Positions 1 to 57,000 of a stretch of DNA of 57,000 nt are shown here, in pieces. Position 1 is the first letter of the stretch, and every line of letters starts with the position of its first letter. The notes below the pieces were generated by a model. That model did not search any database and was not told the DNA's origin. It saw nothing but the letters and a program-made list of their open reading frames with translations. The position numbers and the translations under genes are program-made. The DNA comes from Bdellovibrionota bacterium (lineage in GTDB: Bacteria; Bdellovibrionota; UBA1018; CAUJDS01): the NCBI GenBank assembly GCA_963169695.1, contig CAUJDS010000011.1, positions 1 through 57,000 on the forward strand, given 5' to 3'.

Positions 1-332
1 ACTCCACCCGACTTATCCTCTCGGCAACCCACATTAAGGCGAACCCGCGAGCCCGCTTGTTTCATCCTGAATTCAATTCGATAAGAAGCGGTATTAAGAT
101 TGCCAATTGAGAACGCTATCCTAGCACTCGCCTCATCGACATAACCATTGGACTCGGGCCGAGAATCTACCAGCCATTTTGTTTTGGAATCCTCAATGAC
201 ATGATCACCCTGGATTGAGTCATAGATGCTCTGGGTTGTTTTGGCCTCGTCTTTTCCGCAGCCGCTAAGGAGCAGACTGGAAAGTCCAACCAAAACCAAA
301 AAACCACTCTTACTCAGGATTGTTTTAAGCAT
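1..332 (-). CDS. Putative lipoprotein, 3' part beyond the window edge
   Basis: An open frame runs from ATG at 332 leftwards to base 1 without a stop, giving about 110 residues. The N-terminus has a signal peptide ending in a lipobox (LLLSGC, Cys25), so it should be a lipid-anchored envelope protein. The mature part is polar and resembles no family I know; a later Cys lies in the motif NVGCRED. No Shine-Dalgarno sequence precedes the ATG. Instead a -10-like TATTAA ends 7 nt before it, so the mRNA may be leaderless. It lies downstream of the exported protein at 416-1600 and is separated from it by a hairpin terminator. Function unknown. Confidence 0.7.
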   Translation of the reverse strand, partial: MLKTILSKSGFLVLVGLSSLLLSGCGKDEAKTTQSIYDSIQGDHVIEDSKTKWLVDSRPESNGYVDEASARIAFSIGNLNTASYRIEFRMKQAGSRVRLNVGCREDKSGG

Positions 333-339
333 GTGGGCG

Positions 340-368
340 TTAATACTACACGAAACCGGCATCTTCAA
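340..368 (-). promoter_or_regulatory. Candidate promoter for the left-edge lipoprotein gene
   Basis: On the minus strand TTGAAG (363-368) and TATTAA (340-345) are spaced by 17 nt. The -10 element ends 7 nt before the ATG at 332, which would place transcription start at or next to the start codon. Confidence 0.4.
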
Positions 369-390
369 TTAGTAAAGTCAGGTATTCCAA

Positions 391-419
391 ATAAAGGCGC
401 GCGAGGGTTCGGCCTTTAT
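391..419 (-). terminator. Hairpin terminator after the exported protein gene
   Basis: The inverted repeat ATAAAGGC / GCCTTTAT (8 bp, loop of 13) includes the TAA stop of the gene ending at 416. On the minus strand it is followed by a short T-rich stretch (TTTGGAAT). This is a modest rho-independent terminator. Confidence 0.5.
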
Positions 420-1600
420 GGCCTTGCACTTGCCGAACTCAAGTCATCCAAGATCTGTCGCATTTGATCTCGAAGGAGCGCCGCTGGCGAAACTGAAGCT
501 AATGTCTCATCTCCTAACAAGAAGCGATTGTGACCATAATTTAGAATATTCCAAATATTAAAATTGGTTACACTCTGGATCTGCCAACGAGCATCAGCTC
601 TATGCCAAATCGACAAATAAGCAATTTGACCCGATTTACCCTTCATCGTAATACCCAGGGCAGTTCCAGGTTGCACGAGATTGACTAGGACTCTTGGCAT
701 CTCAGACCCCGTTACCTCTTGTCGCCTACCAAATGCCATCAATGCCTCTTCTAGTTCCTCGGTCACTCTGATATTAGTCACGCGCTCGCCAAAATTAAGG
801 GTCAGATTGCCCTCCATTTCCAACCTACCCGGGCGGCCCTGAAGCCAGGACTCATTCCTAGCTGCATCAGAAACTTCGACCATCCTATTCCGATTCGGAT
901 TCAACTGAAGCGATTCTGTATCAAAGTGCGATAGTGGAATCCAAGTAGGTCTAATGTACTCGTTAGCTCGCGGTCCTTTGGCATTGAGCCCCACAAAATA
1001 CTCGCCCGTCAAACCGAGCACCAAATGCGACACCCATCCTTCAAATTGAGACGTAGCGCCTTTGTCGAGCTCCATCTTATGCGTTCTGATCGCGAGGTAG
1101 GTCTTATTCTCTGCCGCTTTCTGCAATTGTAGAAGCAACGCGGACTGAGCTTCGGTTCGATGACTTTCCCCAATCTCCAAAAGTTTCAATTTTCCCGCAA
1201 CGAGGCTATCATAATCAATTCTCCACTCCTGCCCACTAGGAAGCATGAAAACAAAAACAACGTCATAGCCTTTTGCACTTTCGATTCGAACCAAAACCCC
1301 TTCGGTTCCAAGGCTAGCAACTTTGTAATCATGAGGGGTAACATAACGAATCGCAGATCCGATCAGCACTTCTCGCAACTTCTTCAATTCTGCTGGAGTC
1401 CTAGCCTTTGCAGACCTCAGGGTTGGGATTGGATTGGCCCAGAAGGCTTTCCTCTCAGCTGCTACAGCCAAACCCTCGGTGCCACCCCATGCGCCACTTA
1501 GACAAGCGTCATCGGGATGGTTATCTCCTGGTCCCCCGAATGCCAATGAAGTCGTCAATCCAAGAGAGAGGACACAAAATAGCCCAAGAAGTGCGCGCAT
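416..1600 (-). CDS. Exported protein of unknown function
   Basis: This encodes 394 residues from the ATG at 1600, preceded by AGAGGT. The frame can be extended 13 codons upstream, but only the internal Met starts a typical signal peptide (MRALLGLFCVLSLGLTTSLA, cleavage near AFG). The mature protein mixes beta-rich and charged stretches and has no motif I recognise. No lipobox or C-terminal membrane anchor is seen, so a soluble periplasmic protein is likely. It lies 115 bp downstream of the cytochrome-type gene on the same strand, so the two may be co-transcribed. Function unknown. Confidence 0.75.
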   Translation of the reverse strand: MRALLGLFCVLSLGLTTSLAFGGPGDNHPDDACLSGAWGGTEGLAVAAERKAFWANPIPTLRSAKARTPAELKKLREVLIGSAIRYVTPHDYKVASLGTEGVLVRIESAKGYDVVFVFMLPSGQEWRIDYDSLVAGKLKLLEIGESHRTEAQSALLLQLQKAAENKTYLAIRTHKMELDKGATSQFEGWVSHLVLGLTGEYFVGLNAKGPRANEYIRPTWIPLSHFDTESLQLNPNRNRMVEVSDAARNESWLQGRPGRLEMEGNLTLNFGERVTNIRVTEELEEALMAFGRRQEVTGSEMPRVLVNLVQPGTALGITMKGKSGQIAYLSIWHRADARWQIQSVTNFNIWNILNYGHNRFLLGDETLASVSPAALLRDQMRQILDDLSSASARP

Positions 1601-1715
1601 AAAGATAACCTCTGGCGTGGGGATAGCACATCGCGCCATTTTTTCAAGGTTCGAATGCCCCGAGGGAATGCTGGGGCGACTGAGCTTGAGTGGTTTTCAA
1701 AGCACCCGCCGGACG

Positions 1716-2546
1716 CTAGAAAAAAGACTTTTTCTTGGCAGCTTCTGCTTTAAGAAGCTGATCCATATAGAGCACCAACGCGCGATATTCTTTGTCATCA
1801 AGTGAAGCAAATCCCTGCGCCTTGGAGTGCGTCTGATCAAGGGCCTCTCGGGTATGCACAGATTCGGAGAGCTTCTGGACCTGCGGAATATCTTGCATGC
1901 GATGACAAGGCATACAAGTTTGAACAAAACGCTTCTCACCTCGAATCGACATAGGGTCGCTTCGATTCTGGAGAAAGAAGTCTTTGCCGTAGTACTGCTT
2001 CATATTGGTCAGCTCAATCGCAGCAAGGTTGCGAATAAAAAATTTCTCAAGCGGCAAAGGCTCTTTGCGAATCCTTCCCTGAGTGGTCCAAGGCATGATC
2101 AGATAAAACGGCCCATCTGCCGCGATATTTTCTCGATCTCGCTGATAGGCAAGTAAGATAGCGTACTTGGTTGGGAGCCAACGAGGCATTGCTATCTCAG
2201 CCCCGCGCGCATCACGAAAAACAATCAGATCCACGCTGGCTTTTTGTTGCATGGAAAGTGGTTGCATTGCTCGATCCATCACTTCTAGTAGAGCATAACC
2301 CTCAAAGCGACTGACCCTTTGAGTGAGAGGATCGAGTTCTTGCTGCACCCTTCGTTTGAGCCCCTGACCATCTGCAAGGGTCCAGGTAAGCAGGTCTTGC
2401 TTGATCGACTGGCTATTGACCAAAACCTTGACCTCTCCCAATGCTCCCTGGGACTCCGTAGCAGAGGCATATCCGCTCGCACCGCTCAAATTCGCGACCG
2501 AAAGCAAAATAATCAAGTCAACCAAAAGACCGAGTAAGCGTCTCAT
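1716..2546 (-). CDS. Exported c-type cytochrome with a possible molybdopterin-oxidoreductase-like N-terminal domain
   Basis: 276 residues with an N-terminal signal peptide. A single haem c attachment motif, CMPCH (Cys211, Cys214, His215), opens a short cytochrome c domain, and Met261 is a candidate sixth ligand. The preceding part (about 40-175) has a leucine-rich start and a GPFYLIMPW strand. It loosely resembles the beta-rich fold of sulfite-oxidase-type molybdopterin domains, but no cofactor Cys is evident, so this is a weak guess. The protein should be a periplasmic electron carrier. Purine-rich sequence (GAGG) lies very close to the ATG. It is divergent from the TPR gene at 2569, with only 22 bp between the two starts. 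Confidence 0.75.
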   Translation of the reverse strand: MRRLLGLLVDLIILLSVANLSGASGYASATESQGALGEVKVLVNSQSIKQDLLTWTLADGQGLKRRVQQELDPLTQRVSRFEGYALLEVMDRAMQPLSMQQKASVDLIVFRDARGAEIAMPRWLPTKYAILLAYQRDRENIAADGPFYLIMPWTTQGRIRKEPLPLEKFFIRNLAAIELTNMKQYYGKDFFLQNRSDPMSIRGEKRFVQTCMPCHRMQDIPQVQKLSESVHTREALDQTHSKAQGFASLDDKEYRALVLYMDQLLKAEAAKKKSFF

Positions 2547-2568
2547 CTTCCTCTAATGGTAAGCGCAG

Positions 2569-3372
2569 ATGAGCGATACGAAAAGGGTCAACGATAGTCA
2601 CACGTCATTTTATCTTCTATACTTATGGAATATGTGGATCGCAGGAATCATGCTTCTCAGTCTGGCCCAGGCCAAGGCTCCGCTGACGCTCGAGGCGGAT
2701 CAGCAGTACCTTCAGCGTCAAAACGCCGACGCGGCTAAGCGCGCACTCCAGCTCTACCGAAAACTCAACACGGCGCATCCTCGTAACTCCGAGATTTCTT
2801 GGAAGACCGCGATGGCCTACTATTATGTGGGCCAGCACTACGCCAAGGATCCCGACGAAGAAAAGTCCATGTACGGCACCGGTGAAGAAGTGGCCCGCCT
2901 TGGCCTCCTCAAAGATGATCGCTGTGCGGCCTGTTACTTCTGGGCCGCCGTCAATCTTGTTCTATGGGCTGAAAAGGCTGGAAAATTTCAACTGATCCTA
3001 GCGATTCACAAGGTCCAAAAGGACCTCAAAAAGGTCATCGAGCTCGATGATCGCTATGCTTTTGGAGGAGCTTATCGGACCCTTGGCCAACTGGAGGCCG
3101 GCCTTCCGGGATTCTTGGGTGGAAGCGATGCTCGTGCGGTTGAATACCTCGAAAAAGCCATTCGCGTTTCTCCCACCAGCCCCATCAACTACCTCTACCT
3201 CAGCCGCATTTACCTCGAGCGTTTCAAGGATCAGTCGAAAGCCCTTGAGGCTGCCAAGAAAGGGCTCGCCCTCCCCCCGCCTCCCGCTAGCGATATTGAA
3301 AATCTCAGCGCCATCAAAGACCTCCGTCAGATCGTTGCAGAAGCAGAGCCAGCAGCTCGCCCAAACCCCTGA
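2569..3372 (+). CDS. Exported TPR protein, TatT (TRAP T-component)-like
   Basis: 267 residues. A hydrophobic segment (about 14-36) is followed by helical TPR-like repeats. The order of motifs (GTGEEVARLGL, CAACYFWAAVNL, GAYRTLGQLEAGLPGFLGG, then two clear TPRs near 190-235) resembles the T-component family associated with TRAP transporters. In this lineage such proteins are usually uncharacterised. The start is uncertain: an internal ATG at 2632 (MWIAGIMLLSLAQA) would give a cleaner signal peptide and leave room for a promoter between it and the divergent cytochrome gene. A strong terminator follows at 3457. No TRAP transporter genes lie nearby, so its partner is unknown. Confidence 0.7.
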   Translation: MSDTKRVNDSHTSFYLLYLWNMWIAGIMLLSLAQAKAPLTLEADQQYLQRQNADAAKRALQLYRKLNTAHPRNSEISWKTAMAYYYVGQHYAKDPDEEKSMYGTGEEVARLGLLKDDRCAACYFWAAVNLVLWAEKAGKFQLILAIHKVQKDLKKVIELDDRYAFGGAYRTLGQLEAGLPGFLGGSDARAVEYLEKAIRVSPTSPINYLYLSRIYLERFKDQSKALEAAKKGLALPPPPASDIENLSAIKDLRQIVAEAEPAARPNP

Positions 3373-3456
3373 AATCCCAATAAAAAATGTCCAACTCCAG
3401 GCTTGGATTTCTTAGCAGGCCATGATACTTGGGGCCTAGTTTCTAGCAGAGATAGA

Positions 3457-3481
3457 AGCGGGCAGTGCCCGCTTTTTTTTT
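3457..3481 (+). terminator. Rho-independent terminator or attenuator upstream of rimP
   Basis: The perfect 8-bp stem AGCGGGCA / TGCCCGCT with a minimal loop is followed by T9. It lies 85 bp after the TPR gene and 27 bp before the rimP ATG. It either ends the TPR transcript or, if the operon promoter lies upstream of it, acts as a leader attenuator. Confidence 0.85.
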
Positions 3482-3507
3482 GTTCGCCACTGAAGCAAGG
3501 GTATTGG

Positions 3508-4071
3508 ATGAGCGCGCACGACGAAAAAAAAGACGCCGTATTGGAATTGGTTGAGGGAGTCCTGGCTCCTTTGGGCTTTTCCGTCGTGGACCTCGAATTG
3601 CACCGCCAACGGGAAAAAAAGCTTCAGATCTTTATTGAACACCGAGCATTGGACAAAGGCATCACCGTGGATGACTGCGCGATCGTGTCCAAGGAGCTTG
3701 ATGAACCGCTCGAGGCAGCCCCGCTGATTCAAGAACTCTTCAAAGATAGTTACGACCTCGAGGTTTCCTCGCCTGGCATTCAGCGCCCCCTTCGAAAGCC
3801 AGAAGACTTTATTCGCTTTGCGGGACAGCAGGTTCGGGTTCATGTTTTTCGGTCGCTCAAGGCGGACGAAATCGAGAACCCTGGTTTTCTCGAAAAGAAC
3901 CCCAAGCAGAAACACTTTTTGGGCCTCCTCGAGGGTTTGCAAGAAGCCAAGCTACGCATGAAGCTTGAGGTCAAAAAAAGTCAGTTTGATGAGATTCGTA
4001 TTCCCTTAGTTTTGATTTCCAAAGCACATTTAGAACCCCAGATTTTAATGGAGAAAGGACCCCTATCATGA
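3508..4071 (+). CDS. rimP: Ribosome maturation factor RimP
   Basis: 187 residues from the ATG at 3508. The open frame extends further upstream, but that part crosses the terminator and lacks family similarity. RimP assists maturation of the 30S subunit in the cytoplasm. The family's two-domain layout is visible: an N-terminal alpha/beta domain with the VEGVLAPLGFSVVDLEL start and the LEVSSPGIQRPLRKPEDF motif (near 90-107), then a small C-terminal SH3-like domain. It is the first gene of rimP-nusA-infB-rbfA-truB, the classical order, and overlaps nusA by 4 bp (ATGA). Confidence 0.95.
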   Translation: MSAHDEKKDAVLELVEGVLAPLGFSVVDLELHRQREKKLQIFIEHRALDKGITVDDCAIVSKELDEPLEAAPLIQELFKDSYDLEVSSPGIQRPLRKPEDFIRFAGQQVRVHVFRSLKADEIENPGFLEKNPKQKHFLGLLEGLQEAKLRMKLEVKKSQFDEIRIPLVLISKAHLEPQILMEKGPLS

Positions 4072-5474
4072 ACGCTTCCGAACTCTCACGAGTCATTGAA
4101 ACCGTCGGCAAAGATCGAGGCATCAAAAAAGAAGTCATCATCACCGCCTTAGAGCAGGCCATCCTGGCCGCTGCTCAAAAGAAGTTTGGCCCCAATGCCC
4201 AACTCGAAGCCCACTACAACGATCAAACGGGCGAAATCGACGTTTTCTTATTCAAACGCGTCGTCGACAGCGAAGACGAGATGCTCGAAGAAAACGAAGA
4301 AATTAAAATCGAAGAGGCTCGCAAGCTGGATCCCGATGCGCAACTCGGCGATGAATTGGGCGTAAAGGTCAGCACCGACTTTGGTCGAATTGACGCTCAA
4401 ACCGCCAAGCAAGTCATCTTTCAACGCGTACGAGATGCGGAACGCGAGATCATTTACAACGAGTTCATTCATCGCAAAGGCGAGATCATTACAGGAATTG
4501 CCCGTCGAACTGAGCGTGGAAATCTTGTGATCGACCTGGGCAAGACGGACGCACTTCTCCCACGTGGTGAAGTCATCCCGGGCGAGCAATTCCGACCAGG
4601 CGATCGCGTTCAAGCGTTCTTGAAGGATGTGCAACTCACTGCCCGTGGCCCACAGATCATCATGAGCCGAACCGCTCCGCAATACTTGATGAAGCTTTTT
4701 GAAGTGGAAGTTCCAGAAATTCGCGAAGGAATTGTGGAGATCAAACTTGTTGCTCGCGAACCTGGCGCACGTTCTAAGATTGCCGTAGTTTCTAAGGATC
4801 GTGATGTGGACCCCGTTGGCGCATGCGTAGGCATGAAGGGTATTCGGGTTCAAAATGTGATCCAAGAACTCAAGGGCGAAAAAATCGACATCATCCCATT
4901 CACGGACAATGCGTTGATGTTTGTTCGTTCGGCACTATCGCCAGCAGAAATTTCTTCCGTCAATATGGACGAAAGCAATCGCACCATGGAGATCATGGTG
5001 GAAGACGACCAGCTTTCGCTCGCCATTGGACGAAAGGGGCAGAACGTTCGCCTCGCAGCGCAACTGACAGGCTGGAGACTGGACATCATATCCAAGTCCA
5101 AGCTTCAGAAGCGAACGCAAGAAGCTATTTTCAACTTGCAACATATTGAAGGCGTTACCGAAACCTTGGCGCACTCCATCTATCAATCAGGCTTTACAAG
5201 TGTGCGAGAAATCGCCAATTGTGAAATCCCTGTTCTTCAGAAGATCACCGGTTACGACTCTGAAGAAGCTGCGACTGAATTGAAACGCCGAGCCCAGGTC
5301 GTCATCGAAAAAACTGGCGACCTTCTCGCTGCTCCCGAAGAGCGAACCGAAGCGAAGGTAGGATCCTTTGGAACCCAGCAAGAAGCTGCACCGACTGCAA
5401 GAGAATTGGCGGATCAACGCCTCAAGGAGATGCTCAAAGAAGAAGACGAATCTGCAGCAAAAGCCAAGGAGTAA
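4068..5474 (+). CDS. nusA: Transcription termination/antitermination factor NusA
   Basis: 468 residues. NusA binds RNA polymerase and nascent RNA and tunes pausing, termination and antitermination. The RNAP-binding N-terminal domain (1-125) is followed by an S1 domain (about 137-200, with GEIITGIARR), KH1 with a GMKG loop (near 255), KH2 with AIGRKGQNVRLA (near 320) and a helix-hairpin-helix tail (about 350-420). The end is acidic. It has one C-terminal repeat region rather than the two acidic repeats of E. coli, as in many other bacteria. It overlaps rimP by 4 bp and is followed by infB after 34 bp. No ylxR-type gene lies between nusA and infB. Confidence 0.97.
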   Translation: MNASELSRVIETVGKDRGIKKEVIITALEQAILAAAQKKFGPNAQLEAHYNDQTGEIDVFLFKRVVDSEDEMLEENEEIKIEEARKLDPDAQLGDELGVKVSTDFGRIDAQTAKQVIFQRVRDAEREIIYNEFIHRKGEIITGIARRTERGNLVIDLGKTDALLPRGEVIPGEQFRPGDRVQAFLKDVQLTARGPQIIMSRTAPQYLMKLFEVEVPEIREGIVEIKLVAREPGARSKIAVVSKDRDVDPVGACVGMKGIRVQNVIQELKGEKIDIIPFTDNALMFVRSALSPAEISSVNMDESNRTMEIMVEDDQLSLAIGRKGQNVRLAAQLTGWRLDIISKSKLQKRTQEAIFNLQHIEGVTETLAHSIYQSGFTSVREIANCEIPVLQKITGYDSEEAATELKRRAQVVIEKTGDLLAAPEERTEAKVGSFGTQQEAAPTARELADQRLKEMLKEEDESAAKAKE

Positions 5475-5508
5475 GACCGATAGTGATGACCGTTGACGTG
5501 AGGACCGT

Positions 5509-8220
5509 ATGAGCGAACAAGAAATTAAAGTATATGAGCTAGCAAAAGAACTGGGCCTTGATTCCCTTTCTTTGGTGGATCAGCTCAACAAGATGAACAT
5601 TGCGGTGAAGAGCCACATGAGCAGTCTTGGCAATGAGCAGGTTGAAAAAGTGAGAACTGCGCTTGGCAAGAAAGTGAAAATGCCGAGCCCCGCTTCTTCT
5701 AGTAAAGCAACGCGATCGGCGTCTACCGCCGTTCGAAAAAAGCGCACTGCTCCGCAAGAGCCAACCGCGACCACCGCTTCTTCAAGCCCAGCCGAAGGCA
5801 CTGCCTCAGCGACGGGAGCCCCCATTATTCGGAGGCGCAATGCGACTTCAGAAACTACGATCCTACGACCGACTCCCGCTATCGAAGTCCGCGAGCACGA
5901 AGTGGAAGCGCCATCACACGAGGAAGAGGAAAGTACGCCCACGCTAGTAGCGACGGCCAACGAAATCCTTCACGAAGAAGTGGTCGTCGAAGAGACGCCA
6001 GTAGAGGCCCCTCCCGAGGTGGAAGCACCGTCGGAAGTCGAGGCAGCTCCTCCAGCTCCGGTAGTGGAAAAAAAGGCGCCAACTCCTCCGCCACGCGTTC
6101 TTTCGGTTATGGCACCTAAGGTACCCGAAAAGCGCCTCAATGTGATCTCTGGCCCAGTTGCACCAAAACGCATTGCACCCCGAACAGCTGATCGCACTTC
6201 AACGGGCCCATTGGGAGTCGTTGGAGCAGATGCCTCCGGCGCGCCACGGGGCAAGATCATCAAAATGAACAAGGAGAGCCTTGATCGCCTAGCTGAAGAA
6301 GAAGCAGCGAAGAAACGTCCAGGCGGCGCTCGTGATCCTGGCGCTCCAGAAGAAGGCAATTATTCGGACTACCGCAAAAAAGAGATGATCTTTCTTCCGC
6401 GTCGTAAGCGAATCCCTATTGGGAAAGAACTGCGTCACACGGAAATCACGGTACCCAAGGCGCACAAACGGGTTGTGGAAATCGATGGCTCCATCACCGT
6501 CGGTGAGTTGGCCAATCAGCTGGGTGCAAAAGCCAATGAAGTCATTCGTAAGTTGATTAAGCTTGGCCATATGGTCACGGTCAATCAAGCTTTGGATGTC
6601 GAAACGGCAACCCTTATCGCCACGGAATACCAATTCGAAGTCAAAAACGTGACTTTCAATGAAGCCGCAGTCCTTGCAACCGTGCCCGATAATGAGGATG
6701 CAGCACTTTCCATTCCACGTCCTCCGGTAGTGACGATCATGGGTCACGTCGACCACGGAAAAACTTCACTCTTGGACGCAATCAAAGACACCAATGTCGC
6801 AGGCAAAGAAGCCGGCGGCATCACGCAACACATCGGTGCTTACACGATTGAGCGAAACGGAAAGAAAATTACCTTCATCGATACTCCTGGTCACGAAGCT
6901 TTCTCGGTTATGCGAGCGCGGGGAGCCAATGTTACGGACATCGTTGTATTGGTTGTCGCTGCGGATGATGGAGTCATGCCTCAGACGCGTGAAGCCATTT
7001 CGCACGCCAAAGAAGCCAAAGTGCCTATCGTCGTTGCGGTCAACAAGATGGACAAGCCCGGGGCTACCATCGACAAGGCCAAGCAAGCCCTTGCCGAATT
7101 GGACCTCCTCGCCGAAGACTGGGGCGGTCAGACCATGTTTGTGCCTGTCTCCGCCTTAAAGCGCACAGGATTGGAAGAATTGCTTGAAGCCATTAATCTC
7201 AATGCCGAGGTTTTAGAACTGAGAGCCAATCCCAACTGCCGAGCAGAAGGTGTTGTCTTGGAATCTAGGCTAGAAAGAGGAAGAGGCCCCGTCGTCAGTC
7301 TCCTTGTTAAACGAGGAACACTGAAGTTGGGGGATATTCTGGTCTGTGGAGTGGCGAGTGGTCGTATTCGCGCTATGAATGACCACTTAGGTCAGCCAGT
7401 AGCCGAAGTTAGCCCAGGTATGGCAGCCGAAGTACTTGGCCTAGACCAATCGCCTGAAGCTGGCGAGCGATTCTCTGTGCCTAAGAGTGATTCGGACGCG
7501 CGAGAAGTCATCGACAATCGAATTGCCGAAATTCAACGGTCTAAGCAGGTCAAAGGAACGAAGCTTTCTTTGGAAGATCTTTTTGCGAAGATCCAAACAG
7601 GAAGCCTCAAAGAACTCAAAGTACTTGTCAAAGCAGACGTCTTTGGCTCGGTAGAAGCGATCAAGGACAACTTGACCAAGCTCTCTAACGAGAAAGTCAA
7701 AGTGGTCGTCATTCACGCTGCGCCAGGTGGTATCACAGAATCCGACGTCTTATTGGCAAGCGCCTCTAAGGCCATCATTTTGGGATTCAACGTGCGTCCT
7801 GAAACGAAGGCAAGACAGATTGCTGAGTCAGAAGGCATTGACGTCAAATGCTACAACATTATTTACGAGCTCTTTGATGACGTCAAAAAAGCCATGACAG
7901 GACTCTTAGACAAGAAAAAGGTCGAGAAGTTCCTGGGCAGAGCAGAAGTCCGGCAAATTTTCAGCGTACCCAAGATTGGCGCCGTGGCGGGATCTTCGGT
8001 CATCGACGGAAAAATCATTCGTGGTGCCAGTGTTCGACTGCTTCGCGATAGCCGAATTGTTTACGAAGGAAAAATGTCTTCCCTTCGTCGCTTCAAAGAT
8101 GATGCGAAGGAAGTGGCAAGCGGATTTGAGTGTGGTATCGGCCTCGAAAACTTCAACGACGTAAAACCAGGCGATCTCATTGAGGCCTATGAGATTGAAT
8201 GGGTGAATCAGGACTTATAA
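5509..8220 (+). CDS. infB: Translation initiation factor IF-2
   Basis: 903 residues. IF-2 is the GTPase that places initiator fMet-tRNA on the 30S subunit and promotes subunit joining. The short N-terminal IF2_N domain (VYELAKELGLDSLSLVDQL) is followed by a long low-complexity Ala/Pro/Glu/Val-rich linker (about 60-290) and a second IF2_N-like motif near 325-375. The GTPase then shows GHVDHGKT (411-418), DTPGHE (458-463) and NKMD (512-515). Domains II, III and the C-terminal fMet-tRNA-binding domain complete it. It overlaps no gene, and rbfA begins 2 bp after its stop. Confidence 0.98.
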   Translation: MSEQEIKVYELAKELGLDSLSLVDQLNKMNIAVKSHMSSLGNEQVEKVRTALGKKVKMPSPASSSKATRSASTAVRKKRTAPQEPTATTASSSPAEGTASATGAPIIRRRNATSETTILRPTPAIEVREHEVEAPSHEEEESTPTLVATANEILHEEVVVEETPVEAPPEVEAPSEVEAAPPAPVVEKKAPTPPPRVLSVMAPKVPEKRLNVISGPVAPKRIAPRTADRTSTGPLGVVGADASGAPRGKIIKMNKESLDRLAEEEAAKKRPGGARDPGAPEEGNYSDYRKKEMIFLPRRKRIPIGKELRHTEITVPKAHKRVVEIDGSITVGELANQLGAKANEVIRKLIKLGHMVTVNQALDVETATLIATEYQFEVKNVTFNEAAVLATVPDNEDAALSIPRPPVVTIMGHVDHGKTSLLDAIKDTNVAGKEAGGITQHIGAYTIERNGKKITFIDTPGHEAFSVMRARGANVTDIVVLVVAADDGVMPQTREAISHAKEAKVPIVVAVNKMDKPGATIDKAKQALAELDLLAEDWGGQTMFVPVSALKRTGLEELLEAINLNAEVLELRANPNCRAEGVVLESRLERGRGPVVSLLVKRGTLKLGDILVCGVASGRIRAMNDHLGQPVAEVSPGMAAEVLGLDQSPEAGERFSVPKSDSDAREVIDNRIAEIQRSKQVKGTKLSLEDLFAKIQTGSLKELKVLVKADVFGSVEAIKDNLTKLSNEKVKVVVIHAAPGGITESDVLLASASKAIILGFNVRPETKARQIAESEGIDVKCYNIIYELFDDVKKAMTGLLDKKKVEKFLGRAEVRQIFSVPKIGAVAGSSVIDGKIIRGASVRLLRDSRIVYEGKMSSLRRFKDDAKEVASGFECGIGLENFNDVKPGDLIEAYEIEWVNQDL

Positions 8221-8222
8221 TC

Positions 8223-8579
8223 ATGGATACGATTAGACGCGCAAGGATTGAACGAGTCATTCAAGCAGAGGTTTCGGAGATCGCACGAAGCGTGAAAGAT
8301 CCGCGGGTCCCAAGCTCCATGACCTTTACGCGAGTGGCATTAACGGATGATGCTCAGCAGGCCACCATTTATGTGACCTCCTTCGGTCTCTCCGATGACG
8401 AGATGAAGGAGTGCGTGAAGGGCTTGCAGTCGGCTTCCGGTTATATTCGCCGTCACCTCAGCAAAGCATTGACGGTGAGAACCATACCCAACTTGGTATT
8501 TCGCTGGGATATTGGTTTAGAGAACTCGCTTCGCGTTCACGAACTCCTCAAGCAGATACAGACTGAAACCCCACAATGA
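8223..8579 (+). CDS. rbfA: 30S ribosome-binding factor RbfA
   Basis: 118 residues from the ATG at 8223, just after the infB stop. An in-frame upstream start at 8199 would lie inside infB and adds non-conserved residues. The family start (RARIERVIQAEVSEIARSVKDPR) and the single KH-like domain, with strands VALTDDAQQATIYV and the RHLSKALTVRTIPNLVFRWD end, are clear. RbfA binds 30S precursors near helix 1 of 16S rRNA during late maturation. It overlaps truB by 4 bp (ATGA). Confidence 0.93.
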   Translation: MDTIRRARIERVIQAEVSEIARSVKDPRVPSSMTFTRVALTDDAQQATIYVTSFGLSDDEMKECVKGLQSASGYIRRHLSKALTVRTIPNLVFRWDIGLENSLRVHELLKQIQTETPQ

Positions 8580-9547
8580 TGGAACCGCGTCCCTTTCAAA
8601 AAGCTTTTCCAAATGGAGCACTTGTCCTTCACAAAGTGGCTGGCCCCACCTCCTTTGGTGTTATTCAGGACGTGAAGCGAATCGTCTCGGAAGCTTTTGC
8701 GATACCTTGGCGTCAGCTGCCTAAGGTGGGCCATACCGGTACTTTAGATCCTTTTGCAGAAGGACTCTTGCTGGTTCTTTTTGGCAAGGCGACAAAGCTC
8801 TCCGATTATTTTCTCAAAGCCGATAAACGCTACGAGGGTGAAATCCTCTTTGGGCACACCACTCCCACCGGAGACAATACCGTTCCACCTTCTCAGGAGA
8901 CCACAGTCCTTCCTGCAAGTTTGGAAGCTATTCAAGAAGCTGCTTTGCATTTCACGAGCGGCCCTTACGACCAAATTCCTCCCATGTACTCTGCCAAAAA
9001 AGTCGAAGGCAAACCCCTCTACAAACTGGCACGACAGGGAATCGAAATTGAGCGAGAACCCAAGACCTGCACACTGAGTTCATTCGAGATTACCTCCTGG
9101 GATGGACTGCGTGCGCGATTCAAACTTCATTGCACTTCTGGAACCTATGTCCGCACACTCGCTCAGGACCTTGCAGTCCGAATGGGCTCTTTGGCGGTGC
9201 TCAGTCAGTTGACCCGAACTTCTTCGGGCCCCTTTGATTTGTCTGACGGCATCCGTGTCAGTGACCTTCGAGAAAAGCTGCTAAAGTCACCTTCGATGCC
9301 TGAGTTGGCGCCAGCATGGATACCGATGAATGACCTCTTCCGAAAGGGAATGGAGGGAGTTCAATTGAGTTATCACGAGGCTTTGCAGGTAAGCGAAGGA
9401 CATCAGAATGCCCTCCAACGCCTTCAACCCCGCTTTACGACCGAAAAAAGAACCATGGCGCTGTACCATGAGTCGAGGCTTCTTGGCGTTGTTGGAAGAA
9501 ATTCCTACGGACAGTGGGAATTAGAGCGCGTCTTTTCCCTTCGATAG
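8576..9547 (+). CDS. truB: tRNA pseudouridine(55) synthase TruB
   Basis: 323 residues. TruB isomerises U55 to pseudouridine in the T-loop of tRNAs. The catalytic Asp58 lies in GHTGTLDPFAEGLL. The KRYEGEILFGHTTPTGD and SGTYVRTLAQDLA motifs and a C-terminal PUA-like tail (about 255-323) are present. It is the last gene of the rimP operon. Its last 27 bp overlap the 3' end of the convergent gene ending at 9521, so no terminator separates the two. Confidence 0.96.
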   Translation: MMEPRPFQKAFPNGALVLHKVAGPTSFGVIQDVKRIVSEAFAIPWRQLPKVGHTGTLDPFAEGLLLVLFGKATKLSDYFLKADKRYEGEILFGHTTPTGDNTVPPSQETTVLPASLEAIQEAALHFTSGPYDQIPPMYSAKKVEGKPLYKLARQGIEIEREPKTCTLSSFEITSWDGLRARFKLHCTSGTYVRTLAQDLAVRMGSLAVLSQLTRTSSGPFDLSDGIRVSDLREKLLKSPSMPELAPAWIPMNDLFRKGMEGVQLSYHEALQVSEGHQNALQRLQPRFTTEKRTMALYHESRLLGVVGRNSYGQWELERVFSLR

Positions 9548-11320
9548 CGAGGAGTCGAGAAGAAGCGTGCTGTTTTTCCACCCATCCTCCCCTTTCCATT
9601 TTAGCTGAATCTTAGAATCCCCGTAGGCGCCTGAGAGCAATCGCTCCACATACCACTGATCCGATTCAGCCGTCGACTCACCATTGATGGTATCGACAAT
9701 GGCATTGATTCCCATCCCTTCGGCGAGGAGGTTCCATGATGGCGTGCCTCGGATCACGTTGCTCACTCGGAGGATTCGTTCTTCATTTTCCTCCTTAAAC
9801 TGAACTTCTAATCCGCTCTTATTGTGAATCGGAGCTTTGGTCAATGCCGCACCCGAAAACCAGATTCTACCATTCGATAGGTCTAAGGTTGTTGCTCCTC
9901 GATCGAGCAGGTCAGCGCCTAGTACGATTCGATGAATCTTCTTTTCGGAGTCGACCCGAATGGGCACGGCATCTGAGAGGATTTGTCCACTGCACTCAAG
10001 TTGAACCGGCGTCTTCTTTGGATAGCCGGCCTTAGGAGAGAGGGAACCCGAGAGCGAGCCCTCCTTTCGAAGGTCCCATACCAAGGTGGTATCGATCGGA
10101 TCTTTTCCGGGCCAACTTACGCGACAAGAACTTACGAGCTGATGGTCTTGCGTGGAAGCCTCCGTCCACGGAGTACCAAAGGTTTGCGAATAACCCTCAC
10201 GATACCAGAGTTCAACCTCAGGTCGCCGCTCCGGGACAAATCGAACCGCGTACTTGCGCAAAAAATCCAGTCCAAGCACACCATCACAGCATCCGCCAAA
10301 ATTACTAGGGGGTTGATAGAGTTCCAAGTCGGTCATCCAAAGTTCTGCCTCGCCTGTAGAAAACCCCGAAAGTTCCAGCGCTGTCGCCTGTATAGGCTTG
10401 CCAAAACTTACGCCTTGCGACCAGTGCCATTGCTCCAACGGAACTTCTTTGCGATGCACAAGCGCAGTGGGAACTCCCTGTCGAATCAACCAACTCTGTG
10501 CAACCAAATTGCGTTCGGTAGTGGGATCCAATAGAAACTGTCCCGACAATACCTTACCCGCTACCGTTGTTTGAACTCGCACACTGTAAGCACCATTCCA
10601 ACGCCGAGCGGGGAGCCGAGCAAGGAGGCTATTGTCTGGAGTCTTTTTGGGCTCATCCATCGTTGATTCCCATCGAAAGGTATCCACGACATTGTTTTTG
10701 GAGATCAAATTTTTGCAGAGCTTTTGCGCTTCTGCGTCGTGCAAGTAACCCGTCCACTCTTCCTCGCGCGCACGTCGATAGGCCTCTTCCCACCACTTTC
10801 CATTGAGGTCCCTAAACCAAGATTCCAATTTGGTTTTGAGTACGCCCATCAATGCCTCGTCACTCGGCTCTTTCAGCCGCTTTAGCTGAGTGTCGAGCGC
10901 ATTTTTCTCGATGGAGAGTTGTTGGTCCCAGAGTTCGGCAGCTCGCAATCCTGCTCGCAAGGTTCCTTCCTCGGTTGCAAATTCACTCGATCGCTGTTTG
11001 GTACATGGAAATGTTTTCAGCGACGCGTACCAATTTGCGCCCTTACGCACATGGATGATGCTGCGAGAGCGAAGTTCGCCGTCTACCCACTTACCATGGT
11101 CGAGGCGCACGTTTTGGAGATCGAGGTCTCTGCGAAGGATCCAACGACGGCGATGAGGGTTTTTTTCTTCGCGATCCAGCTTCCATACTTGCGCCGTAGT
11201 CAGTGGCTCAGCGCTAGTTTCCGTCGTCGATACCACACTGACGTTGGCCGAAGCGGACCCAATTCCTACGAGCAGCAATCCTAGAGTCGAAAGCGTTCGA
11301 GCCGAATACGATAGGCCCAT
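9521..11320 (-). CDS. Exported retropepsin-like protein with PDZ-like C-terminus, active site degenerate
   Basis: 599 residues from the ATG at 11320, which starts a signal peptide (LSTLGLLLVGIGSASA). Earlier in-frame starts lie further inside hflX. After a charged helical region (about 40-240) comes a beta-rich domain with FLLDPTTERNL (Asp265) and, about 85 residues on, GVLGLDFL (347-354). This spacing and the second motif are typical of bacterial retropepsin-like aspartyl proteases. The usual D-T/S-G triad is D-P-T here, so activity is doubtful. A second similar block (VLGADLLDRGATTLDL) follows, then a PDZ-like C-terminus (about 510-570, with GMGINAIVDTINGE). It lies downstream of hflX and overlaps it by 40 bp. 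Likely periplasmic; substrate unknown. Confidence 0.65.
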   Translation of the reverse strand: MGLSYSARTLSTLGLLLVGIGSASANVSVVSTTETSAEPLTTAQVWKLDREEKNPHRRRWILRRDLDLQNVRLDHGKWVDGELRSRSIIHVRKGANWYASLKTFPCTKQRSSEFATEEGTLRAGLRAAELWDQQLSIEKNALDTQLKRLKEPSDEALMGVLKTKLESWFRDLNGKWWEEAYRRAREEEWTGYLHDAEAQKLCKNLISKNNVVDTFRWESTMDEPKKTPDNSLLARLPARRWNGAYSVRVQTTVAGKVLSGQFLLDPTTERNLVAQSWLIRQGVPTALVHRKEVPLEQWHWSQGVSFGKPIQATALELSGFSTGEAELWMTDLELYQPPSNFGGCCDGVLGLDFLRKYAVRFVPERRPEVELWYREGYSQTFGTPWTEASTQDHQLVSSCRVSWPGKDPIDTTLVWDLRKEGSLSGSLSPKAGYPKKTPVQLECSGQILSDAVPIRVDSEKKIHRIVLGADLLDRGATTLDLSNGRIWFSGAALTKAPIHNKSGLEVQFKEENEERILRVSNVIRGTPSWNLLAEGMGINAIVDTINGESTAESDQWYVERLLSGAYGDSKIQLKWKGEDGWKNSTLLLDSSLSKGKDAL

Positions 11321-12546
11321 GCGGGATGGATTCGCACGCGATAGAAGACCCCTTTTTCGAGGTAGTCCTTCTTTTCTACGTGACCGAGTTGATGAATCTG
11401 AGCTTCCAGCCGACTTTCCCCATAAGGAATCAAAACGTCCCATGGTTCCATTTTCCTACGAAACCAATTTAAGATCACGTCCCGAAGTTCAGAAACACTC
11501 TTTTGATCCACCGCAGAAGCCCATTGCGCACCGGGAGAGATTAATTTGGCCTGATTTCGGGCCGCAGGCTCCAGCAAATCCGTCTTGTTCAGCACGACGA
11601 GTCGCTCTTTGGCTTCCAGCCCAAGCTCCTCAAGGGTTTCTAGCGTGGCCGTAACTTGTTGCTTAGCAAAAGGAGACGACGCATCGACGACATGCAATAA
11701 CAAATCAGCGTCAGCCAACTCTTCCAAAGTAGAACGAAACGAAGCAATAAGATGCGCGGGCACACGGCTAATAAATCCAACCGTATCAATAGCCACAATG
11801 GGCGGATGCGAATGCGGATCCAAAGCGCGAATCGTAGAATCCAAAGTAGAAAACAGCCGATTCTCGGCTTTTACGGCGCTATGAGTTAAGGCATTGAGCA
11901 AGGTCGACTTCCCCGCATTGGTGTATCCCACGAGTGCCACCTTCAGGACGTTTTCTCTTCCGGCTCGTTGAACCATTCGATTCTTGCGAATTTTTTCGAG
12001 TTGGATTTTGAGACGCTCGACTTTTTCTTCAACCAGTCGACGATCTACTTCCAATTGTTTTTCGCCCATTCCGCGATTGCCCGCAGCACCGCCCCTTTGA
12101 CGCTCAAAATGGCTCCAAAAATGGGTCAATCGAGACTTGAGGTACTGAAGGCGCGCAAGCGCAACCTGAGTTTTTGCTTCATTTGTGCGAGCGTTTCGCG
12201 AAAAAATTTCTAAGATAACCCCCGAACGATCCAATACGGGGCGCCCAATGGCCTTTTCCAAATTCTTCATCTGGCTGGGTGTCAGGTCGACGTCGACCGC
12301 TACGCCATGTGCCTCTTCTGTTTCGACAAGCTGCTTGAGTTCCAAAACCTTGCCTTGGCCGAGGTAAGTCCCAGGATGAACTTTTTTTGGAATCCAAATT
12401 TGAGGCACAAGGCAATCCACCCGCAAAGTGGATAGCAGAAATTGAAACTCATCCATGGATTCCTGAGAAAAACTCACAGGAATCAATAAGAGCTTTTCGT
12501 CGCCCTGAACAATGGGCAGAAGGGATTCGCTTGCTTCAAGCATCAT
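11281..12546 (-). CDS. hflX: Ribosome-associated GTPase HflX
   Basis: 421 residues from the ATG at 12546; the next codon is also ATG. The open frame goes on 103 codons upstream, but that part runs antisense to the aminotransferase gene and lacks family similarity. HflX is a GTPase that binds and splits stalled 70S or 50S ribosomes. The N-terminal HflX domain (with GTYLGQGKVLEL and DLTPSQMKNLEKAIGRPVLDR) leads to the glycine-rich linker RGGAAGNRGMGEKQLE and the G domain: G1 GYTNAGKS (207-214), G3 DTVGF, G4 NKTD. No hfq or hflKC lies beside it. It is divergent from the aminotransferase gene, with 33 bp between the starts. Confidence 0.93.
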   Translation of the reverse strand: MMLEASESLLPIVQGDEKLLLIPVSFSQESMDEFQFLLSTLRVDCLVPQIWIPKKVHPGTYLGQGKVLELKQLVETEEAHGVAVDVDLTPSQMKNLEKAIGRPVLDRSGVILEIFSRNARTNEAKTQVALARLQYLKSRLTHFWSHFERQRGGAAGNRGMGEKQLEVDRRLVEEKVERLKIQLEKIRKNRMVQRAGRENVLKVALVGYTNAGKSTLLNALTHSAVKAENRLFSTLDSTIRALDPHSHPPIVAIDTVGFISRVPAHLIASFRSTLEELADADLLLHVVDASSPFAKQQVTATLETLEELGLEAKERLVVLNKTDLLEPAARNQAKLISPGAQWASAVDQKSVSELRDVILNWFRRKMEPWDVLIPYGESRLEAQIHQLGHVEKKDYLEKGVFYRVRIHPAWAYRIRLERFRL

Positions 12547-12579
12547 AAAGGCAGTATTCGTATCACGAGTAAAGCTGCT

Positions 12580-13479
12580 ATGGGTGAATCTTGCGTCAAT
12601 TTTAATGGAAAGTTCATGGCTCCCGCGGAGGCCAAAGTCTCGATTTTTGACCACGGGTACCTCTTTGGGGACAGCCTCTACGAAGTCATACGGACCTACC
12701 AAAGGGTCCCGTTTTGCATAGAAGAACACTGGGCTCGTCTGGAAAATTCCGCGCGTCTGGCCCATATGAGCCTTTCCTATCAATGGGAGTCGTTCCGCCA
12801 TGAAATCGAAAGAACACTGGCCCATTTCTGGACCCTCAAGGGCAACGAAAACCACGAGGCAGCACTAAGAATCATGGTTTCGCGCGGGGTGGGAAGGATT
12901 GGATTTGGAAAATCTTTTCTCGATACTCCGACTCAATGGATCATTTTGGCCCAACCTTGCCAGATTTTTTCGGACGAGGAGTTTGAAAAAGGTATGCGAA
13001 TGCACGTCAGTCATCGCTTGCGCAACGATCGGCGGGCCTTAGATCCCGCTATGAAGTCAGGCAATTACCTCAATTGCCTCCTTGCAGCGCTCGAGGCTCA
13101 AGAAAAAGGCTGTGAAGACGCCATCCTGCCCAATGCCGACGGACACCTCACTGAAGGATCACGCTCCAATATTTTCTATGTGAGGCGGGGCATCGTTGCA
13201 ACGCCGCCGCTCGATATCGGGATCTTAGACGGTATCTCGCGAAAGATTATTTTTGAGATCCTGACAAAAGAAAAAATCCCCTACCGTGAAGTCCGCTTCA
13301 GCGCATCTCGAATGCTCGATGCAGATGAGGCTTTTATTTCCGGCACGGTGAAAGAAATTTTTCCAATTGTAGCAGTCGATGGCAAGACCATTGGGAGTGG
13401 AAAACCCGGCCCTATATCGCGGCTCCTACGTGTTGCGCTCCGAGAAGCCGGACAGAGGCAAGCAAAGGGGACTCCATGA
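12580..13479 (+). CDS. Class IV PLP aminotransferase (D-amino acid or branched-chain type)
   Basis: 299 residues. Fold-type IV PLP enzymes transaminate D-amino acids or branched-chain amino acids, or act as aminodeoxychorismate lyases. The family start (VNFNGKFMAPAEAKVSIFD), the HGYLFGDSLYEVIRTY motif, the PLP lysine Lys159 in MKSGNYLN, the TEGSRSNIFYV motif and SGTVKEIFPI are all visible. The last motif differs from the STREVLPV of typical D-Ala aminotransferases and is somewhat closer to IlvE-like proteins. The substrate cannot be fixed from sequence alone. It overlaps suhB by 4 bp (ATGA). Confidence 0.88.
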   Translation: MGESCVNFNGKFMAPAEAKVSIFDHGYLFGDSLYEVIRTYQRVPFCIEEHWARLENSARLAHMSLSYQWESFRHEIERTLAHFWTLKGNENHEAALRIMVSRGVGRIGFGKSFLDTPTQWIILAQPCQIFSDEEFEKGMRMHVSHRLRNDRRALDPAMKSGNYLNCLLAALEAQEKGCEDAILPNADGHLTEGSRSNIFYVRRGIVATPPLDIGILDGISRKIIFEILTKEKIPYREVRFSASRMLDADEAFISGTVKEIFPIVAVDGKTIGSGKPGPISRLLRVALREAGQRQAKGTP

Positions 13480-14273
13480 ACCATTCAAAACTAGATCAAG
13501 CACTCAAAGCATTGGCCATTCGAGCGGCACTAGCCTCTGGAAAAGTGCTCATGAAGTACTTTGGAAAGACTTCGAAATTGAAGATTAGAAACAAACCCGG
13601 AGCTGGCATCGTTACGCAAGCCGATCTCCATGCAGAGAAAGTTGCGCTCGCCATTCTCCGCAAGACCCAAAAAACATTTTCGGTCCTCACAGAAGAAACC
13701 GGCACCATTGGCGACACCCAAAAGCCGGGGCGCTGGATCTTGGATCCACTAGATGGAACCACCAACTTTGCCCACGGCTACCCCATGTTTTGTGTTTCGA
13801 TAGCAGCAGAGTGGGAAGGAGAAATTCGAGTGGGCGTCATCTATCATGCGCCCCTCGGTGACCTCTATGTCGCAGTCAAAGGCAAAGGAGCGTGGCTCAA
13901 TGGCAAGCGCCTGCGCGTCTCTTCGACGCGATCCGTTCGGGACTCGCTACTGACAACGGGGTTTTCCTACCAACGCAATCCAGAGCTTCGCCGCGAAATT
14001 CAAGCTTTTGAGAAAATCAGTATGAAGTCTCGAGGCATTCGACGTCCTGGAAGTGCTGCACTGGACTTGGCATTTACCTCCCGTGGAATTTTTGATGGGT
14101 ATTGGGAACGCGGACTCAAGCCCTGGGATATTGCGGCTGGGATCCTTCTCGTTAAAGAGGCCGGTGGCCGAGTCACCAACTACGAGGGAGAGCCCTTGGT
14201 GCTCGCTCAAAACGAAGTCTTAGCGTCAAATTCCTGGCTCCACCCTCACTTAATACGTACTTTGCGCCGGTAG
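13476..14273 (+). CDS. suhB: Inositol-1-monophosphatase family protein (SuhB-like)
   Basis: 265 residues. Members hydrolyse inositol monophosphate or related sugar phosphates with Mg2+. SuhB also takes part in rRNA antitermination with NusA in E. coli. Metal-binding motifs are intact: Glu73-Glu74 (LTEETG), Asp90 and Asp93 in WILDPLDGTTNF, and the late WDIAAGILLVKEAGG. The length is normal. It is translationally coupled to the aminotransferase. The protein could act on another phosphate ester, so the symbol rests on overall family similarity. Confidence 0.9.
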   Translation: MNHSKLDQALKALAIRAALASGKVLMKYFGKTSKLKIRNKPGAGIVTQADLHAEKVALAILRKTQKTFSVLTEETGTIGDTQKPGRWILDPLDGTTNFAHGYPMFCVSIAAEWEGEIRVGVIYHAPLGDLYVAVKGKGAWLNGKRLRVSSTRSVRDSLLTTGFSYQRNPELRREIQAFEKISMKSRGIRRPGSAALDLAFTSRGIFDGYWERGLKPWDIAAGILLVKEAGGRVTNYEGEPLVLAQNEVLASNSWLHPHLIRTLRR

Positions 14274-14339
14274 AAAAATCACCTAAACTACTTAGAGAGA
14301 TCTTGATGAACTGAGCATGAAGCTCGGGAAGGACATGGA

Positions 14340-15428
14340 ATGGAAGCCTGGATCCATTTGTTTTCGCAATTTACATCAGAGGCGCTTCTTTTAGAAGCCC
14401 TTACTATTTTTCTATTGATCACCGGCTACACTGCTTTTTGGATTTTACGAAAGCGGCGCTTCGGTTCACTTCAGCTAGGAGTCCCAGCTGGCGTCGTGAA
14501 AGTCTATCTCGCCCAACTAATCAATGAAGCTCAGCTGTTGCGAAGTCAGTTTTTTGGTCTGCTCAATGAAGCAGGAGCCCTCTCTCCCGAAATGATGGCG
14601 CAGCTCAATGCCGGCGGAGGAGCAGGAATGCAACTCATGCAAGCTTCGGGTCTTGCGGCAGGAAATGCTGGCGCTGGAGCCGCTGGCCTCTCCTCTGAAA
14701 ACCTTCAAGCAGCCGCAAGCCAAATTGCCGGAGACCCGCAGCTTTCTGGCAAGCTCGCGGAGCTTCAACAAAAACTTACTCAACAAGTGCAGGCCACCGA
14801 AGTAGTGGTCAAAGAAAAACAAACACTCGAAGCAGAACTTGCCAAAGCAAAGTCAATTTCGACGTCAACTCCTGGAGGCGGAGCAGGCGCCGGAGCGAAT
14901 GGCTCCGAGGTCAACGAACTTAAGAAAAAAATCAAAGACCTAGAAGACCGACTCGCCGAATACAGTGTGATTGAAGACGACCTTGCCAACCTCAAGCGAC
15001 TTCAACAAGAAAACACGGAACTTCGTAGCAAACTCGGTGGAGGGGCCGCAACTGCTGCTGCTCCTTCCGCGGAGGCTGCTCCACCGGCCGCGACGGAAAT
15101 ATCCGGTGAGGTTGCCGCTAATACATCAGAAGAGCCCAAGGCTGCAGATCCTGGATTTGAAAATCTCGTGGATCAAGTGGAAGCTAGTTTGGGCAACGCG
15201 GAAGCAGAAGCCGCCGCTGCAGCGGGAGCACCAGCTCCCGAGCCTGTCAAAGCAGATCCTCCTGCGCCGGAGCCCGAAGCTGCCGCGGAACCTGCCGCGG
15301 CGAACCAACCAGCGAGCACAGAACCCACGGGCGCAAGTGCTGCTAAACCAGCGGAAGCCGCGCCTGCAGCTACCGGAAAGGGCGACGATGATTTACTTTC
15401 TGAATTCGAAAAAATGCTCAATATGTAG
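14340..15428 (+). CDS. Membrane-anchored coiled-coil protein with Ala/Pro/Glu-rich tail
   Basis: 362 residues, with GGAAGGA 6 nt before the ATG. One transmembrane helix (about 15-36) is followed by an Ala/Gly-rich segment (about 60-130), a coiled coil (about 135-235, with KLAELQQKLTQQVQATEV and LKKKIKDLEDRLAE) and a very Ala/Pro/Glu-rich tail (about 240-345). It ends in the conserved-looking acidic-amphipathic DDLLSEFEKMLNM. The helix with the following basic RKRR suggests that the bulk is cytoplasmic. No catalytic motif. Such a layout suits a scaffold or an envelope-associated filament, but no function can be named. Its 3' end overlaps the HEAT-repeat gene by 41 bp. Confidence 0.7.
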   Translation: MEAWIHLFSQFTSEALLLEALTIFLLITGYTAFWILRKRRFGSLQLGVPAGVVKVYLAQLINEAQLLRSQFFGLLNEAGALSPEMMAQLNAGGGAGMQLMQASGLAAGNAGAGAAGLSSENLQAAASQIAGDPQLSGKLAELQQKLTQQVQATEVVVKEKQTLEAELAKAKSISTSTPGGGAGAGANGSEVNELKKKIKDLEDRLAEYSVIEDDLANLKRLQQENTELRSKLGGGAATAAAPSAEAAPPAATEISGEVAANTSEEPKAADPGFENLVDQVEASLGNAEAEAAAAAGAPAPEPVKADPPAPEPEAAAEPAAANQPASTEPTGASAAKPAEAAPAATGKGDDDLLSEFEKMLNM

Positions 15429-16143
15429 CCTGATTGGACTTACGCTTCTCTTGGGCGCAAACCCAAGCGGAGCGGCCACCGCTCCCGCTCCCTCCACTTT
15501 GACTTCCATTGCAGGCAGCCTGCGCCAGCATCGGAAGCGCTCTTTTGATGATCTCCTGGATCAATGGCAATCGGAGTTTGGGGAAAAGGCCGTACCTGCC
15601 TTACTCACCGTCGCACGCGACAAACAACAACCAGATAGGAGTCGGTACATTGCTGTCTTGGCTACTGCCAAACTTGGTGGCGCCGCTACGCTATCTACCG
15701 TTCTGCCTTTTTTGAAGGATAAGAGTTGGTTGATTCGATTGTCTGCCCTGCGAGCTATTCAAGGCCTTCAAGACCATACGCATCGCAAAGAAGTATTTTC
15801 ATTGCTGAAAGATCGCTCCTTGGTACTTCGCAATGAAGCCGTCAAGGTTATTGCATCACTTCAGTATGATGGATCTGCGGAGGCACTGATAGACGCCGCG
15901 TTGGATCGACGCAATTACCATCAAGGGCGCGCGCAATGGGTTCCTCTTACCGCGCTCAAGCTTCTCCCATCGCTAGCTCCAAAAAAAGAACTGATGACTC
16001 GACTAAGGCCCATGCTTTTTCATTCGGATGCTCGAGTCGTAGCGCATTCACTTTCTGCGCTCGATAGCGTTATGGGTAATCCTGAGATTTCCAAAAAACC
16101 GCATCAAGAAAAACTGGCCTATTGGAAAGCCAAGTTAAAATAG
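15388..16143 (+). CDS. Exported HEAT-repeat protein
   Basis: 251 residues from the ATG at 15388, which lies inside the end of the previous gene (41-bp overlap, different frame). The open frame runs much further upstream, but only as an out-of-frame shadow of that gene. The chosen start gives a signal peptide (CSLIGLTLLLGANPSGAATA). HEAT/PBS-lyase-like helical repeats follow: AVPALLTVARD, STVLPFLKDKSWLIRLSALRAI, FSLLKDRSLVLRNEAVKVI, RLRPMLFHSDARVVAHSLSALD. It is probably a periplasmic protein-binding scaffold. The tight overlap with the coiled-coil membrane protein suggests that the two work together, on opposite sides of the inner membrane. Confidence 0.75.
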   Translation: MIYFLNSKKCSICSLIGLTLLLGANPSGAATAPAPSTLTSIAGSLRQHRKRSFDDLLDQWQSEFGEKAVPALLTVARDKQQPDRSRYIAVLATAKLGGAATLSTVLPFLKDKSWLIRLSALRAIQGLQDHTHRKEVFSLLKDRSLVLRNEAVKVIASLQYDGSAEALIDAALDRRNYHQGRAQWVPLTALKLLPSLAPKKELMTRLRPMLFHSDARVVAHSLSALDSVMGNPEISKKPHQEKLAYWKAKLK

Positions 16144-16158
16144 CTGGCGCTTTGAAAG

Positions 16159-16701
16159 CTAAATTCCAGTTTCCTGAAAATCGTCCACCGCTTTTTTGGT
16201 CTTCTCTTCTTCGATCTCAGCAATCTTCATCTGAAGATAAATGAGTCGGCCGATGCGATACAGAAGGGTGTTCTCATCAATCACGTCAGTGACAATTGGC
16301 CGCCACCCTTCCAAGACATCGCTTTTGACGAGCTGCTCTTTTTGAACCACTACTTTCACCGAAGGCTTGCCCTCGAAGAATCCTTTCGCCACCGAAACTC
16401 GAAATCGATACTGCGCTTTGAGGTAGCGTGTCCCGGTACCCACAGAATCGATAAAATTCTTGTACGCCGTATTGTCCACCCACTTGGTGCGAATAAAGCC
16501 GGACTCACGATTGGAGATGTCCAATGGCAGGCTCTTAAGCGACTGCAAGACTCCTTGCCATGCGGTATTGAGGTCGGTGAAGTAGATGCGATTGACCAGC
16601 TTCTCACTGTCGCCGCCCACGCTGTCGACATAGGCCTTCATACACGAGGTATTCGCCATCACTAGGATTCCGACTAAGCCCATCCAAACCTTCCGAATCA
16701 T
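16159..16701 (-). CDS. BamC/NlpB-like lipoprotein
   Basis: 180 residues. A short signal peptide ends in a lipobox-like MANTSC (Cys20). The body has the AWQGVLQSLKSLPLDISNRESGFIRTKW pattern (split here across residues 46-74). In BamC-type lipoproteins this kind of helix-grip domain reads a duplicated 'processing then residual sign' arrangement. One such domain is seen, against two in E. coli BamC. An outer-membrane assembly role is therefore plausible but inferred. There is no Shine-Dalgarno sequence; a good promoter ends 7 nt before the ATG. It is convergent with the HEAT-repeat gene (15-bp gap) and divergent from kdsD. Confidence 0.65.
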   Translation of the reverse strand: MIRKVWMGLVGILVMANTSCMKAYVDSVGGDSEKLVNRIYFTDLNTAWQGVLQSLKSLPLDISNRESGFIRTKWVDNTAYKNFIDSVGTGTRYLKAQYRFRVSVAKGFFEGKPSVKVVVQKEQLVKSDVLEGWRPIVTDVIDENTLLYRIGRLIYLQMKIAEIEEEKTKKAVDDFQETGI

Positions 16702-16708
16702 CTTTTTT

Positions 16709-16736
16709 AGTATACATACCTAGGGTCCATTTCCAA
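16709..16736 (-). promoter_or_regulatory. Candidate promoter for the BamC-like lipoprotein gene
   Basis: On the minus strand TTGGAA (16731-16736), a 16-nt spacer and TATACT (16709-16714) lie 7 nt before the ATG at 16701. This predicts a transcript with no or almost no leader. Confidence 0.5.
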
Positions 16737-16779
16737 AGGTCTTGCCGAATGGTAGACAGAAAGTGAGAGGCAAAGAATC

Positions 16780-17763
16780 ATGGAAGCTCCCCTAATCACT
16801 ATCGAGCGCGTTTTGCGGCTAGAGGCACAGGCAATCTTAGATTGCGCCGAGCGGCTCAAAAGCCCGCGGACCGCGCAGTCCTTTGAGTCTGCAATCGAGT
16901 TGCTTCTTAAGACGCTCCGTTCCGGAGGCAAAATCATCGTTACGGGCGTGGGCAAATCCGGAAGGGTCGGCGAGAAAATAGCAGCCACCCTCTCCAGCAC
17001 TGGAAGCTGCGCCGTTTTTTTGCATCCAACAGAAGGCCTTCATGGCGACATTGGCGTGGTAAGAGCCGGCGATTGCGTCCTTGCACTAAGCTTTTCAGGA
17101 AACACGGAAGAAGTGCTTCGCCTCCTTCCAACTTTTCGCCAGCTTCAGGTTCCCTTGATAGCAATGGGGGGCAAAGAATCCTCTCAGCTTGGTGAACAAT
17201 CGGATGTTTGGCTGGATGCAAGTGTCGCCCAGGAAGCCTGCCCTCATAATTTAGCACCCACTTCTAGCACAACGCTGGCACTAGCCATTGGAGACGCAAT
17301 TGCAGTGACCTTGATGCGACTTCAGGGATTTGACGCAAAGGATTTTGCTGTGGTCCACCCGGGTGGAAGCTTGGCAAAGCGACTCACACTCAAAGTCAAA
17401 GACCTAATGGCTCGAGGGACACTCCCGCTCGCTTCTCCCGATACATCGATGAAAGAGATCGTCTTGCTTTCTACCGAGCACAAGATGGGCGGCGTTATGA
17501 TCGTGGATCAAGAAAAGCTCGTAGGACTGATTACCGATGGCGATATTCGAAAAGCCCTCAATCAGGGGGAAGTTTTTTTCTCGCTAAGAGCCCATCAAGT
17601 CATGACTCCAAAGCCCACCACCATCGCGCCCGATCTTTTGGCCTATGACGCCCTACAATTGATGGAAAACCGATCGAGCCAGATCAGCGTACTCCCTGTG
17701 GTAAACGGCAACTTAGGTGTGGAAGGTTTTTTGAGAATTCACGACCTCCTCAAAGAAATTTAG
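16780..17763 (+). CDS. kdsD: D-arabinose 5-phosphate isomerase KdsD
   Basis: 327 residues. The enzyme converts D-ribulose 5-phosphate to D-arabinose 5-phosphate, the first step towards Kdo for lipopolysaccharide. An SIS domain (about 35-170) contains TGVGKSGRVGEKIAATLSSTG, HPTEGLHGDIG and LSFSGNTEEVL. The PTSSTTLALAIGDA motif follows, then two CBS domains (about 205-265 and 270-327). The length and domain order match KdsD/GutQ. No sorbitol genes lie nearby, which favours KdsD. A short linker separates it from the small membrane protein at 17774. Confidence 0.94.
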   Translation: MEAPLITIERVLRLEAQAILDCAERLKSPRTAQSFESAIELLLKTLRSGGKIIVTGVGKSGRVGEKIAATLSSTGSCAVFLHPTEGLHGDIGVVRAGDCVLALSFSGNTEEVLRLLPTFRQLQVPLIAMGGKESSQLGEQSDVWLDASVAQEACPHNLAPTSSTTLALAIGDAIAVTLMRLQGFDAKDFAVVHPGGSLAKRLTLKVKDLMARGTLPLASPDTSMKEIVLLSTEHKMGGVMIVDQEKLVGLITDGDIRKALNQGEVFFSLRAHQVMTPKPTTIAPDLLAYDALQLMENRSSQISVLPVVNGNLGVEGFLRIHDLLKEI

Positions 17764-17773
17764 AGAGAAACTC

Positions 17774-18031
17774 ATGGCGCAAGACCCAAGCATCTGTCCG
17801 CAATGCCAACGCCCCATGCTTCTCGCCCCCCTCAGGCCATTCCCTATTTTGTCGCAATTGAGCTTTGGATTGAGTTTTGTCATTTTCATGATTTTTTTTG
17901 ATCGAGTAAAACAGTACGGAATGTTGATCTGGGCCTGGTGCCTCTTTCAGATAGCCTTGGGACTTTACTTGATGCGTCGACGACAGCAAGCTCGTCGCAA
18001 AATTTACCGTTGCGTCGTCTGCACCCCGTAG
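17774..18031 (+). CDS. Small two-helix membrane protein with split CxxC pairs
   Basis: 85 residues. One CPQC pair (Cys8, Cys11) lies before and one CVVC pair (Cys80, Cys83) after a hairpin of two transmembrane helices (about 25-43 and 48-66). The basic loop RRRQQARRK follows the second helix, so both ends should be cytoplasmic, where the four cysteines could form a zinc ribbon. It starts 10 bp after kdsD and is probably co-transcribed. No family assignment; function unknown. Confidence 0.7.
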   Translation: MAQDPSICPQCQRPMLLAPLRPFPILSQLSFGLSFVIFMIFFDRVKQYGMLIWAWCLFQIALGLYLMRRRQQARRKIYRCVVCTP

Positions 18032-18085
18032 CTTACGATGAGGATTCCTTTGTAGTTATCAGCACTTTTAAATCTTGGAGGATCT

Positions 18086-19168
18086 GTGCGTCGAATAAAG
18101 TCCCCCTTAGTCCGTTGGACCGTCGTTTCTTCACTTGTCGTTGGCTTCACTATTGCCCTCATTGTTTCTTGCACCCAGAATGAAGCCACCGCAAAACCTA
18201 ATTTAATTTTCAAAGACAGCGTCAAACCCGGAATCGTAGCTAAAGTTGGCGATGCCGAAGTGACCGAGGAAGAATTGATTGGCGATGCGCGCCTTTCTTA
18301 TTATGAAATCAAAAAGAAAGAATACGATTTCAAAATGGACCGCCTCAATGCGGTCTTGACGAACAAGCTCCTTTCTAAGGAAGCCGCCGCTGCCAAACTT
18401 TCACTCGATGACTACATCGAGAAGAAAATCGTAGGCGGAAAAATCACTCCAACCGAAAAAGATTTCAAAGGCTTTCTCAAAGAGCGCCAGGTCACAGAAG
18501 ATCAAGTAACTCCACAATTGAAAGAGCGAGTCATGTCGTTCTTGATCGAACAAAAGCGTGACGAAAAAGTAAATACTCACGTCGCTAAGATTACCAAAAG
18601 CAATCCCATCGAAGTTTATTTCAAGAAGCCTAAGCTAGGCATTGATATTCAACTCGCTGGCGCTCCTGTTTGGGGAAATGCTAAAGCCCCAGTCACCATC
18701 GTGGAATTTTCTGACTTTCAGTGCCCGTTCTGCTCGCGTGCAGCAGCAACGATGGCCGAAGTGAAGAAGAAATTCGGTTCGAAGATCAAGGTGGCTTTTA
18801 AACATTTTCCACTCTCTTTCCACAAAGATGCTAAGCCCGCCTCAGAAGCTTCGATGTGCGTCCATGAACAAGATTCAGCTAAGTTCTGGAAATTCTACAG
18901 CGTCGCATTCGAAAACCAAAAGAACCTTGATAGCGAAAGCCTCGATAAATACGCCAAGGACGTTGGCGTGAACATGGAGAAGTACAAAGCGTGTCGCGCA
19001 GCTGGCAAATACACAAAACAAATTGAAGACGACGTAGCCTACGGTGAGAAAATTGGTGTGCGCTCCACTCCAACTTTCTTTATCAACGGCGAACTGATCT
19101 CGGGCGCGGTCCCTCCTGAGAAGTTTGCAGAAGCGATTGAAGCTGCACTCGCTGAACCTAAAAGCTAA
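18086..19168 (+). CDS. Lipoprotein with SurA_N-like and DsbA-like thioredoxin domains
   Basis: 360 residues from a GTG at 18086, with GGAGG 5 nt upstream. The signal peptide ends at a lipobox-like LIVSC (Cys29). Residues about 45-160 resemble the N-terminal chaperone domain of SurA/PrsA (VAKVGDAEVTEEELIGDAR). Residues about 185-355 form a DsbA/BdbD-type thioredoxin domain with CPFC (213-216), the WKFYSVAF segment and cis-Pro in VRSTPTFFING. Predicted role: a periplasm-facing thiol oxidoreductase or isomerase that also binds unfolded clients. The partner that re-oxidises it is not in the window. A strong hairpin terminator follows. The domain order resembles fused chaperone-Dsb proteins known from deltaproteobacteria. 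Confidence 0.85.
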   Translation: MRRIKSPLVRWTVVSSLVVGFTIALIVSCTQNEATAKPNLIFKDSVKPGIVAKVGDAEVTEEELIGDARLSYYEIKKKEYDFKMDRLNAVLTNKLLSKEAAAAKLSLDDYIEKKIVGGKITPTEKDFKGFLKERQVTEDQVTPQLKERVMSFLIEQKRDEKVNTHVAKITKSNPIEVYFKKPKLGIDIQLAGAPVWGNAKAPVTIVEFSDFQCPFCSRAAATMAEVKKKFGSKIKVAFKHFPLSFHKDAKPASEASMCVHEQDSAKFWKFYSVAFENQKNLDSESLDKYAKDVGVNMEKYKACRAAGKYTKQIEDDVAYGEKIGVRSTPTFFINGELISGAVPPEKFAEAIEAALAEPKS

Positions 19169-19188
19169 GAAAGTCTTAGAACCTAAGA

Positions 19189-19238
19189 AAAGGGGCCTCA
19201 CGCGTCTGTTCCGAGAGGCGTTTGAGGCCCCTTCTATT
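19189..19238 (+). terminator. Long-stem terminator between the DsbA-like gene and murF
   Basis: GGGGCCTCA (19192-19200) pairs with TGAGGCCCC (19223-19231). The stem continues inward with one mismatch (ACGCGTCT / AGAGGCGT) to a 6-nt loop, and is followed by TTCTATTT. It also rules out the in-frame TTG at 19222 as the murF start. Confidence 0.8.
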
Positions 19239-19245
19239 TGAAGCC

Positions 19246-20679
19246 ATGGAAAAAAGCAAAAATCCCTCCTTTCATCACGTCTGGATTCGTAATGCCTTGT
19301 TGGCACTCGGTGTAGATTCACCTCCTGCGCAAGGCGAAACCTACGGTGCTATACATTCGGATAGCCGCGCCATACAGCCAGGCGACTTTTTTGTCGCGCT
19401 GAAGTCTGAAGATTGGGATGGCCATCCCTTTGTTTCAAAAGCCATTGAGGCGGGAGCTACCGGAGTCTTGGTGCAGGAGGAATATTCCGACAGCATCCAA
19501 GAACGTGTCCATGTCTTTCGCTGCAAGGACAGCCTGCAGGCCTATCGAAGGTTGGCCTCCGAATGGCGCAAGGAATTCAGTATTCCAGTTGCCGCCGTTG
19601 CCGGCAGTGTCGGCAAAACCACTTCAAAAGAATTGCTAGCCTCGATGGCGACGGGGCACTTCAAGTCCATTCTCAAAACAGAAAAAAGCGAGAATGGATT
19701 TGTGGGCATCCCAAAGACCTTGCTTCAGCTTCGCTCTCACCACGATGCGGCCATTATAGAAGTCGGAATTGATGAAGTCGGTGCAATGACCCAACACCTG
19801 GATATTGTCGCGCCAACACTTGGGCTGCTGACTGCCATCAGCGAGGAGCACCTCGAGCGCCTCAAGGACATCGAAACCGTTGCCAAAGAAGAAGCCTTGA
19901 TCATCAAGTACCTTTACAAAACCAACGGCCAAATGGCGCTCAATTACGACGAACCTTACCTTGTTGGCTATCGGCGCTGGGTAGAAGAACGTGAGGACGG
20001 TAGGCACCTAGGATTTACCCTGCACGAGAAGCCCTCGGATTGCATTGTGCGAGGTAGGGTAGGCAAAGACAGCAAGCGCATTGAAGTCAATGGCGGGCCC
20101 TTTAAGGGCGAGTCGTATGACTTGCCCCTCCCTGGCGAGCACAATGCCATGAATTTCATGGGTGCATTGACCTGCGCCATACTCCTTGGCGTCACGCCTA
20201 CTGAAGCCAAAAATGGCTTACTTGCTTTTAAAAATCCAAGCGGCAGGAACGAAGTACAAACGCTCCCAAAAGGAACCCACTTACTAGCGGATTATTACAA
20301 CGCCAATCCTGCGTCAGTACGAGCAGCGATGGCAACCCTCGAAGAGCTGTTTCAAAAGGCGAACCATCCTGGAAAAAAATGGATCTGCCTTGGTGATATG
20401 CTCGAAATGGGTCAAGACGAAGAACGCATCCACCGCATGCTTGCCCCAGCTATACAGGCCTACGCTTTTGACGAAGTTTTGCTTTTTGGTGATCGCATGA
20501 AGTGGCTGAACCAAGAGTTAAAGAAAACAAAAGCTTTTCGCGGACACGTTCAACATTTTGAAACTCGACTTCAATTGGCGGACTACCTCAAGACCAAATT
20601 AGAAGCAAATGACTTTGTCCTTATCAAGGGTTCTCGCGGAATGAAAATGGAAGAAGTCCTCCAGAAGCTCCAGTCATGA
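19246..20679 (+). CDS. murF: UDP-N-acetylmuramoyl-tripeptide:D-alanyl-D-alanine ligase MurF
   Basis: 477 residues from the ATG at 19246; an earlier TTG lies within the terminator hairpin. MurF adds D-Ala-D-Ala to the UDP-MurNAc-tripeptide in the cytoplasm, the last step of the soluble peptidoglycan precursor. The N-terminal domain has SDSRAIQPGDFFVAL. The ATP loop GSVGKTT (120-126), the EVGIDEVGAM segment, PGEHNAMNFMGAL and LLADYYNANPASVRAAM (about 345-360) are all typical Mur ligase motifs. The gene stands apart from a dcw cluster here. It overlaps the following gene by 4 bp (ATGA). Confidence 0.94.
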   Translation: MEKSKNPSFHHVWIRNALLALGVDSPPAQGETYGAIHSDSRAIQPGDFFVALKSEDWDGHPFVSKAIEAGATGVLVQEEYSDSIQERVHVFRCKDSLQAYRRLASEWRKEFSIPVAAVAGSVGKTTSKELLASMATGHFKSILKTEKSENGFVGIPKTLLQLRSHHDAAIIEVGIDEVGAMTQHLDIVAPTLGLLTAISEEHLERLKDIETVAKEEALIIKYLYKTNGQMALNYDEPYLVGYRRWVEEREDGRHLGFTLHEKPSDCIVRGRVGKDSKRIEVNGGPFKGESYDLPLPGEHNAMNFMGALTCAILLGVTPTEAKNGLLAFKNPSGRNEVQTLPKGTHLLADYYNANPASVRAAMATLEELFQKANHPGKKWICLGDMLEMGQDEERIHRMLAPAIQAYAFDEVLLFGDRMKWLNQELKKTKAFRGHVQHFETRLQLADYLKTKLEANDFVLIKGSRGMKMEEVLQKLQS

Positions 20680-21751
20680 CCAAGAAACTTGCAGCGACTT
20701 CCGAGAATCTCCAAGCCGTCGTAGCACTATTACAACAAGGTGAAGTCGTTGCTCTCCCAACCGAGACTGTCTATGGACTAGCAGGAAATTCTGCCAATCC
20801 AGCTGCGGTAGTCAGAATCTTCGAAGCCAAGGAGCGCCCCAGCTTTGATCCACTCATTGTCCACCTTGCCTCCAAGTACCGAACATCAAACGGGGTCTCT
20901 CTCAAATCCTTGGCCGAAGCGACCGGACTCATCGACTTCAATAAAATCCCGATTCAACTCATTGGGCCGATCGAAGCACTGCTTACTAAGTTTTGGCCAG
21001 GCCCTCTCACCGTCGTACTTCCCAAGACCGATCGTGTTCTGGATCTCGTTACCAGTGGTTTGCCGTCCGTTGCCTTGCGAATGCCCGCACACCCGTTGAT
21101 GCAATCCGTACTGCAAGCATCTGGAATGTTTCTATCCGCTCCCAGCGCCAATCGATTTGGCAGCATCAGTCCGACTTCTGCTGAAGCCGTACTTGCCGAA
21201 CTCCATGGTCGGATTCCCGCAGTATTAGATGGCGGGAACTGCGAACATGGACTCGAGTCCACCATTCTCGGAATAATGAACCCTACTACGCTCACGATTC
21301 TCCGCCCAGGAAGTCTCACACAAGAAGAGATTCAGACCACCACAGGTCCTCGTTGCAAGATTGAAGGGCCTGCCGAAACCATTGCCAGCATTCCGCCTCA
21401 GGCTGCTGGACAAATTGACTCCCATTATGCCCCTCGCAAGGGAATGCTTTTACTTCCAGAGTCAATGAAGCCTGCTCACCTTCCGCTACTTGAAAAACAT
21501 TTTGCTGATGCCAAACCCTTTGGATTTCTTTTATTTCAAAAGCCCGATCCAGATTTAAACAAGTTCCTCCATCATGGTGGACACAGCATTTTTTTACTCA
21601 GCACAAACTCCAACCTTCGAGAAGCTGCGCAAAATTTCTACCAGACCTTGCGCAGCATGGATGCAAGTCGGTGTCGGACCTTAGTAGCCGAACCACCTCC
21701 CACTCAAGAAGGGCTGGGACTTGCGTTGATGGATCGTTTGAAGCGTGCAGC

Positions 21752-21779
<28 letters not shown>
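20676..21779 (+). CDS. tsaC: L-threonylcarbamoyladenylate synthase, Sua5 type
   Basis: 367 residues. The enzyme makes threonylcarbamoyl-AMP from Thr, bicarbonate and ATP for the t6A37 modification of ANN-decoding tRNAs. The YrdC domain (1-230) starts with the typical VVALPTETVYGLAGNS, followed by IFEAKERPSFDPLIVH, WPGPLTVVLPK, ALRMPAHP and SAPSANRFGSISPT. A linker with the Sua5 motif PQAAGQIDSHYAPRKG leads to the C-terminal Sua5 domain. The last codons (AAAKKKGPKFP-like) encode the poly-A run that serves as the T-tract of a terminator on the opposite strand. Confidence 0.93.
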
Positions 21780-21822
<43 letters not shown>

Positions 21823-21847
21823 CTAAAAATCCCGTTTGGACATGAAA

Positions 21848-22165
21848 TCAGTGACGCTTTCGTGCGCGGTTTCCATCGTAACCAGGGCGCGAAACCCGCT
21901 CGACAATCTTAGAAAGCCGAGGGTTGTCGACCAAACGAGGCGTCTGACTTTGATTGTATTCAGACTCCAATCGAGCTAGCTTTTGAATATCTTGATCAAA
22001 GCTCAGCGCTTCTTTACGTCGCTTAATGCGAATTTCTGAAAGTTCTTGATAAAGGGCAGCATCGTTAGTGATGTTCTTTGGAACGGAGCCCGAAGCAAGG
22101 GAACTCATTCCCACCACACAACCAACCACCGCACTTACCTGCATCCACTTATTTTTACGCTTCAT
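21848..22165 (-). CDS. Small exported protein of unknown function
   Basis: 105 residues from the ATG at 22165, which has AGGAGA about 8 nt upstream; the earlier in-frame start has none. Basic residues are followed by a hydrophobic stretch (WMQVSAVVGCVVGMSSLASG), giving a typical signal peptide with cleavage near ASG-S. The mature part is highly charged and mostly helical (YQELSEIRIKRRKEALSFD), ending in a very basic tail. No Cys, no known motif. It stands alone between the microsatellite and the HNH gene, with its own terminator. Confidence 0.7.
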   Translation of the reverse strand: MKRKNKWMQVSAVVGCVVGMSSLASGSVPKNITNDAALYQELSEIRIKRRKEALSFDQDIQKLARLESEYNQSQTPRLVDNPRLSKIVERVSRPGYDGNRARKRH

Positions 22166-22425
22166 CTGGCGTCTCCTGTTCTTTGTTACCAACTTGAATT
22201 CTTAATGAACTCGCGGCGCCTTAGTGCAGTCTCTGTGCCAGTATTTGGAAGGCCTTTTTCTCAAAGATTTCAATATCCGGTGCCAGCCTGGGACCAGCCT
22301 TTTAAGCCCCTTTTTAGGCACTCCGGCCAAAAGGTATGCAGTTTCTTCCGAAGCTATCCAATTTGATTGGTTGACACCAAAATAGTGACCCATGCGAGTA
22401 GAAGTGCGCAGCGATCATCAAAATC

Positions 22426-23385
22426 TCACCCGCTACTTTGATAATGTTCCAATCGATGATGGGCGCTGCAAAGCAAGGTGAGATTTTCAAGAGCATTGGT
22501 TCCACCCATTGCTACTGGGACCTTGTGATGAAAGTGTAAGAACCTTTCTCTCTCACATCGAAGCTGGGTCCTAGGGTCTTGATAGGTGCACTGATGTACA
22601 TTTTTGATAATCACCTCGTGTTTGATCCCGGCTGGGATGGCGACTCGGGCCTTCGTTTGAATCTTGGTTATAGGCTTATTGAAAGGCCTAAGATTCAGTT
22701 CAGGATTTCTAGCAACTGCGTCAGATTCTCGTACTGTACGACGGGATTGTTTTACCGACACGGCTGCTTTGCTTTTTCGAACTTCATGGCGCTTGGCCTT
22801 TTCTCTTGGGTCTTTGTGCTGAAGATAGAATTCGACGACTTGCTCTAGTGTCTCCGCCAGGCCAACCCACTTCTTCTGTGACTCAGATACTCGGTCTTGC
22901 GCACGGCGGATTTTATCCATGACTTCTTTTGGCAGGCACAAAGAAAGCTGAGCCTGGGTAGCATTGATCACCCGGGCACGCTCTTCGATGCTTGGAATCT
23001 TGGGGCATTCCTTGGCTAAGGCCTCTTGGAGCTTCTCTCTTGGCATGGCCTGAGCAAGTGCGATGAACTTCTCAGAATTTTCCTTCGTCAAATGGGGAGC
23101 GATCTGCCTTGCTTTACTTAGAGGAAGTACTCCCATTTGCACCGCGTGCCTTAGCTCTGGTATGGCTTTGGATTTATGAACAATGGTGACGAGGTTCCAG
23201 CTGACATCTCGAGAAAGACCAAGAGCCTTTTGCGAGTACTCAGTCAGGCTTGCATAACCTTGCTGAAGATAGACTTTATTGGATTCAATCTTCACAAGGA
23301 TTTCTAAAAGTTCTTTCTCACAAACAAGGTACTGTCTTGAAAGTTCTAAGGCTTGATGGTGGAGAGAGCAAAGCAGCTGTGACAT
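22426..23385 (-). CDS. HNH endonuclease domain protein
   Basis: 319 residues, with AAGGAA before the ATG. The N-terminal helical region (about 10-200; VYLQQGYASLTEYSQKALGL, LPLSKARQIAPHL) resembles the DUF222-type domain often fused to HNH nucleases. A basic linker (about 195-250) leads to the HNH domain: Cys266, Cys277, the HFHH core (284-287), Asn301, Cys306 and His309/His310 (CSAHHRLEH). The zinc pair CxxxC-type ligands and the catalytic His are all present, so it should be an active DNA nicking or cutting enzyme. No methylase, integrase or immunity gene adjoins it. I recall this family being present in many copies in Bdellovibrio-like genomes; that is recollection, not tested here. Confidence 0.85.
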   Translation of the reverse strand: MSQLLCSLHHQALELSRQYLVCEKELLEILVKIESNKVYLQQGYASLTEYSQKALGLSRDVSWNLVTIVHKSKAIPELRHAVQMGVLPLSKARQIAPHLTKENSEKFIALAQAMPREKLQEALAKECPKIPSIEERARVINATQAQLSLCLPKEVMDKIRRAQDRVSESQKKWVGLAETLEQVVEFYLQHKDPREKAKRHEVRKSKAAVSVKQSRRTVRESDAVARNPELNLRPFNKPITKIQTKARVAIPAGIKHEVIIKNVHQCTYQDPRTQLRCERERFLHFHHKVPVAMGGTNALENLTLLCSAHHRLEHYQSSG

Positions 23386-23728
23386 TGGAGAGTTCCTTTC
23401 AACAAATAGGAACTTACCACTGGCTTTTTGATGATATTTTTATCGCTCCTTTAGCCGCTATTGCGTTTCATTCTTAAAATAAAGATCCTCCCCATGAAAT
23501 GAACATGCGCTGCTCTGAATGAAAGCGGGAAGCCTTAGCATCGTGATAAAAGAGGTCGAGCAATTTTCGAAAAGAAACAAATGAAACTAATTTTCAAGGC
23601 CCCAAGAGAAAAATCATCTGTATTTTATTTTGCACTCACAGCGAAGTCACAATCGGTACGGTAAGCTTGCCCTCTTCTCTCGTAGTGGTCGCGTCAGCTT
23701 CACTTCAGGCATCTCGGGTAGCAAGCAT

Positions 23729-23747
23729 TCATCGTACAGTACGATGA
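23729..23747. repeat. 19-bp perfect palindrome
   Basis: TCATCGTAC and GTACGATGA are separated by one A. The symmetric short site could be an operator or a relic of a repeat. It lies 340 bp upstream of the HNH start and 380 bp upstream of uvrA. Confidence 0.6.
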
Positions 23748-24050
23748 TCAAGTTCGTGCGCCCAAAGTGGAAATGTGTATTGCTAAGGGCAAGGCTGTTG
23801 CAAAAATACATTTATATTATGTAATTAAGTCCCTGCCTCCGGGCACCTCCCCCCTCGATTGCTCCCCTTTCTGTCATCCATCGCTTACTTCCAAGATCCA
23901 AACCCGCCTTGCTGGGGCTGGGTTGTTTCAGGTGATACCTTCCTAAAACTTCAAAGACTTGCTCTATGACGCATTATTTTCAACTTTCATCACGTAGACC
24001 TTGCCACCTTGGCTCCAAGCCCCTTTACGAAGGCGCTTCGCGTTATTTAC

Positions 24051-24098
24051 GCAAAAGGTGCCAGGCACCTTTTGCGCCTTTTGCGTGGCACCTTTTGC
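24051..24098. repeat. REP-like inverted repeat with a tandem half-site
   Basis: GCAAAAGGTGCC (24051-24062) and GGCACCTTTTGC (24064-24075) form a perfect 12-bp palindrome with a one-base centre. The right arm is repeated at 24087-24098, with a partial copy (GCCTTTTGC) between them. The GGTGCC/GGCACC core resembles short palindromes scattered in many genomes and linked to REP-type (RAYT) transposases. The repeat lies 28-75 bp before the uvrA start, so it may also act as an RNA hairpin in the leader. Confidence 0.75.
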
Positions 24099-24125
24099 GG
24101 GCACCGTGCTAATCTGAGCCACTTG

Positions 24126-27020
24126 ATGAAGATGATTAAGCTGGAAGAAGTCCGCCAGAACAACCTGCGCGGTGGGACGGTAGAATTTCCTCTGCGGCAA
24201 ATGTCCGTGATCACTGGTCCGTCTGGCAGCGGTAAGAGCTCACTTGCTTTCGATACTCTTTACGCAGAGGGTCAACGTCGCTACATCGAAAGCCTCTCAA
24301 CCTATACCCGCCAGTTTCTTGAAAAAATGCCGAAGCCCGAAGTCGGTCATGTCGCCAATATTCCACCCGCGATTGCTTTGGAACAGCGCAACTCGGTAGT
24401 CAATTCACGGAGCACCGTCGGAACACAGACCGAAATCCTGGACTACCTCCGCATCCTACTGGCTAAGTTGGGAGAAACCCATTGTCTGAGGTGCGATAGC
24501 ATTGTCAGTCAGGTCAATGCCGAAACCGTTTATCAATTCGCTACGAAGTATTTTCTGGGCAAGAAGTCCGCCGTCCTAGCTCCATTGGCGGAGGAAACCC
24601 TCAAACCCCAAGCGCTCATGGAGATCCTTCGTGAACAAGGATTTCAACGCGTCTTATGGAAGTCGGAGAAAAAAGACGGCTCTCGCGTTTTTGATCTAGA
24701 CGACCTAGGGACCGTGCCGAAGGATCTCAAGAAAGGTCGCTGGTACATCGTCCTCGACCGCTTTGTCCTGTCAAAGGCTAGCCTCCTCGAAGAAGAAACT
24801 CGCACCCGAATGATGGAAGCCATCGAACAAGCCATTCGAATTGGCAATGATGCCGTTGCGCTGATTCATCTCGAAACCTTCGATATGAAATCCTTTGAAT
24901 GCAAATTTGCCTGCGTGGAATGCGGAACCGAAGCTCCGCTCCCTACTCCGCAGCTCCTCTCCTTCAACAGTCCCGTAGGGGCTTGCAACCACTGCAATGG
25001 CTTTGGTCATACTTTGGATTTGGATGAATCACTTGTGGTACCCGATCCTGCCAAGACGCTGAAGAATGGGGCCATTGATCCTTTCACCAAGCCTTCTATG
25101 ACGGATTGGCAAGTCGAGATGTTTCGATTTGCCGAGAAACATGACATCTCCATTGGACGTCGCTATCGAGAACTCACGCAAGAGCAGCGCGAATTACTTT
25201 GGGAAGGCCACCCCAAAGACAAGACTTTCATGGGGATTCGAAAGTGCTTCGAATTCCTTGCCCGTAAGAAATACAAAATCCATGTTCGAGTCTTTGTAAG
25301 GCGCTATCAGAGCCAATCCCTTTGCAACGTCTGTCATGGTGCGCGCGTCAATCCGCATGCGCTTCATTTGTTTTTCAAGAAGCACAACCTTCATGACCTC
25401 ACGCAGATGACCGTGACGGAAGCTTTACGATTTTTTGAAGCTTGGAAGCTTACGCCGGCCGAAGCCCATATGGCGGAAGAGATTGCATCGCAAGTACTGA
25501 AGCGATTGCGCTTCTTAGAAGCCGTAGGAGTTGGGTACCTTACGCTTGAGCGACTCACAAAGACCCTTTCAGGCGGAGAATTTCAGCGCATCAACCTCGC
25601 CACGCAATTGGGAAGTGGCCTCTGCGGAACTCTCTACGTCCTTGATGAGCCTTCGATTGGTTTGCATGCAGCGGACACCGAACGATTGATTGGGGTCCTG
25701 AAAGATCTCAGAGACCAAGGAAATACGGTGGTGGTCGTAGAGCACGATGCCGATGTCATTCGATCAGCCGACTGGCTCGTCGAGATCGGCCCTGCTGCCG
25801 GAAAAAACGGCGGCGAAGTTCTGTACCAGGGCGACCTGAAGCGTTTTTCAAAAGAATCGCAATCGACCACCGCTTTGTACCTCAGTGGTAAGCGATCCAT
25901 TACCCGTGATCGACCGTTGCGAGAAGAGCCTAGAAAATGGCTCGAAATCAATGGTTGCAAGGAGCACAACTTGCAGAACCTCCACGCGCGATTTCCGATT
26001 GAACGCCTGGTCGTCGTCACAGGTGTCTCAGGTTCTGGGAAGAGCACCTTGGTCCATCAAACACTCTACCCCGCTCTACTCAAGGCATTGCCGAATCCAG
26101 ATGCACTCACACTCCAAGAAGAACGCGAAGTTGGAAAAGGTGGAGCCTTCCAATCCCTCTATGGTGCTGAGCAATTGGGCGGAGTCGTCCTACTCGATCA
26201 AAAGCCCATTGGAAGAAGTTCGCGATCCAATCCCGCAACTTATATGAAGGCGTGGGATGAGGTCCGTCGTATTTATTCCAATCAAGTAGTTTCGATTCGA
26301 CGTGGCTATACGCCACAGAAATTTTCTTTCAATGTAGAAGGTGGTCGTTGTCCCACCTGCAAAGGCGAAGGCGAAATCACGCTCGATATGCACTTCATGG
26401 CCGATATTCGGGTGGTTTGCGAAGATTGTGATGGAAGGCGATTCAAGAAAGAAGTCCTGGACATCACTTTTCAGGGAAAAAATATTTATCAGCTTCTCCA
26501 AACCACCATTGATGAGTCGTACGATCTTTTTCGACAGAATGCGATTTTGCGAAAGAAGCTAGGCCTTTTACGCGATGTAGGTCTGGGCTATTTGCAATTG
26601 GGCCAGTCGGCAACCACCCTGTCGGGCGGAGAATCACAGCGACTCAAGATTGCAGAAGCACTGGATTCCAGACAAGGCGAACGGCTCTTGTACATCTTTG
26701 ACGAGCCCACCACTGGATTGCACCTTGAAGACATTAAGAATCTCATGAGGGTCCTTCAAGATTTGGTTGAACAGCGCAACAGTTTGATTCTGATTGAACA
26801 TCACCTGGATGTTATTGCACAGGCAGATTGGGTACTCGACCTTGGACCTGGCGGTGGAAAACTCGGCGGTCAATTAATGGGCGAAGGTCCCCCCGATGAA
26901 TTGATGCGCAATGAAAATTCAATGACAGGAAGAATGCTGCTAAAAGCGGGGTATTTTCCGGAAAAGAGAAAAGAGCCCGTGATCCAATTGGGTGACGAAA
27001 TCCCAAGGACCGCCAAATGA
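24126..27020 (+). CDS. uvrA: Excinuclease ABC subunit UvrA
   Basis: 964 residues from the ATG at 24126; a second ATG lies 6 bp on, and the upstream open frame crosses the REP-like repeat. UvrA is the damage-sensing ATPase of nucleotide excision repair. The first Walker A, GPSGSGKSS (31-39), is followed by a UvrB-binding-type region (near 130-220), one zinc module (CVEC and CNHC), LSGGEFQR and LDEPSIGLH. The second half has GVSGSGKST, the zinc module CPTC/CEDC, LSGGESQR and FDEPTTGLH. Some usually invariant parts differ, such as the IPPAIALEQRNSVVNSRSTVG stretch against the LSPAISIEQ form, so it may be a paralogue rather than the only UvrA. No uvrB lies nearby. It overlaps the next gene by 4 bp. 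Confidence 0.9.
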   Translation: MKMIKLEEVRQNNLRGGTVEFPLRQMSVITGPSGSGKSSLAFDTLYAEGQRRYIESLSTYTRQFLEKMPKPEVGHVANIPPAIALEQRNSVVNSRSTVGTQTEILDYLRILLAKLGETHCLRCDSIVSQVNAETVYQFATKYFLGKKSAVLAPLAEETLKPQALMEILREQGFQRVLWKSEKKDGSRVFDLDDLGTVPKDLKKGRWYIVLDRFVLSKASLLEEETRTRMMEAIEQAIRIGNDAVALIHLETFDMKSFECKFACVECGTEAPLPTPQLLSFNSPVGACNHCNGFGHTLDLDESLVVPDPAKTLKNGAIDPFTKPSMTDWQVEMFRFAEKHDISIGRRYRELTQEQRELLWEGHPKDKTFMGIRKCFEFLARKKYKIHVRVFVRRYQSQSLCNVCHGARVNPHALHLFFKKHNLHDLTQMTVTEALRFFEAWKLTPAEAHMAEEIASQVLKRLRFLEAVGVGYLTLERLTKTLSGGEFQRINLATQLGSGLCGTLYVLDEPSIGLHAADTERLIGVLKDLRDQGNTVVVVEHDADVIRSADWLVEIGPAAGKNGGEVLYQGDLKRFSKESQSTTALYLSGKRSITRDRPLREEPRKWLEINGCKEHNLQNLHARFPIERLVVVTGVSGSGKSTLVHQTLYPALLKALPNPDALTLQEEREVGKGGAFQSLYGAEQLGGVVLLDQKPIGRSSRSNPATYMKAWDEVRRIYSNQVVSIRRGYTPQKFSFNVEGGRCPTCKGEGEITLDMHFMADIRVVCEDCDGRRFKKEVLDITFQGKNIYQLLQTTIDESYDLFRQNAILRKKLGLLRDVGLGYLQLGQSATTLSGGESQRLKIAEALDSRQGERLLYIFDEPTTGLHLEDIKNLMRVLQDLVEQRNSLILIEHHLDVIAQADWVLDLGPGGGKLGGQLMGEGPPDELMRNENSMTGRMLLKAGYFPEKRKEPVIQLGDEIPRTAK

Positions 27021-27838
27021 TCTTGGCCACCACACGATGGAGTCATGCTGCCCAACCCTTGAGCCGCATCCTTCTCCTTCACGGACTTGGTGGAACCGGA
27101 AAAATCTGGCGTCCTCTCGCCGCTGGACTAGAAGGCCAGTACGATGTTCTCGCTCCTGATCAAAGAGGACATGGAAGGAGCGACTCCGGAGACCAGTACG
27201 ACGCACTCACCTTTGGAAACGACCTCTACGAAACCTGTCACCATCTCCAGTTTGAACCTTGCTGGGTGGTAGGCCACTCGATGGGGGCACGATCCGCCAT
27301 GGCCCTTGCGCAACTTCACCCAGAGATGGTTCAAGGACTGGTGCTCATCGATATCGGCCTTGCGGGTGAAGCTGGCGGCAGTGTCGGAAGGCTCCTCCGC
27401 CCGATCCTTCACGCACTTCCTATGGAATTTCTTACGCGAGCCGAAGCGCGTGACTGGTTGAATCAGTCCATCCCAGATCCTTCTGTTGCCCAATACCTCA
27501 TGGCCGTTGCACTTCCCCACCCTACCCAAGCGGGAGGATTGGTTTTTCCGTTTGATAAAGAAGCAGTTTTAAGGACCATAGATGAAGCTTTGGGCTATGA
27601 CATCACCGATCAACTCTTGCTCTTTGCCGAATTGGGCAAGCCCATTTATCTATTGCGGGGCGCCCAAAGCAAGGTCTGGACTCGAGAAGCCTTCGAACAG
27701 GATCAAAAGCCCTTTGCGCAACAAACTAATGTGCATTTTGAAGAATGGGACGGCACTGGCCACGGCCTTCCATTTGAAAAGCGCAAGGAACTCATGGCCA
27801 AGCTCGTAGAATGGATATCAGCTGCCGCCGTTAGCTAA
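27017..27838 (+). CDS. Alpha/beta-hydrolase fold protein
   Basis: 273 residues. The oxyanion motif LLLHGLGGTGKIW (19-31), the DQRGHGRSD strand and the nucleophile elbow GHSMGA (Ser88) are present. The late GTGHGLPF (near 247) supplies the likely catalytic His. The middle lid region is helical. No signal peptide, so cytoplasmic. Related enzymes are esterases and C-C hydrolases; the substrate cannot be told. It is coupled to uvrA by an ATGA overlap, and its last 21 bp overlap the convergent SurA_N gene. Confidence 0.85.
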   Translation: MILATTRWSHAAQPLSRILLLHGLGGTGKIWRPLAAGLEGQYDVLAPDQRGHGRSDSGDQYDALTFGNDLYETCHHLQFEPCWVVGHSMGARSAMALAQLHPEMVQGLVLIDIGLAGEAGGSVGRLLRPILHALPMEFLTRAEARDWLNQSIPDPSVAQYLMAVALPHPTQAGGLVFPFDKEAVLRTIDEALGYDITDQLLLFAELGKPIYLLRGAQSKVWTREAFEQDQKPFAQQTNVHFEEWDGTGHGLPFEKRKELMAKLVEWISAAAVS

Positions 27839-29038
27839 TACTTGTTCGTTCTTTACGATCTTTGCGTCCTTGGTGAGGCGCTCCAACCAATCCGACATCA
27901 TGCCTCGCTGTTGACGTGATTCGATTTGTTGCCTCATACGCTGCCGTACATCGTCTTTGAGAGAAGCTAGGTCTGCCACTTTCTTTCCGGTTAATACAGC
28001 TACAAGAAATCCTCTTGGAATCTGATAGACCTTCGCCTTACCTTTGGCCTTTGGGTCCAATGGAGATGGATCGACAAAAGCATCTTTCACCGCTTCCTCT
28101 GCGTAGCCAATTCCTGGAAGGTAAGCTGATTTCAGGGTCAGTGGCGCGCTGGTTTGAAGCTCGCCTTTGCTGGCTTTCAATAGTGCCTTAATTTTGGCTT
28201 CCGAACCTTTCGATCCGTCCATGCCCTTAGCCAACTGGTCCGCAAGGGCTAGTTTTTCTTTTTGAATCACCTTCAGCTTATTATTGCGAAGTTCTTGCTT
28301 AGCGAGCGTGGACTGAACATCTTCGAGCTTCTTGCCTTTGTAGAGGGTCTCAGCCTGCGCCTGAAAAAGGCTGGCCATGTGTTTGGCATTTTCTGGCATT
28401 TGCAGAAAAGCAGTTACCTCAGCATCTGTGATCACCAATTCTGACTCCGCTTTCTGTAGGTCAAGAAGGACGTACTGCAGCGTGCGCTGATTTTCGGTAG
28501 TGAGGTATTCTTCTTCTATCTCCTTTGGGGTCGCGTATGCCGCTTCGTTAAAGAATCGCTCCCAGTATTGGGCGACAAGGTCTTCCCGAATTCTTTTCTC
28601 AAATCCGGCGGGCGTCATACCATTGGCCTTTAACACTGCCTCATATTTTGCAGCGTCGAATTTACCCTCATTCTGAAAAGGCACGATGTCACGAATGACA
28701 TTGCGCACTTCTTCATCGCTAATCACGATTTTCTGGCGCTCAGCCTCTCGAACCATCAAAATCTTCTGAGCAAGCTCACGGAAGACCGAGTCATAAATGC
28801 CAAATTGCTTTAACTGCTCGGGAGCTATTTTCATTCCCTGGAACATGGCCATTTTTTGATTCAGTGCGCGACTGAAATCTGCATAAGAAATCTGGACTCC
28901 ATTCACCGAACCCGCACTGGCTGAGGTATTCATAGGATCGCGCGTGTAAATGCCATAAAAAACAAAAACCAGGGCCACCGTCCCAATAATCATTCCTGCG
29001 ACATACCGCCCCACTCGCGTACGCATGTTTCTGATCAT
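27818..29038 (-). CDS. Membrane-anchored SurA_N/PpiD-like periplasmic chaperone without a clear PPIase domain
   Basis: 406 residues, with an excellent AAAGGAG 7 nt before the ATG. The N-terminal anchor (about 12-30) is followed by a SurA_N_3-type domain: VNGVQISYADFSRALNQK, then YDSVFRELAQKILMVREAER and the RIREDLVAQYWERFF region (about 40-175). In PpiD a parvulin domain would follow. Here residues about 190-290 are a lysine-rich helix and the rest (about 290-400) shows only short parvulin-like traces (LPGIGYAEEAV, GFLVAVLTGKK). It likely helps outer-membrane or secreted proteins fold. It is shorter than PpiD of E. coli (about 620 residues). It is divergent from mreC. Confidence 0.8.
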   Translation of the reverse strand: MIRNMRTRVGRYVAGMIIGTVALVFVFYGIYTRDPMNTSASAGSVNGVQISYADFSRALNQKMAMFQGMKIAPEQLKQFGIYDSVFRELAQKILMVREAERQKIVISDEEVRNVIRDIVPFQNEGKFDAAKYEAVLKANGMTPAGFEKRIREDLVAQYWERFFNEAAYATPKEIEEEYLTTENQRTLQYVLLDLQKAESELVITDAEVTAFLQMPENAKHMASLFQAQAETLYKGKKLEDVQSTLAKQELRNNKLKVIQKEKLALADQLAKGMDGSKGSEAKIKALLKASKGELQTSAPLTLKSAYLPGIGYAEEAVKDAFVDPSPLDPKAKGKAKVYQIPRGFLVAVLTGKKVADLASLKDDVRQRMRQQIESRQQRGMMSDWLERLTKDAKIVKNEQVLANGGS

Positions 29039-29129
29039 TTCAATCTCCTTTAATCCTGCTCAACTGGTCATCGCTATCACAGGAGATCTAGAAAGGCGAA
29101 ATGATTCATTTTTACCGAACTCCTGAGGC

Positions 29130-29158
29130 TTGCCAATCTAAGACCTGGTCAGTACGAT
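29130..29158 (+). promoter_or_regulatory. Candidate promoter of the mreC operon
   Basis: TTGCCA (29130-29135), a 17-nt spacer and TACGAT (29153-29158) match the housekeeping consensus at 9 of 12 positions. The predicted transcript starts about 10 nt before the mreC ATG at 29174. Confidence 0.55.
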
Positions 29159-29173
29159 GGATGGGGATTCAGC

Positions 29174-30049
29174 ATGCTAAAATACATTCGAGAGTATCGC
29201 TTCTACATCATTCTTTTTTTCTTTATTCTCATTCCCATTATCTCGATCGATACGGCTACGCGCTCGCCTCGCACCTACCGCATCTATGACCGAGTCATCC
29301 TTGGACTAACCTCCCCCGTCCAGACCGCCGTAAGCTGGGTAATGGAAATTTCAGTATCGGTGTTTAATAATTATGTTTTTCTTCTCCGCACGCGCCAAGA
29401 AAATCTTGCGGTCCTAGAAGAGAATCGCAGGCTCCTCAATACCATTGTGAACCTACGCGAAACGCAGGAAGAGAATGGTCGACTCCGAGAGTTGTTGGCG
29501 TTCAAAGAGACCTTTTCCTTACAGACCATCAATGCGCGCGTGATCGCCAAAGATGTTTCGACGGAGTTTCGAGCCATTCGAATCAATCGTGGTGAAAAAG
29601 ACGGCATTCAAGCCGATATGCCCGTCATCAATAGTGAAGGCATTGTAGGACGGGTCCTGCGTACCACGGATAGCACGGCCGATGTAGTCACCCTCTTGGA
29701 CCTTCTTTCTGCCATCGATGCCCTCGTCAAACGATCCCGCGTCAGAGGCATTGTGGAAGGAATGACGGATGAAGTCTGCCATCTCAAGTTTGCACTAAGG
29801 ACCGACGATGTTCAAGCGGGCGACCTTTTGTTGTCGAGCGGACTGGGCGGCGTGTTTCCTAAGGGACTTCCCGTCGGAACCGTTTCGAATGTTGTTCGAC
29901 AACCCTATGGAATCACTCAAAATGTAGAGGTTCGTCCTGCAGTGGATTTTTCAAAACTCGAAGAAGTCATGGTCATTACTTCTCATGAAAAGGCCCCTGT
30001 CCACGTACTCGAAAAACCGGTACGAGCTGGAGTAAAGAATAAAACATGA
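29174..30049 (+). CDS. mreC: Rod shape-determining protein MreC
   Basis: 291 residues. MreC is the bitopic inner-membrane scaffold that activates the PBP2-RodA elongation synthase. The membrane helix (about 8-26: FYIILFFFILIPIISI) is followed by a coiled coil (about 65-105: ENLAVLEENRRLL, ETQEENGRLRELL) and two beta-barrel-like domains (INARVIAKDVSTEFRAIRINRG, DMPVINSEGIVGRV, GLGGVFPKGLPVGTV). The length is typical. mreB is not next to it in this window. It overlaps mreD by 4 bp. Confidence 0.95.
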   Translation: MLKYIREYRFYIILFFFILIPIISIDTATRSPRTYRIYDRVILGLTSPVQTAVSWVMEISVSVFNNYVFLLRTRQENLAVLEENRRLLNTIVNLRETQEENGRLRELLAFKETFSLQTINARVIAKDVSTEFRAIRINRGEKDGIQADMPVINSEGIVGRVLRTTDSTADVVTLLDLLSAIDALVKRSRVRGIVEGMTDEVCHLKFALRTDDVQAGDLLLSSGLGGVFPKGLPVGTVSNVVRQPYGITQNVEVRPAVDFSKLEEVMVITSHEKAPVHVLEKPVRAGVKNKT

Positions 30050-30630
30050 AGTCGATGATCCTGAAGGCATTGAACCCCGTCTTTCTTGCCTTACTCGTTC
30101 TGCTAGGTATCGGACTTCAGACCTCGATTTTCAATTCCTATCCACTCATGGTTTTGCAGCCTGATATTGTTTTACTCGCCGTTATTTGGGTGGCACTCCG
30201 CCGCGAATTTCTTGAAGGAGGCATCCTCACTCTTTTTTTTTCGTATGCTGCCGAACTCCATAGCTCGGCTCCGCAGGGACTTTATCTTTGCACTCATATG
30301 GCTGTTTATCTTACGCTCCGCGGACTCTCGAGGTATTTTCTTTTTGCCAAACTCCCCCAATACATCACGCTCGCCTTAGGAGCGTCTCTTTTCTGGAAGC
30401 TCTTTGGACTTCTCTTCTTGCAGACACTTGGACTTGGAGCCCACCAGTGGCGCCATACCTTGGCGCTCCTTTTTCCCGGCGCTGTGATTCAAGGACTGGC
30501 GGGTATATGGGTATTTAGGCTATTTGAAAAATTGGATTGGATGACCTTTAAAAATCCTCGCGCCAAACACGTGGGAGATGATGACGTATTTCTAGAAGAA
30601 GAAACGCTCGGCGAAGGCACGGGATTCTAA
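30046..30630 (+). CDS. mreD: Rod shape-determining protein MreD
   Basis: 194 residues with five or so hydrophobic helices and little else conserved, as is usual for MreD. Its position between mreC and mrdA and the ATGA overlap support the call. MreD is an integral membrane member of the elongasome that modulates MreC-PBP2 activation. The motif SAPQGLYLCTHMAVYLTLRG in the middle is compatible with the family. The C-terminal cytoplasmic tail is acidic and about 25 residues long. Confidence 0.85.
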   Translation: MKSMILKALNPVFLALLVLLGIGLQTSIFNSYPLMVLQPDIVLLAVIWVALRREFLEGGILTLFFSYAAELHSSAPQGLYLCTHMAVYLTLRGLSRYFLFAKLPQYITLALGASLFWKLFGLLFLQTLGLGAHQWRHTLALLFPGAVIQGLAGIWVFRLFEKLDWMTFKNPRAKHVGDDDVFLEEETLGEGTGF

Positions 30631-30633
30631 TCT

Positions 30634-32586
30634 ATGTCATTTCTTGGACAAGAAGAGCAGTTACGCGAATTTCATGAGAGGTTTCGGTTCCTCTACCTGG
30701 CCCTACTTTTTGCCTTTGTTATTCTGCTATCCCGGTTGATTTACCTGCAACTTCTGCAGGGCGACCGCATGCGCCAATACTCGGAAGAAAATCGAATCAA
30801 AAAGGTCTCCATTCCTGCTCCAAGGGGTATGATCTTCGACCGAAACAGAACCCTCTTGATCGACAATCAACCCGCCTTTGACTTAGAGGTCATCCCTCAA
30901 TACCTCAAGGAATCAGGATCCGTCCTTCCGACCATCAAGCACATCAGCCAGCTTGTTGGAATGACCGTTGCTGAAATACAGGAACGCCTAGAGAAAGCCA
31001 AATCTCAGCCTGCCTTTATGCCCGTGAAAATCAAGACGGACCTTTCTCGAGACGAGGTCGCAAAAATTGAGACTTGGAAAATCGCAATGCCCGGTGTTGG
31101 CGTGGCGATGGAAATCAAGCGTACCAATGTTTATGGGGACATTGCTTCTCACCTCTTGGGCTATATATCGAAGGCCAATCAGGATGAACTTCCGCGCCTC
31201 AATGAAAAATCCCCCGGAAAATACAAATTGGGCGATGACGTCGGGAAAACAGGCATTGAAAAAGAACTGGAAGATCTCGTACGAGGCGACGCTGGATACG
31301 AAGTAGCCGAGGTAGACGCACTGGGACGACGTGTCCGAAAAGAAAACCAAAATTCTGCGCCAACGGACGACGAACCCCCTGAAAAAACTGCCCGACCCGG
31401 AAACAACCTAGTACTCACTATTGACCAAGACCTACAGCTTGCTGCCGCTCAGGCATTTGGACAGGTAGCAGGTGGCCTCGTCGCAATGGATCCTAAGACC
31501 GGTGAAATTCTAGCGATGATTTCTCGTCCTTCCTATGATCCGACAGAGTTTTCTCGAGGCATTTCACCAGAACTCTGGAGAGCGCTCTTAGACAACCCGG
31601 ATCGCCCCCTGCGTGACAAAACCATTCAAGATCACTATCCACCTGGATCGGTGTTCAAACCTATCACCGCTATTGCCGGTCTCGAAGAAGGGGTCATCAA
31701 CCCGAACGTCAAACAACGCTGCACAGGCTCAATGCGCCTAGGAAATCGTCTCTACCACTGCCATAAAAAAGGTGGCCATGGCGACGTCAATCTCATCGAA
31801 GCGATAGAACAATCTTGCGATATCTATTTTTACAAAACAGCAATGAAACTCAAGAGCATTGACCAACTTGCAAAGTGGGCTTCGGCATTTGGGTTTGGGG
31901 TACCAACGGGGATCAATCTTCCACGTGAAGTGAGTGGACTCGTTCCGACGGAAGAATGGAAAAAACGCCGTTATGACAAGGAATGGACCGCGGGTGAAAG
32001 TTTATCGGTAGCCATTGGGCAGAGTTTTGTTCTCGCAACGGCACTGCAATTGGCTAACGCGTACTCGGCTATTTCGAATGGTGGAATCCTCTACCAACCC
32101 CACTATGTCAAAACCATCGAGTCCTTTGATTCTAAGCACCTTCGAGAGCAGAAACCCGAGATTATTCATAAGATTGATGTCAAACCCGAGACCCTCACCC
32201 TGATAAAGAGGGGTCTCTACGAAGTGATGAATGGAGCCCATGGTACCGCCTACCGGTCTCGCATTGCAGGGGCAGAAATGGGCGGAAAAACCGGAACGGC
32301 GCAGGTAGTGAGGATTTCGGCAGATAAGATCTATCAGAAGTGCAATAAGATGAAATACCTCCATCGCCATCACGGTCTATTTGCTGGAGTTGCACCGATT
32401 TCGGACCCTTCCATAGTAGTCGCTGTCATTGCAGAGCACCAATGCGGAGGATCTACTGGAGCGGCGCCTATTGCGAAGGCAGTTATTCAAAAATATTTTG
32501 AAAAATACAAACCCGAGTACTTAAAACAGTCGAGGAATACCAATCATGAATTACTCATCGATGGAGTCGGAGACTCTACCGAATAG
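30634..32586 (+). CDS. mrdA: Penicillin-binding protein 2 (elongasome transpeptidase)
   Basis: 650 residues. It cross-links peptidoglycan during lateral wall growth, paired with RodA. The N-terminal membrane helix (about 22-42) is followed by the pedestal domain with [19 protein letters not shown]. The transpeptidase motifs are intact: SVFK (Ser339, Lys342), SCD (394-396) and KTG (552-554). A Cys pair in the C-terminal part ([12 protein letters not shown] and EHQCGGS) is not usual in enterobacterial PBP2. It lies 3 bp after mreD, and rodA begins 41 bp before its end. Confidence 0.96.
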
Positions 32587-33703
32587 CGACGATCCTCAAC
32601 GGACTTATTTCGAACAAGAGGATTTTCGAAAATTTAACTGGAACCTGATCATTGTTGAAATGATCTTGATCGGCATCGGTATTTGGAACCTCGTCAGTGC
32701 CACAGGAGTTCAAGACAAATCCTTAGGTCTCTATAAGACCCAGCTTCTTTGGTTCGGTGTGGGGCTTGGCCTGACGGCTTTGATTCTCCTAGTGCACTAT
32801 TCGTTTTTTTCGAGAGTGGCGTATGTCATTTATTTCTGCAACCTGCTGCTGCTAGTCCTGGTTTTGGTAGCAGGGAGATCGACCCTGGGTGCGCGACGCT
32901 GGCTTAGCTTTGGGGGAATTGGCATTCAGCCTTCAGAATTCATGAAGATATCGCTCGTATTGATGTTGGCGAAATACTTCGAAAATGACCACCAATTTGG
33001 AGGCTATCGCTTTCGAGATCTCATTTTGCCCACGATCTTGGTTCTGATACCCTGCGGGCTCATCGCCCTGCAGCCAGACTTAGGCACTGCACTGGTGATT
33101 CTTGCCACCTACGCCAGCATGATGCTTTTTGTAAAAATTCACCCCAAGACGCTCGCGATTCTTGCCCTGGCAGTCATTGTTGCGGCGCCACTAGCTTACA
33201 AATTTGCACTCAAGCCCTATCAGCGCAATCGAATCCTGACGTTTATCAATCCAGGGGCTGACCCTAAAGGCGCTGGATACAACTCCATTCAATCAATGAT
33301 CGCAGTCGGAAGCGGCAAGCTCCTTGGACGGGGCTATAAATCGGGGACCCAGAGTCGCCTGAATTTTCTACCAGAGCATCATACGGATTTTATTTTTTCG
33401 GTCTTTAGTGAGGAACATGGTTTTGTGGGCTGCGGACTCCTCCTACTGCTCTACCTGATATTTCTGATGAACAGCCTATCGGTAGCACTGCAGTCCAACG
33501 ACAAATTCGGACTGCTTGTGGCGCTGGGAATTGCCATGATTTTTTTCTGGCACATCTTTATCAATCTCGGAATGGTGATGGGGCTCTTACCCATTGTCGG
33601 CGTTCCTCTTCCATTTTTGAGCTACGGGGGATCCTCCTTAATCACGACTATGTTTGGGACGGCAATTATCCTCAATATTGCTAATAAAAAGTTCATGTTC
33701 TAA
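32546..33703 (+). CDS. rodA: Peptidoglycan glycosyltransferase RodA
   Basis: 385 residues from the ATG at 32546, which has GAGGA about 9 nt upstream, inside the end of mrdA. RodA is the SEDS-family glycosyltransferase that polymerises lipid II for the rod wall. About ten membrane helices are seen, with SEDS motifs [53 protein letters not shown] (split over 262-285) and [14 protein letters not shown]. The N-terminal 25 residues are an extra acidic cytoplasmic extension. Confidence 0.95.
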
Positions 33704-33738
33704 ACTTGCTTTGTTCGCTATTTTCGGGAGGGGTGGCC

Positions 33739-35253
33739 ATGCGTTTGAACACGCTTTTTGTGTATCTTTGCCTCATTTTGGCACTGGGTTGCGGTTCAAA
33801 CTCTTATTCAGAGTCAGCACTGCCTGCTGAATTACAACGCACCTCACCCACCGCACGAACTCAAATCCCCGAACCCAACCCTCCCCTTCCATCTGAAGGA
33901 ACGGTAGTGGCGGGGTTTGGTCAACGCGACATCACTCCCCCCATTGGAGTACCGCTCGCTGGATTTGGAGGGGGACCCCGAAGAAATGCCCCGTGGGACT
34001 TCTTCAACAAAAATCCCTACGCCTATTTTCTGGCTCCATCGGAAGGCATACTCGATCCCATTCGCAGCAAAGCTTTTTTTATTCAGAACAGCTTGGGTGA
34101 ACGCCTCCTCTTTGTCAGTCTGGACCTTGTCGCAGTCACGGCTGATATTCGAGAATCGCTGGTGCCCTGGGTTGAAAAATTGGGCGTGCCCGAACAGAAC
34201 TTCTTCCTCTCTGCTACTCATACGCATAGCGGTCCGGGCACACTGTCTCATCAGTTTGCGTGGGAGATCCTTACGAGTGATCGCTTTAAACTTAGCGTCT
34301 TCCAATGGGTCAAAGAACGCATCGAAGCCTCTATCTCAGACGCCCTCTACCAAACTTTTGAGGGCAATCTCTACCGTGTTTCCGCTGAAATGAAAGGCTT
34401 TCAGAAAAATCGAAATGACCGAGAAGGACACTACGACCCTCAAGCGAGACTCCTCATTTTTAAAGACCTTGATAACCACTTTCGGGGGGCCATGCTCGAT
34501 TTTGCGGTTCACGGAACTTTCTATGGCGCTAGCAACACCTCTTTTAGTGCCGATGTACCCGGCGCTCTTGAGCGAGAGCTCGAAACGCGATTTCAAAAAC
34601 TCAACTGCTTATCGGAAGGCTCGACGCAGCTCTCCGAACTCTGCAAACCCGAAAATCGGCCTACCGTACTATTTGTAAATGGCGCCGAAGGAGACGTAAG
34701 TCCCGATCATCAAGAAGACGTCGACATCACTTCGGGCGTCGTTGCTTCAACCTTGGCACCCATCGACCGTTATGCAAAACGCTTTGGCGATCAGATCGTT
34801 CCGGCGCTTTATCAAACGCAATTTGTGGTTCCTTATTTTAAGATCTACGAGAATCAAGTTCACCTCGGATCTCCCGCACTTCACTTCAGAGCTTGTGAGG
34901 GCCTTCAAGATTCGCTCTTTGGATTGGCAAGGAAAATGGGAGTGGATCTTTCTATTTGGCTGCCCTCAGAAGTCAAAATTCGGGCAATCGAGCTAGGCAA
35001 TCAACTGATGCTCGCTTGGCCAGGAGAACCCACCACTTCAGTAGGAGAACGACTTCGTGGATTTGCACAAACACTCACGGGACGAACTGACGTATGGGTC
35101 ATGGGATTGACGAATGACTACTTAGCTTATTTTACGATGCCTGAAGAATTTGAAGAGCCCAGCTACGAAGCCTGCAGCTCACTCTATGGCACACGAGGCA
35201 CTGGAGCTATCCTGAGATCGTACTACCAGATCCTTCGACCGTCTGAGAAGTGA
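33739..35253 (+). CDS. Neutral ceramidase-like lipoprotein
   Basis: 504 residues from the ATG at 33739, with GGGAGGGG 4 nt upstream; an earlier in-frame ATG at 33706 lacks this site. The signal peptide ends in a lipobox (ILALGC). Neutral/alkaline ceramidases split ceramide into sphingosine and fatty acid. Family motifs occur in order: DITPPIGVPLAGFGG, zinc-binding SATHTHSGPG, AVHG (second His), the nucleophile motif GDVSP (Ser321), zinc-ligand WPGEPTTSVGERL, and NDYLAYFTMPEEFEEPSYEA with the zinc-ligand tyrosine region. All key residues appear intact. It lies 35 bp after rodA, so it is probably in the elongasome transcript. Its last 47 bp overlap rlmN on the other strand. Confidence 0.9.
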   Translation: MRLNTLFVYLCLILALGCGSNSYSESALPAELQRTSPTARTQIPEPNPPLPSEGTVVAGFGQRDITPPIGVPLAGFGGGPRRNAPWDFFNKNPYAYFLAPSEGILDPIRSKAFFIQNSLGERLLFVSLDLVAVTADIRESLVPWVEKLGVPEQNFFLSATHTHSGPGTLSHQFAWEILTSDRFKLSVFQWVKERIEASISDALYQTFEGNLYRVSAEMKGFQKNRNDREGHYDPQARLLIFKDLDNHFRGAMLDFAVHGTFYGASNTSFSADVPGALERELETRFQKLNCLSEGSTQLSELCKPENRPTVLFVNGAEGDVSPDHQEDVDITSGVVASTLAPIDRYAKRFGDQIVPALYQTQFVVPYFKIYENQVHLGSPALHFRACEGLQDSLFGLARKMGVDLSIWLPSEVKIRAIELGNQLMLAWPGEPTTSVGERLRGFAQTLTGRTDVWVMGLTNDYLAYFTMPEEFEEPSYEACSSLYGTRGTGAILRSYYQILRPSEK

Positions 35254-36421
35254 GACTGGCAGCAGTTGGTGCTATGGCATCCTTCCAGTCGCGATGTCGC
35301 GTAGATCCCCTTGCGGTTCCAAATAAACTCCTCAGCTGGCCGCATGCCGCCAAAATATCTCGTCCACGCGAAATACGAACCGTTGCGGTCATGCCGGATG
35401 TAAGCAGGATGCGTTGAAAACTTCGGACCTGTAGGTCTTCGGGACGCTTAAACTCCGATCCTGGATGTTCATTGAAGGGAATCAAGTTCACTTTGCAGGA
35501 TCGATGTCGAAGTAATTTTACCAAACGATGCGCGTCCTCGAGGGAGTCATTGATACCGCGGAGTAGGACGTACTCGAATGTCACATATTTCGTATGGTTT
35601 TCGGAATAGTAGTCGCATGCCTTGAGAAGCTCATGGATCGGATACGATCGATTGACAGGCATGATCGACTCTCGTTGCTCATCAGTGGTAGCGTTGAGTG
35701 AAACCGCCAAACAAACAGGACTTTCTTTTGCCAATCGATAAATAGCAGGAACAAGTCCACTGGTGCTAACCGTAATCTTACGTCGCGAAAAACCCAAACC
35801 AAACTGATCTATAAGGATTTCACAGGCGTCAATGACAGCATCAATATTATGGAGTGGTTCTCCCATTCCCATAAAAACAATATTGGTAATCGGCGCGAGC
35901 CTTCGAAGCTCATGAATCTGGGCTACAATTTCTTGGATCTTGAGGTGACGATCAAAACCTTGCACCCCAGTAAGACAGAACTTGCATGCCATCGCACAAC
36001 CCACTTGGGAGGATATGCAGGCGGTCAAACGCTTCCAACGCTCTGAATCCATCCGCTCATCTTGCGGTAGTCCAGCAAAGCCCGATTTAGGAAAATTTTT
36101 CTTTGAATCCAAGGCAGCCGGGATCACAACACTCTCAACCGTCTTTGAGTCACCTAGATCCCATAGAAATTTATGTGTCCCATCCAAGGACTGATGCGAC
36201 TGTCTTTCCTTCAATCGCAGGATTTCGACATTTTCCTTAAGCCAAACTCGCAATTCTTTTGCGAGGTCCGTCATCTGGTCCCAGTCGGTGACATGACGTT
36301 GATAAACCCATTGAAAAAGCTGCTGGGCTCGGACCCGCGCTCGCACTTCTGGCCGCGGCCCGCCTAATGGAAGGAGGAGTGTTTCGAGCTTTTTTCGAGT
36401 GAGGCTTTGAAAAACGATCAT
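35207..36421 (-). CDS. rlmN: 23S rRNA (adenine2503-C2) / tRNA (A37-C2) methyltransferase RlmN
   Basis: 404 residues from the ATG at 36421. The frame extends 51 codons upstream, but that part overlaps the preceding gene and lacks similarity. RlmN is a radical-SAM enzyme that methylates C2 of A2503 in 23S rRNA. The cluster motif CxxxCxxC is Cys142, Cys146, Cys149 (GCAMACKFC). GMGEPLHN, SVSLNATTD and the C-terminal catalytic Cys in ILAACGQL are intact. The 100-135 region carries an extra loop. About 45 residues past the catalytic Cys form a Thr/Ser-rich tail, longer than in E. coli. It lies 14 bp after the unknown gene at 36436. Confidence 0.94.
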   Translation of the reverse strand: MIVFQSLTRKKLETLLLPLGGPRPEVRARVRAQQLFQWVYQRHVTDWDQMTDLAKELRVWLKENVEILRLKERQSHQSLDGTHKFLWDLGDSKTVESVVIPAALDSKKNFPKSGFAGLPQDERMDSERWKRLTACISSQVGCAMACKFCLTGVQGFDRHLKIQEIVAQIHELRRLAPITNIVFMGMGEPLHNIDAVIDACEILIDQFGLGFSRRKITVSTSGLVPAIYRLAKESPVCLAVSLNATTDEQRESIMPVNRSYPIHELLKACDYYSENHTKYVTFEYVLLRGINDSLEDAHRLVKLLRHRSCKVNLIPFNEHPGSEFKRPEDLQVRSFQRILLTSGMTATVRISRGRDILAACGQLRSLFGTARGSTRHRDWKDAIAPTAASLTSQTVEGSGSTISG

Positions 36422-36435
36422 AGGTAGAGGGGCGT

Positions 36436-37233
36436 TTATCGCATTTTTGACGAAAAGACTAGGGTAATCAACACCAGAAAAACGCGAAGTCCCAAACCAT
36501 GGGGTGCTAACCGAACACGGCGTCGAAGGTAAGCCCTCAGAACGCTCTTCCACGGATTGGACTCTCTCGACCAAGCATCCCAGTCCTCTTGATTCACAAA
36601 GATACCTTGAACACGCGTCATCTGCGCCTTGGAAAGATGATCCACAATGGCCTCGGGATCTCGCTGACGATCGCTATCCAAACCGCTGAGGTCCGGCTTA
36701 AAAAAACTTACGATCTGCTCGCCGCGAACGTCCAACAAAATCCCGCTCGAATGATGACCATCCACACGCAAATAGAGCGCATAGCTCGTGGGCAAGAATC
36801 GCTTCCACGAACTCTCCAACGCCTGCAATAAAAAATGTCGGTGAGTTCTTCCTCGTAGCCGTTCCCTGCAAAATTCACTGATCGCTTTTGGAGGAAGCCA
36901 CTTCCCTTGCGATCGAACGCGATCTGGAACAGCCTTCGTTTGAATCCAATGCTTCTGCTCGACGGTATGTCGTGATTGACAAGATTGAATCAACTGTTCC
37001 TTCAGCGCTTCAAGGCGGTAAATCAATACTTCTCGATAATGGGCTGCCTCTTCAATTTCCTGAAGTCCTTTGCCGATCCACGCCTGCGTATCCTCTGCTT
37101 CAGCATAGGCTTCGACAATTAGGCCACTCTTCTCAACTAAAAATAAAGCGGTCGAAAACCCCGGCGTCCCAGCAACACCCGTTCGTCTCTGGGGCTCAAA
37201 TAAATTCTGATAATGTTTATAATCAGCTTCCAT
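36436..37233 (-). CDS. Protein of unknown function with a C-terminal hydrophobic tail
   Basis: 265 residues. The N-terminal half is charged and helical, with GTPGFSTALFLVEKSGLIVEAY near residue 20 and a conserved-looking YALYLRVDGHHSSGILLDVRGE block (about 150-172). The end (GLGLRVFLVLITLVFSS) is one hydrophobic segment, compatible with a tail anchor. No signal peptide and no motif I can name. It overlaps the glycosidase-like gene upstream by 11 bp and is followed by rlmN after 14 bp, so it belongs to a three-gene unit. Function unknown. Confidence 0.65.
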   Translation of the reverse strand: MEADYKHYQNLFEPQRRTGVAGTPGFSTALFLVEKSGLIVEAYAEAEDTQAWIGKGLQEIEEAAHYREVLIYRLEALKEQLIQSCQSRHTVEQKHWIQTKAVPDRVRSQGKWLPPKAISEFCRERLRGRTHRHFLLQALESSWKRFLPTSYALYLRVDGHHSSGILLDVRGEQIVSFFKPDLSGLDSDRQRDPEAIVDHLSKAQMTRVQGIFVNQEDWDAWSRESNPWKSVLRAYLRRRVRLAPHGLGLRVFLVLITLVFSSKMR

Positions 37234-39127
37234 GCCTCGCCTCGCTCAAAGCAACCTGGAGTTGATCGTGTTTGTCGTCTGACAAGCCTTCCACGAATAA
37301 AGGAACGACCCCGCTGGGAGGCACTTCAATCTGAAATCGCTCTCCCCGGGTTGCCGTGCTAGCTGATTCCTCATTGGTCTTCAGAGAAAGAGCCAAATCA
37401 GACAGGTGCACCTCAACAGGAAAAAGCAACTCCGTCATGATCCTCGACGAAGATCCATTCAAAAGAAAAAGTGCCAAGCCTCTGCCTTCTCCCATTTTTT
37501 TATGGAACGCGATGACCTGAATCCGAGGGTCCGACACTCTACAAATCGATTGAATCTCTCCGAGCGCAAAAACAGATTCCAAAAAGAGTTGCCAATGCTC
37601 CAATTTTTTCTCAGCTGCCCATTCTTCTGGAAGATCATAAATTAAAAATTTCCCTTTTGGGAAGTCGAGAAGCTCGTAGGGCAATCCAATTTCGAGTCGA
37701 TAACTGCGTCTTGCCCTACGAATCAAATCATCTAGTACCTTCTTTGCTGAATCTGAATACAGGGCTCGTTTTGGAAAGCACACCGTTCGCCCCTCTCGAA
37801 GCCAGCCCAAAACATCCCTCAAAACGGCACGATCGACGGTACAAGACGGATCCAGAATCAACACCCTCGAAAGGGTGTCATGAATAAAAACTTCGGAATT
37901 GGCTGCAAACTGCGCAGTCCTTCCAGCACGCCGCGACACTTCCCTCCAATACTCGTTTCGAGACCAGAGGTGATTACCTAGGTAGAGAACCTTGCGCTCA
38001 GTATGATAGCGACGAGACTTCAAACTTCGCGAAAGGTGATCCACGCGCGATTTAAACGCCTGCGAGAATCCGGCCCATTCACTATGATCGATCAAAACTC
38101 CGCCACCCTGGATGCCACTTTGCAATAGCGACTTTAGAAATAAATACTGTTTCTCGGCATCCGAAAGACGTCGAAAGCCTCCAGTCGCAGTCCAATAGAT
38201 ATAAGGGGGATACTCCGTTGCGCTAGATCCGCTATATCCTGCCAAATACGAATCCAAAAGGCTACCAAGCCTGTGCGCATCAGCAAATCCACCAGCCAAA
38301 CCTTGCAAAACAGTGGAGATTTGTATGGATGGATCGGCCTCGGGTGAATAAAGTTCTACTGGGACAACCCGCAATTTAGACGGATTTCGATCCAAGGTTT
38401 GCATCACTCGGACTCGAAACTGCGACTCACTTATTTGAGAAAACTGTTCGCGATTGCGACGATCAAAACGGCTCGACTTCCAATATTGAATACGTTGAAC
38501 CGACTCGGATTGGGAGAGGTGTCCGGTAAATTCTGACTGCTGAAAATGTTCTTCAATCCATTTTCGAAAATGAAGGACAGAGGCGTCCGAAGCATCAAAA
38601 CAAGCACCGCCAAAAGGATCCGTCACATTCTCGCCCAATGCTCGATAGTACTTCCAAAAGCTCGAAGTCGTCAGCACTTCCAATTTTGCTAGCGTCTTAG
38701 GATGCGTTCGACCTAAGTCCGAAAGGAAAACATGAAATCGCCCCAAATATCCCAATAATTTTTTCCGAACTTCAACGGATTGAAGGGATGGCAAAAGAAA
38801 GGGAGCGGGCCCAGTAAAATTGGCAATGGATTGTCCGTGTTGGTCTTTTGCTAAATTGCTTGCGCCCGAAAAAAGATCCTTAGGGATTCCAGAAAAGCGC
38901 TCATGCACACCCAATTCGGGAGTTGGAATCAAGGTCAACGTAATGGACGCCTCAGTGCAAACATGAATCCATTTAGATAATCCGTGAGAGATATCAGACT
39001 CAAACGCTTGCCACGGAACGAAACTCGCAACCGAACGGATGCCTTCTTGAACCAATTCGTTCACAGTCGAACGAAGGTCGCACGGGTGAATTTCCCAATA
39101 ATTGACAAGGACATAGACCGGCATCAT
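37223..39127 (-). CDS. Glycoside hydrolase-like TIM-barrel protein
   Basis: 634 residues from the ATG at 39127 (double ATG) with GGGGGAGAAGG upstream; the frame begins 13 codons earlier without such a site. The start (PVYVLVNYWEIHPCDL, EGIRSVASFVPWQAFE, LTLIPTPELG) and the middle (SLLDSYLAGYSGSSATEYPPYIYW, QGGGVLIDHSEWAGF) look like a GH35/GH42-type beta-galactosidase barrel followed by a trimerisation-like domain (RKVLYLGNH, VLILDPSCTV) and a C-terminal beta-sandwich. Acidic candidates lie in TPELG and TEYP, but the catalytic pair cannot be fixed by eye. No signal peptide, so cytoplasmic if real. Upstream of the unknown gene, with which it overlaps by 11 bp. Confidence 0.6.
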   Translation of the reverse strand: MMPVYVLVNYWEIHPCDLRSTVNELVQEGIRSVASFVPWQAFESDISHGLSKWIHVCTEASITLTLIPTPELGVHERFSGIPKDLFSGASNLAKDQHGQSIANFTGPAPFLLPSLQSVEVRKKLLGYLGRFHVFLSDLGRTHPKTLAKLEVLTTSSFWKYYRALGENVTDPFGGACFDASDASVLHFRKWIEEHFQQSEFTGHLSQSESVQRIQYWKSSRFDRRNREQFSQISESQFRVRVMQTLDRNPSKLRVVPVELYSPEADPSIQISTVLQGLAGGFADAHRLGSLLDSYLAGYSGSSATEYPPYIYWTATGGFRRLSDAEKQYLFLKSLLQSGIQGGGVLIDHSEWAGFSQAFKSRVDHLSRSLKSRRYHTERKVLYLGNHLWSRNEYWREVSRRAGRTAQFAANSEVFIHDTLSRVLILDPSCTVDRAVLRDVLGWLREGRTVCFPKRALYSDSAKKVLDDLIRRARRSYRLEIGLPYELLDFPKGKFLIYDLPEEWAAEKKLEHWQLFLESVFALGEIQSICRVSDPRIQVIAFHKKMGEGRGLALFLLNGSSSRIMTELLFPVEVHLSDLALSLKTNEESASTATRGERFQIEVPPSGVVPLFVEGLSDDKHDQLQVALSEARHGS

Positions 39128-39254
39128 CCGCCCTTCTCCCCCAAATTCCACCTTCGAGTATGGCATAGGTTTTTGTAAGAGTCACTCACTCGGGTTTTCA
39201 AATGCTCGACGCGCCACGCAACCCTTCTTGGAAGTATTGTGTTAAGAAGTTTCT

Positions 39255-40394
39255 ATGGACTTTTCGGAAAACGATCTTCAAAAAGACCTTCGCGCGTTAA
39301 CTCGCAAGTTTTGCACTCAAACCCTACAGCCCCACCTCGAGGAAGACGAGCGACAAGAACGCTTTCGTCCCGAGTGGATCGCGGAGCTCGGCAAGTTGGG
39401 CTTGACTGGCCTGACGACACCCGAAGACCTGGGGGGCGCGGGAGTTGGTATGAGTGAGGCCATCCTGGTGATTGAAGAATTGGCGAGAGCAAGCCTTACC
39501 TATGCGATTAGCGTTTCGGTCACAGGACTCCCTCAAGCCATCCTCAATGAATTCGGCACCCCTGAGCAAAAGCGACGCTACATCCCTGCGCTTGCACAGG
39601 GCAATGCGATTGGAGCCTTTGGATTGTCCGAGCCGGAATCTGGATCGGATGCAGGATCTTTGAGAACGACGGCAAAAAAGTCGGGAGGCAAGTACCTCCT
39701 TTCCGGAACGAAGTTCTGGATCACCCAGGCGGATGTGGCCGAAGTTTTTTTGGTGATGGCGCGGACCGGGGACCCTGGAGCCGGAGGAGTAACCGCCTTC
39801 ATTTTAGAAAAAGGCATGAAGGGACTTCGACCAGGAAAAAGAGAAAAGAAGATGGGCATGAATGCCTCCCACACGATGGAATTGATATTGGATCAAGTGG
39901 AGGTACCCGAGACTCATCGAATCGGCAAAGAGGGAGAGGGCTTCAAAGTAGCAATGTCTGCGTTGAACTCGGGCCGCATCAATATTGGTGCATGCGCTAT
40001 AGGAATTGCGAAAGGCGCGCTCGAAGTTGCACTCCATCACGCCAAAGGCAGGAAACAGTTTGGACAATCGATCGGCGCCTTTCAAGGAATCTCTTTTCTC
40101 CTTGCGGACATGGCCACTACCATCGACGCGGCAGAACTCTTAGTGCACCGAGCAGCGTGGCTCAAAGATCAAAATCGGGATTTTTCAAAAGAAGCTTCCA
40201 TGGCAAAATACTATGCCAGTGATGTCGCAATGGAGGTCACTACCCAAGCTGTTCAGATTCTTGGCGGGTCGGGGTACACCACAGAATTTCCGGTTGAGAG
40301 ATACATGAGAGAGGCCAAAGTTTTACAAATTGTAGAAGGCACCAACCAAATTCAACGGTGGATTGTTGGAAAAAACCTCATGAAGGATTCCTAA
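39255..40394 (+). CDS. Acyl-CoA dehydrogenase
   Basis: 379 residues. FAD-dependent enzyme making the trans-2,3 double bond in acyl-CoA during beta-oxidation or amino acid breakdown. The GAFGLSEPESGSDAGSL flavin motif, WITQADVAEVFLVMART, GRINIGACAIGIAKGALEVA, the RKQFGQSIGAFQGI loop and the catalytic Glu361 in IVEGTNQIQRW are all present. The length is normal for a short-chain type. No other fatty-acid gene adjoins it. The stop is directly followed by the pgi start, without a gap. Confidence 0.94.
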   Translation: MDFSENDLQKDLRALTRKFCTQTLQPHLEEDERQERFRPEWIAELGKLGLTGLTTPEDLGGAGVGMSEAILVIEELARASLTYAISVSVTGLPQAILNEFGTPEQKRRYIPALAQGNAIGAFGLSEPESGSDAGSLRTTAKKSGGKYLLSGTKFWITQADVAEVFLVMARTGDPGAGGVTAFILEKGMKGLRPGKREKKMGMNASHTMELILDQVEVPETHRIGKEGEGFKVAMSALNSGRINIGACAIGIAKGALEVALHHAKGRKQFGQSIGAFQGISFLLADMATTIDAAELLVHRAAWLKDQNRDFSKEASMAKYYASDVAMEVTTQAVQILGGSGYTTEFPVERYMREAKVLQIVEGTNQIQRWIVGKNLMKDS

Positions 40395-41702
40395 ATGACT
40401 TCTCTGCGAACCTCAATCGGTACGAGTGGACTCTCCCTCGATGTGTCTCAACTGAACCTGACCAACGAACCTTCCGCTTTCGATGTGACGAATGCTTGGA
40501 AGCGACTAAAGGAGCGTTTCCATTCGGGTGAGAGCTTGTTTTACGATGCAGTGACGAGGCCTGAACTTTCTCAATGCAAAGCCTCCCAGGACCTTGCCCA
40601 GCGTTTTCTCGAATCCGGAGAATATACGGACTGCCTATTTATCGGAATTGGCGGAAGTTCTTTGGGACCGAAGAGTTTGCTTCAAGGACTGGCCCACTTA
40701 GGTAACAACTCCATTCGGTTTCATTTCCTAGAAAATCCTGATGCACTGGAGTGGACCCGACTCAAGGACAGCCTTCGACCTGAGTCCACCCTTGTTTGCG
40801 CGGTTACGAAATCTGGAAAGACTTTCGAAACTCTAAGCCTCTTGCTACTGGCGCTCGCATGGATCGAAAAGAAGCGATGGAAGTCCCACGCGGTTTTTAT
40901 TACGGATCCTGACGAGGGAGAGTTGCGTGAATTGGCGACACAAGAAGGCATAGCTTCGCTCCCGATTCATCCTGCCATTGGGGGGCGCTATAGCGTCTTT
41001 TCATCGGTTGGACTGTTTCCACTTGCTCTCGCCGGACTCAATGCCAATCAGTTTCTTGCCGGTGCTGCCTCGGTACGGTCCTATTTCGAAACCCAGGAAC
41101 CAGCCCGTAACCCCTTTTTTCAGCTAGGCAGTGCGCTGATTCAGCATGCGAAGACTCGCCCCATTCATGTCTGCATGCCTTATTCCGATTCACTGAAAGA
41201 ACTCGCTTTCTGGTGGGTGCAGCTATGGGCTGAGAGCTTAGGGAAGGACCGCAAGGGATTTACTCCGGTTGGAGCCTGCGGACCTGTGGATCAACACAGC
41301 ATCTTGCAGCTCCTACGAGATGGCCCCGACGACAAAGTCATTTTTTTTATTCAAAATGAACTCAAAGAAGATCCCGTACAAATCCCTTCCCTCCAGGAGA
41401 TTCAAAAGGGACCGTTCGAAACCCTGCGATTGCTCTCAGGTCACAGCCTGCACGAGCTTGTAAACCTAGAATACAATGCGACGTGTCGGGTTATGACATC
41501 TCAGCGCAGACCGCATTTTACGATTCACTTGGATTCTTTGGACGAAAAGGCATTGGGAAGCCTTACCTTCGCCCTAGCGACTCTCACAGCGTTCACAGGG
41601 GTTCTGTGGAACCTCAACCCATTTGACCAACCTGGCGTGGAGGAAGGAAAAATCTATGTTCGTGAAGCCTTGGAAGTTGACCCCCCTGCACGAACACTCT
41701 AA
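40395..41702 (+). CDS. pgi: Glucose-6-phosphate isomerase
   Basis: 435 residues. Interconverts glucose 6-phosphate and fructose 6-phosphate. The signatures IGIGGSSLGPKSLLQGL, VTKSGKTFETL, IGGRYSVFSSVGLFPLAL, GPVDQHSILQLLRDGPDDK and the C-terminal YVREALEVDP are visible. It is shorter than E. coli Pgi (549) and matches the compact bacterial/SIS-type form. It starts at the base after the acyl-CoA dehydrogenase stop and is followed 11 bp on by the FHA-GGDEF gene. Confidence 0.93.
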   Translation: MTSLRTSIGTSGLSLDVSQLNLTNEPSAFDVTNAWKRLKERFHSGESLFYDAVTRPELSQCKASQDLAQRFLESGEYTDCLFIGIGGSSLGPKSLLQGLAHLGNNSIRFHFLENPDALEWTRLKDSLRPESTLVCAVTKSGKTFETLSLLLLALAWIEKKRWKSHAVFITDPDEGELRELATQEGIASLPIHPAIGGRYSVFSSVGLFPLALAGLNANQFLAGAASVRSYFETQEPARNPFFQLGSALIQHAKTRPIHVCMPYSDSLKELAFWWVQLWAESLGKDRKGFTPVGACGPVDQHSILQLLRDGPDDKVIFFIQNELKEDPVQIPSLQEIQKGPFETLRLLSGHSLHELVNLEYNATCRVMTSQRRPHFTIHLDSLDEKALGSLTFALATLTAFTGVLWNLNPFDQPGVEEGKIYVREALEVDPPARTL

Positions 41703-41713
41703 ATTTATAGGAG

Positions 41714-42646
41714 ATGGGCAGCGATTCTTCCAATGACGCCGACAATTCCGAAAAGACCGAGGTCTTGACCGGAGACCTTGAGACGCTGAACCGAGATTTC
41801 CAAAAAGCCAAAGAACAAGACCCATGCTTCATCATTATTCGGGGCCACCCTCAGGGGCAGCGCTTTTCACTTTCAAAACCCGAAATGTTCATAGGACGTG
41901 ATCCTTCGGTTGAGATCTGCCTTTCGGATTCTGGTGTATCTCGAAAGCACGCTCGGGTTTTCAGAAAGGCGGCCCTCGTTTATATTGAGGATTTAGGCTC
42001 CTCCAATGGCACCGTTATCAACGGCCGACGCATTGCGGCCAACGATCCCTACCGATTGGCAAAAGAGGATATGGTCCGCATGGGCAATTGGATTCTCAAA
42101 TTCCTTCCAGCAGGAGAGCTTGAGATTTTGGTGTATGGCAACCTGGGCGACGCCGCTCATATGGATCCACTCACACATACCTACAATAAACGGTACCTCA
42201 ATGAGGCATTGGAAGCTGAGTTCAAGCGCGCCAAGACGCTGCATAACGACTTCTCTGTCGTCTTTATTGACCTCGATTTTTTTAAGAAAATAAATGACAC
42301 ATACGGACATAGCGCCGGCGACTATGTACTCAAAGAATTTGCACAATTGGTGACGAAGAACTTTGTCCGCCCACGTGATGTCTTTGCTCGCTATGGCGGC
42401 GAAGAATTTGTTTTATTACTCACCAATACTAACGCAAAAGGCGCTGAAGCTATCGCGGAACAAATTCGACTCTCCATCGAGAAAACGCCGTTTGTTTTTG
42501 AAGGCACTACCCTAAGAGTCACCGCAAGTTTTGGTGTTGCTGAGGTGGACACCACCATGGAAAGTTCGCAAACGCTTATCAAAGCGGCAGATCAGGCATT
42601 GTATGAGTCCAAGAACCAAGGGCGCAATCGAGTGTCGATCGCTTGA
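41714..42646 (+). CDS. dgcB: FHA-GGDEF diguanylate cyclase, DgcB-like
   Basis: 310 residues. An FHA domain (about 40-125; FIGRDPSVEI, SDSGVSRKHARVF, DLGSSNGTVINGRRI) is followed by a GGDEF domain (about 150-310). The active site is GGEEF (228-232) and the product-inhibition I-site RPRD lies five residues before it, so c-di-GMP synthesis and feedback should both work. The N-terminal tail (1-35) is acidic and carries Thr in EKTEVLTGDLETL, a plausible phospho-Thr ligand for the FHA domain. The layout matches DgcB of Bdellovibrio bacteriovorus, which controls predatory invasion; the orthology is inferred. GGAG touches the ATG directly, which is unusually close. Convergent with the Agl-Glt-like operon. 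Confidence 0.85.
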   Translation: MGSDSSNDADNSEKTEVLTGDLETLNRDFQKAKEQDPCFIIIRGHPQGQRFSLSKPEMFIGRDPSVEICLSDSGVSRKHARVFRKAALVYIEDLGSSNGTVINGRRIAANDPYRLAKEDMVRMGNWILKFLPAGELEILVYGNLGDAAHMDPLTHTYNKRYLNEALEAEFKRAKTLHNDFSVVFIDLDFFKKINDTYGHSAGDYVLKEFAQLVTKNFVRPRDVFARYGGEEFVLLLTNTNAKGAEAIAEQIRLSIEKTPFVFEGTTLRVTASFGVAEVDTTMESSQTLIKAADQALYESKNQGRNRVSIA

Positions 42647-42653
42647 TGGTTGG

Positions 42654-42671
42654 AGCTTCTAACAGGAAGCT
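42654..42671. terminator. Weak bidirectional hairpin between convergent genes
   Basis: AGCTTC and GAAGCT form a 6-bp stem around a 6-nt loop in the 23-bp gap between the FHA-GGDEF gene and the Agl-Glt-like operon. T content downstream is moderate on the plus strand (ATTCTCTCATTCC). Confidence 0.3.
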
Positions 42672-44538
42672 ATTCTCTCATTCCTGATTTCTCTAGGTAC
42701 TTATCTTTGGTAGTACAAAGATTGACGACATTGGCTTTTAGATTGCCCAATTCATCCTCCCAAACTTCTTCCATCCCGTCAGTCACTTCTGGGCCATCAC
42801 CCCAATGAAACGCTTGCTCGCCCATTTGATCTAACTGAGTCTTACGATCCTTTTTGGCAAAGTCTCTAAAGTCCCCGTGAATATTCTTCCAAATGAGATC
42901 TTCGCCCGCTCCTTCGAGAAGCTCTACCTGAACCAGGTTAGCCATTTCGAATAAGGACCCCACTCGCTGCATCATACGCTTTTCGCGAACTGTAAGGTCT
43001 CCATTGATTTGTGCAACAAGTCGCTGGGAATGCATTGGAATGGAGGTCGACAAATCCTGCATCTCTCGTTTAAAGGCCAAAATACCTTCTTTTTCTCCCT
43101 GATGAAACTTCATCTGGTTTTGGATCTTCTGGCTCCGCGGCTGAAGCGTAGCAACTTCCCTACCAGAACTCATTTTTTGATAATAAGCATAGAGCTTACG
43201 ATACTGAAAATCGGCTTTTCGATAAGACAATAGTCCTTTCTTTCTTTCTTCCTTCAAAGAGTTGAGGACTGAGCGCTCTTCAAAAAGATGATTGAGTTCC
43301 TCCTGACTGCCAACAAAGACGGGTGACCTGAGCCATTCGGCCAATACCACATGGGGAATTTTTGGTGTCTTTCCTTTGAGCTGTTCAGAAACGTAAAAAT
43401 AAGGGTCTTTGGAATCAGGGCCGCTCTTATGATCTCGAATCCAACGATAGACCTTTCCATAGTGAGCACCAAACCGTTGAAGAATCCGATAGGCGGATGG
43501 GTACTGACAGAGTTCATTGAAAGACATTGCCACTACCATCAAAGCTTCCGGTGTGAAGGTATGATCAAAAGCTTTCGAGTGGATGGAGAGTGCAACTCCG
43601 ATAGCGTCGCGGTAGTTGCCTTCCATTAGATGAACCCATGCCCGTTGGTCCAATCCTTCAATAAACTGTGTCGATGTGCGATTCATCTTCTTTAATTCTT
43701 CCGCGGCCTCACCCAACTGACCTAACTCAAACAATGCCCTCGCTCGAGTGAGTCGCAAGATTTCGACCGAATAGTCATCAGGCAAACCAATGGATTCTGA
43801 GGCGGCGCCTGATTCGCGTTGGGACTGCGCAAGGTTAAGAACCTTCTTAAGATCCTGCGCCGCCTCAGAATACTCCCGCCGTTTGACGGAAACTAATGCT
43901 CTAACTAAAGCTCGTCTCGGACTTTTTGAATCAATCATAGGAATAAGTGATGCTACTTCTTGGGCATCCTTAGTCGGCCCAATCCTTTGCCGGGCCCAAA
44001 TCACTACTGCCCGCTCCAATGCCTCTCTTTCGGATTTGTACAGTTTCAGACCTGCGTCGCTCAATACGGCGTTTCGTAGATTTTTCACAGCATCCCAAGA
44101 TACGCGTAGGCTCGTCAACTTAGCTTGCATCCGAACGAGGCACTCTACCGCCGCAAATTGAACTCCCGTAGTTTTTGCTCGGATGGGAACCATTAAAATC
44201 TTTTCGAAGGCCTTCATAGCCGAGTGATAGAGATTTTCTTCAAAAAGGGCTCGGCCAACCCAATATTGACTGAGCAAATCCACATCTGGACTTGCAGCCT
44301 TTGCTTTTAAACCATAGGCATTTTGATAGGCCAGACTCAACTCCGAAGGATCGGATAAATAGTCCTTAAATTTTTGTGTGAAGTCACCTGGAAGGTCCTT
44401 ATCTAGGTTCCAAACCTCTTTGGTACTACAAGCTCCCGTTGCATGCATTCGCGCACTGGCGGGAAGGCTCCACATGCCAAAGAGCATACCAGTTAGTGCT
44501 GTCAGGAACTTGAAATGAGTCTTCATACGTCTATCCAA
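42670..44538 (-). CDS. Exported TPR-like protein, last gene of the Agl-Glt-like operon (GltC/GltE-like)
   Basis: 622 residues. TTG at 44538 has AGAGGA 7 nt upstream; ATG at 44526 is the alternative and both leave the signal peptide (FLTALTGMLFGMWSLPASA) intact. The mature part is almost all helical with TPR-like repeats: SQYWVGRALFEENLYHSAMKAFEKIL, RRALVRALVSVKRREYSEAAQDL, TRARALFELGQLGEAAEELKKM and SIHSKAFDHTFTPEALMVVAMSFNELCQYPSAYRIL (each motif spread over about 34 residues). It probably acts in the periplasm. In Myxococcus TPR proteins GltC and GltE hold together the gliding machine; equivalence is by context. It follows the barrel gene by 11 bp. Confidence 0.75.
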   Translation of the reverse strand: MDRRMKTHFKFLTALTGMLFGMWSLPASARMHATGACSTKEVWNLDKDLPGDFTQKFKDYLSDPSELSLAYQNAYGLKAKAASPDVDLLSQYWVGRALFEENLYHSAMKAFEKILMVPIRAKTTGVQFAAVECLVRMQAKLTSLRVSWDAVKNLRNAVLSDAGLKLYKSEREALERAVVIWARQRIGPTKDAQEVASLIPMIDSKSPRRALVRALVSVKRREYSEAAQDLKKVLNLAQSQRESGAASESIGLPDDYSVEILRLTRARALFELGQLGEAAEELKKMNRTSTQFIEGLDQRAWVHLMEGNYRDAIGVALSIHSKAFDHTFTPEALMVVAMSFNELCQYPSAYRILQRFGAHYGKVYRWIRDHKSGPDSKDPYFYVSEQLKGKTPKIPHVVLAEWLRSPVFVGSQEELNHLFEERSVLNSLKEERKKGLLSYRKADFQYRKLYAYYQKMSSGREVATLQPRSQKIQNQMKFHQGEKEGILAFKREMQDLSTSIPMHSQRLVAQINGDLTVREKRMMQRVGSLFEMANLVQVELLEGAGEDLIWKNIHGDFRDFAKKDRKTQLDQMGEQAFHWGDGPEVTDGMEEVWEDELGNLKANVVNLCTTKDKYLEKSGMRE

Positions 44539-44549
44539 CTCTCAGTCCT

Positions 44550-45287
44550 CTAAAAGAAAAAGAAGCTAAAGCCCAAGGTGATCGAGTGCATAAAATTGCT
44601 CCGCTCTATAGAAGAACTTCCACTTCTTCCAGGAATGGTTTCTTTGATGTATTGCAGGCGATAATCTGTTCGAAAAGCTATGCGCTTTGTAATATAAGTC
44701 TGTTGTCCAAATCCGAGACTTGGGGTCAAATAGTTTCCTGTTGTTGAAGCCGTCATTCCTAGACCAAAGAGCGCATGCACATCGTAATAGAGAATGTTGC
44801 TACCAAAGAGATTTCGCTTTCCGTAAATAAAGTTCCAATTGACCTCACTGCCATAATATCCCTTGAGCGGGTTGGTAGAAGCCGAAGTCTTAATCGTATC
44901 TTGAAAGTCTTTTGCCGCGCCTGAATCACTTGAAAAGCTCTTCCAGGCGAGAAGACTCACGCCTAAGTACTCCGAAAAATGATAGCCCAAACTTCCGCCG
45001 GTATTGTAGATTGTTAAAAAAGGATCTCCCAAAATGAAACCACCGAACAGTTGGAGTTCTATTTTTCCGCTTTTTGAGTACGTTCTATTCTGTACAACGT
45101 CGTACTCTTCTTTTTCGTTCCAATACCGTTTTTTGAGATCCTGCACATCGAGTCGAGCAGGCTTTGAAGTAGCTTTTTTTTCAACCCTAGGGGGTGAAGC
45201 CTCTTCTTCCTGAGCGTATACGGATCCAATCACCAAACTACTGACGATCATTTGCGCAAAGACTGTTCTCTTTAAAAACGCTTTCAT
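44550..45287 (-). CDS. Outer-membrane beta-barrel protein of the Agl-Glt-like operon
   Basis: 245 residues from the ATG at 45287, with GGGGAAAAG upstream; an earlier in-frame ATG lies inside the previous gene. The signal peptide (FAQMIVSSLVIGSVYAQ) is followed by a charged linker (about 25-70) and amphipathic strands (KIELQLFGGFILGDPF, GSLGYHFSEYLGVSLLAW, GSEVNWNFIYGK, RIAFRTDYRLQYIKE) ending in HSITLGFSFFFF, a strong aromatic C-terminal barrel signal. The layout fits the 'OMP_myx_plus' type of myxobacteria and Bdellovibrio. In the Glt machine, barrels GltA/GltB/GltH play this part. Confidence 0.82.
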   Translation of the reverse strand: MKAFLKRTVFAQMIVSSLVIGSVYAQEEEASPPRVEKKATSKPARLDVQDLKKRYWNEKEEYDVVQNRTYSKSGKIELQLFGGFILGDPFLTIYNTGGSLGYHFSEYLGVSLLAWKSFSSDSGAAKDFQDTIKTSASTNPLKGYYGSEVNWNFIYGKRNLFGSNILYYDVHALFGLGMTASTTGNYLTPSLGFGQQTYITKRIAFRTDYRLQYIKETIPGRSGSSSIERSNFMHSITLGFSFFFF

Positions 45288-45297
45288 TTCTTTTCCC

Positions 45298-46902
45298 CTA
45301 TAACCTTCTAAATACAAATGGATACAAGACACTTACCTGGCGACTCCCCTTGGGCTGCGGAAATTCCCACTGCGACAAGCGATCCGTAATGCACTTACCA
45401 ACCCCAACGTCCTTCATGGTGGTTTCTTTCACATTGGCGGATGAAACCCTTCCATTGCTGGCAATGGTAAAGTCCACCATGAGCTGCCCTTCGATACTAG
45501 GCATCCGCAGGATGGCGTCCTCGTAGCACTTCCGCACCTCAGTGATATGCCGACTAATAACGCTCCAAACCTCTTTCTTGGTAAGACCACTTCCCATAAG
45601 CTCACCCTTATCCAGACCCGCACCTAGGGCAACAAACGAGCTTCCGGCTCCTACACTTGCCTGCCCCTGGAAGCCGGTACGGTAATTGACGCCCCCTACA
45701 TTGGTTTGAGAACTTTCAGAGTAGTCTACCGACACATTCTGTTGAGAGTGCGCCTGAGTAATGGGTGCCGCTGAAAGACGCGATCTTTCCTTCAAATCCG
45801 GAAGCTGGCCACTCATAGCTTCATTCTGTACCCCTGAAATCGTGTTGGACTCAGCAAGCAGTAAGGATTTCTCCCCACCCATCTTGTTCACGAGAGAGTT
45901 GCGTAGCTGCTGAGCTTTAAGTACGGCTTGAGATACCACCTTGGGATTCGGAGGCGTGACCTTAGCGACCTCGGGAGCAGCCATTTTCTGGGTAGGCTTC
46001 ACTGGAATAGGCGTTGGAGACTCGCCCTTCTTGATTCCGCCTTCTGCAAAGTGATGCTCCGTCTGGGTCAATGGCACGGGCTTTTTTGCCTCAATCACTT
46101 TGGGTGGCTCAGGTAAATCTGGCATCTCCTTAATGAGATCTTTAGGTGGCATTCGCTCGGGCAAAATGATTTTTGCAAACTGCACTGGCTCTTCCAGCTT
46201 GGGTTCCGTCATAGTTCCCAAAAGACTCAGTACCGTCAGCGAGAAACTAATCGCCAAAGTAGAAAGCATTCCGGAGATGACGATTCGCTTTTTTTCTCCC
46301 TCCTCAGCACTAGACTTCCAAGGGAGCGCTTTTTGGTCGCTACTACCTACCCGAAAAATCCATCTATGAGATCGATACTGAATAGTGACAAGATGGATCT
46401 CCGAATTGAGCACTTCACCATTGTTTGTAGCCCCAGCAAGAGTCACACTAGGAGCGTGGGTGTGAATTTTCCATCCACTATCACTCTGAGACACACTGAA
46501 TATTTTCTCACCACCCAGGACTTGCGTGTAATGCTTACCAAGACGGCGGGTTGAATGAACCCATGCACCGGAGGTATCGATAAGGTCTAAAGGGCTTGAT
46601 TTCTGAGGGGTGAGGAGATCGTCGTAAAAGCCAGGAATGAGTGGTGCCCGCTCCACTCTCAAGAAAACGTCTGACTTCAGAACTCCTTGGTGCCTCGGAA
46701 GTAGGAAAGGAGTCTTCGTCTCAACATGGTCCTCTTGCACTTTCCACAACTTTCCATCTTTATGCTCGATGAAAAGGCCCTCTGGACGCTGAGTCAATCG
46801 AAAAGGAAGTCCATAACCCAAGGAGATGGGCTTATTGGAAGTCCATAGCTCACTTCGGATAACATCGTCTACCTTGATGCGGACAATATACCTCTGACTC
46901 AT
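45298..46902 (-). CDS. Inner-membrane linker with FHA-like N-terminus and AgmX/PglI-type TonB-like C-terminus (GltG-like)
   Basis: 534 residues. A beta-rich cytoplasmic N-terminus (about 1-200), FHA-like in part, precedes one membrane helix (207-229). A Pro/Lys-rich periplasmic stretch (MPDLPEPPKVIEAKKPVPL and onward to about 320) is followed by Ser/Gly-rich sequence and a C-terminal TonB-like domain (about 440-534): VISRHITEVRKCYEDAI, MVDFTIASNGRVSSANV, GKCITDRLSQWEFPQPKG. The Cys pair in that domain is typical of the AgmX/PglI C-terminal family. Domain order matches PglI (GltG) of Myxococcus. It should couple the stator to the outer-membrane parts. Confidence 0.85.
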   Translation of the reverse strand: MSQRYIVRIKVDDVIRSELWTSNKPISLGYGLPFRLTQRPEGLFIEHKDGKLWKVQEDHVETKTPFLLPRHQGVLKSDVFLRVERAPLIPGFYDDLLTPQKSSPLDLIDTSGAWVHSTRRLGKHYTQVLGGEKIFSVSQSDSGWKIHTHAPSVTLAGATNNGEVLNSEIHLVTIQYRSHRWIFRVGSSDQKALPWKSSAEEGEKKRIVISGMLSTLAISFSLTVLSLLGTMTEPKLEEPVQFAKIILPERMPPKDLIKEMPDLPEPPKVIEAKKPVPLTQTEHHFAEGGIKKGESPTPIPVKPTQKMAAPEVAKVTPPNPKVVSQAVLKAQQLRNSLVNKMGGEKSLLLAESNTISGVQNEAMSGQLPDLKERSRLSAAPITQAHSQQNVSVDYSESSQTNVGGVNYRTGFQGQASVGAGSSFVALGAGLDKGELMGSGLTKKEVWSVISRHITEVRKCYEDAILRMPSIEGQLMVDFTIASNGRVSSANVKETTMKDVGVGKCITDRLSQWEFPQPKGSRQVSVLYPFVFRRL

Positions 46903-46903
46903 A

Positions 46904-47167
46904 TCAATAACCCAAATCCTTCAGCGTCGAATCCATTTCCTTTTCAAAGGACATCATCTTTCGATAGAGCTGTTTTCGACCCTTTGCTTTGTCTTTGTTG
47001 GTAACCGTTCCAAGCTCATTGCGTCCGCGATCCATGCCTTCTACGAGCCCACTTTCAAAGTTGAGCTTCTCTTGTCTCTTGTCACCTTGATCTAAATAGG
47101 TTCCATCGTCTTTAGCGAAAGAAAATTGCGCAACCATCATTCCAACTACAAGCAATACCTTCATCAT
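46904..47167 (-). CDS. Small exported protein of the Agl-Glt-like operon
   Basis: 87 residues. Signal peptide (MKVLLVVGMMVAQFSFA) and a charged helical mature part (EKLNFESGLVEGMDRGRNELG, KQLYRKMMSFEKEMDSTLKDL). The ATG overlaps the stop of the preceding TPR gene (ATGA), and it ends 1 bp before the GltG-like gene, so translation is coupled. By position it could correspond to the small GltF of Myxococcus, but the sequence gives no support for that beyond size and export. Confidence 0.75.
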   Translation of the reverse strand: MMKVLLVVGMMVAQFSFAKDDGTYLDQGDKRQEKLNFESGLVEGMDRGRNELGTVTNKDKAKGRKQLYRKMMSFEKEMDSTLKDLGY

Positions 47168-50100
47168 AAGGCGACCCCCGTTTGCTGGACTTCGGCCACT
47201 AGATTCTGTTTGCTGATGCGCTTTAATTCCAGATAGGCCTCGTCGCGCGCGCCGTTCTTAAAAAGCAAAACTGCTCGCATCACACCCAGTAGGTCTTTGC
47301 TCAAAATTTCTTTTTCCTCGGCAATCTGAATGAGGTAGGTGCCTTTGACGACATTATTGTATTGGATAGCTTTGTAGAAGGTTCCTTTGAGGCGATTCTT
47401 GAGGTCTGCCCCTCCGCCAACCCAATTTCCTTCAGGATCGGCACGAGCCAATAGATTTTCATCAAAATTTCCGATCGCATCCTTAAGGCTTAATTCGGTT
47501 ACCTTTGTTCTCAATTGGGTTGCAGTTTCTACGAAGGGCCGTGCGACGTCTACCATCGCTTGCTGAATAGCCTGAGAATCCTCGGCGGAAAGTCCCGCTG
47601 ACTTACTTAGTCCAAGAAGATCATTGGAGAGGTCGTCATACATTTTTGCAGTTTCTTCCAAAACGGATCGATGGATACCAAGGAGCGGAAGAGTTGACAA
47701 AAGCTGCGTAGCGAGAGCTTCGATCTGCTTTATCATTTCAATTCGCTTCCCAATAACGGCTTGATCGGCCTGCATAGGCACAGAATCTCGAACGAGCTTA
47801 CGCAACCGCTGGAATCCTACCGGCACAACCCGATTAACTCGCGCTGTAAGTGTAAAAGCAACCAAGGGATCAAGCTGATGCCAACCGGCCCCAATCTTTC
47901 GGATCAAGTCCAACTTTGATACAAATTGATTGCGAGTCCAAAGCCGATCCTCTTTTTCTAAGGTCAGAAGATTCCATACCGTAGGGTTCGCTTCTACTGT
48001 TTGAGCTTTAGGTACGTAGGCATTGGAAGCCGATGCAAAGCGGCGGCCACTGTTCTTGAGATCAAGCTCATGGAAATCAATCATGGCATGGTACTGATCA
48101 CAATCCGATGGATAGGTCTTGCAGAATAAAGGATGTGCGGACCACTTCTTGAGACTCTCAAAGTCAGCCTCGATCCAAGACAAAAAAGCCAACTTCTTTA
48201 TCATGAGAGCTCGGTCTTCATTGCTGACCTTATTTCGATACTGAGGCTTCTCTGCCAAATCCAAATAGAGGGTAAGGTCTTGCCTAGCACGTTGAAAGTT
48301 CAATCCATTCTCTTGAAGCTGAGCACGCATTTGGATTGCAGGAAGGTAATAATTACTTGCCTGACCAGAATTTACTATTTCTGACAAGTATTGATTGGCT
48401 GAGCCTTCCCGCTTCAGCGCTATCGCGGAGCGAGCAACGACATTCAACCAATCCAATCTGCGCTCTGACCTCCCAAAGGTCTTCTCTTGAACTGCTGTCT
48501 TTTCCAAGATCGCTTCATATTTCTGCTTATTGTAGAGCTCCTCTAGCATCTTATAACGGCTGTCTTCGGACGCCTTTTGGATCCGTGGGGCAAGGCCAGT
48601 TTTTTTCCAGGCATCTACTTCAGAAAAATCTGAAGATAATGCATCGACCTTCTCCCAATCCGAAGAAGCAATCCACGTGTCCAAAACGAGACCAGCGGAT
48701 GGGATCGCATAGGAGGAATTTGGCATCTTCTTTGCAAATTCCTCAAGATTTTTCACTGAAGATTCAACCGACTTAAAGGCATAAATTGCGCGATTGGCTT
48801 CAAACCAATAGAGATCTAATTCATTGATCTTAGGATCCTTAGCTTCTGGCAATTCACGCAGCTGAGCCACCCAGTCGATCCATTCCTTAACCTTGGAATC
48901 CATGGGCACCTGCGGTCCAGACTCTACCGATCGAGCAACCAATTCTACCGGAAATACCTTACTATTTCTTAACTCGTTGTAACGAATGGCAACCGCTTTA
49001 AGTCCAACAGTCCACGGATTGATCTGATTTTTTTTTGCGAGAGATGAATCCCGAAGTGACTTCTGGAAGACCCATAAGTAATGAACCAAGGCCTCCGTGT
49101 AACTTTTCTGCCCAGATAGCGCTTCCGCTAAATTAAACTGTAGGCCCAACCGAACATCGTCTGCTTCCTCTGTGATAAAAATTGCACTTCGCGTAAGCGC
49201 AACGAGGACTTCATTGAGCTTCTCAGTGGATTGAGTACTGCCCTTGTTTGTGGAAATAAATTTTTGGATCTTAGTGGACGTCTCAAGTAGAAAAGCCTGC
49301 GTCCACTTAAAAAGCTTTGGATCCTTCACGGTTTTGAACATTTCTACTATGTATTGCGCAGATAACTTGAGGTCTCCATACTTATGGGTGACATATTGAT
49401 ATTCACAAACAAGAGCGACTAGCTCTTGGGTTGCCTGTGTAGCGCCTTCCTTCTTGGCTACGATATCTCGAAAAGTCAGGAGCTTATCATCGTATTTTTT
49501 AATACGGAGCTGCTTTGCAAAATCCAAAATCATCTCCCTGAGCACCTCTTTACTCTTCGACATTTTGGCCAAAGAAGAGAATCGATCGTAAGCCATGGGG
49601 AGCGAGTAACCCGCCTTGCCACTCTCCATGCCCATGAGAACAATCTGCGCCGCATCAACCAAGAGATTGTCTGAGATCGAAAGGTCACTAGATCCTTGGG
49701 AAGGAGCATTGCCTCGTACAACTTTACTCCCATAGAATTTTGCGTATTCCTCCACGTAGAAAAGAGATTCATCTGGTTGGCCAAGGTCATAGTAGGACCA
49801 TGCCAATTTTGTCAGAATATAACCGTAATTTCGGTTGGCTTTCCTGTTTTTGATCATTCTCAGATAGCGAATGGTCTCATTTGGATTCTTCATCTCAGAA
49901 GCATATTCGGCAAGAATCAGGTACAGCTTGTCGATGTCTCGATAGCCGGGATATTTCTTGGTCGCAGTAGCAAAATCACTATAGGCCGCCTTATTATCTT
50001 CTAGTCCCTCATAGACCTGCGCACGTCCCAAATAAGCTTCTGGGGTCTCTGGCCGATCCGGAAAGTATCGAATAAAGTCCGTCCATGTTTGCACATTGGA

Positions 50101-50463
50101 TCGCAGAAGCGCCTTGTAATGCTTGAGATTCAACGGACGCTTCGTCTGATAGGCTTCTTCATGGGCTACTCGGAAAGCAATGTCGCCAGTTTTCTGCTCG
50201 AGTCTTGCCAATCGAATCAATATTTCTGGATTGGGACGGCCGTGAGCATCTTCTTTTTCTGCTAGTTTACGTAGTTTACCAATGGCTTTCTGTTGGTACG
50301 AGTAGGCAACTCGATCTACCACTTGCTGGGGAGCTTGAAGAGGAATCCCCTGAGCGTCTACCTGGAGGCGACCATTAGAACCCTCCGCAGAGCTAAAGGC
50401 AAATGAGCTTCCAAGGAGGATGCTCAAAGCGATTAATCTGCGATGAATTCCCCTTTTCGCCAT
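47164..50463 (-). CDS. Large exported TPR protein (GltD/AgmU-like) of the Agl-Glt-like operon
   Basis: 1099 residues. A signal peptide (LIALSILLGSSFAFSSAEG) leads to a wholly helical protein. TPR repeats are clearest at the start: AYLGRAQVYEGLEDNKAAYSDFATATKKYP, LILAEYASEMKNPNETIRYLRMI, ILTKLAWSYYDLGQPDESLFYVEEYAKFYG (each spread over 25-30 residues, shortened here), and QFNLAEALSGQKSYTEALVHYLWV later. The size and repeats fit AgmU (GltD) of Myxococcus. It should be the periplasmic scaffold between stator and outer membrane. It lies 2 bp after the second ExbD-like gene and overlaps the small gene by 4 bp. Confidence 0.78.
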   Translation of the reverse strand: MAKRGIHRRLIALSILLGSSFAFSSAEGSNGRLQVDAQGIPLQAPQQVVDRVAYSYQQKAIGKLRKLAEKEDAHGRPNPEILIRLARLEQKTGDIAFRVAHEEAYQTKRPLNLKHYKALLRSNVQTWTDFIRYFPDRPETPEAYLGRAQVYEGLEDNKAAYSDFATATKKYPGYRDIDKLYLILAEYASEMKNPNETIRYLRMIKNRKANRNYGYILTKLAWSYYDLGQPDESLFYVEEYAKFYGSKVVRGNAPSQGSSDLSISDNLLVDAAQIVLMGMESGKAGYSLPMAYDRFSSLAKMSKSKEVLREMILDFAKQLRIKKYDDKLLTFRDIVAKKEGATQATQELVALVCEYQYVTHKYGDLKLSAQYIVEMFKTVKDPKLFKWTQAFLLETSTKIQKFISTNKGSTQSTEKLNEVLVALTRSAIFITEEADDVRLGLQFNLAEALSGQKSYTEALVHYLWVFQKSLRDSSLAKKNQINPWTVGLKAVAIRYNELRNSKVFPVELVARSVESGPQVPMDSKVKEWIDWVAQLRELPEAKDPKINELDLYWFEANRAIYAFKSVESSVKNLEEFAKKMPNSSYAIPSAGLVLDTWIASSDWEKVDALSSDFSEVDAWKKTGLAPRIQKASEDSRYKMLEELYNKQKYEAILEKTAVQEKTFGRSERRLDWLNVVARSAIALKREGSANQYLSEIVNSGQASNYYLPAIQMRAQLQENGLNFQRARQDLTLYLDLAEKPQYRNKVSNEDRALMIKKLAFLSWIEADFESLKKWSAHPLFCKTYPSDCDQYHAMIDFHELDLKNSGRRFASASNAYVPKAQTVEANPTVWNLLTLEKEDRLWTRNQFVSKLDLIRKIGAGWHQLDPLVAFTLTARVNRVVPVGFQRLRKLVRDSVPMQADQAVIGKRIEMIKQIEALATQLLSTLPLLGIHRSVLEETAKMYDDLSNDLLGLSKSAGLSAEDSQAIQQAMVDVARPFVETATQLRTKVTELSLKDAIGNFDENLLARADPEGNWVGGGADLKNRLKGTFYKAIQYNNVVKGTYLIQIAEEKEILSKDLLGVMRAVLLFKNGARDEAYLELKRISKQNLVAEVQQTGVAL

Positions 50464-50465
50464 CG

Positions 50466-50963
50466 CTATTCGTCCTTCACCACGGCAAGCCGAAAGTCTT
50501 GAAATCCGCTTATCGATGCCGACGCGAGCACCGTTTGAATCGTTGCATATGGCGCACGTCTATCTCCAACGATCCATACCTTCGTTCCTTCGGGATAGTG
50601 AGATCGTCGCTCGGTGAGATACTTGGTTAGATTGATGGAGGTTCCGTTGTCGGTTAAGTCTGAATTGAGGTCCGCTTCAGGAAATCGAAACGCTTCGAGT
50701 CCCGCCGCGGGTTCTCCCTGTACCTGAATTCCCGATTGAAGAATTTCAATACGAAGGCCATCTTTGTCTTGGCCACCTACTTGAGAAACGGGTAAGTTCA
50801 AACCTTCTGGAAGAGATACATCTGCCACAGCTTCGAGGCCCGCCGAGTAGCTCTTGAGTAAGAAAACCAAGACAATAATAAGAATATCTGCAAGGGAGGT
50901 AATTTGAAGCTCGGCTTCCTCTTGATGTTCTCGTCGGTGATGTTTTCTAAATTTACTCTTCAT
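50466..50963 (-). CDS. ExbD/TolR-family stator subunit 2 (AglS/AglQ-like)
   Basis: 165 residues. A basic cytoplasmic N-terminus, one membrane helix (about 22-42) with the proton-binding Asp26 in ITSLADILIIVLVFLL, and a periplasmic domain with the closing pattern GTKVWIVGDRRAPYATIQTVLASASISG typical of ExbD. It is immediately adjacent to the first ExbD gene (no gap), in keeping with a stator that contains two different ExbD-like subunits, as in AglRQS of Myxococcus. Confidence 0.9.
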   Translation of the reverse strand: MKSKFRKHHRREHQEEAELQITSLADILIIVLVFLLKSYSAGLEAVADVSLPEGLNLPVSQVGGQDKDGLRIEILQSGIQVQGEPAAGLEAFRFPEADLNSDLTDNGTSINLTKYLTERRSHYPEGTKVWIVGDRRAPYATIQTVLASASISGFQDFRLAVVKDE

Positions 50964-51422
50964 CTAAAATCCTCCCAATTGGACTTCTAATTTTGGGATA
51001 GATTTCTTCATATTCTGCATGGCATCGATCACCTGCTGATACGAAATTTCCTTGCTTGCAATCAGCGTCAGTTGTTCGAGTTTTGGCAAAGATTGATTCA
51101 GGCCGGTTAAAGTTTGCACCATCTCTGGCATATTCCAATAGTCAGCACTCGCTGCAATTCTTTTCTCAGGAACCGATGTGCCTTTGACTTTAATAAGGAA
51201 GGAATGATCAAGCTTCATTTCTACATCGATTTTGATTGGATGAAGGTTAGTCTGTTCCTTGAGGGACTCACCAGGTGCAGCAACTCCTACTGGCAGAAGT
51301 CCAATCGAAAGGTATACGCCTGACGCCAGCATGAATGTAATAAGGATGGTCAAACAGTCAATAATCGGAACGATGTTCAGATGAAAATCGAATTTCCGAG
51401 ACTTACCGCCCCTCATCTTCAT
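50964..51422 (-). CDS. ExbD/TolR-family stator subunit 1 (AglQ/AglS-like)
   Basis: 152 residues. Basic N-terminus, one membrane helix (about 16-38) with Asp22 in VPIIDCLTILITFMLASG, then a periplasmic domain with LTLIASKEISYQQVIDAMQNMKKS near 115-138. It differs clearly from its neighbour, so the pair is not a recent duplication. It lies 30 bp after the ExbB-like gene. Together with that protein it should form the proton-driven channel. Confidence 0.9.
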   Translation of the reverse strand: MKMRGGKSRKFDFHLNIVPIIDCLTILITFMLASGVYLSIGLLPVGVAAPGESLKEQTNLHPIKIDVEMKLDHSFLIKVKGTSVPEKRIAASADYWNMPEMVQTLTGLNQSLPKLEQLTLIASKEISYQQVIDAMQNMKKSIPKLEVQLGGF

Positions 51423-51452
51423 AGAAAACCCCCAAGACCCTTCCCTAATTTC

Positions 51453-52151
51453 CTAAGCAACGTGATGACTAGAACTTTTTGACGCAGAACCTGAATCCAA
51501 CCCCTGGGCCTTCATCTCTGCAGCGAAATACCTTTGCTTCACTAAGTCCATTACCTTGACGGCGGAAGACTCAATTCCAGAAATAAGCGTATTCGTTCGA
51601 TTCATCAGAAAACTGAAAGCAATCATACAAGGAATGGCAACGCCCAAGCCAAACATCGTTGCATACATCGCCTCAGAAATACCTTGTGCTAGCAGGGCGC
51701 TCTTTTGAGCAGCATCTGCAGTTCCTACCGCAGCAAAAGACTTTACTAGTCCTGCGATGGTTCCTAAAAGACCCAAGAGAGTTGCTACGTTAGAAATCAT
51801 AGAGAGATAGCCCGTGCGCTTCAAGACCCGCTGCGTGGCTTCTTCTACTGCGATCTCGAGACCATTTTCAATTAAACTTTCGGGCTGGTGAGCCCTAAGT
51901 AGGCCGCGTTTAGCAACCCATGCGACAGGTTTGCCTGGATAGCGATCACAGAGTGATACAGCTTCTGCCATCTGACCCTGAAGGACCAATTCTCGAAGTT
52001 TTTCGAAGAAGGCATCTTCTTTGGAAAATGGAAATGCCCACATCAACGCCCTGGCTCGCTCAAGAATCACCGCGAGGCCAAAGATGCCCATCAAAAGGAT
52101 AGGCGCTACATGCCAGAAATTGCTCTGTAAAAAATCCGCTACACCGTTCAT
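51453..52151 (-). CDS. ExbB/TolQ-family proton channel subunit (AglR-like)
   Basis: 232 residues from the ATG at 52151, with GGGGGA 7 nt upstream; an earlier in-frame start is less well placed. Three membrane helices: about 12-32 (HVAPILLMGIFGLAVILE), about 118-140 and about 160-182. The family motif SMISNVATLLGLLGTIAGLV and the FGLGVAIPCMIAFSFL helix are intact. It is the first gene of the eight-gene operon and the pore-forming part of the motor. TolQ of a Tol-Pal system is the alternative; the missing tolA-tolB-pal and the GltG-like gene speak against it. Confidence 0.92.
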   Translation of the reverse strand: MNGVADFLQSNFWHVAPILLMGIFGLAVILERARALMWAFPFSKEDAFFEKLRELVLQGQMAEAVSLCDRYPGKPVAWVAKRGLLRAHQPESLIENGLEIAVEEATQRVLKRTGYLSMISNVATLLGLLGTIAGLVKSFAAVGTADAAQKSALLAQGISEAMYATMFGLGVAIPCMIAFSFLMNRTNTLISGIESSAVKVMDLVKQRYFAAEMKAQGLDSGSASKSSSHHVA

Positions 52152-52449
52152 TTTTTTCCCCCTAACAAGAATCAACTTTGCCCAAAGCTGGGGTATTATG
52201 GATTTTGATTCGGCTGGACAGCCCTAGACACACGCGAATCGACCCTTAACCCCAAATTTTAGACACAGTCCCTATTTATAAGGGGAGCAAGAAACAGACC
52301 AAATCGTTACAGTTTATTAATCAAATCATTACAATGACATAACGCATTGAATTAATTCCCGAGTTTGACGATCTTTTAATCAGTGCCAAAAAAGGACCCT
52401 GCCATTACACTGTTTTGATATACTTCTTGAAGAAGTAGAGGGGGCAACC
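52152..52449. promoter_or_regulatory. Divergent regulatory region of the Agl-Glt-like operon and the HAMP gene
   Basis: 298 bp without a gene. On the plus strand an extended -10 (TGATATACT, 52416-52424) lies about 25 nt before the HAMP gene. On the minus strand a -10-like CATAAT (52195-52200) lies 44 nt before the ExbB-like ATG, without a good -35. Two copies of CAAATCRTTACA (52300-52311 and 52322-52333) repeat at exactly 22 bp, about two helical turns, as expected of an activator or repressor site. Confidence 0.45.
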
Positions 52450-52881
52450 ATGGGCATCGTTCGAAGAAAAAGGTATCTCATCAATCCTGGCCTGCAGCTT
52501 ACGGTCATTGGATTTAACCTCATCTTGGCTCTTGGTCTGATTCTGATATTCTACGTTGCGACTTCCTACTTGTTTTCAAAATTCACGGGAATGGATACCG
52601 CCGCTGTTATCAACGATCCCATCATTGCAGAAATGATTGACCTCGAGCGAAGCCGGCTGAATATGATCTTGGGCTTGAGCTCCATTGCCATTCTTTTTGT
52701 CATGGTCTTGGGAGGCATGATCCTCTCCAATCGCATTGCCGGTCCTATTTATCGCATCCGTCGGCATATGCTAGATCTGCTAGACGGCAAGCAGGTGCCC
52801 GACCTAAAGTTTAGAAAGAACGACTTTTTTCCTGAACTAGCTGACACTTACAATGACCTGCTGAAGAAGCTGAAGAAGTAA
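52450..52881 (+). CDS. Two-helix membrane protein with a HAMP domain
   Basis: 143 residues, with GAGGGGG 6 nt before the ATG. Two membrane helices (about 18-40 and 72-94) enclose a short extracytoplasmic loop; the second helix runs straight into a HAMP domain (about 92-143: SNRIAGPIYRIRRHMLDLL, LADTYNDLLKKLKK). No output domain follows, so it may act in trans, or simply as a membrane-bound helical connector. Divergent from the motor operon and transcribed alone. Function unknown. Confidence 0.75.
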   Translation: MGIVRRKRYLINPGLQLTVIGFNLILALGLILIFYVATSYLFSKFTGMDTAAVINDPIIAEMIDLERSRLNMILGLSSIAILFVMVLGGMILSNRIAGPIYRIRRHMLDLLDGKQVPDLKFRKNDFFPELADTYNDLLKKLKK

Positions 52882-52888
52882 GGTAGCT

Positions 52889-53686
52889 TCAGCTCTCCGG
52901 ATCCAAACTCCGCCTTCCAACCACCATGAGATGATTGGCGCTGTCTTTTCCATGCTTCTTCCAGTGTCGCGTATGAATTTCAAGCCACGTGAGTGCTTTG
53001 TACGGAATAAGATACCTTAAGCCCTTTATTTGGGAAACATAGGCGCTGTGGTATTTTTCACCGAATGCGAAATCTAACTTCGCCTCAGCAAAGAGTTCGC
53101 GCAATTCGTCAAGCGTATACAAAAATAAATGATCTCCATGATGAAACTGTCTTGGAATGAGTGCTTCAACATTCTCGACTTGCCGAAAGGTCGGAAGCTT
53201 GGAGCTATAGTCATTTCCATTGGGAGTCGTAAGAATCAGCACTCCACCTGGCTTCAAATTGCGATAGCATTGTTGGAGCAATTTCAGAGGATGCGCCACA
53301 TGTTCGAGAACTTCTCCCAAGAGAATGCAGTCAAAGGGACTCTCGCTTTGATACTCCATGATATTGCCAGACAAGAACTGACAGTTCCCGGAAGTGTATT
53401 TCTTCTTTGCGTAGCGTAGAAAGGTCTCATGAAGATCGATGGCGGTGACGTCATATCCCCGCTCCGCCAAAAGCAATGCAAAATTGCCTTGGGCGCAGGC
53501 AAAGTCTGCAACGCGCTTCCCGGGTGAAAATCGATCCACCAATTGAAGGACTTCGTGAATCCTTAAAAAGTGGCCGAAGACTGCTGACTTTCTTCTGTCG
53601 GGATAATAGAGATGCCGCTCATCGTCTCCCCAGCAGACCTCACGCTCAAAATCATCCTCTAATTCGGACGGTAGTACCTTTCGCAT
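52889..53686 (-). CDS. SAM-dependent class I methyltransferase
   Basis: 265 residues. Motif I VADFACAQGNFALLLAERG (59-77), the acidic end of strand 2 (TAIDLHETFL), motif II (FDCILLGEVLEHVAHPL) and LKPGGVLILTTPNG are typical of the UbiG/UbiE-like superfamily. The DDERHLYYPDRR region before motif I and the C-terminal part are not diagnostic. The acceptor may be a lipid, quinone or sugar; neighbours do not help. No signal peptide. It lies 20 bp after the dehydrogenase gene on the same strand. Confidence 0.85.
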   Translation of the reverse strand: MRKVLPSELEDDFEREVCWGDDERHLYYPDRRKSAVFGHFLRIHEVLQLVDRFSPGKRVADFACAQGNFALLLAERGYDVTAIDLHETFLRYAKKKYTSGNCQFLSGNIMEYQSESPFDCILLGEVLEHVAHPLKLLQQCYRNLKPGGVLILTTPNGNDYSSKLPTFRQVENVEALIPRQFHHGDHLFLYTLDELRELFAEAKLDFAFGEKYHSAYVSQIKGLRYLIPYKALTWLEIHTRHWKKHGKDSANHLMVVGRRSLDPES

Positions 53687-53706
53687 TTTCTATGGAGCTT
53701 TAGGCA

Positions 53707-55020
53707 CTATATTTTGCGCTGCCAAACATCTTTGACAAGGCTGTCGATGATTTTCTGTCCACGATGTCCAAAGATTGGGTGAAGACTCGTTGAAAGTTGT
53801 TCCGCCAATTCAATCGCGGCCTGCCCCGTCGGCTTGTTTTGCTTCCGACTGAGTTCGATCACCTTTTGAGTCATACGATAAATAGAAAACTCCCAATCAT
53901 CGCTCATATGTTGATCAATGGCTGGATCTTGCGTCACATATCCGTATTGCTCATTGGCGCAATAGACGATGCCCATTCGATTGACCAAGAAATCTGGCAC
54001 ATAAAGGATTCCGCGCTCCAAGAGCCGTCGATCATCCTTATCAGGATCCTCGAGCTGATTATTGGCAGCCCCACAAACTATTTTGGTTCGAAGAAGTGGA
54101 ATAGTCTTTTCATTGAGCGTTCCACCGGTAGCACAAGGAGCTACTAGATCAACCGCCGAGAACAAAACAGAATGATCGCCCTTTTCGACCACCGAAGCTT
54201 CAAAAGCCTTGCCCTGAAACTGCTTCAACGCCTGCTGAACCACATCTCCCGAGATATCGCTAGCAACGACACTTTTCACACCTCGCTCGAAAAGGAATTG
54301 CACCATAAATCGTCCAACATTGCCTAGTCCCTGGACTGCTACGGTTTTTCCGGCAAGGGTCGATCCACTCTGAGCAGCCAGCGCAGATTCCATTCCTCGA
54401 ACAACGCCTTCCGCCGTTTTGGCTGAAGGGTTGCCACTTCCGCCCACTTCTTCAGGAATACAAATAACAAATCGACTACGAGAGAAGATATTGCCGATGT
54501 CCTCGGTCACCGTACCCACATCTTCCGCAGTGATGTAGCAACCACGAAGCGAGGTCACAAAATCTCCATATTCTTGGAAGACTTGTTTGCGGGTTTCGGG
54601 ATTCTTAAAGTCTACCTTTGGGTCGCGAGCGATCACACCTTTACCACCACCCCACCATAATCCAGCCAGGGCACTTTTGTGAGTCATCCCTTTCGATAGG
54701 CGAATTCCATCACGAAAAAAATCTTCAATGGTGTCATAGCTCCAGAATCGAGATCCACCCGCTGCCTGCCCACGGCAGGTACGATGAATAAAGGCGCCAT
54801 GGAGCACCGAAAACTTCTTACTCACCTGGACGAATAGCCCTTCGTGGTTGGCGTAATCACGCGTATCTTGCCTGAGAAAGTCGACTAAAAATTTTAGCTC
54901 GGGATGCGAAGCTCGAAGCTCTTGCTTGTCTCGGTCATAAACAACATAGAATCGCTGAATTCCGCGATCCTTAAGGAACGCAATGAGGTCCTGCGGGGAA
55001 TTTCTCATCGTTACATTCAT
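53707..55020 (-). CDS. Glu/Leu/Phe/Val dehydrogenase family enzyme, leucine dehydrogenase-like
   Basis: 437 residues from the ATG at 55020, with GGAGAG 8 nt upstream; an earlier in-frame start lacks such a site. The enzyme oxidatively deaminates an amino acid with NAD(P). The paired lysines Lys115 and Lys127 in GMTHKSALAGLWWGGGKGVI, Asp167 in ITAEDVGT, the GSGNPSAKTAEGV segment and the Rossmann loop GLGNVG (231-236) match leucine/phenylalanine dehydrogenases more than glutamate dehydrogenase. The first 75 residues are longer than in Leu dehydrogenases. It lies downstream of the oligopeptide transporter, which would supply amino acids. Confidence 0.85.
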   Translation of the reverse strand: MNVTMRNSPQDLIAFLKDRGIQRFYVVYDRDKQELRASHPELKFLVDFLRQDTRDYANHEGLFVQVSKKFSVLHGAFIHRTCRGQAAGGSRFWSYDTIEDFFRDGIRLSKGMTHKSALAGLWWGGGKGVIARDPKVDFKNPETRKQVFQEYGDFVTSLRGCYITAEDVGTVTEDIGNIFSRSRFVICIPEEVGGSGNPSAKTAEGVVRGMESALAAQSGSTLAGKTVAVQGLGNVGRFMVQFLFERGVKSVVASDISGDVVQQALKQFQGKAFEASVVEKGDHSVLFSAVDLVAPCATGGTLNEKTIPLLRTKIVCGAANNQLEDPDKDDRRLLERGILYVPDFLVNRMGIVYCANEQYGYVTQDPAIDQHMSDDWEFSIYRMTQKVIELSRKQNKPTGQAAIELAEQLSTSLHPIFGHRGQKIIDSLVKDVWQRKI

Positions 55021-55082
55021 TTCGGTTTCTCTCCTCACAGATGTCTTCCTAGCGCTGGTTAAGGTGTTGTGAACCAAACCGT

Positions 55083-55110
55083 AATATAAAGGTCACCATT
55101 GGACAAACAA
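55083..55110 (-). promoter_or_regulatory. Candidate promoter of the dehydrogenase gene
   Basis: On the minus strand TATATT (55083-55088) is preceded at 16-17 nt by TTGTTT/TTTGTT, in the 120-bp gap between oppF and the dehydrogenase. The gap is otherwise empty, and AT-rich. Confidence 0.3.
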
Positions 55111-55140
55111 ATTTTCTATAAATTAACGCTTGCTGTCATT

Positions 55141-55899
55141 TTAACGCCGCCACTGCGGGACTGCTGCGAGCAAGCGTTGTGTGTAGGCGTGACTAGGGGC
55201 ACTCCATATTTTTTCTACTGAACCTGTTTCAATAATCCTACCTCGGTGCATGACGCCGGCACGATCAGCGACCAACTTCACTACCGACAGATCATGGGTA
55301 ATCAATAAAAGACCAATGCGACGATTGCGAACCAAGCCTCGCAATAAATCCAAAATATGCGCCTGAGCTGATCCATCCAACGCTGAAGTCGGTTCATCGG
55401 CAATGAGCAATCTCGGTTCAACGGCCAAGGCCCTTGCGATCGCAACCCTCTGTCTCTGACCTCCGCTCAATTCGTGAGGGTATCGATGCGCCAATCCCGA
55501 ATCCAACCCTACTTCTTCTAATCCGCACTTCATTCTTGAAAATGCTTCCTCATCAGTAGCATGCTTTACCACCCGCAGGACTTCCATGATTGCGCTTCCA
55601 ACACTCTGGTGTGGGTCGAGGCTTCCCATAGGATTTTGAAATACCATTTGCATAGCGGGCCGAAGTTTTAGAAATACCTTTCGGCTCAATTTACCCAGCG
55701 ACTGTCCCAAGAATTTCACACTGCCCGACTGAAAGGGCGTTAGTCCAAGGACGGCACGACCTAGCGTGCTTTTTCCAGATCCCGATTCCCCTACCAACCC
55801 TACTATTTCTCCAGAATGAAGTTCGAAATTCACTTCCTGGACTGCTTGAAATTTTCCAAATTTCACAGTGAGGTTCTCAACGCTTAGGAGCTTTTCCAA
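55141..55899 (-). CDS. oppF: Oligopeptide ABC transporter ATP-binding protein (OppF-like)
   Basis: 252 residues from TTG at 55899, chosen because AAAGGAGG lies 4 nt upstream; in-frame ATGs at 55932 and 55923 lie within oppD without such a site. Walker A GESGSGKST, Q-loop FQNPMGSLDP, signature LSGGQRQR, Walker B LLIADEPTSALD and the switch His (ITHDLSVV) are complete. The protein stops soon after YTQRLLAAVP and lacks the Cys-bearing C-terminal extension seen in the OppD-like partner. The pair powers uptake of peptides by an OppABC-type permease. Confidence 0.9.
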   Translation of the reverse strand: MEKLLSVENLTVKFGKFQAVQEVNFELHSGEIVGLVGESGSGKSTLGRAVLGLTPFQSGSVKFLGQSLGKLSRKVFLKLRPAMQMVFQNPMGSLDPHQSVGSAIMEVLRVVKHATDEEAFSRMKCGLEEVGLDSGLAHRYPHELSGGQRQRVAIARALAVEPRLLIADEPTSALDGSAQAHILDLLRGLVRNRRIGLLLITHDLSVVKLVADRAGVMHRGRIIETGSVEKIWSAPSHAYTQRLLAAVPQWRR

Positions 55900-56861
55900 C
55901 TTCCCTCCTTTGCGCGCATACATGCAGTCCATCGTTCTTGATTGATCTCAAGCATTTGCTCCGTTGTGCGACAGAGGTCTTGTACCGCTGGACATCGCGG
56001 ATGAAACGAACAACCACTCGGTATGGAACCCCCAGGAGGTACATGACCAGCAAGTGAGTAGAAGTGCTTCGCATTGCGATCCTGCATAGCCGGTAGGGAA
56101 CGCAGAAGTCCGTCCGTATACGGGTGATGCGGACGCTTCAGCACCTCCACCAAACTTCCACGCTCTACACCTTGACCCAAATACATTACCATGAGCTGAT
56201 CGGCCATTTCGGAAAGGACTCCGACATCATGACTGATAAAGACCAGCGAGGCACCTGAAGCTCTGATCCATTTCTGCATCCAGATTAGCACCTCCCTCTG
56301 AGTGGTAACATCGAGCGCCGTCGTCGGCTCATCTGCTATGAGAAGATCCGGTTTGGCCAATACTGCCATGGCGATCACGGCGCGTTGTCGCATGCCTCCC
56401 GAGCATTCATGTGGATACTGCTGCAGCATGGTCTTAGGATCGGATATCCCCATTTCAGCAAGACAGGCCAGTGCTTGTTCTCTTGCTTGCTTTGGATTGG
56501 CTAATCCATGAATCAACAACGGCTCTATGATCTGATCTCCGATTCTCAAATAAGGGTGCAGGCTACTCATTGGATCCTGAAAAATCATAGCCATTTTGCT
56601 TCCACGAATTTTTCGCCAGGATTCGGCGTTGTTCTGAAGCAAGTCCCCACCCTGAAAAAGTACTTTGCCTCTCACTTGGGTATTGCTCGGCAAGAGTCCC
56701 ATCAACGCCAATGCTAGAGCAGACTTTCCGGAACCAGACTCTCCTGCGATTCCCAAGATTTCGCCCACGCCCAAATCAAAAGAAAGATCCCGCACTGCGG
56801 GGATCCATCCCTGATCTGTTTGAAATCCAATTTGTAGTCCCCGCACTTCCAATCGCTTCAC
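55884..56861 (-). CDS. oppD: Oligopeptide ABC transporter ATP-binding protein (OppD-like)
   Basis: 325 residues from a GTG at 56861, with AGGAG 8 nt upstream; it overlaps the oppC stop (GTGA). Walker A GESGSGKS (40-47), Q-loop FQDPMSSLHP, signature ECSGGMRQR (Cys where Leu is common), Walker B LLIADEPTTALD and ISHDVGVLSEMAD are intact. The C-terminal oligopeptide-transporter extension with CSFHPRCPAVQDLC is present. Partner of OppF, both bound to the cytoplasmic side of the permease. Confidence 0.93.
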   Translation of the reverse strand: MKRLEVRGLQIGFQTDQGWIPAVRDLSFDLGVGEILGIAGESGSGKSALALALMGLLPSNTQVRGKVLFQGGDLLQNNAESWRKIRGSKMAMIFQDPMSSLHPYLRIGDQIIEPLLIHGLANPKQAREQALACLAEMGISDPKTMLQQYPHECSGGMRQRAVIAMAVLAKPDLLIADEPTTALDVTTQREVLIWMQKWIRASGASLVFISHDVGVLSEMADQLMVMYLGQGVERGSLVEVLKRPHHPYTDGLLRSLPAMQDRNAKHFYSLAGHVPPGGSIPSGCSFHPRCPAVQDLCRTTEQMLEINQERWTACMRAKEGSWKSS

Positions 56862-57000
56862 AAGAGCAGCTCCTGCTTTTTCTTAGGATCCAAGTAATCC
56901 CGAAGTCCTTCACCTAAGAAGTGGAGACTCATCAGCGTAAGCCCAAGGCCCAAGGCTGGAAACCAAAGCAGCCAAGGATATTCCTCCATCCCTTCCACAC
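56858..57000 (-). CDS. oppC: Oligopeptide ABC transporter permease OppC, C-terminal end only
   Basis: The reading frame is open from the right edge to a TGA at 56858-56860 (46 codons seen). The last residues form a membrane segment (WLLWFPALGLGLTLMSLHFL) followed by GEGLRDYLDPKKK, the typical end of OppC/DppC permeases (LGDGLRDALDP type). The stop overlaps the oppD start, so oppC-oppD-oppF form one unit. Confidence 0.88.
   Translation of the reverse strand, partial: VEGMEEYPWLLWFPALGLGLTLMSLHFLGEGLRDYLDPKKKQELLL

Follow-up and report, generated by a model that had tools for sequence, protein, structure and literature searches.

The window, the whole stretch of 57,000 nucleotides from a Bdellovibrionota bacterium that was analysed, carries a row of eight genes on the minus strand, running from 52151 to 42670 in the order aglR-aglQ-aglS-gltD-gltF-gltG-barrel-gltC. 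Counted from ATG starts, the intergenic distances from aglR to gltC are 30, 0, 2, -4, 1, 10 and 23 bp, in agreement with the eight same-strand open reading frames, no more than 30 bp apart, described in the original prediction. A convergent gene ends 23 bp from the gltC stop, and the 298 bp 5' of aglR are followed by a gene of divergent orientation. Scans of the operon for promoters and terminators gave no more than shuffled sequences did. In profile searches all eight proteins match Myxococcus Agl/Glt proteins, and because the same gene order was found again at dozens of loci the operon is not a product of chance. The order profiles referred to below were built from Agl/Glt loci of the window's taxonomic order and run on the Myxococcus genome, which was recognised by a GltG match over the cut-off and by AglR, AglQ, AglS and GltI of 245, 162, 194 and 4132 aa, equal to the table of Luciano et al. 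The Bdellovibrio genome was taken as HD100 partly from four clusters at the expected places, and the Bd numbers given here are inferred.

The first three genes encode the stator. AglR (51453..52151, minus strand; 232 aa from ATG, mechanical ORF start at 52175) is an ExbB/TolQ-family proton-channel subunit (MotA_ExbB, 2.6e-25) with 38% identity to AglR of Myxococcus M1 and 46% to that of HD100 Bd1473-1483; its order profile matches Myxococcus AglR at 8e-64. Following the Myxococcus naming, the 152-aa gene adjoining aglR was called aglQ (50964..51422, minus strand). It encodes the first ExbD-like stator subunit (ExbD, 5.5e-10) and its order profile matches the 162-aa AglQ of Myxococcus at 8e-23. 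The second ExbD-like subunit, AglS (50466..50963, minus strand; ExbD, 1.6e-11), matches the 194-aa AglS in the same way at 6e-26. Both ExbD-like proteins keep the transmembrane aspartate, D22 in VPIIDCLTIL of AglQ and D26 in TSLADILIIV of AglS, and the predicted set of one ExbB-like and two different ExbD-like genes is present. At one position (AMYATM) the window AglR has a tyrosine where nearly all relatives have an asparagine (AMNATM).

With the Tol-Pal and Ton systems the operon shares the stator superfamily and the TonB-like C-terminal domain at the tip of the linker, and TolQ and ExbB are the nearest solved stator sequences, as would be expected of a TolQR-Pal or ExbBD-TonB system that constricts the outer membrane or takes up nutrients. 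However, the AglR tree separates the Agl group from TolQ/ExbB-like proteins with a support of 100/100, which rules out a TolQR/ExbBD identity. The partners also differ, as the operon has two different ExbD-like genes and GltC-, GltD- and GltA-type proteins but lacks a gene for a TonB-dependent receptor, and a separate TolQR-like set is located on contig C61 of the same genome. A Tol- or Ton-type function is thus highly improbable. The grouping with transport stators and the lack of Glt matches, which had been named as evidence against an Agl-Glt-type trans-envelope motor, were not found: besides the AglR split, GltC, GltG, GltD and the barrel all match Glt profiles.

The linker GltG (45298..46902, minus strand) is a TonB/TolA-like transducer with matches to NF033768 (6.5e-29) and GltG (3.7e-25) and a fold match of its C-terminal domain. 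Its order profile matches Myxococcus GltG at 1e-51. In the NCBIfam/Pfam search the AgmX/PglI tail was matched over the cut-off, and the equivalog cut-offs of GltG and GltC were not reached by the window proteins. The model of GltG consists of two cytoplasmic beta domains (residues 1-185), a transmembrane segment at about 198-229, a disordered proline-rich arm that includes one helix and, at the C-terminus, a TonB-like domain (442-530). With this model, Foldseek matched TonB C-terminal domains with an E-value of 5e-4. The best non-TonB matches of high probability are FHA domains, such as that of Ki67 (TMt 0.63, probability 1.00, but E = 0.064). By E-value the FHA matches, to which the FHA domain of Bdellovibrio DgcB also belongs, are weak. 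No FHA sequence signature was detected in the window GltG by the Pfam search, whereas the linkers of Myxococcus, of the Bd0828 cluster and of other sets in the same genome do carry it. Of the proposed FHA/TonB-like linker, the TonB-like part therefore stands, and the FHA part is suggested by the predicted fold but not by the sequence.

GltD (AgmU; 47164..50463, minus strand) is an exported periplasmic TPR alpha-solenoid of 1099 aa with a signal-peptide-like N-terminus. Its AlphaFold model is a helical solenoid throughout (mean pLDDT 84.6) and its order profile matches Myxococcus GltD at 1e-63. The small exported protein of 87 aa (46904..47167, minus strand), also with a signal-peptide-like N-terminus, was assigned as GltF (CglF)-like from syntenic position and order profile only. 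The profile matches GltF of B. bacteriovorus kdesi at 4e-10 and of Myxococcus at 4e-5, both in syntenic position. The NCBIfam CglF model gave no direct match for the window protein; GltF of the HD100 Bd0828 cluster matches it at 3.7e-12. For both GltD and GltF the likeness to Myxococcus is clear only via profiles. The next gene (44550..45287, minus strand; 245 aa from ATG, GTG ORF start at 45332) encodes a GltA-type outer-membrane beta-barrel that matches TIGR04565 (OMP_myx_plus) at 2.7e-26, over the cut-off. With the order profile it matches the gene directly before Myxococcus gltC (GltA) at 3e-21. The last gene encodes GltC (42670..44526, minus strand; 618 aa from ATG, mechanical ORF start at 44538), an exported TPR protein with matches to NF033756 (5e-22) and, by order profile, to Myxococcus GltC (1.2e-34). 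The two exported proteins, the barrel and the second TPR protein had all been recognised correctly before.

In the AglR tree the window, a second copy on contig C61 and 22 relatives form a group (100/98) that is joined by Bd1473 of HD100 (97/91). Myxococcus M1 is placed with Bd0828 (97/76), and a copy on contig C80 of the same genome with Bd0412/Bd2368 (99/89). In the GltD and GltG trees the window proteins again fall into this order-level group (100), and the position of Bd1473 is left unsettled, so that the assignment to a subtype rests on AglR and synteny. Judged from these, the window operon belongs to a Bdellovibrionota subtype represented by Bd1473-1483. The AglR tree and gene order rule out orthology to Bd0828-0838, which of the clusters is nearest to Myxococcus AglRQS; the window operon is thus not the set that stands closest to the proven gliding stator of Myxococcus.

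The four HD100 clusters (L217-L220) lie at the expected places of Bd0412-0420, Bd0828-0838, Bd1473-1483 and Bd2368-2377. Like the window, Bd1473-1483 (Luciano et al., 2011; Lambert, 2010) has the order aglR-Q-S-gltD-small-gltG-barrel-gltC. However, it starts with genes for a MIDAS/vWA lipoprotein (Bd1483) and a GYF-PilZ protein (Bd1482, with GYF and PilZ domains) and has a further gene at its end, none of which the window operon has. Bd0828-0838 is a machinery of the same type but differs in having a GltE-like protein, in its FHA-type GltG and in its gene order, C-D-E-F-G-R-Q-S. Myxococcus xanthus has homologues of the eight parts, but its genes, among them gltB, E, H, I, J and K, are distributed over three clusters, and its linker differs from the window GltG in having a recognisable FHA signature. 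The gene order of the window recurs in most relatives' loci and in named Bdellovibrionales/Oligoflexia MAGs. Its arrangement at one locus is not new, since core complexes at a single locus have been described for Gammaproteobacteria and Geobacter, and Bdellovibrio was found to have four expanded sets (Luciano et al., 2011; PMC3169522). The window operon is real and well assigned, and the type of machine is already known.

The operon had also been called complete-looking, which has to be corrected. The Agl-Glt core complex comprises aglRQS and gltC, D, E and G, and the expanded set GltA/B and GltF in addition (Luciano et al., 2011; PMC3169522). In the window operon GltB was not found, nor were GltH, I, J, K and CglB. 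GltH, I, J and K are essential for gliding of Myxococcus and absent from Bdellovibrio (Luciano et al., 2011; PMC3169522), which glides although it is without them. At the locus gltE is absent, as gltD and gltF overlap by 4 bp with no TPR gene between them. A GltE hidden between gltD and gltF in relatives was considered and rejected; the gaps examined contain no TPR gene and hold unrelated inserted genes. Insertions recur at the gltD-gltF junction (L021 7118-8077; gaps of L037, L038, L039, L044, L050 and L122). The inserts encode an HNH endonuclease and, on visual inspection of the translations, carboxypeptidase-like, ABC, MFS and toxin-antitoxin-like proteins.

Two further genes common in related operons are missing as well. 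The region 5' of aglR (52152..52449), where most related operons have a vWA/MIDAS lipoprotein gene, contains no such gene, and none was found elsewhere in the window; a GYF(-PilZ) gene is absent from the operon. The comparison set consisted of 46 distinct loci in which aglR precedes aglQ, aglS, gltD and gltG, 42 of them with at least 2.5 kb upstream. A vWA-type gene lies directly upstream of aglR on the same strand in 26 of these 42 distinct operons and downstream in 3/42. In the collection of 68 vWA-type proteins, a MIDAS-like DxSxS motif close to the start was seen in 58, and 46 begin with a lipobox-like sequence. A GYF gene was present at one operon end in 13 of the 17 testable operons.

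The same genome contains the C61 operon, which repeats all eight genes of the window operon in identical order; its proteins are 27-53% identical to those of the window. In contrast to the window copy it has a vWA/MIDAS lipoprotein gene before aglR (L021 13655-15328) and a GYF gene after gltC (L020 11523-11981), and an HNH-endonuclease gene lies between its gltD and gltF. Further Agl/Glt-type sets or part-sets are found on C80, C56 and C63, with additional pieces on C12 and C7, and some of these are split by contig ends. The C63 set comprises a gltF-like gene, an FHA-type gltG, aglR, aglQ and aglS; just before its gltF-like gene a 606-aa protein with OmpL47-type beta-barrel domains (4.8e-52) is encoded (L023 94-1914). 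An MglA orthologue with 56-58% identity to the Bdellovibrio and Myxococcus proteins is also present.

Given these other sets, the window copy may be redundant or specialised. If redundant, it might be decaying and no longer work on its own, as could be read from the missing vWA and GYF genes, from the diverged C61 operon that has both and from the long branches on which the window proteins sit in the trees of GltD and GltG. However, the eight open frames are tightly packed with ATG starts, the transmembrane aspartates are retained and the vWA gene is also absent from some relatives' operons, so that decay appears unlikely.

We consider it probable (roughly 70%) that the operon encodes a proton-driven, envelope-spanning Agl-Glt force transducer for surface movement, with a stoichiometry and force path that we infer from the Myxococcus model (PMC3169522, PMC5349195). 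Proton flow through a ring of AglR with an AglQ/AglS axle would drive GltG, which is TonB-like, sits in the inner membrane and has a predicted FHA-like head in the cytoplasm. The proline-rich arm and TonB-like tip of GltG would cycle through the peptidoglycan and pull on an outer-membrane complex of the GltA-type barrel and GltC, and GltD would serve as a long periplasmic scaffold. The expected output would be directional motion of an outer-membrane adhesive complex, leading to surface gliding or to movement on prey or in biofilm. As the window copy has no vWA and GYF(-PilZ) genes of its own, its motor probably borrows the vWA adhesin and the GYF(-PilZ) protein from the C61 operon, or moves another surface protein.

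A gliding output is suggested by analogy. Membership of the Agl-Glt family does not prove motility, because the Myxococcus paralogue Nfs serves sporulation. The window operon might likewise be a derivative that uses its stator and transducer to transport or build a surface polymer or a component of the outer membrane. Several Agl/Glt-type sets in one genome of 2.8 Mb suggest specialisation, the copies in Myxococcus cannot substitute for the gliding set (Luciano et al., PMC3169522) and the vWA adhesin is missing from the window copy, all of which would fit such a role. Against it, the operon lacks spore-coat and polysaccharide export genes, and the syntenic Bd1473-1483 set is tied to biofilm predation (PMC2277423). 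We regard this derivative as rather unlikely, although less so than decay, and favour the motor for surface movement.

Reports on the Bdellovibrio sets bear on this question. The direct evidence on the Bd1473-1483 subtype comes from insertions in Bd1481 (aglR) and Bd1483, which lessened the reduction of biofilms but not lysis halos (PMC2277423), and from the expression of Bd1476-1481, which drops at the shift to predatory growth (PMC2797640). Bd1483 was studied in 2024 as a MIDAS lipoprotein, and its deletion caused no invasion defect (PMC11003981). By contrast, Bd2368-2377 is upregulated when the predator leaves its prey and Bd0411-0421 at an early bdelloplast stage (PMC12546842), and Bd0838 is required for attachment (PMC6561027). 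From the differing expression and phenotypes it follows that the four sets are used at different stages, and this fits a specialisation of the copies in the genome studied here.

A more tentative reading, which we hold to be possible but doubtful, is that such operons in this part of Bdellovibrionota commonly take the form of a self-contained cassette of ten genes (vWA/MIDAS lipoprotein, AglRQS, GltD-F-G-A-C and GYF(-PilZ)), and that the window represents a stripped second motor with its adhesin in trans. Within this reading, the vWA/MIDAS surface lipoprotein may be a CglB-like adhesin and the GYF(-PilZ) protein may link c-di-GMP to the motor. This would put names to the motor, the adhesin and the signal input of Bdellovibrio gliding, all three of which a 2026 review lists as unidentified (PMC13104615). 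The comparison of adhesin and GYF genes across operons, which together with the correction of "complete" is what the present analysis adds, yields a testable parts list, with a vWA/MIDAS lipoprotein next to stator and force path in most relatives and a GYF(-PilZ) gene in many. In addition, the C61 copy with both genes and the window copy with neither form a natural pair in one genome that could separate motor from adhesin function.

Convergent with gltC, an FHA-GGDEF diguanylate cyclase is encoded on the plus strand (41714-42646). It was not counted as a part of the system, as it is 60-64% conserved in relatives but at other places. Over its whole length the protein shares 40% identity with the product of an HD100 gene at about 705 kb, which is probably DgcB (Bd0742). 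DgcB is required for prey entry.
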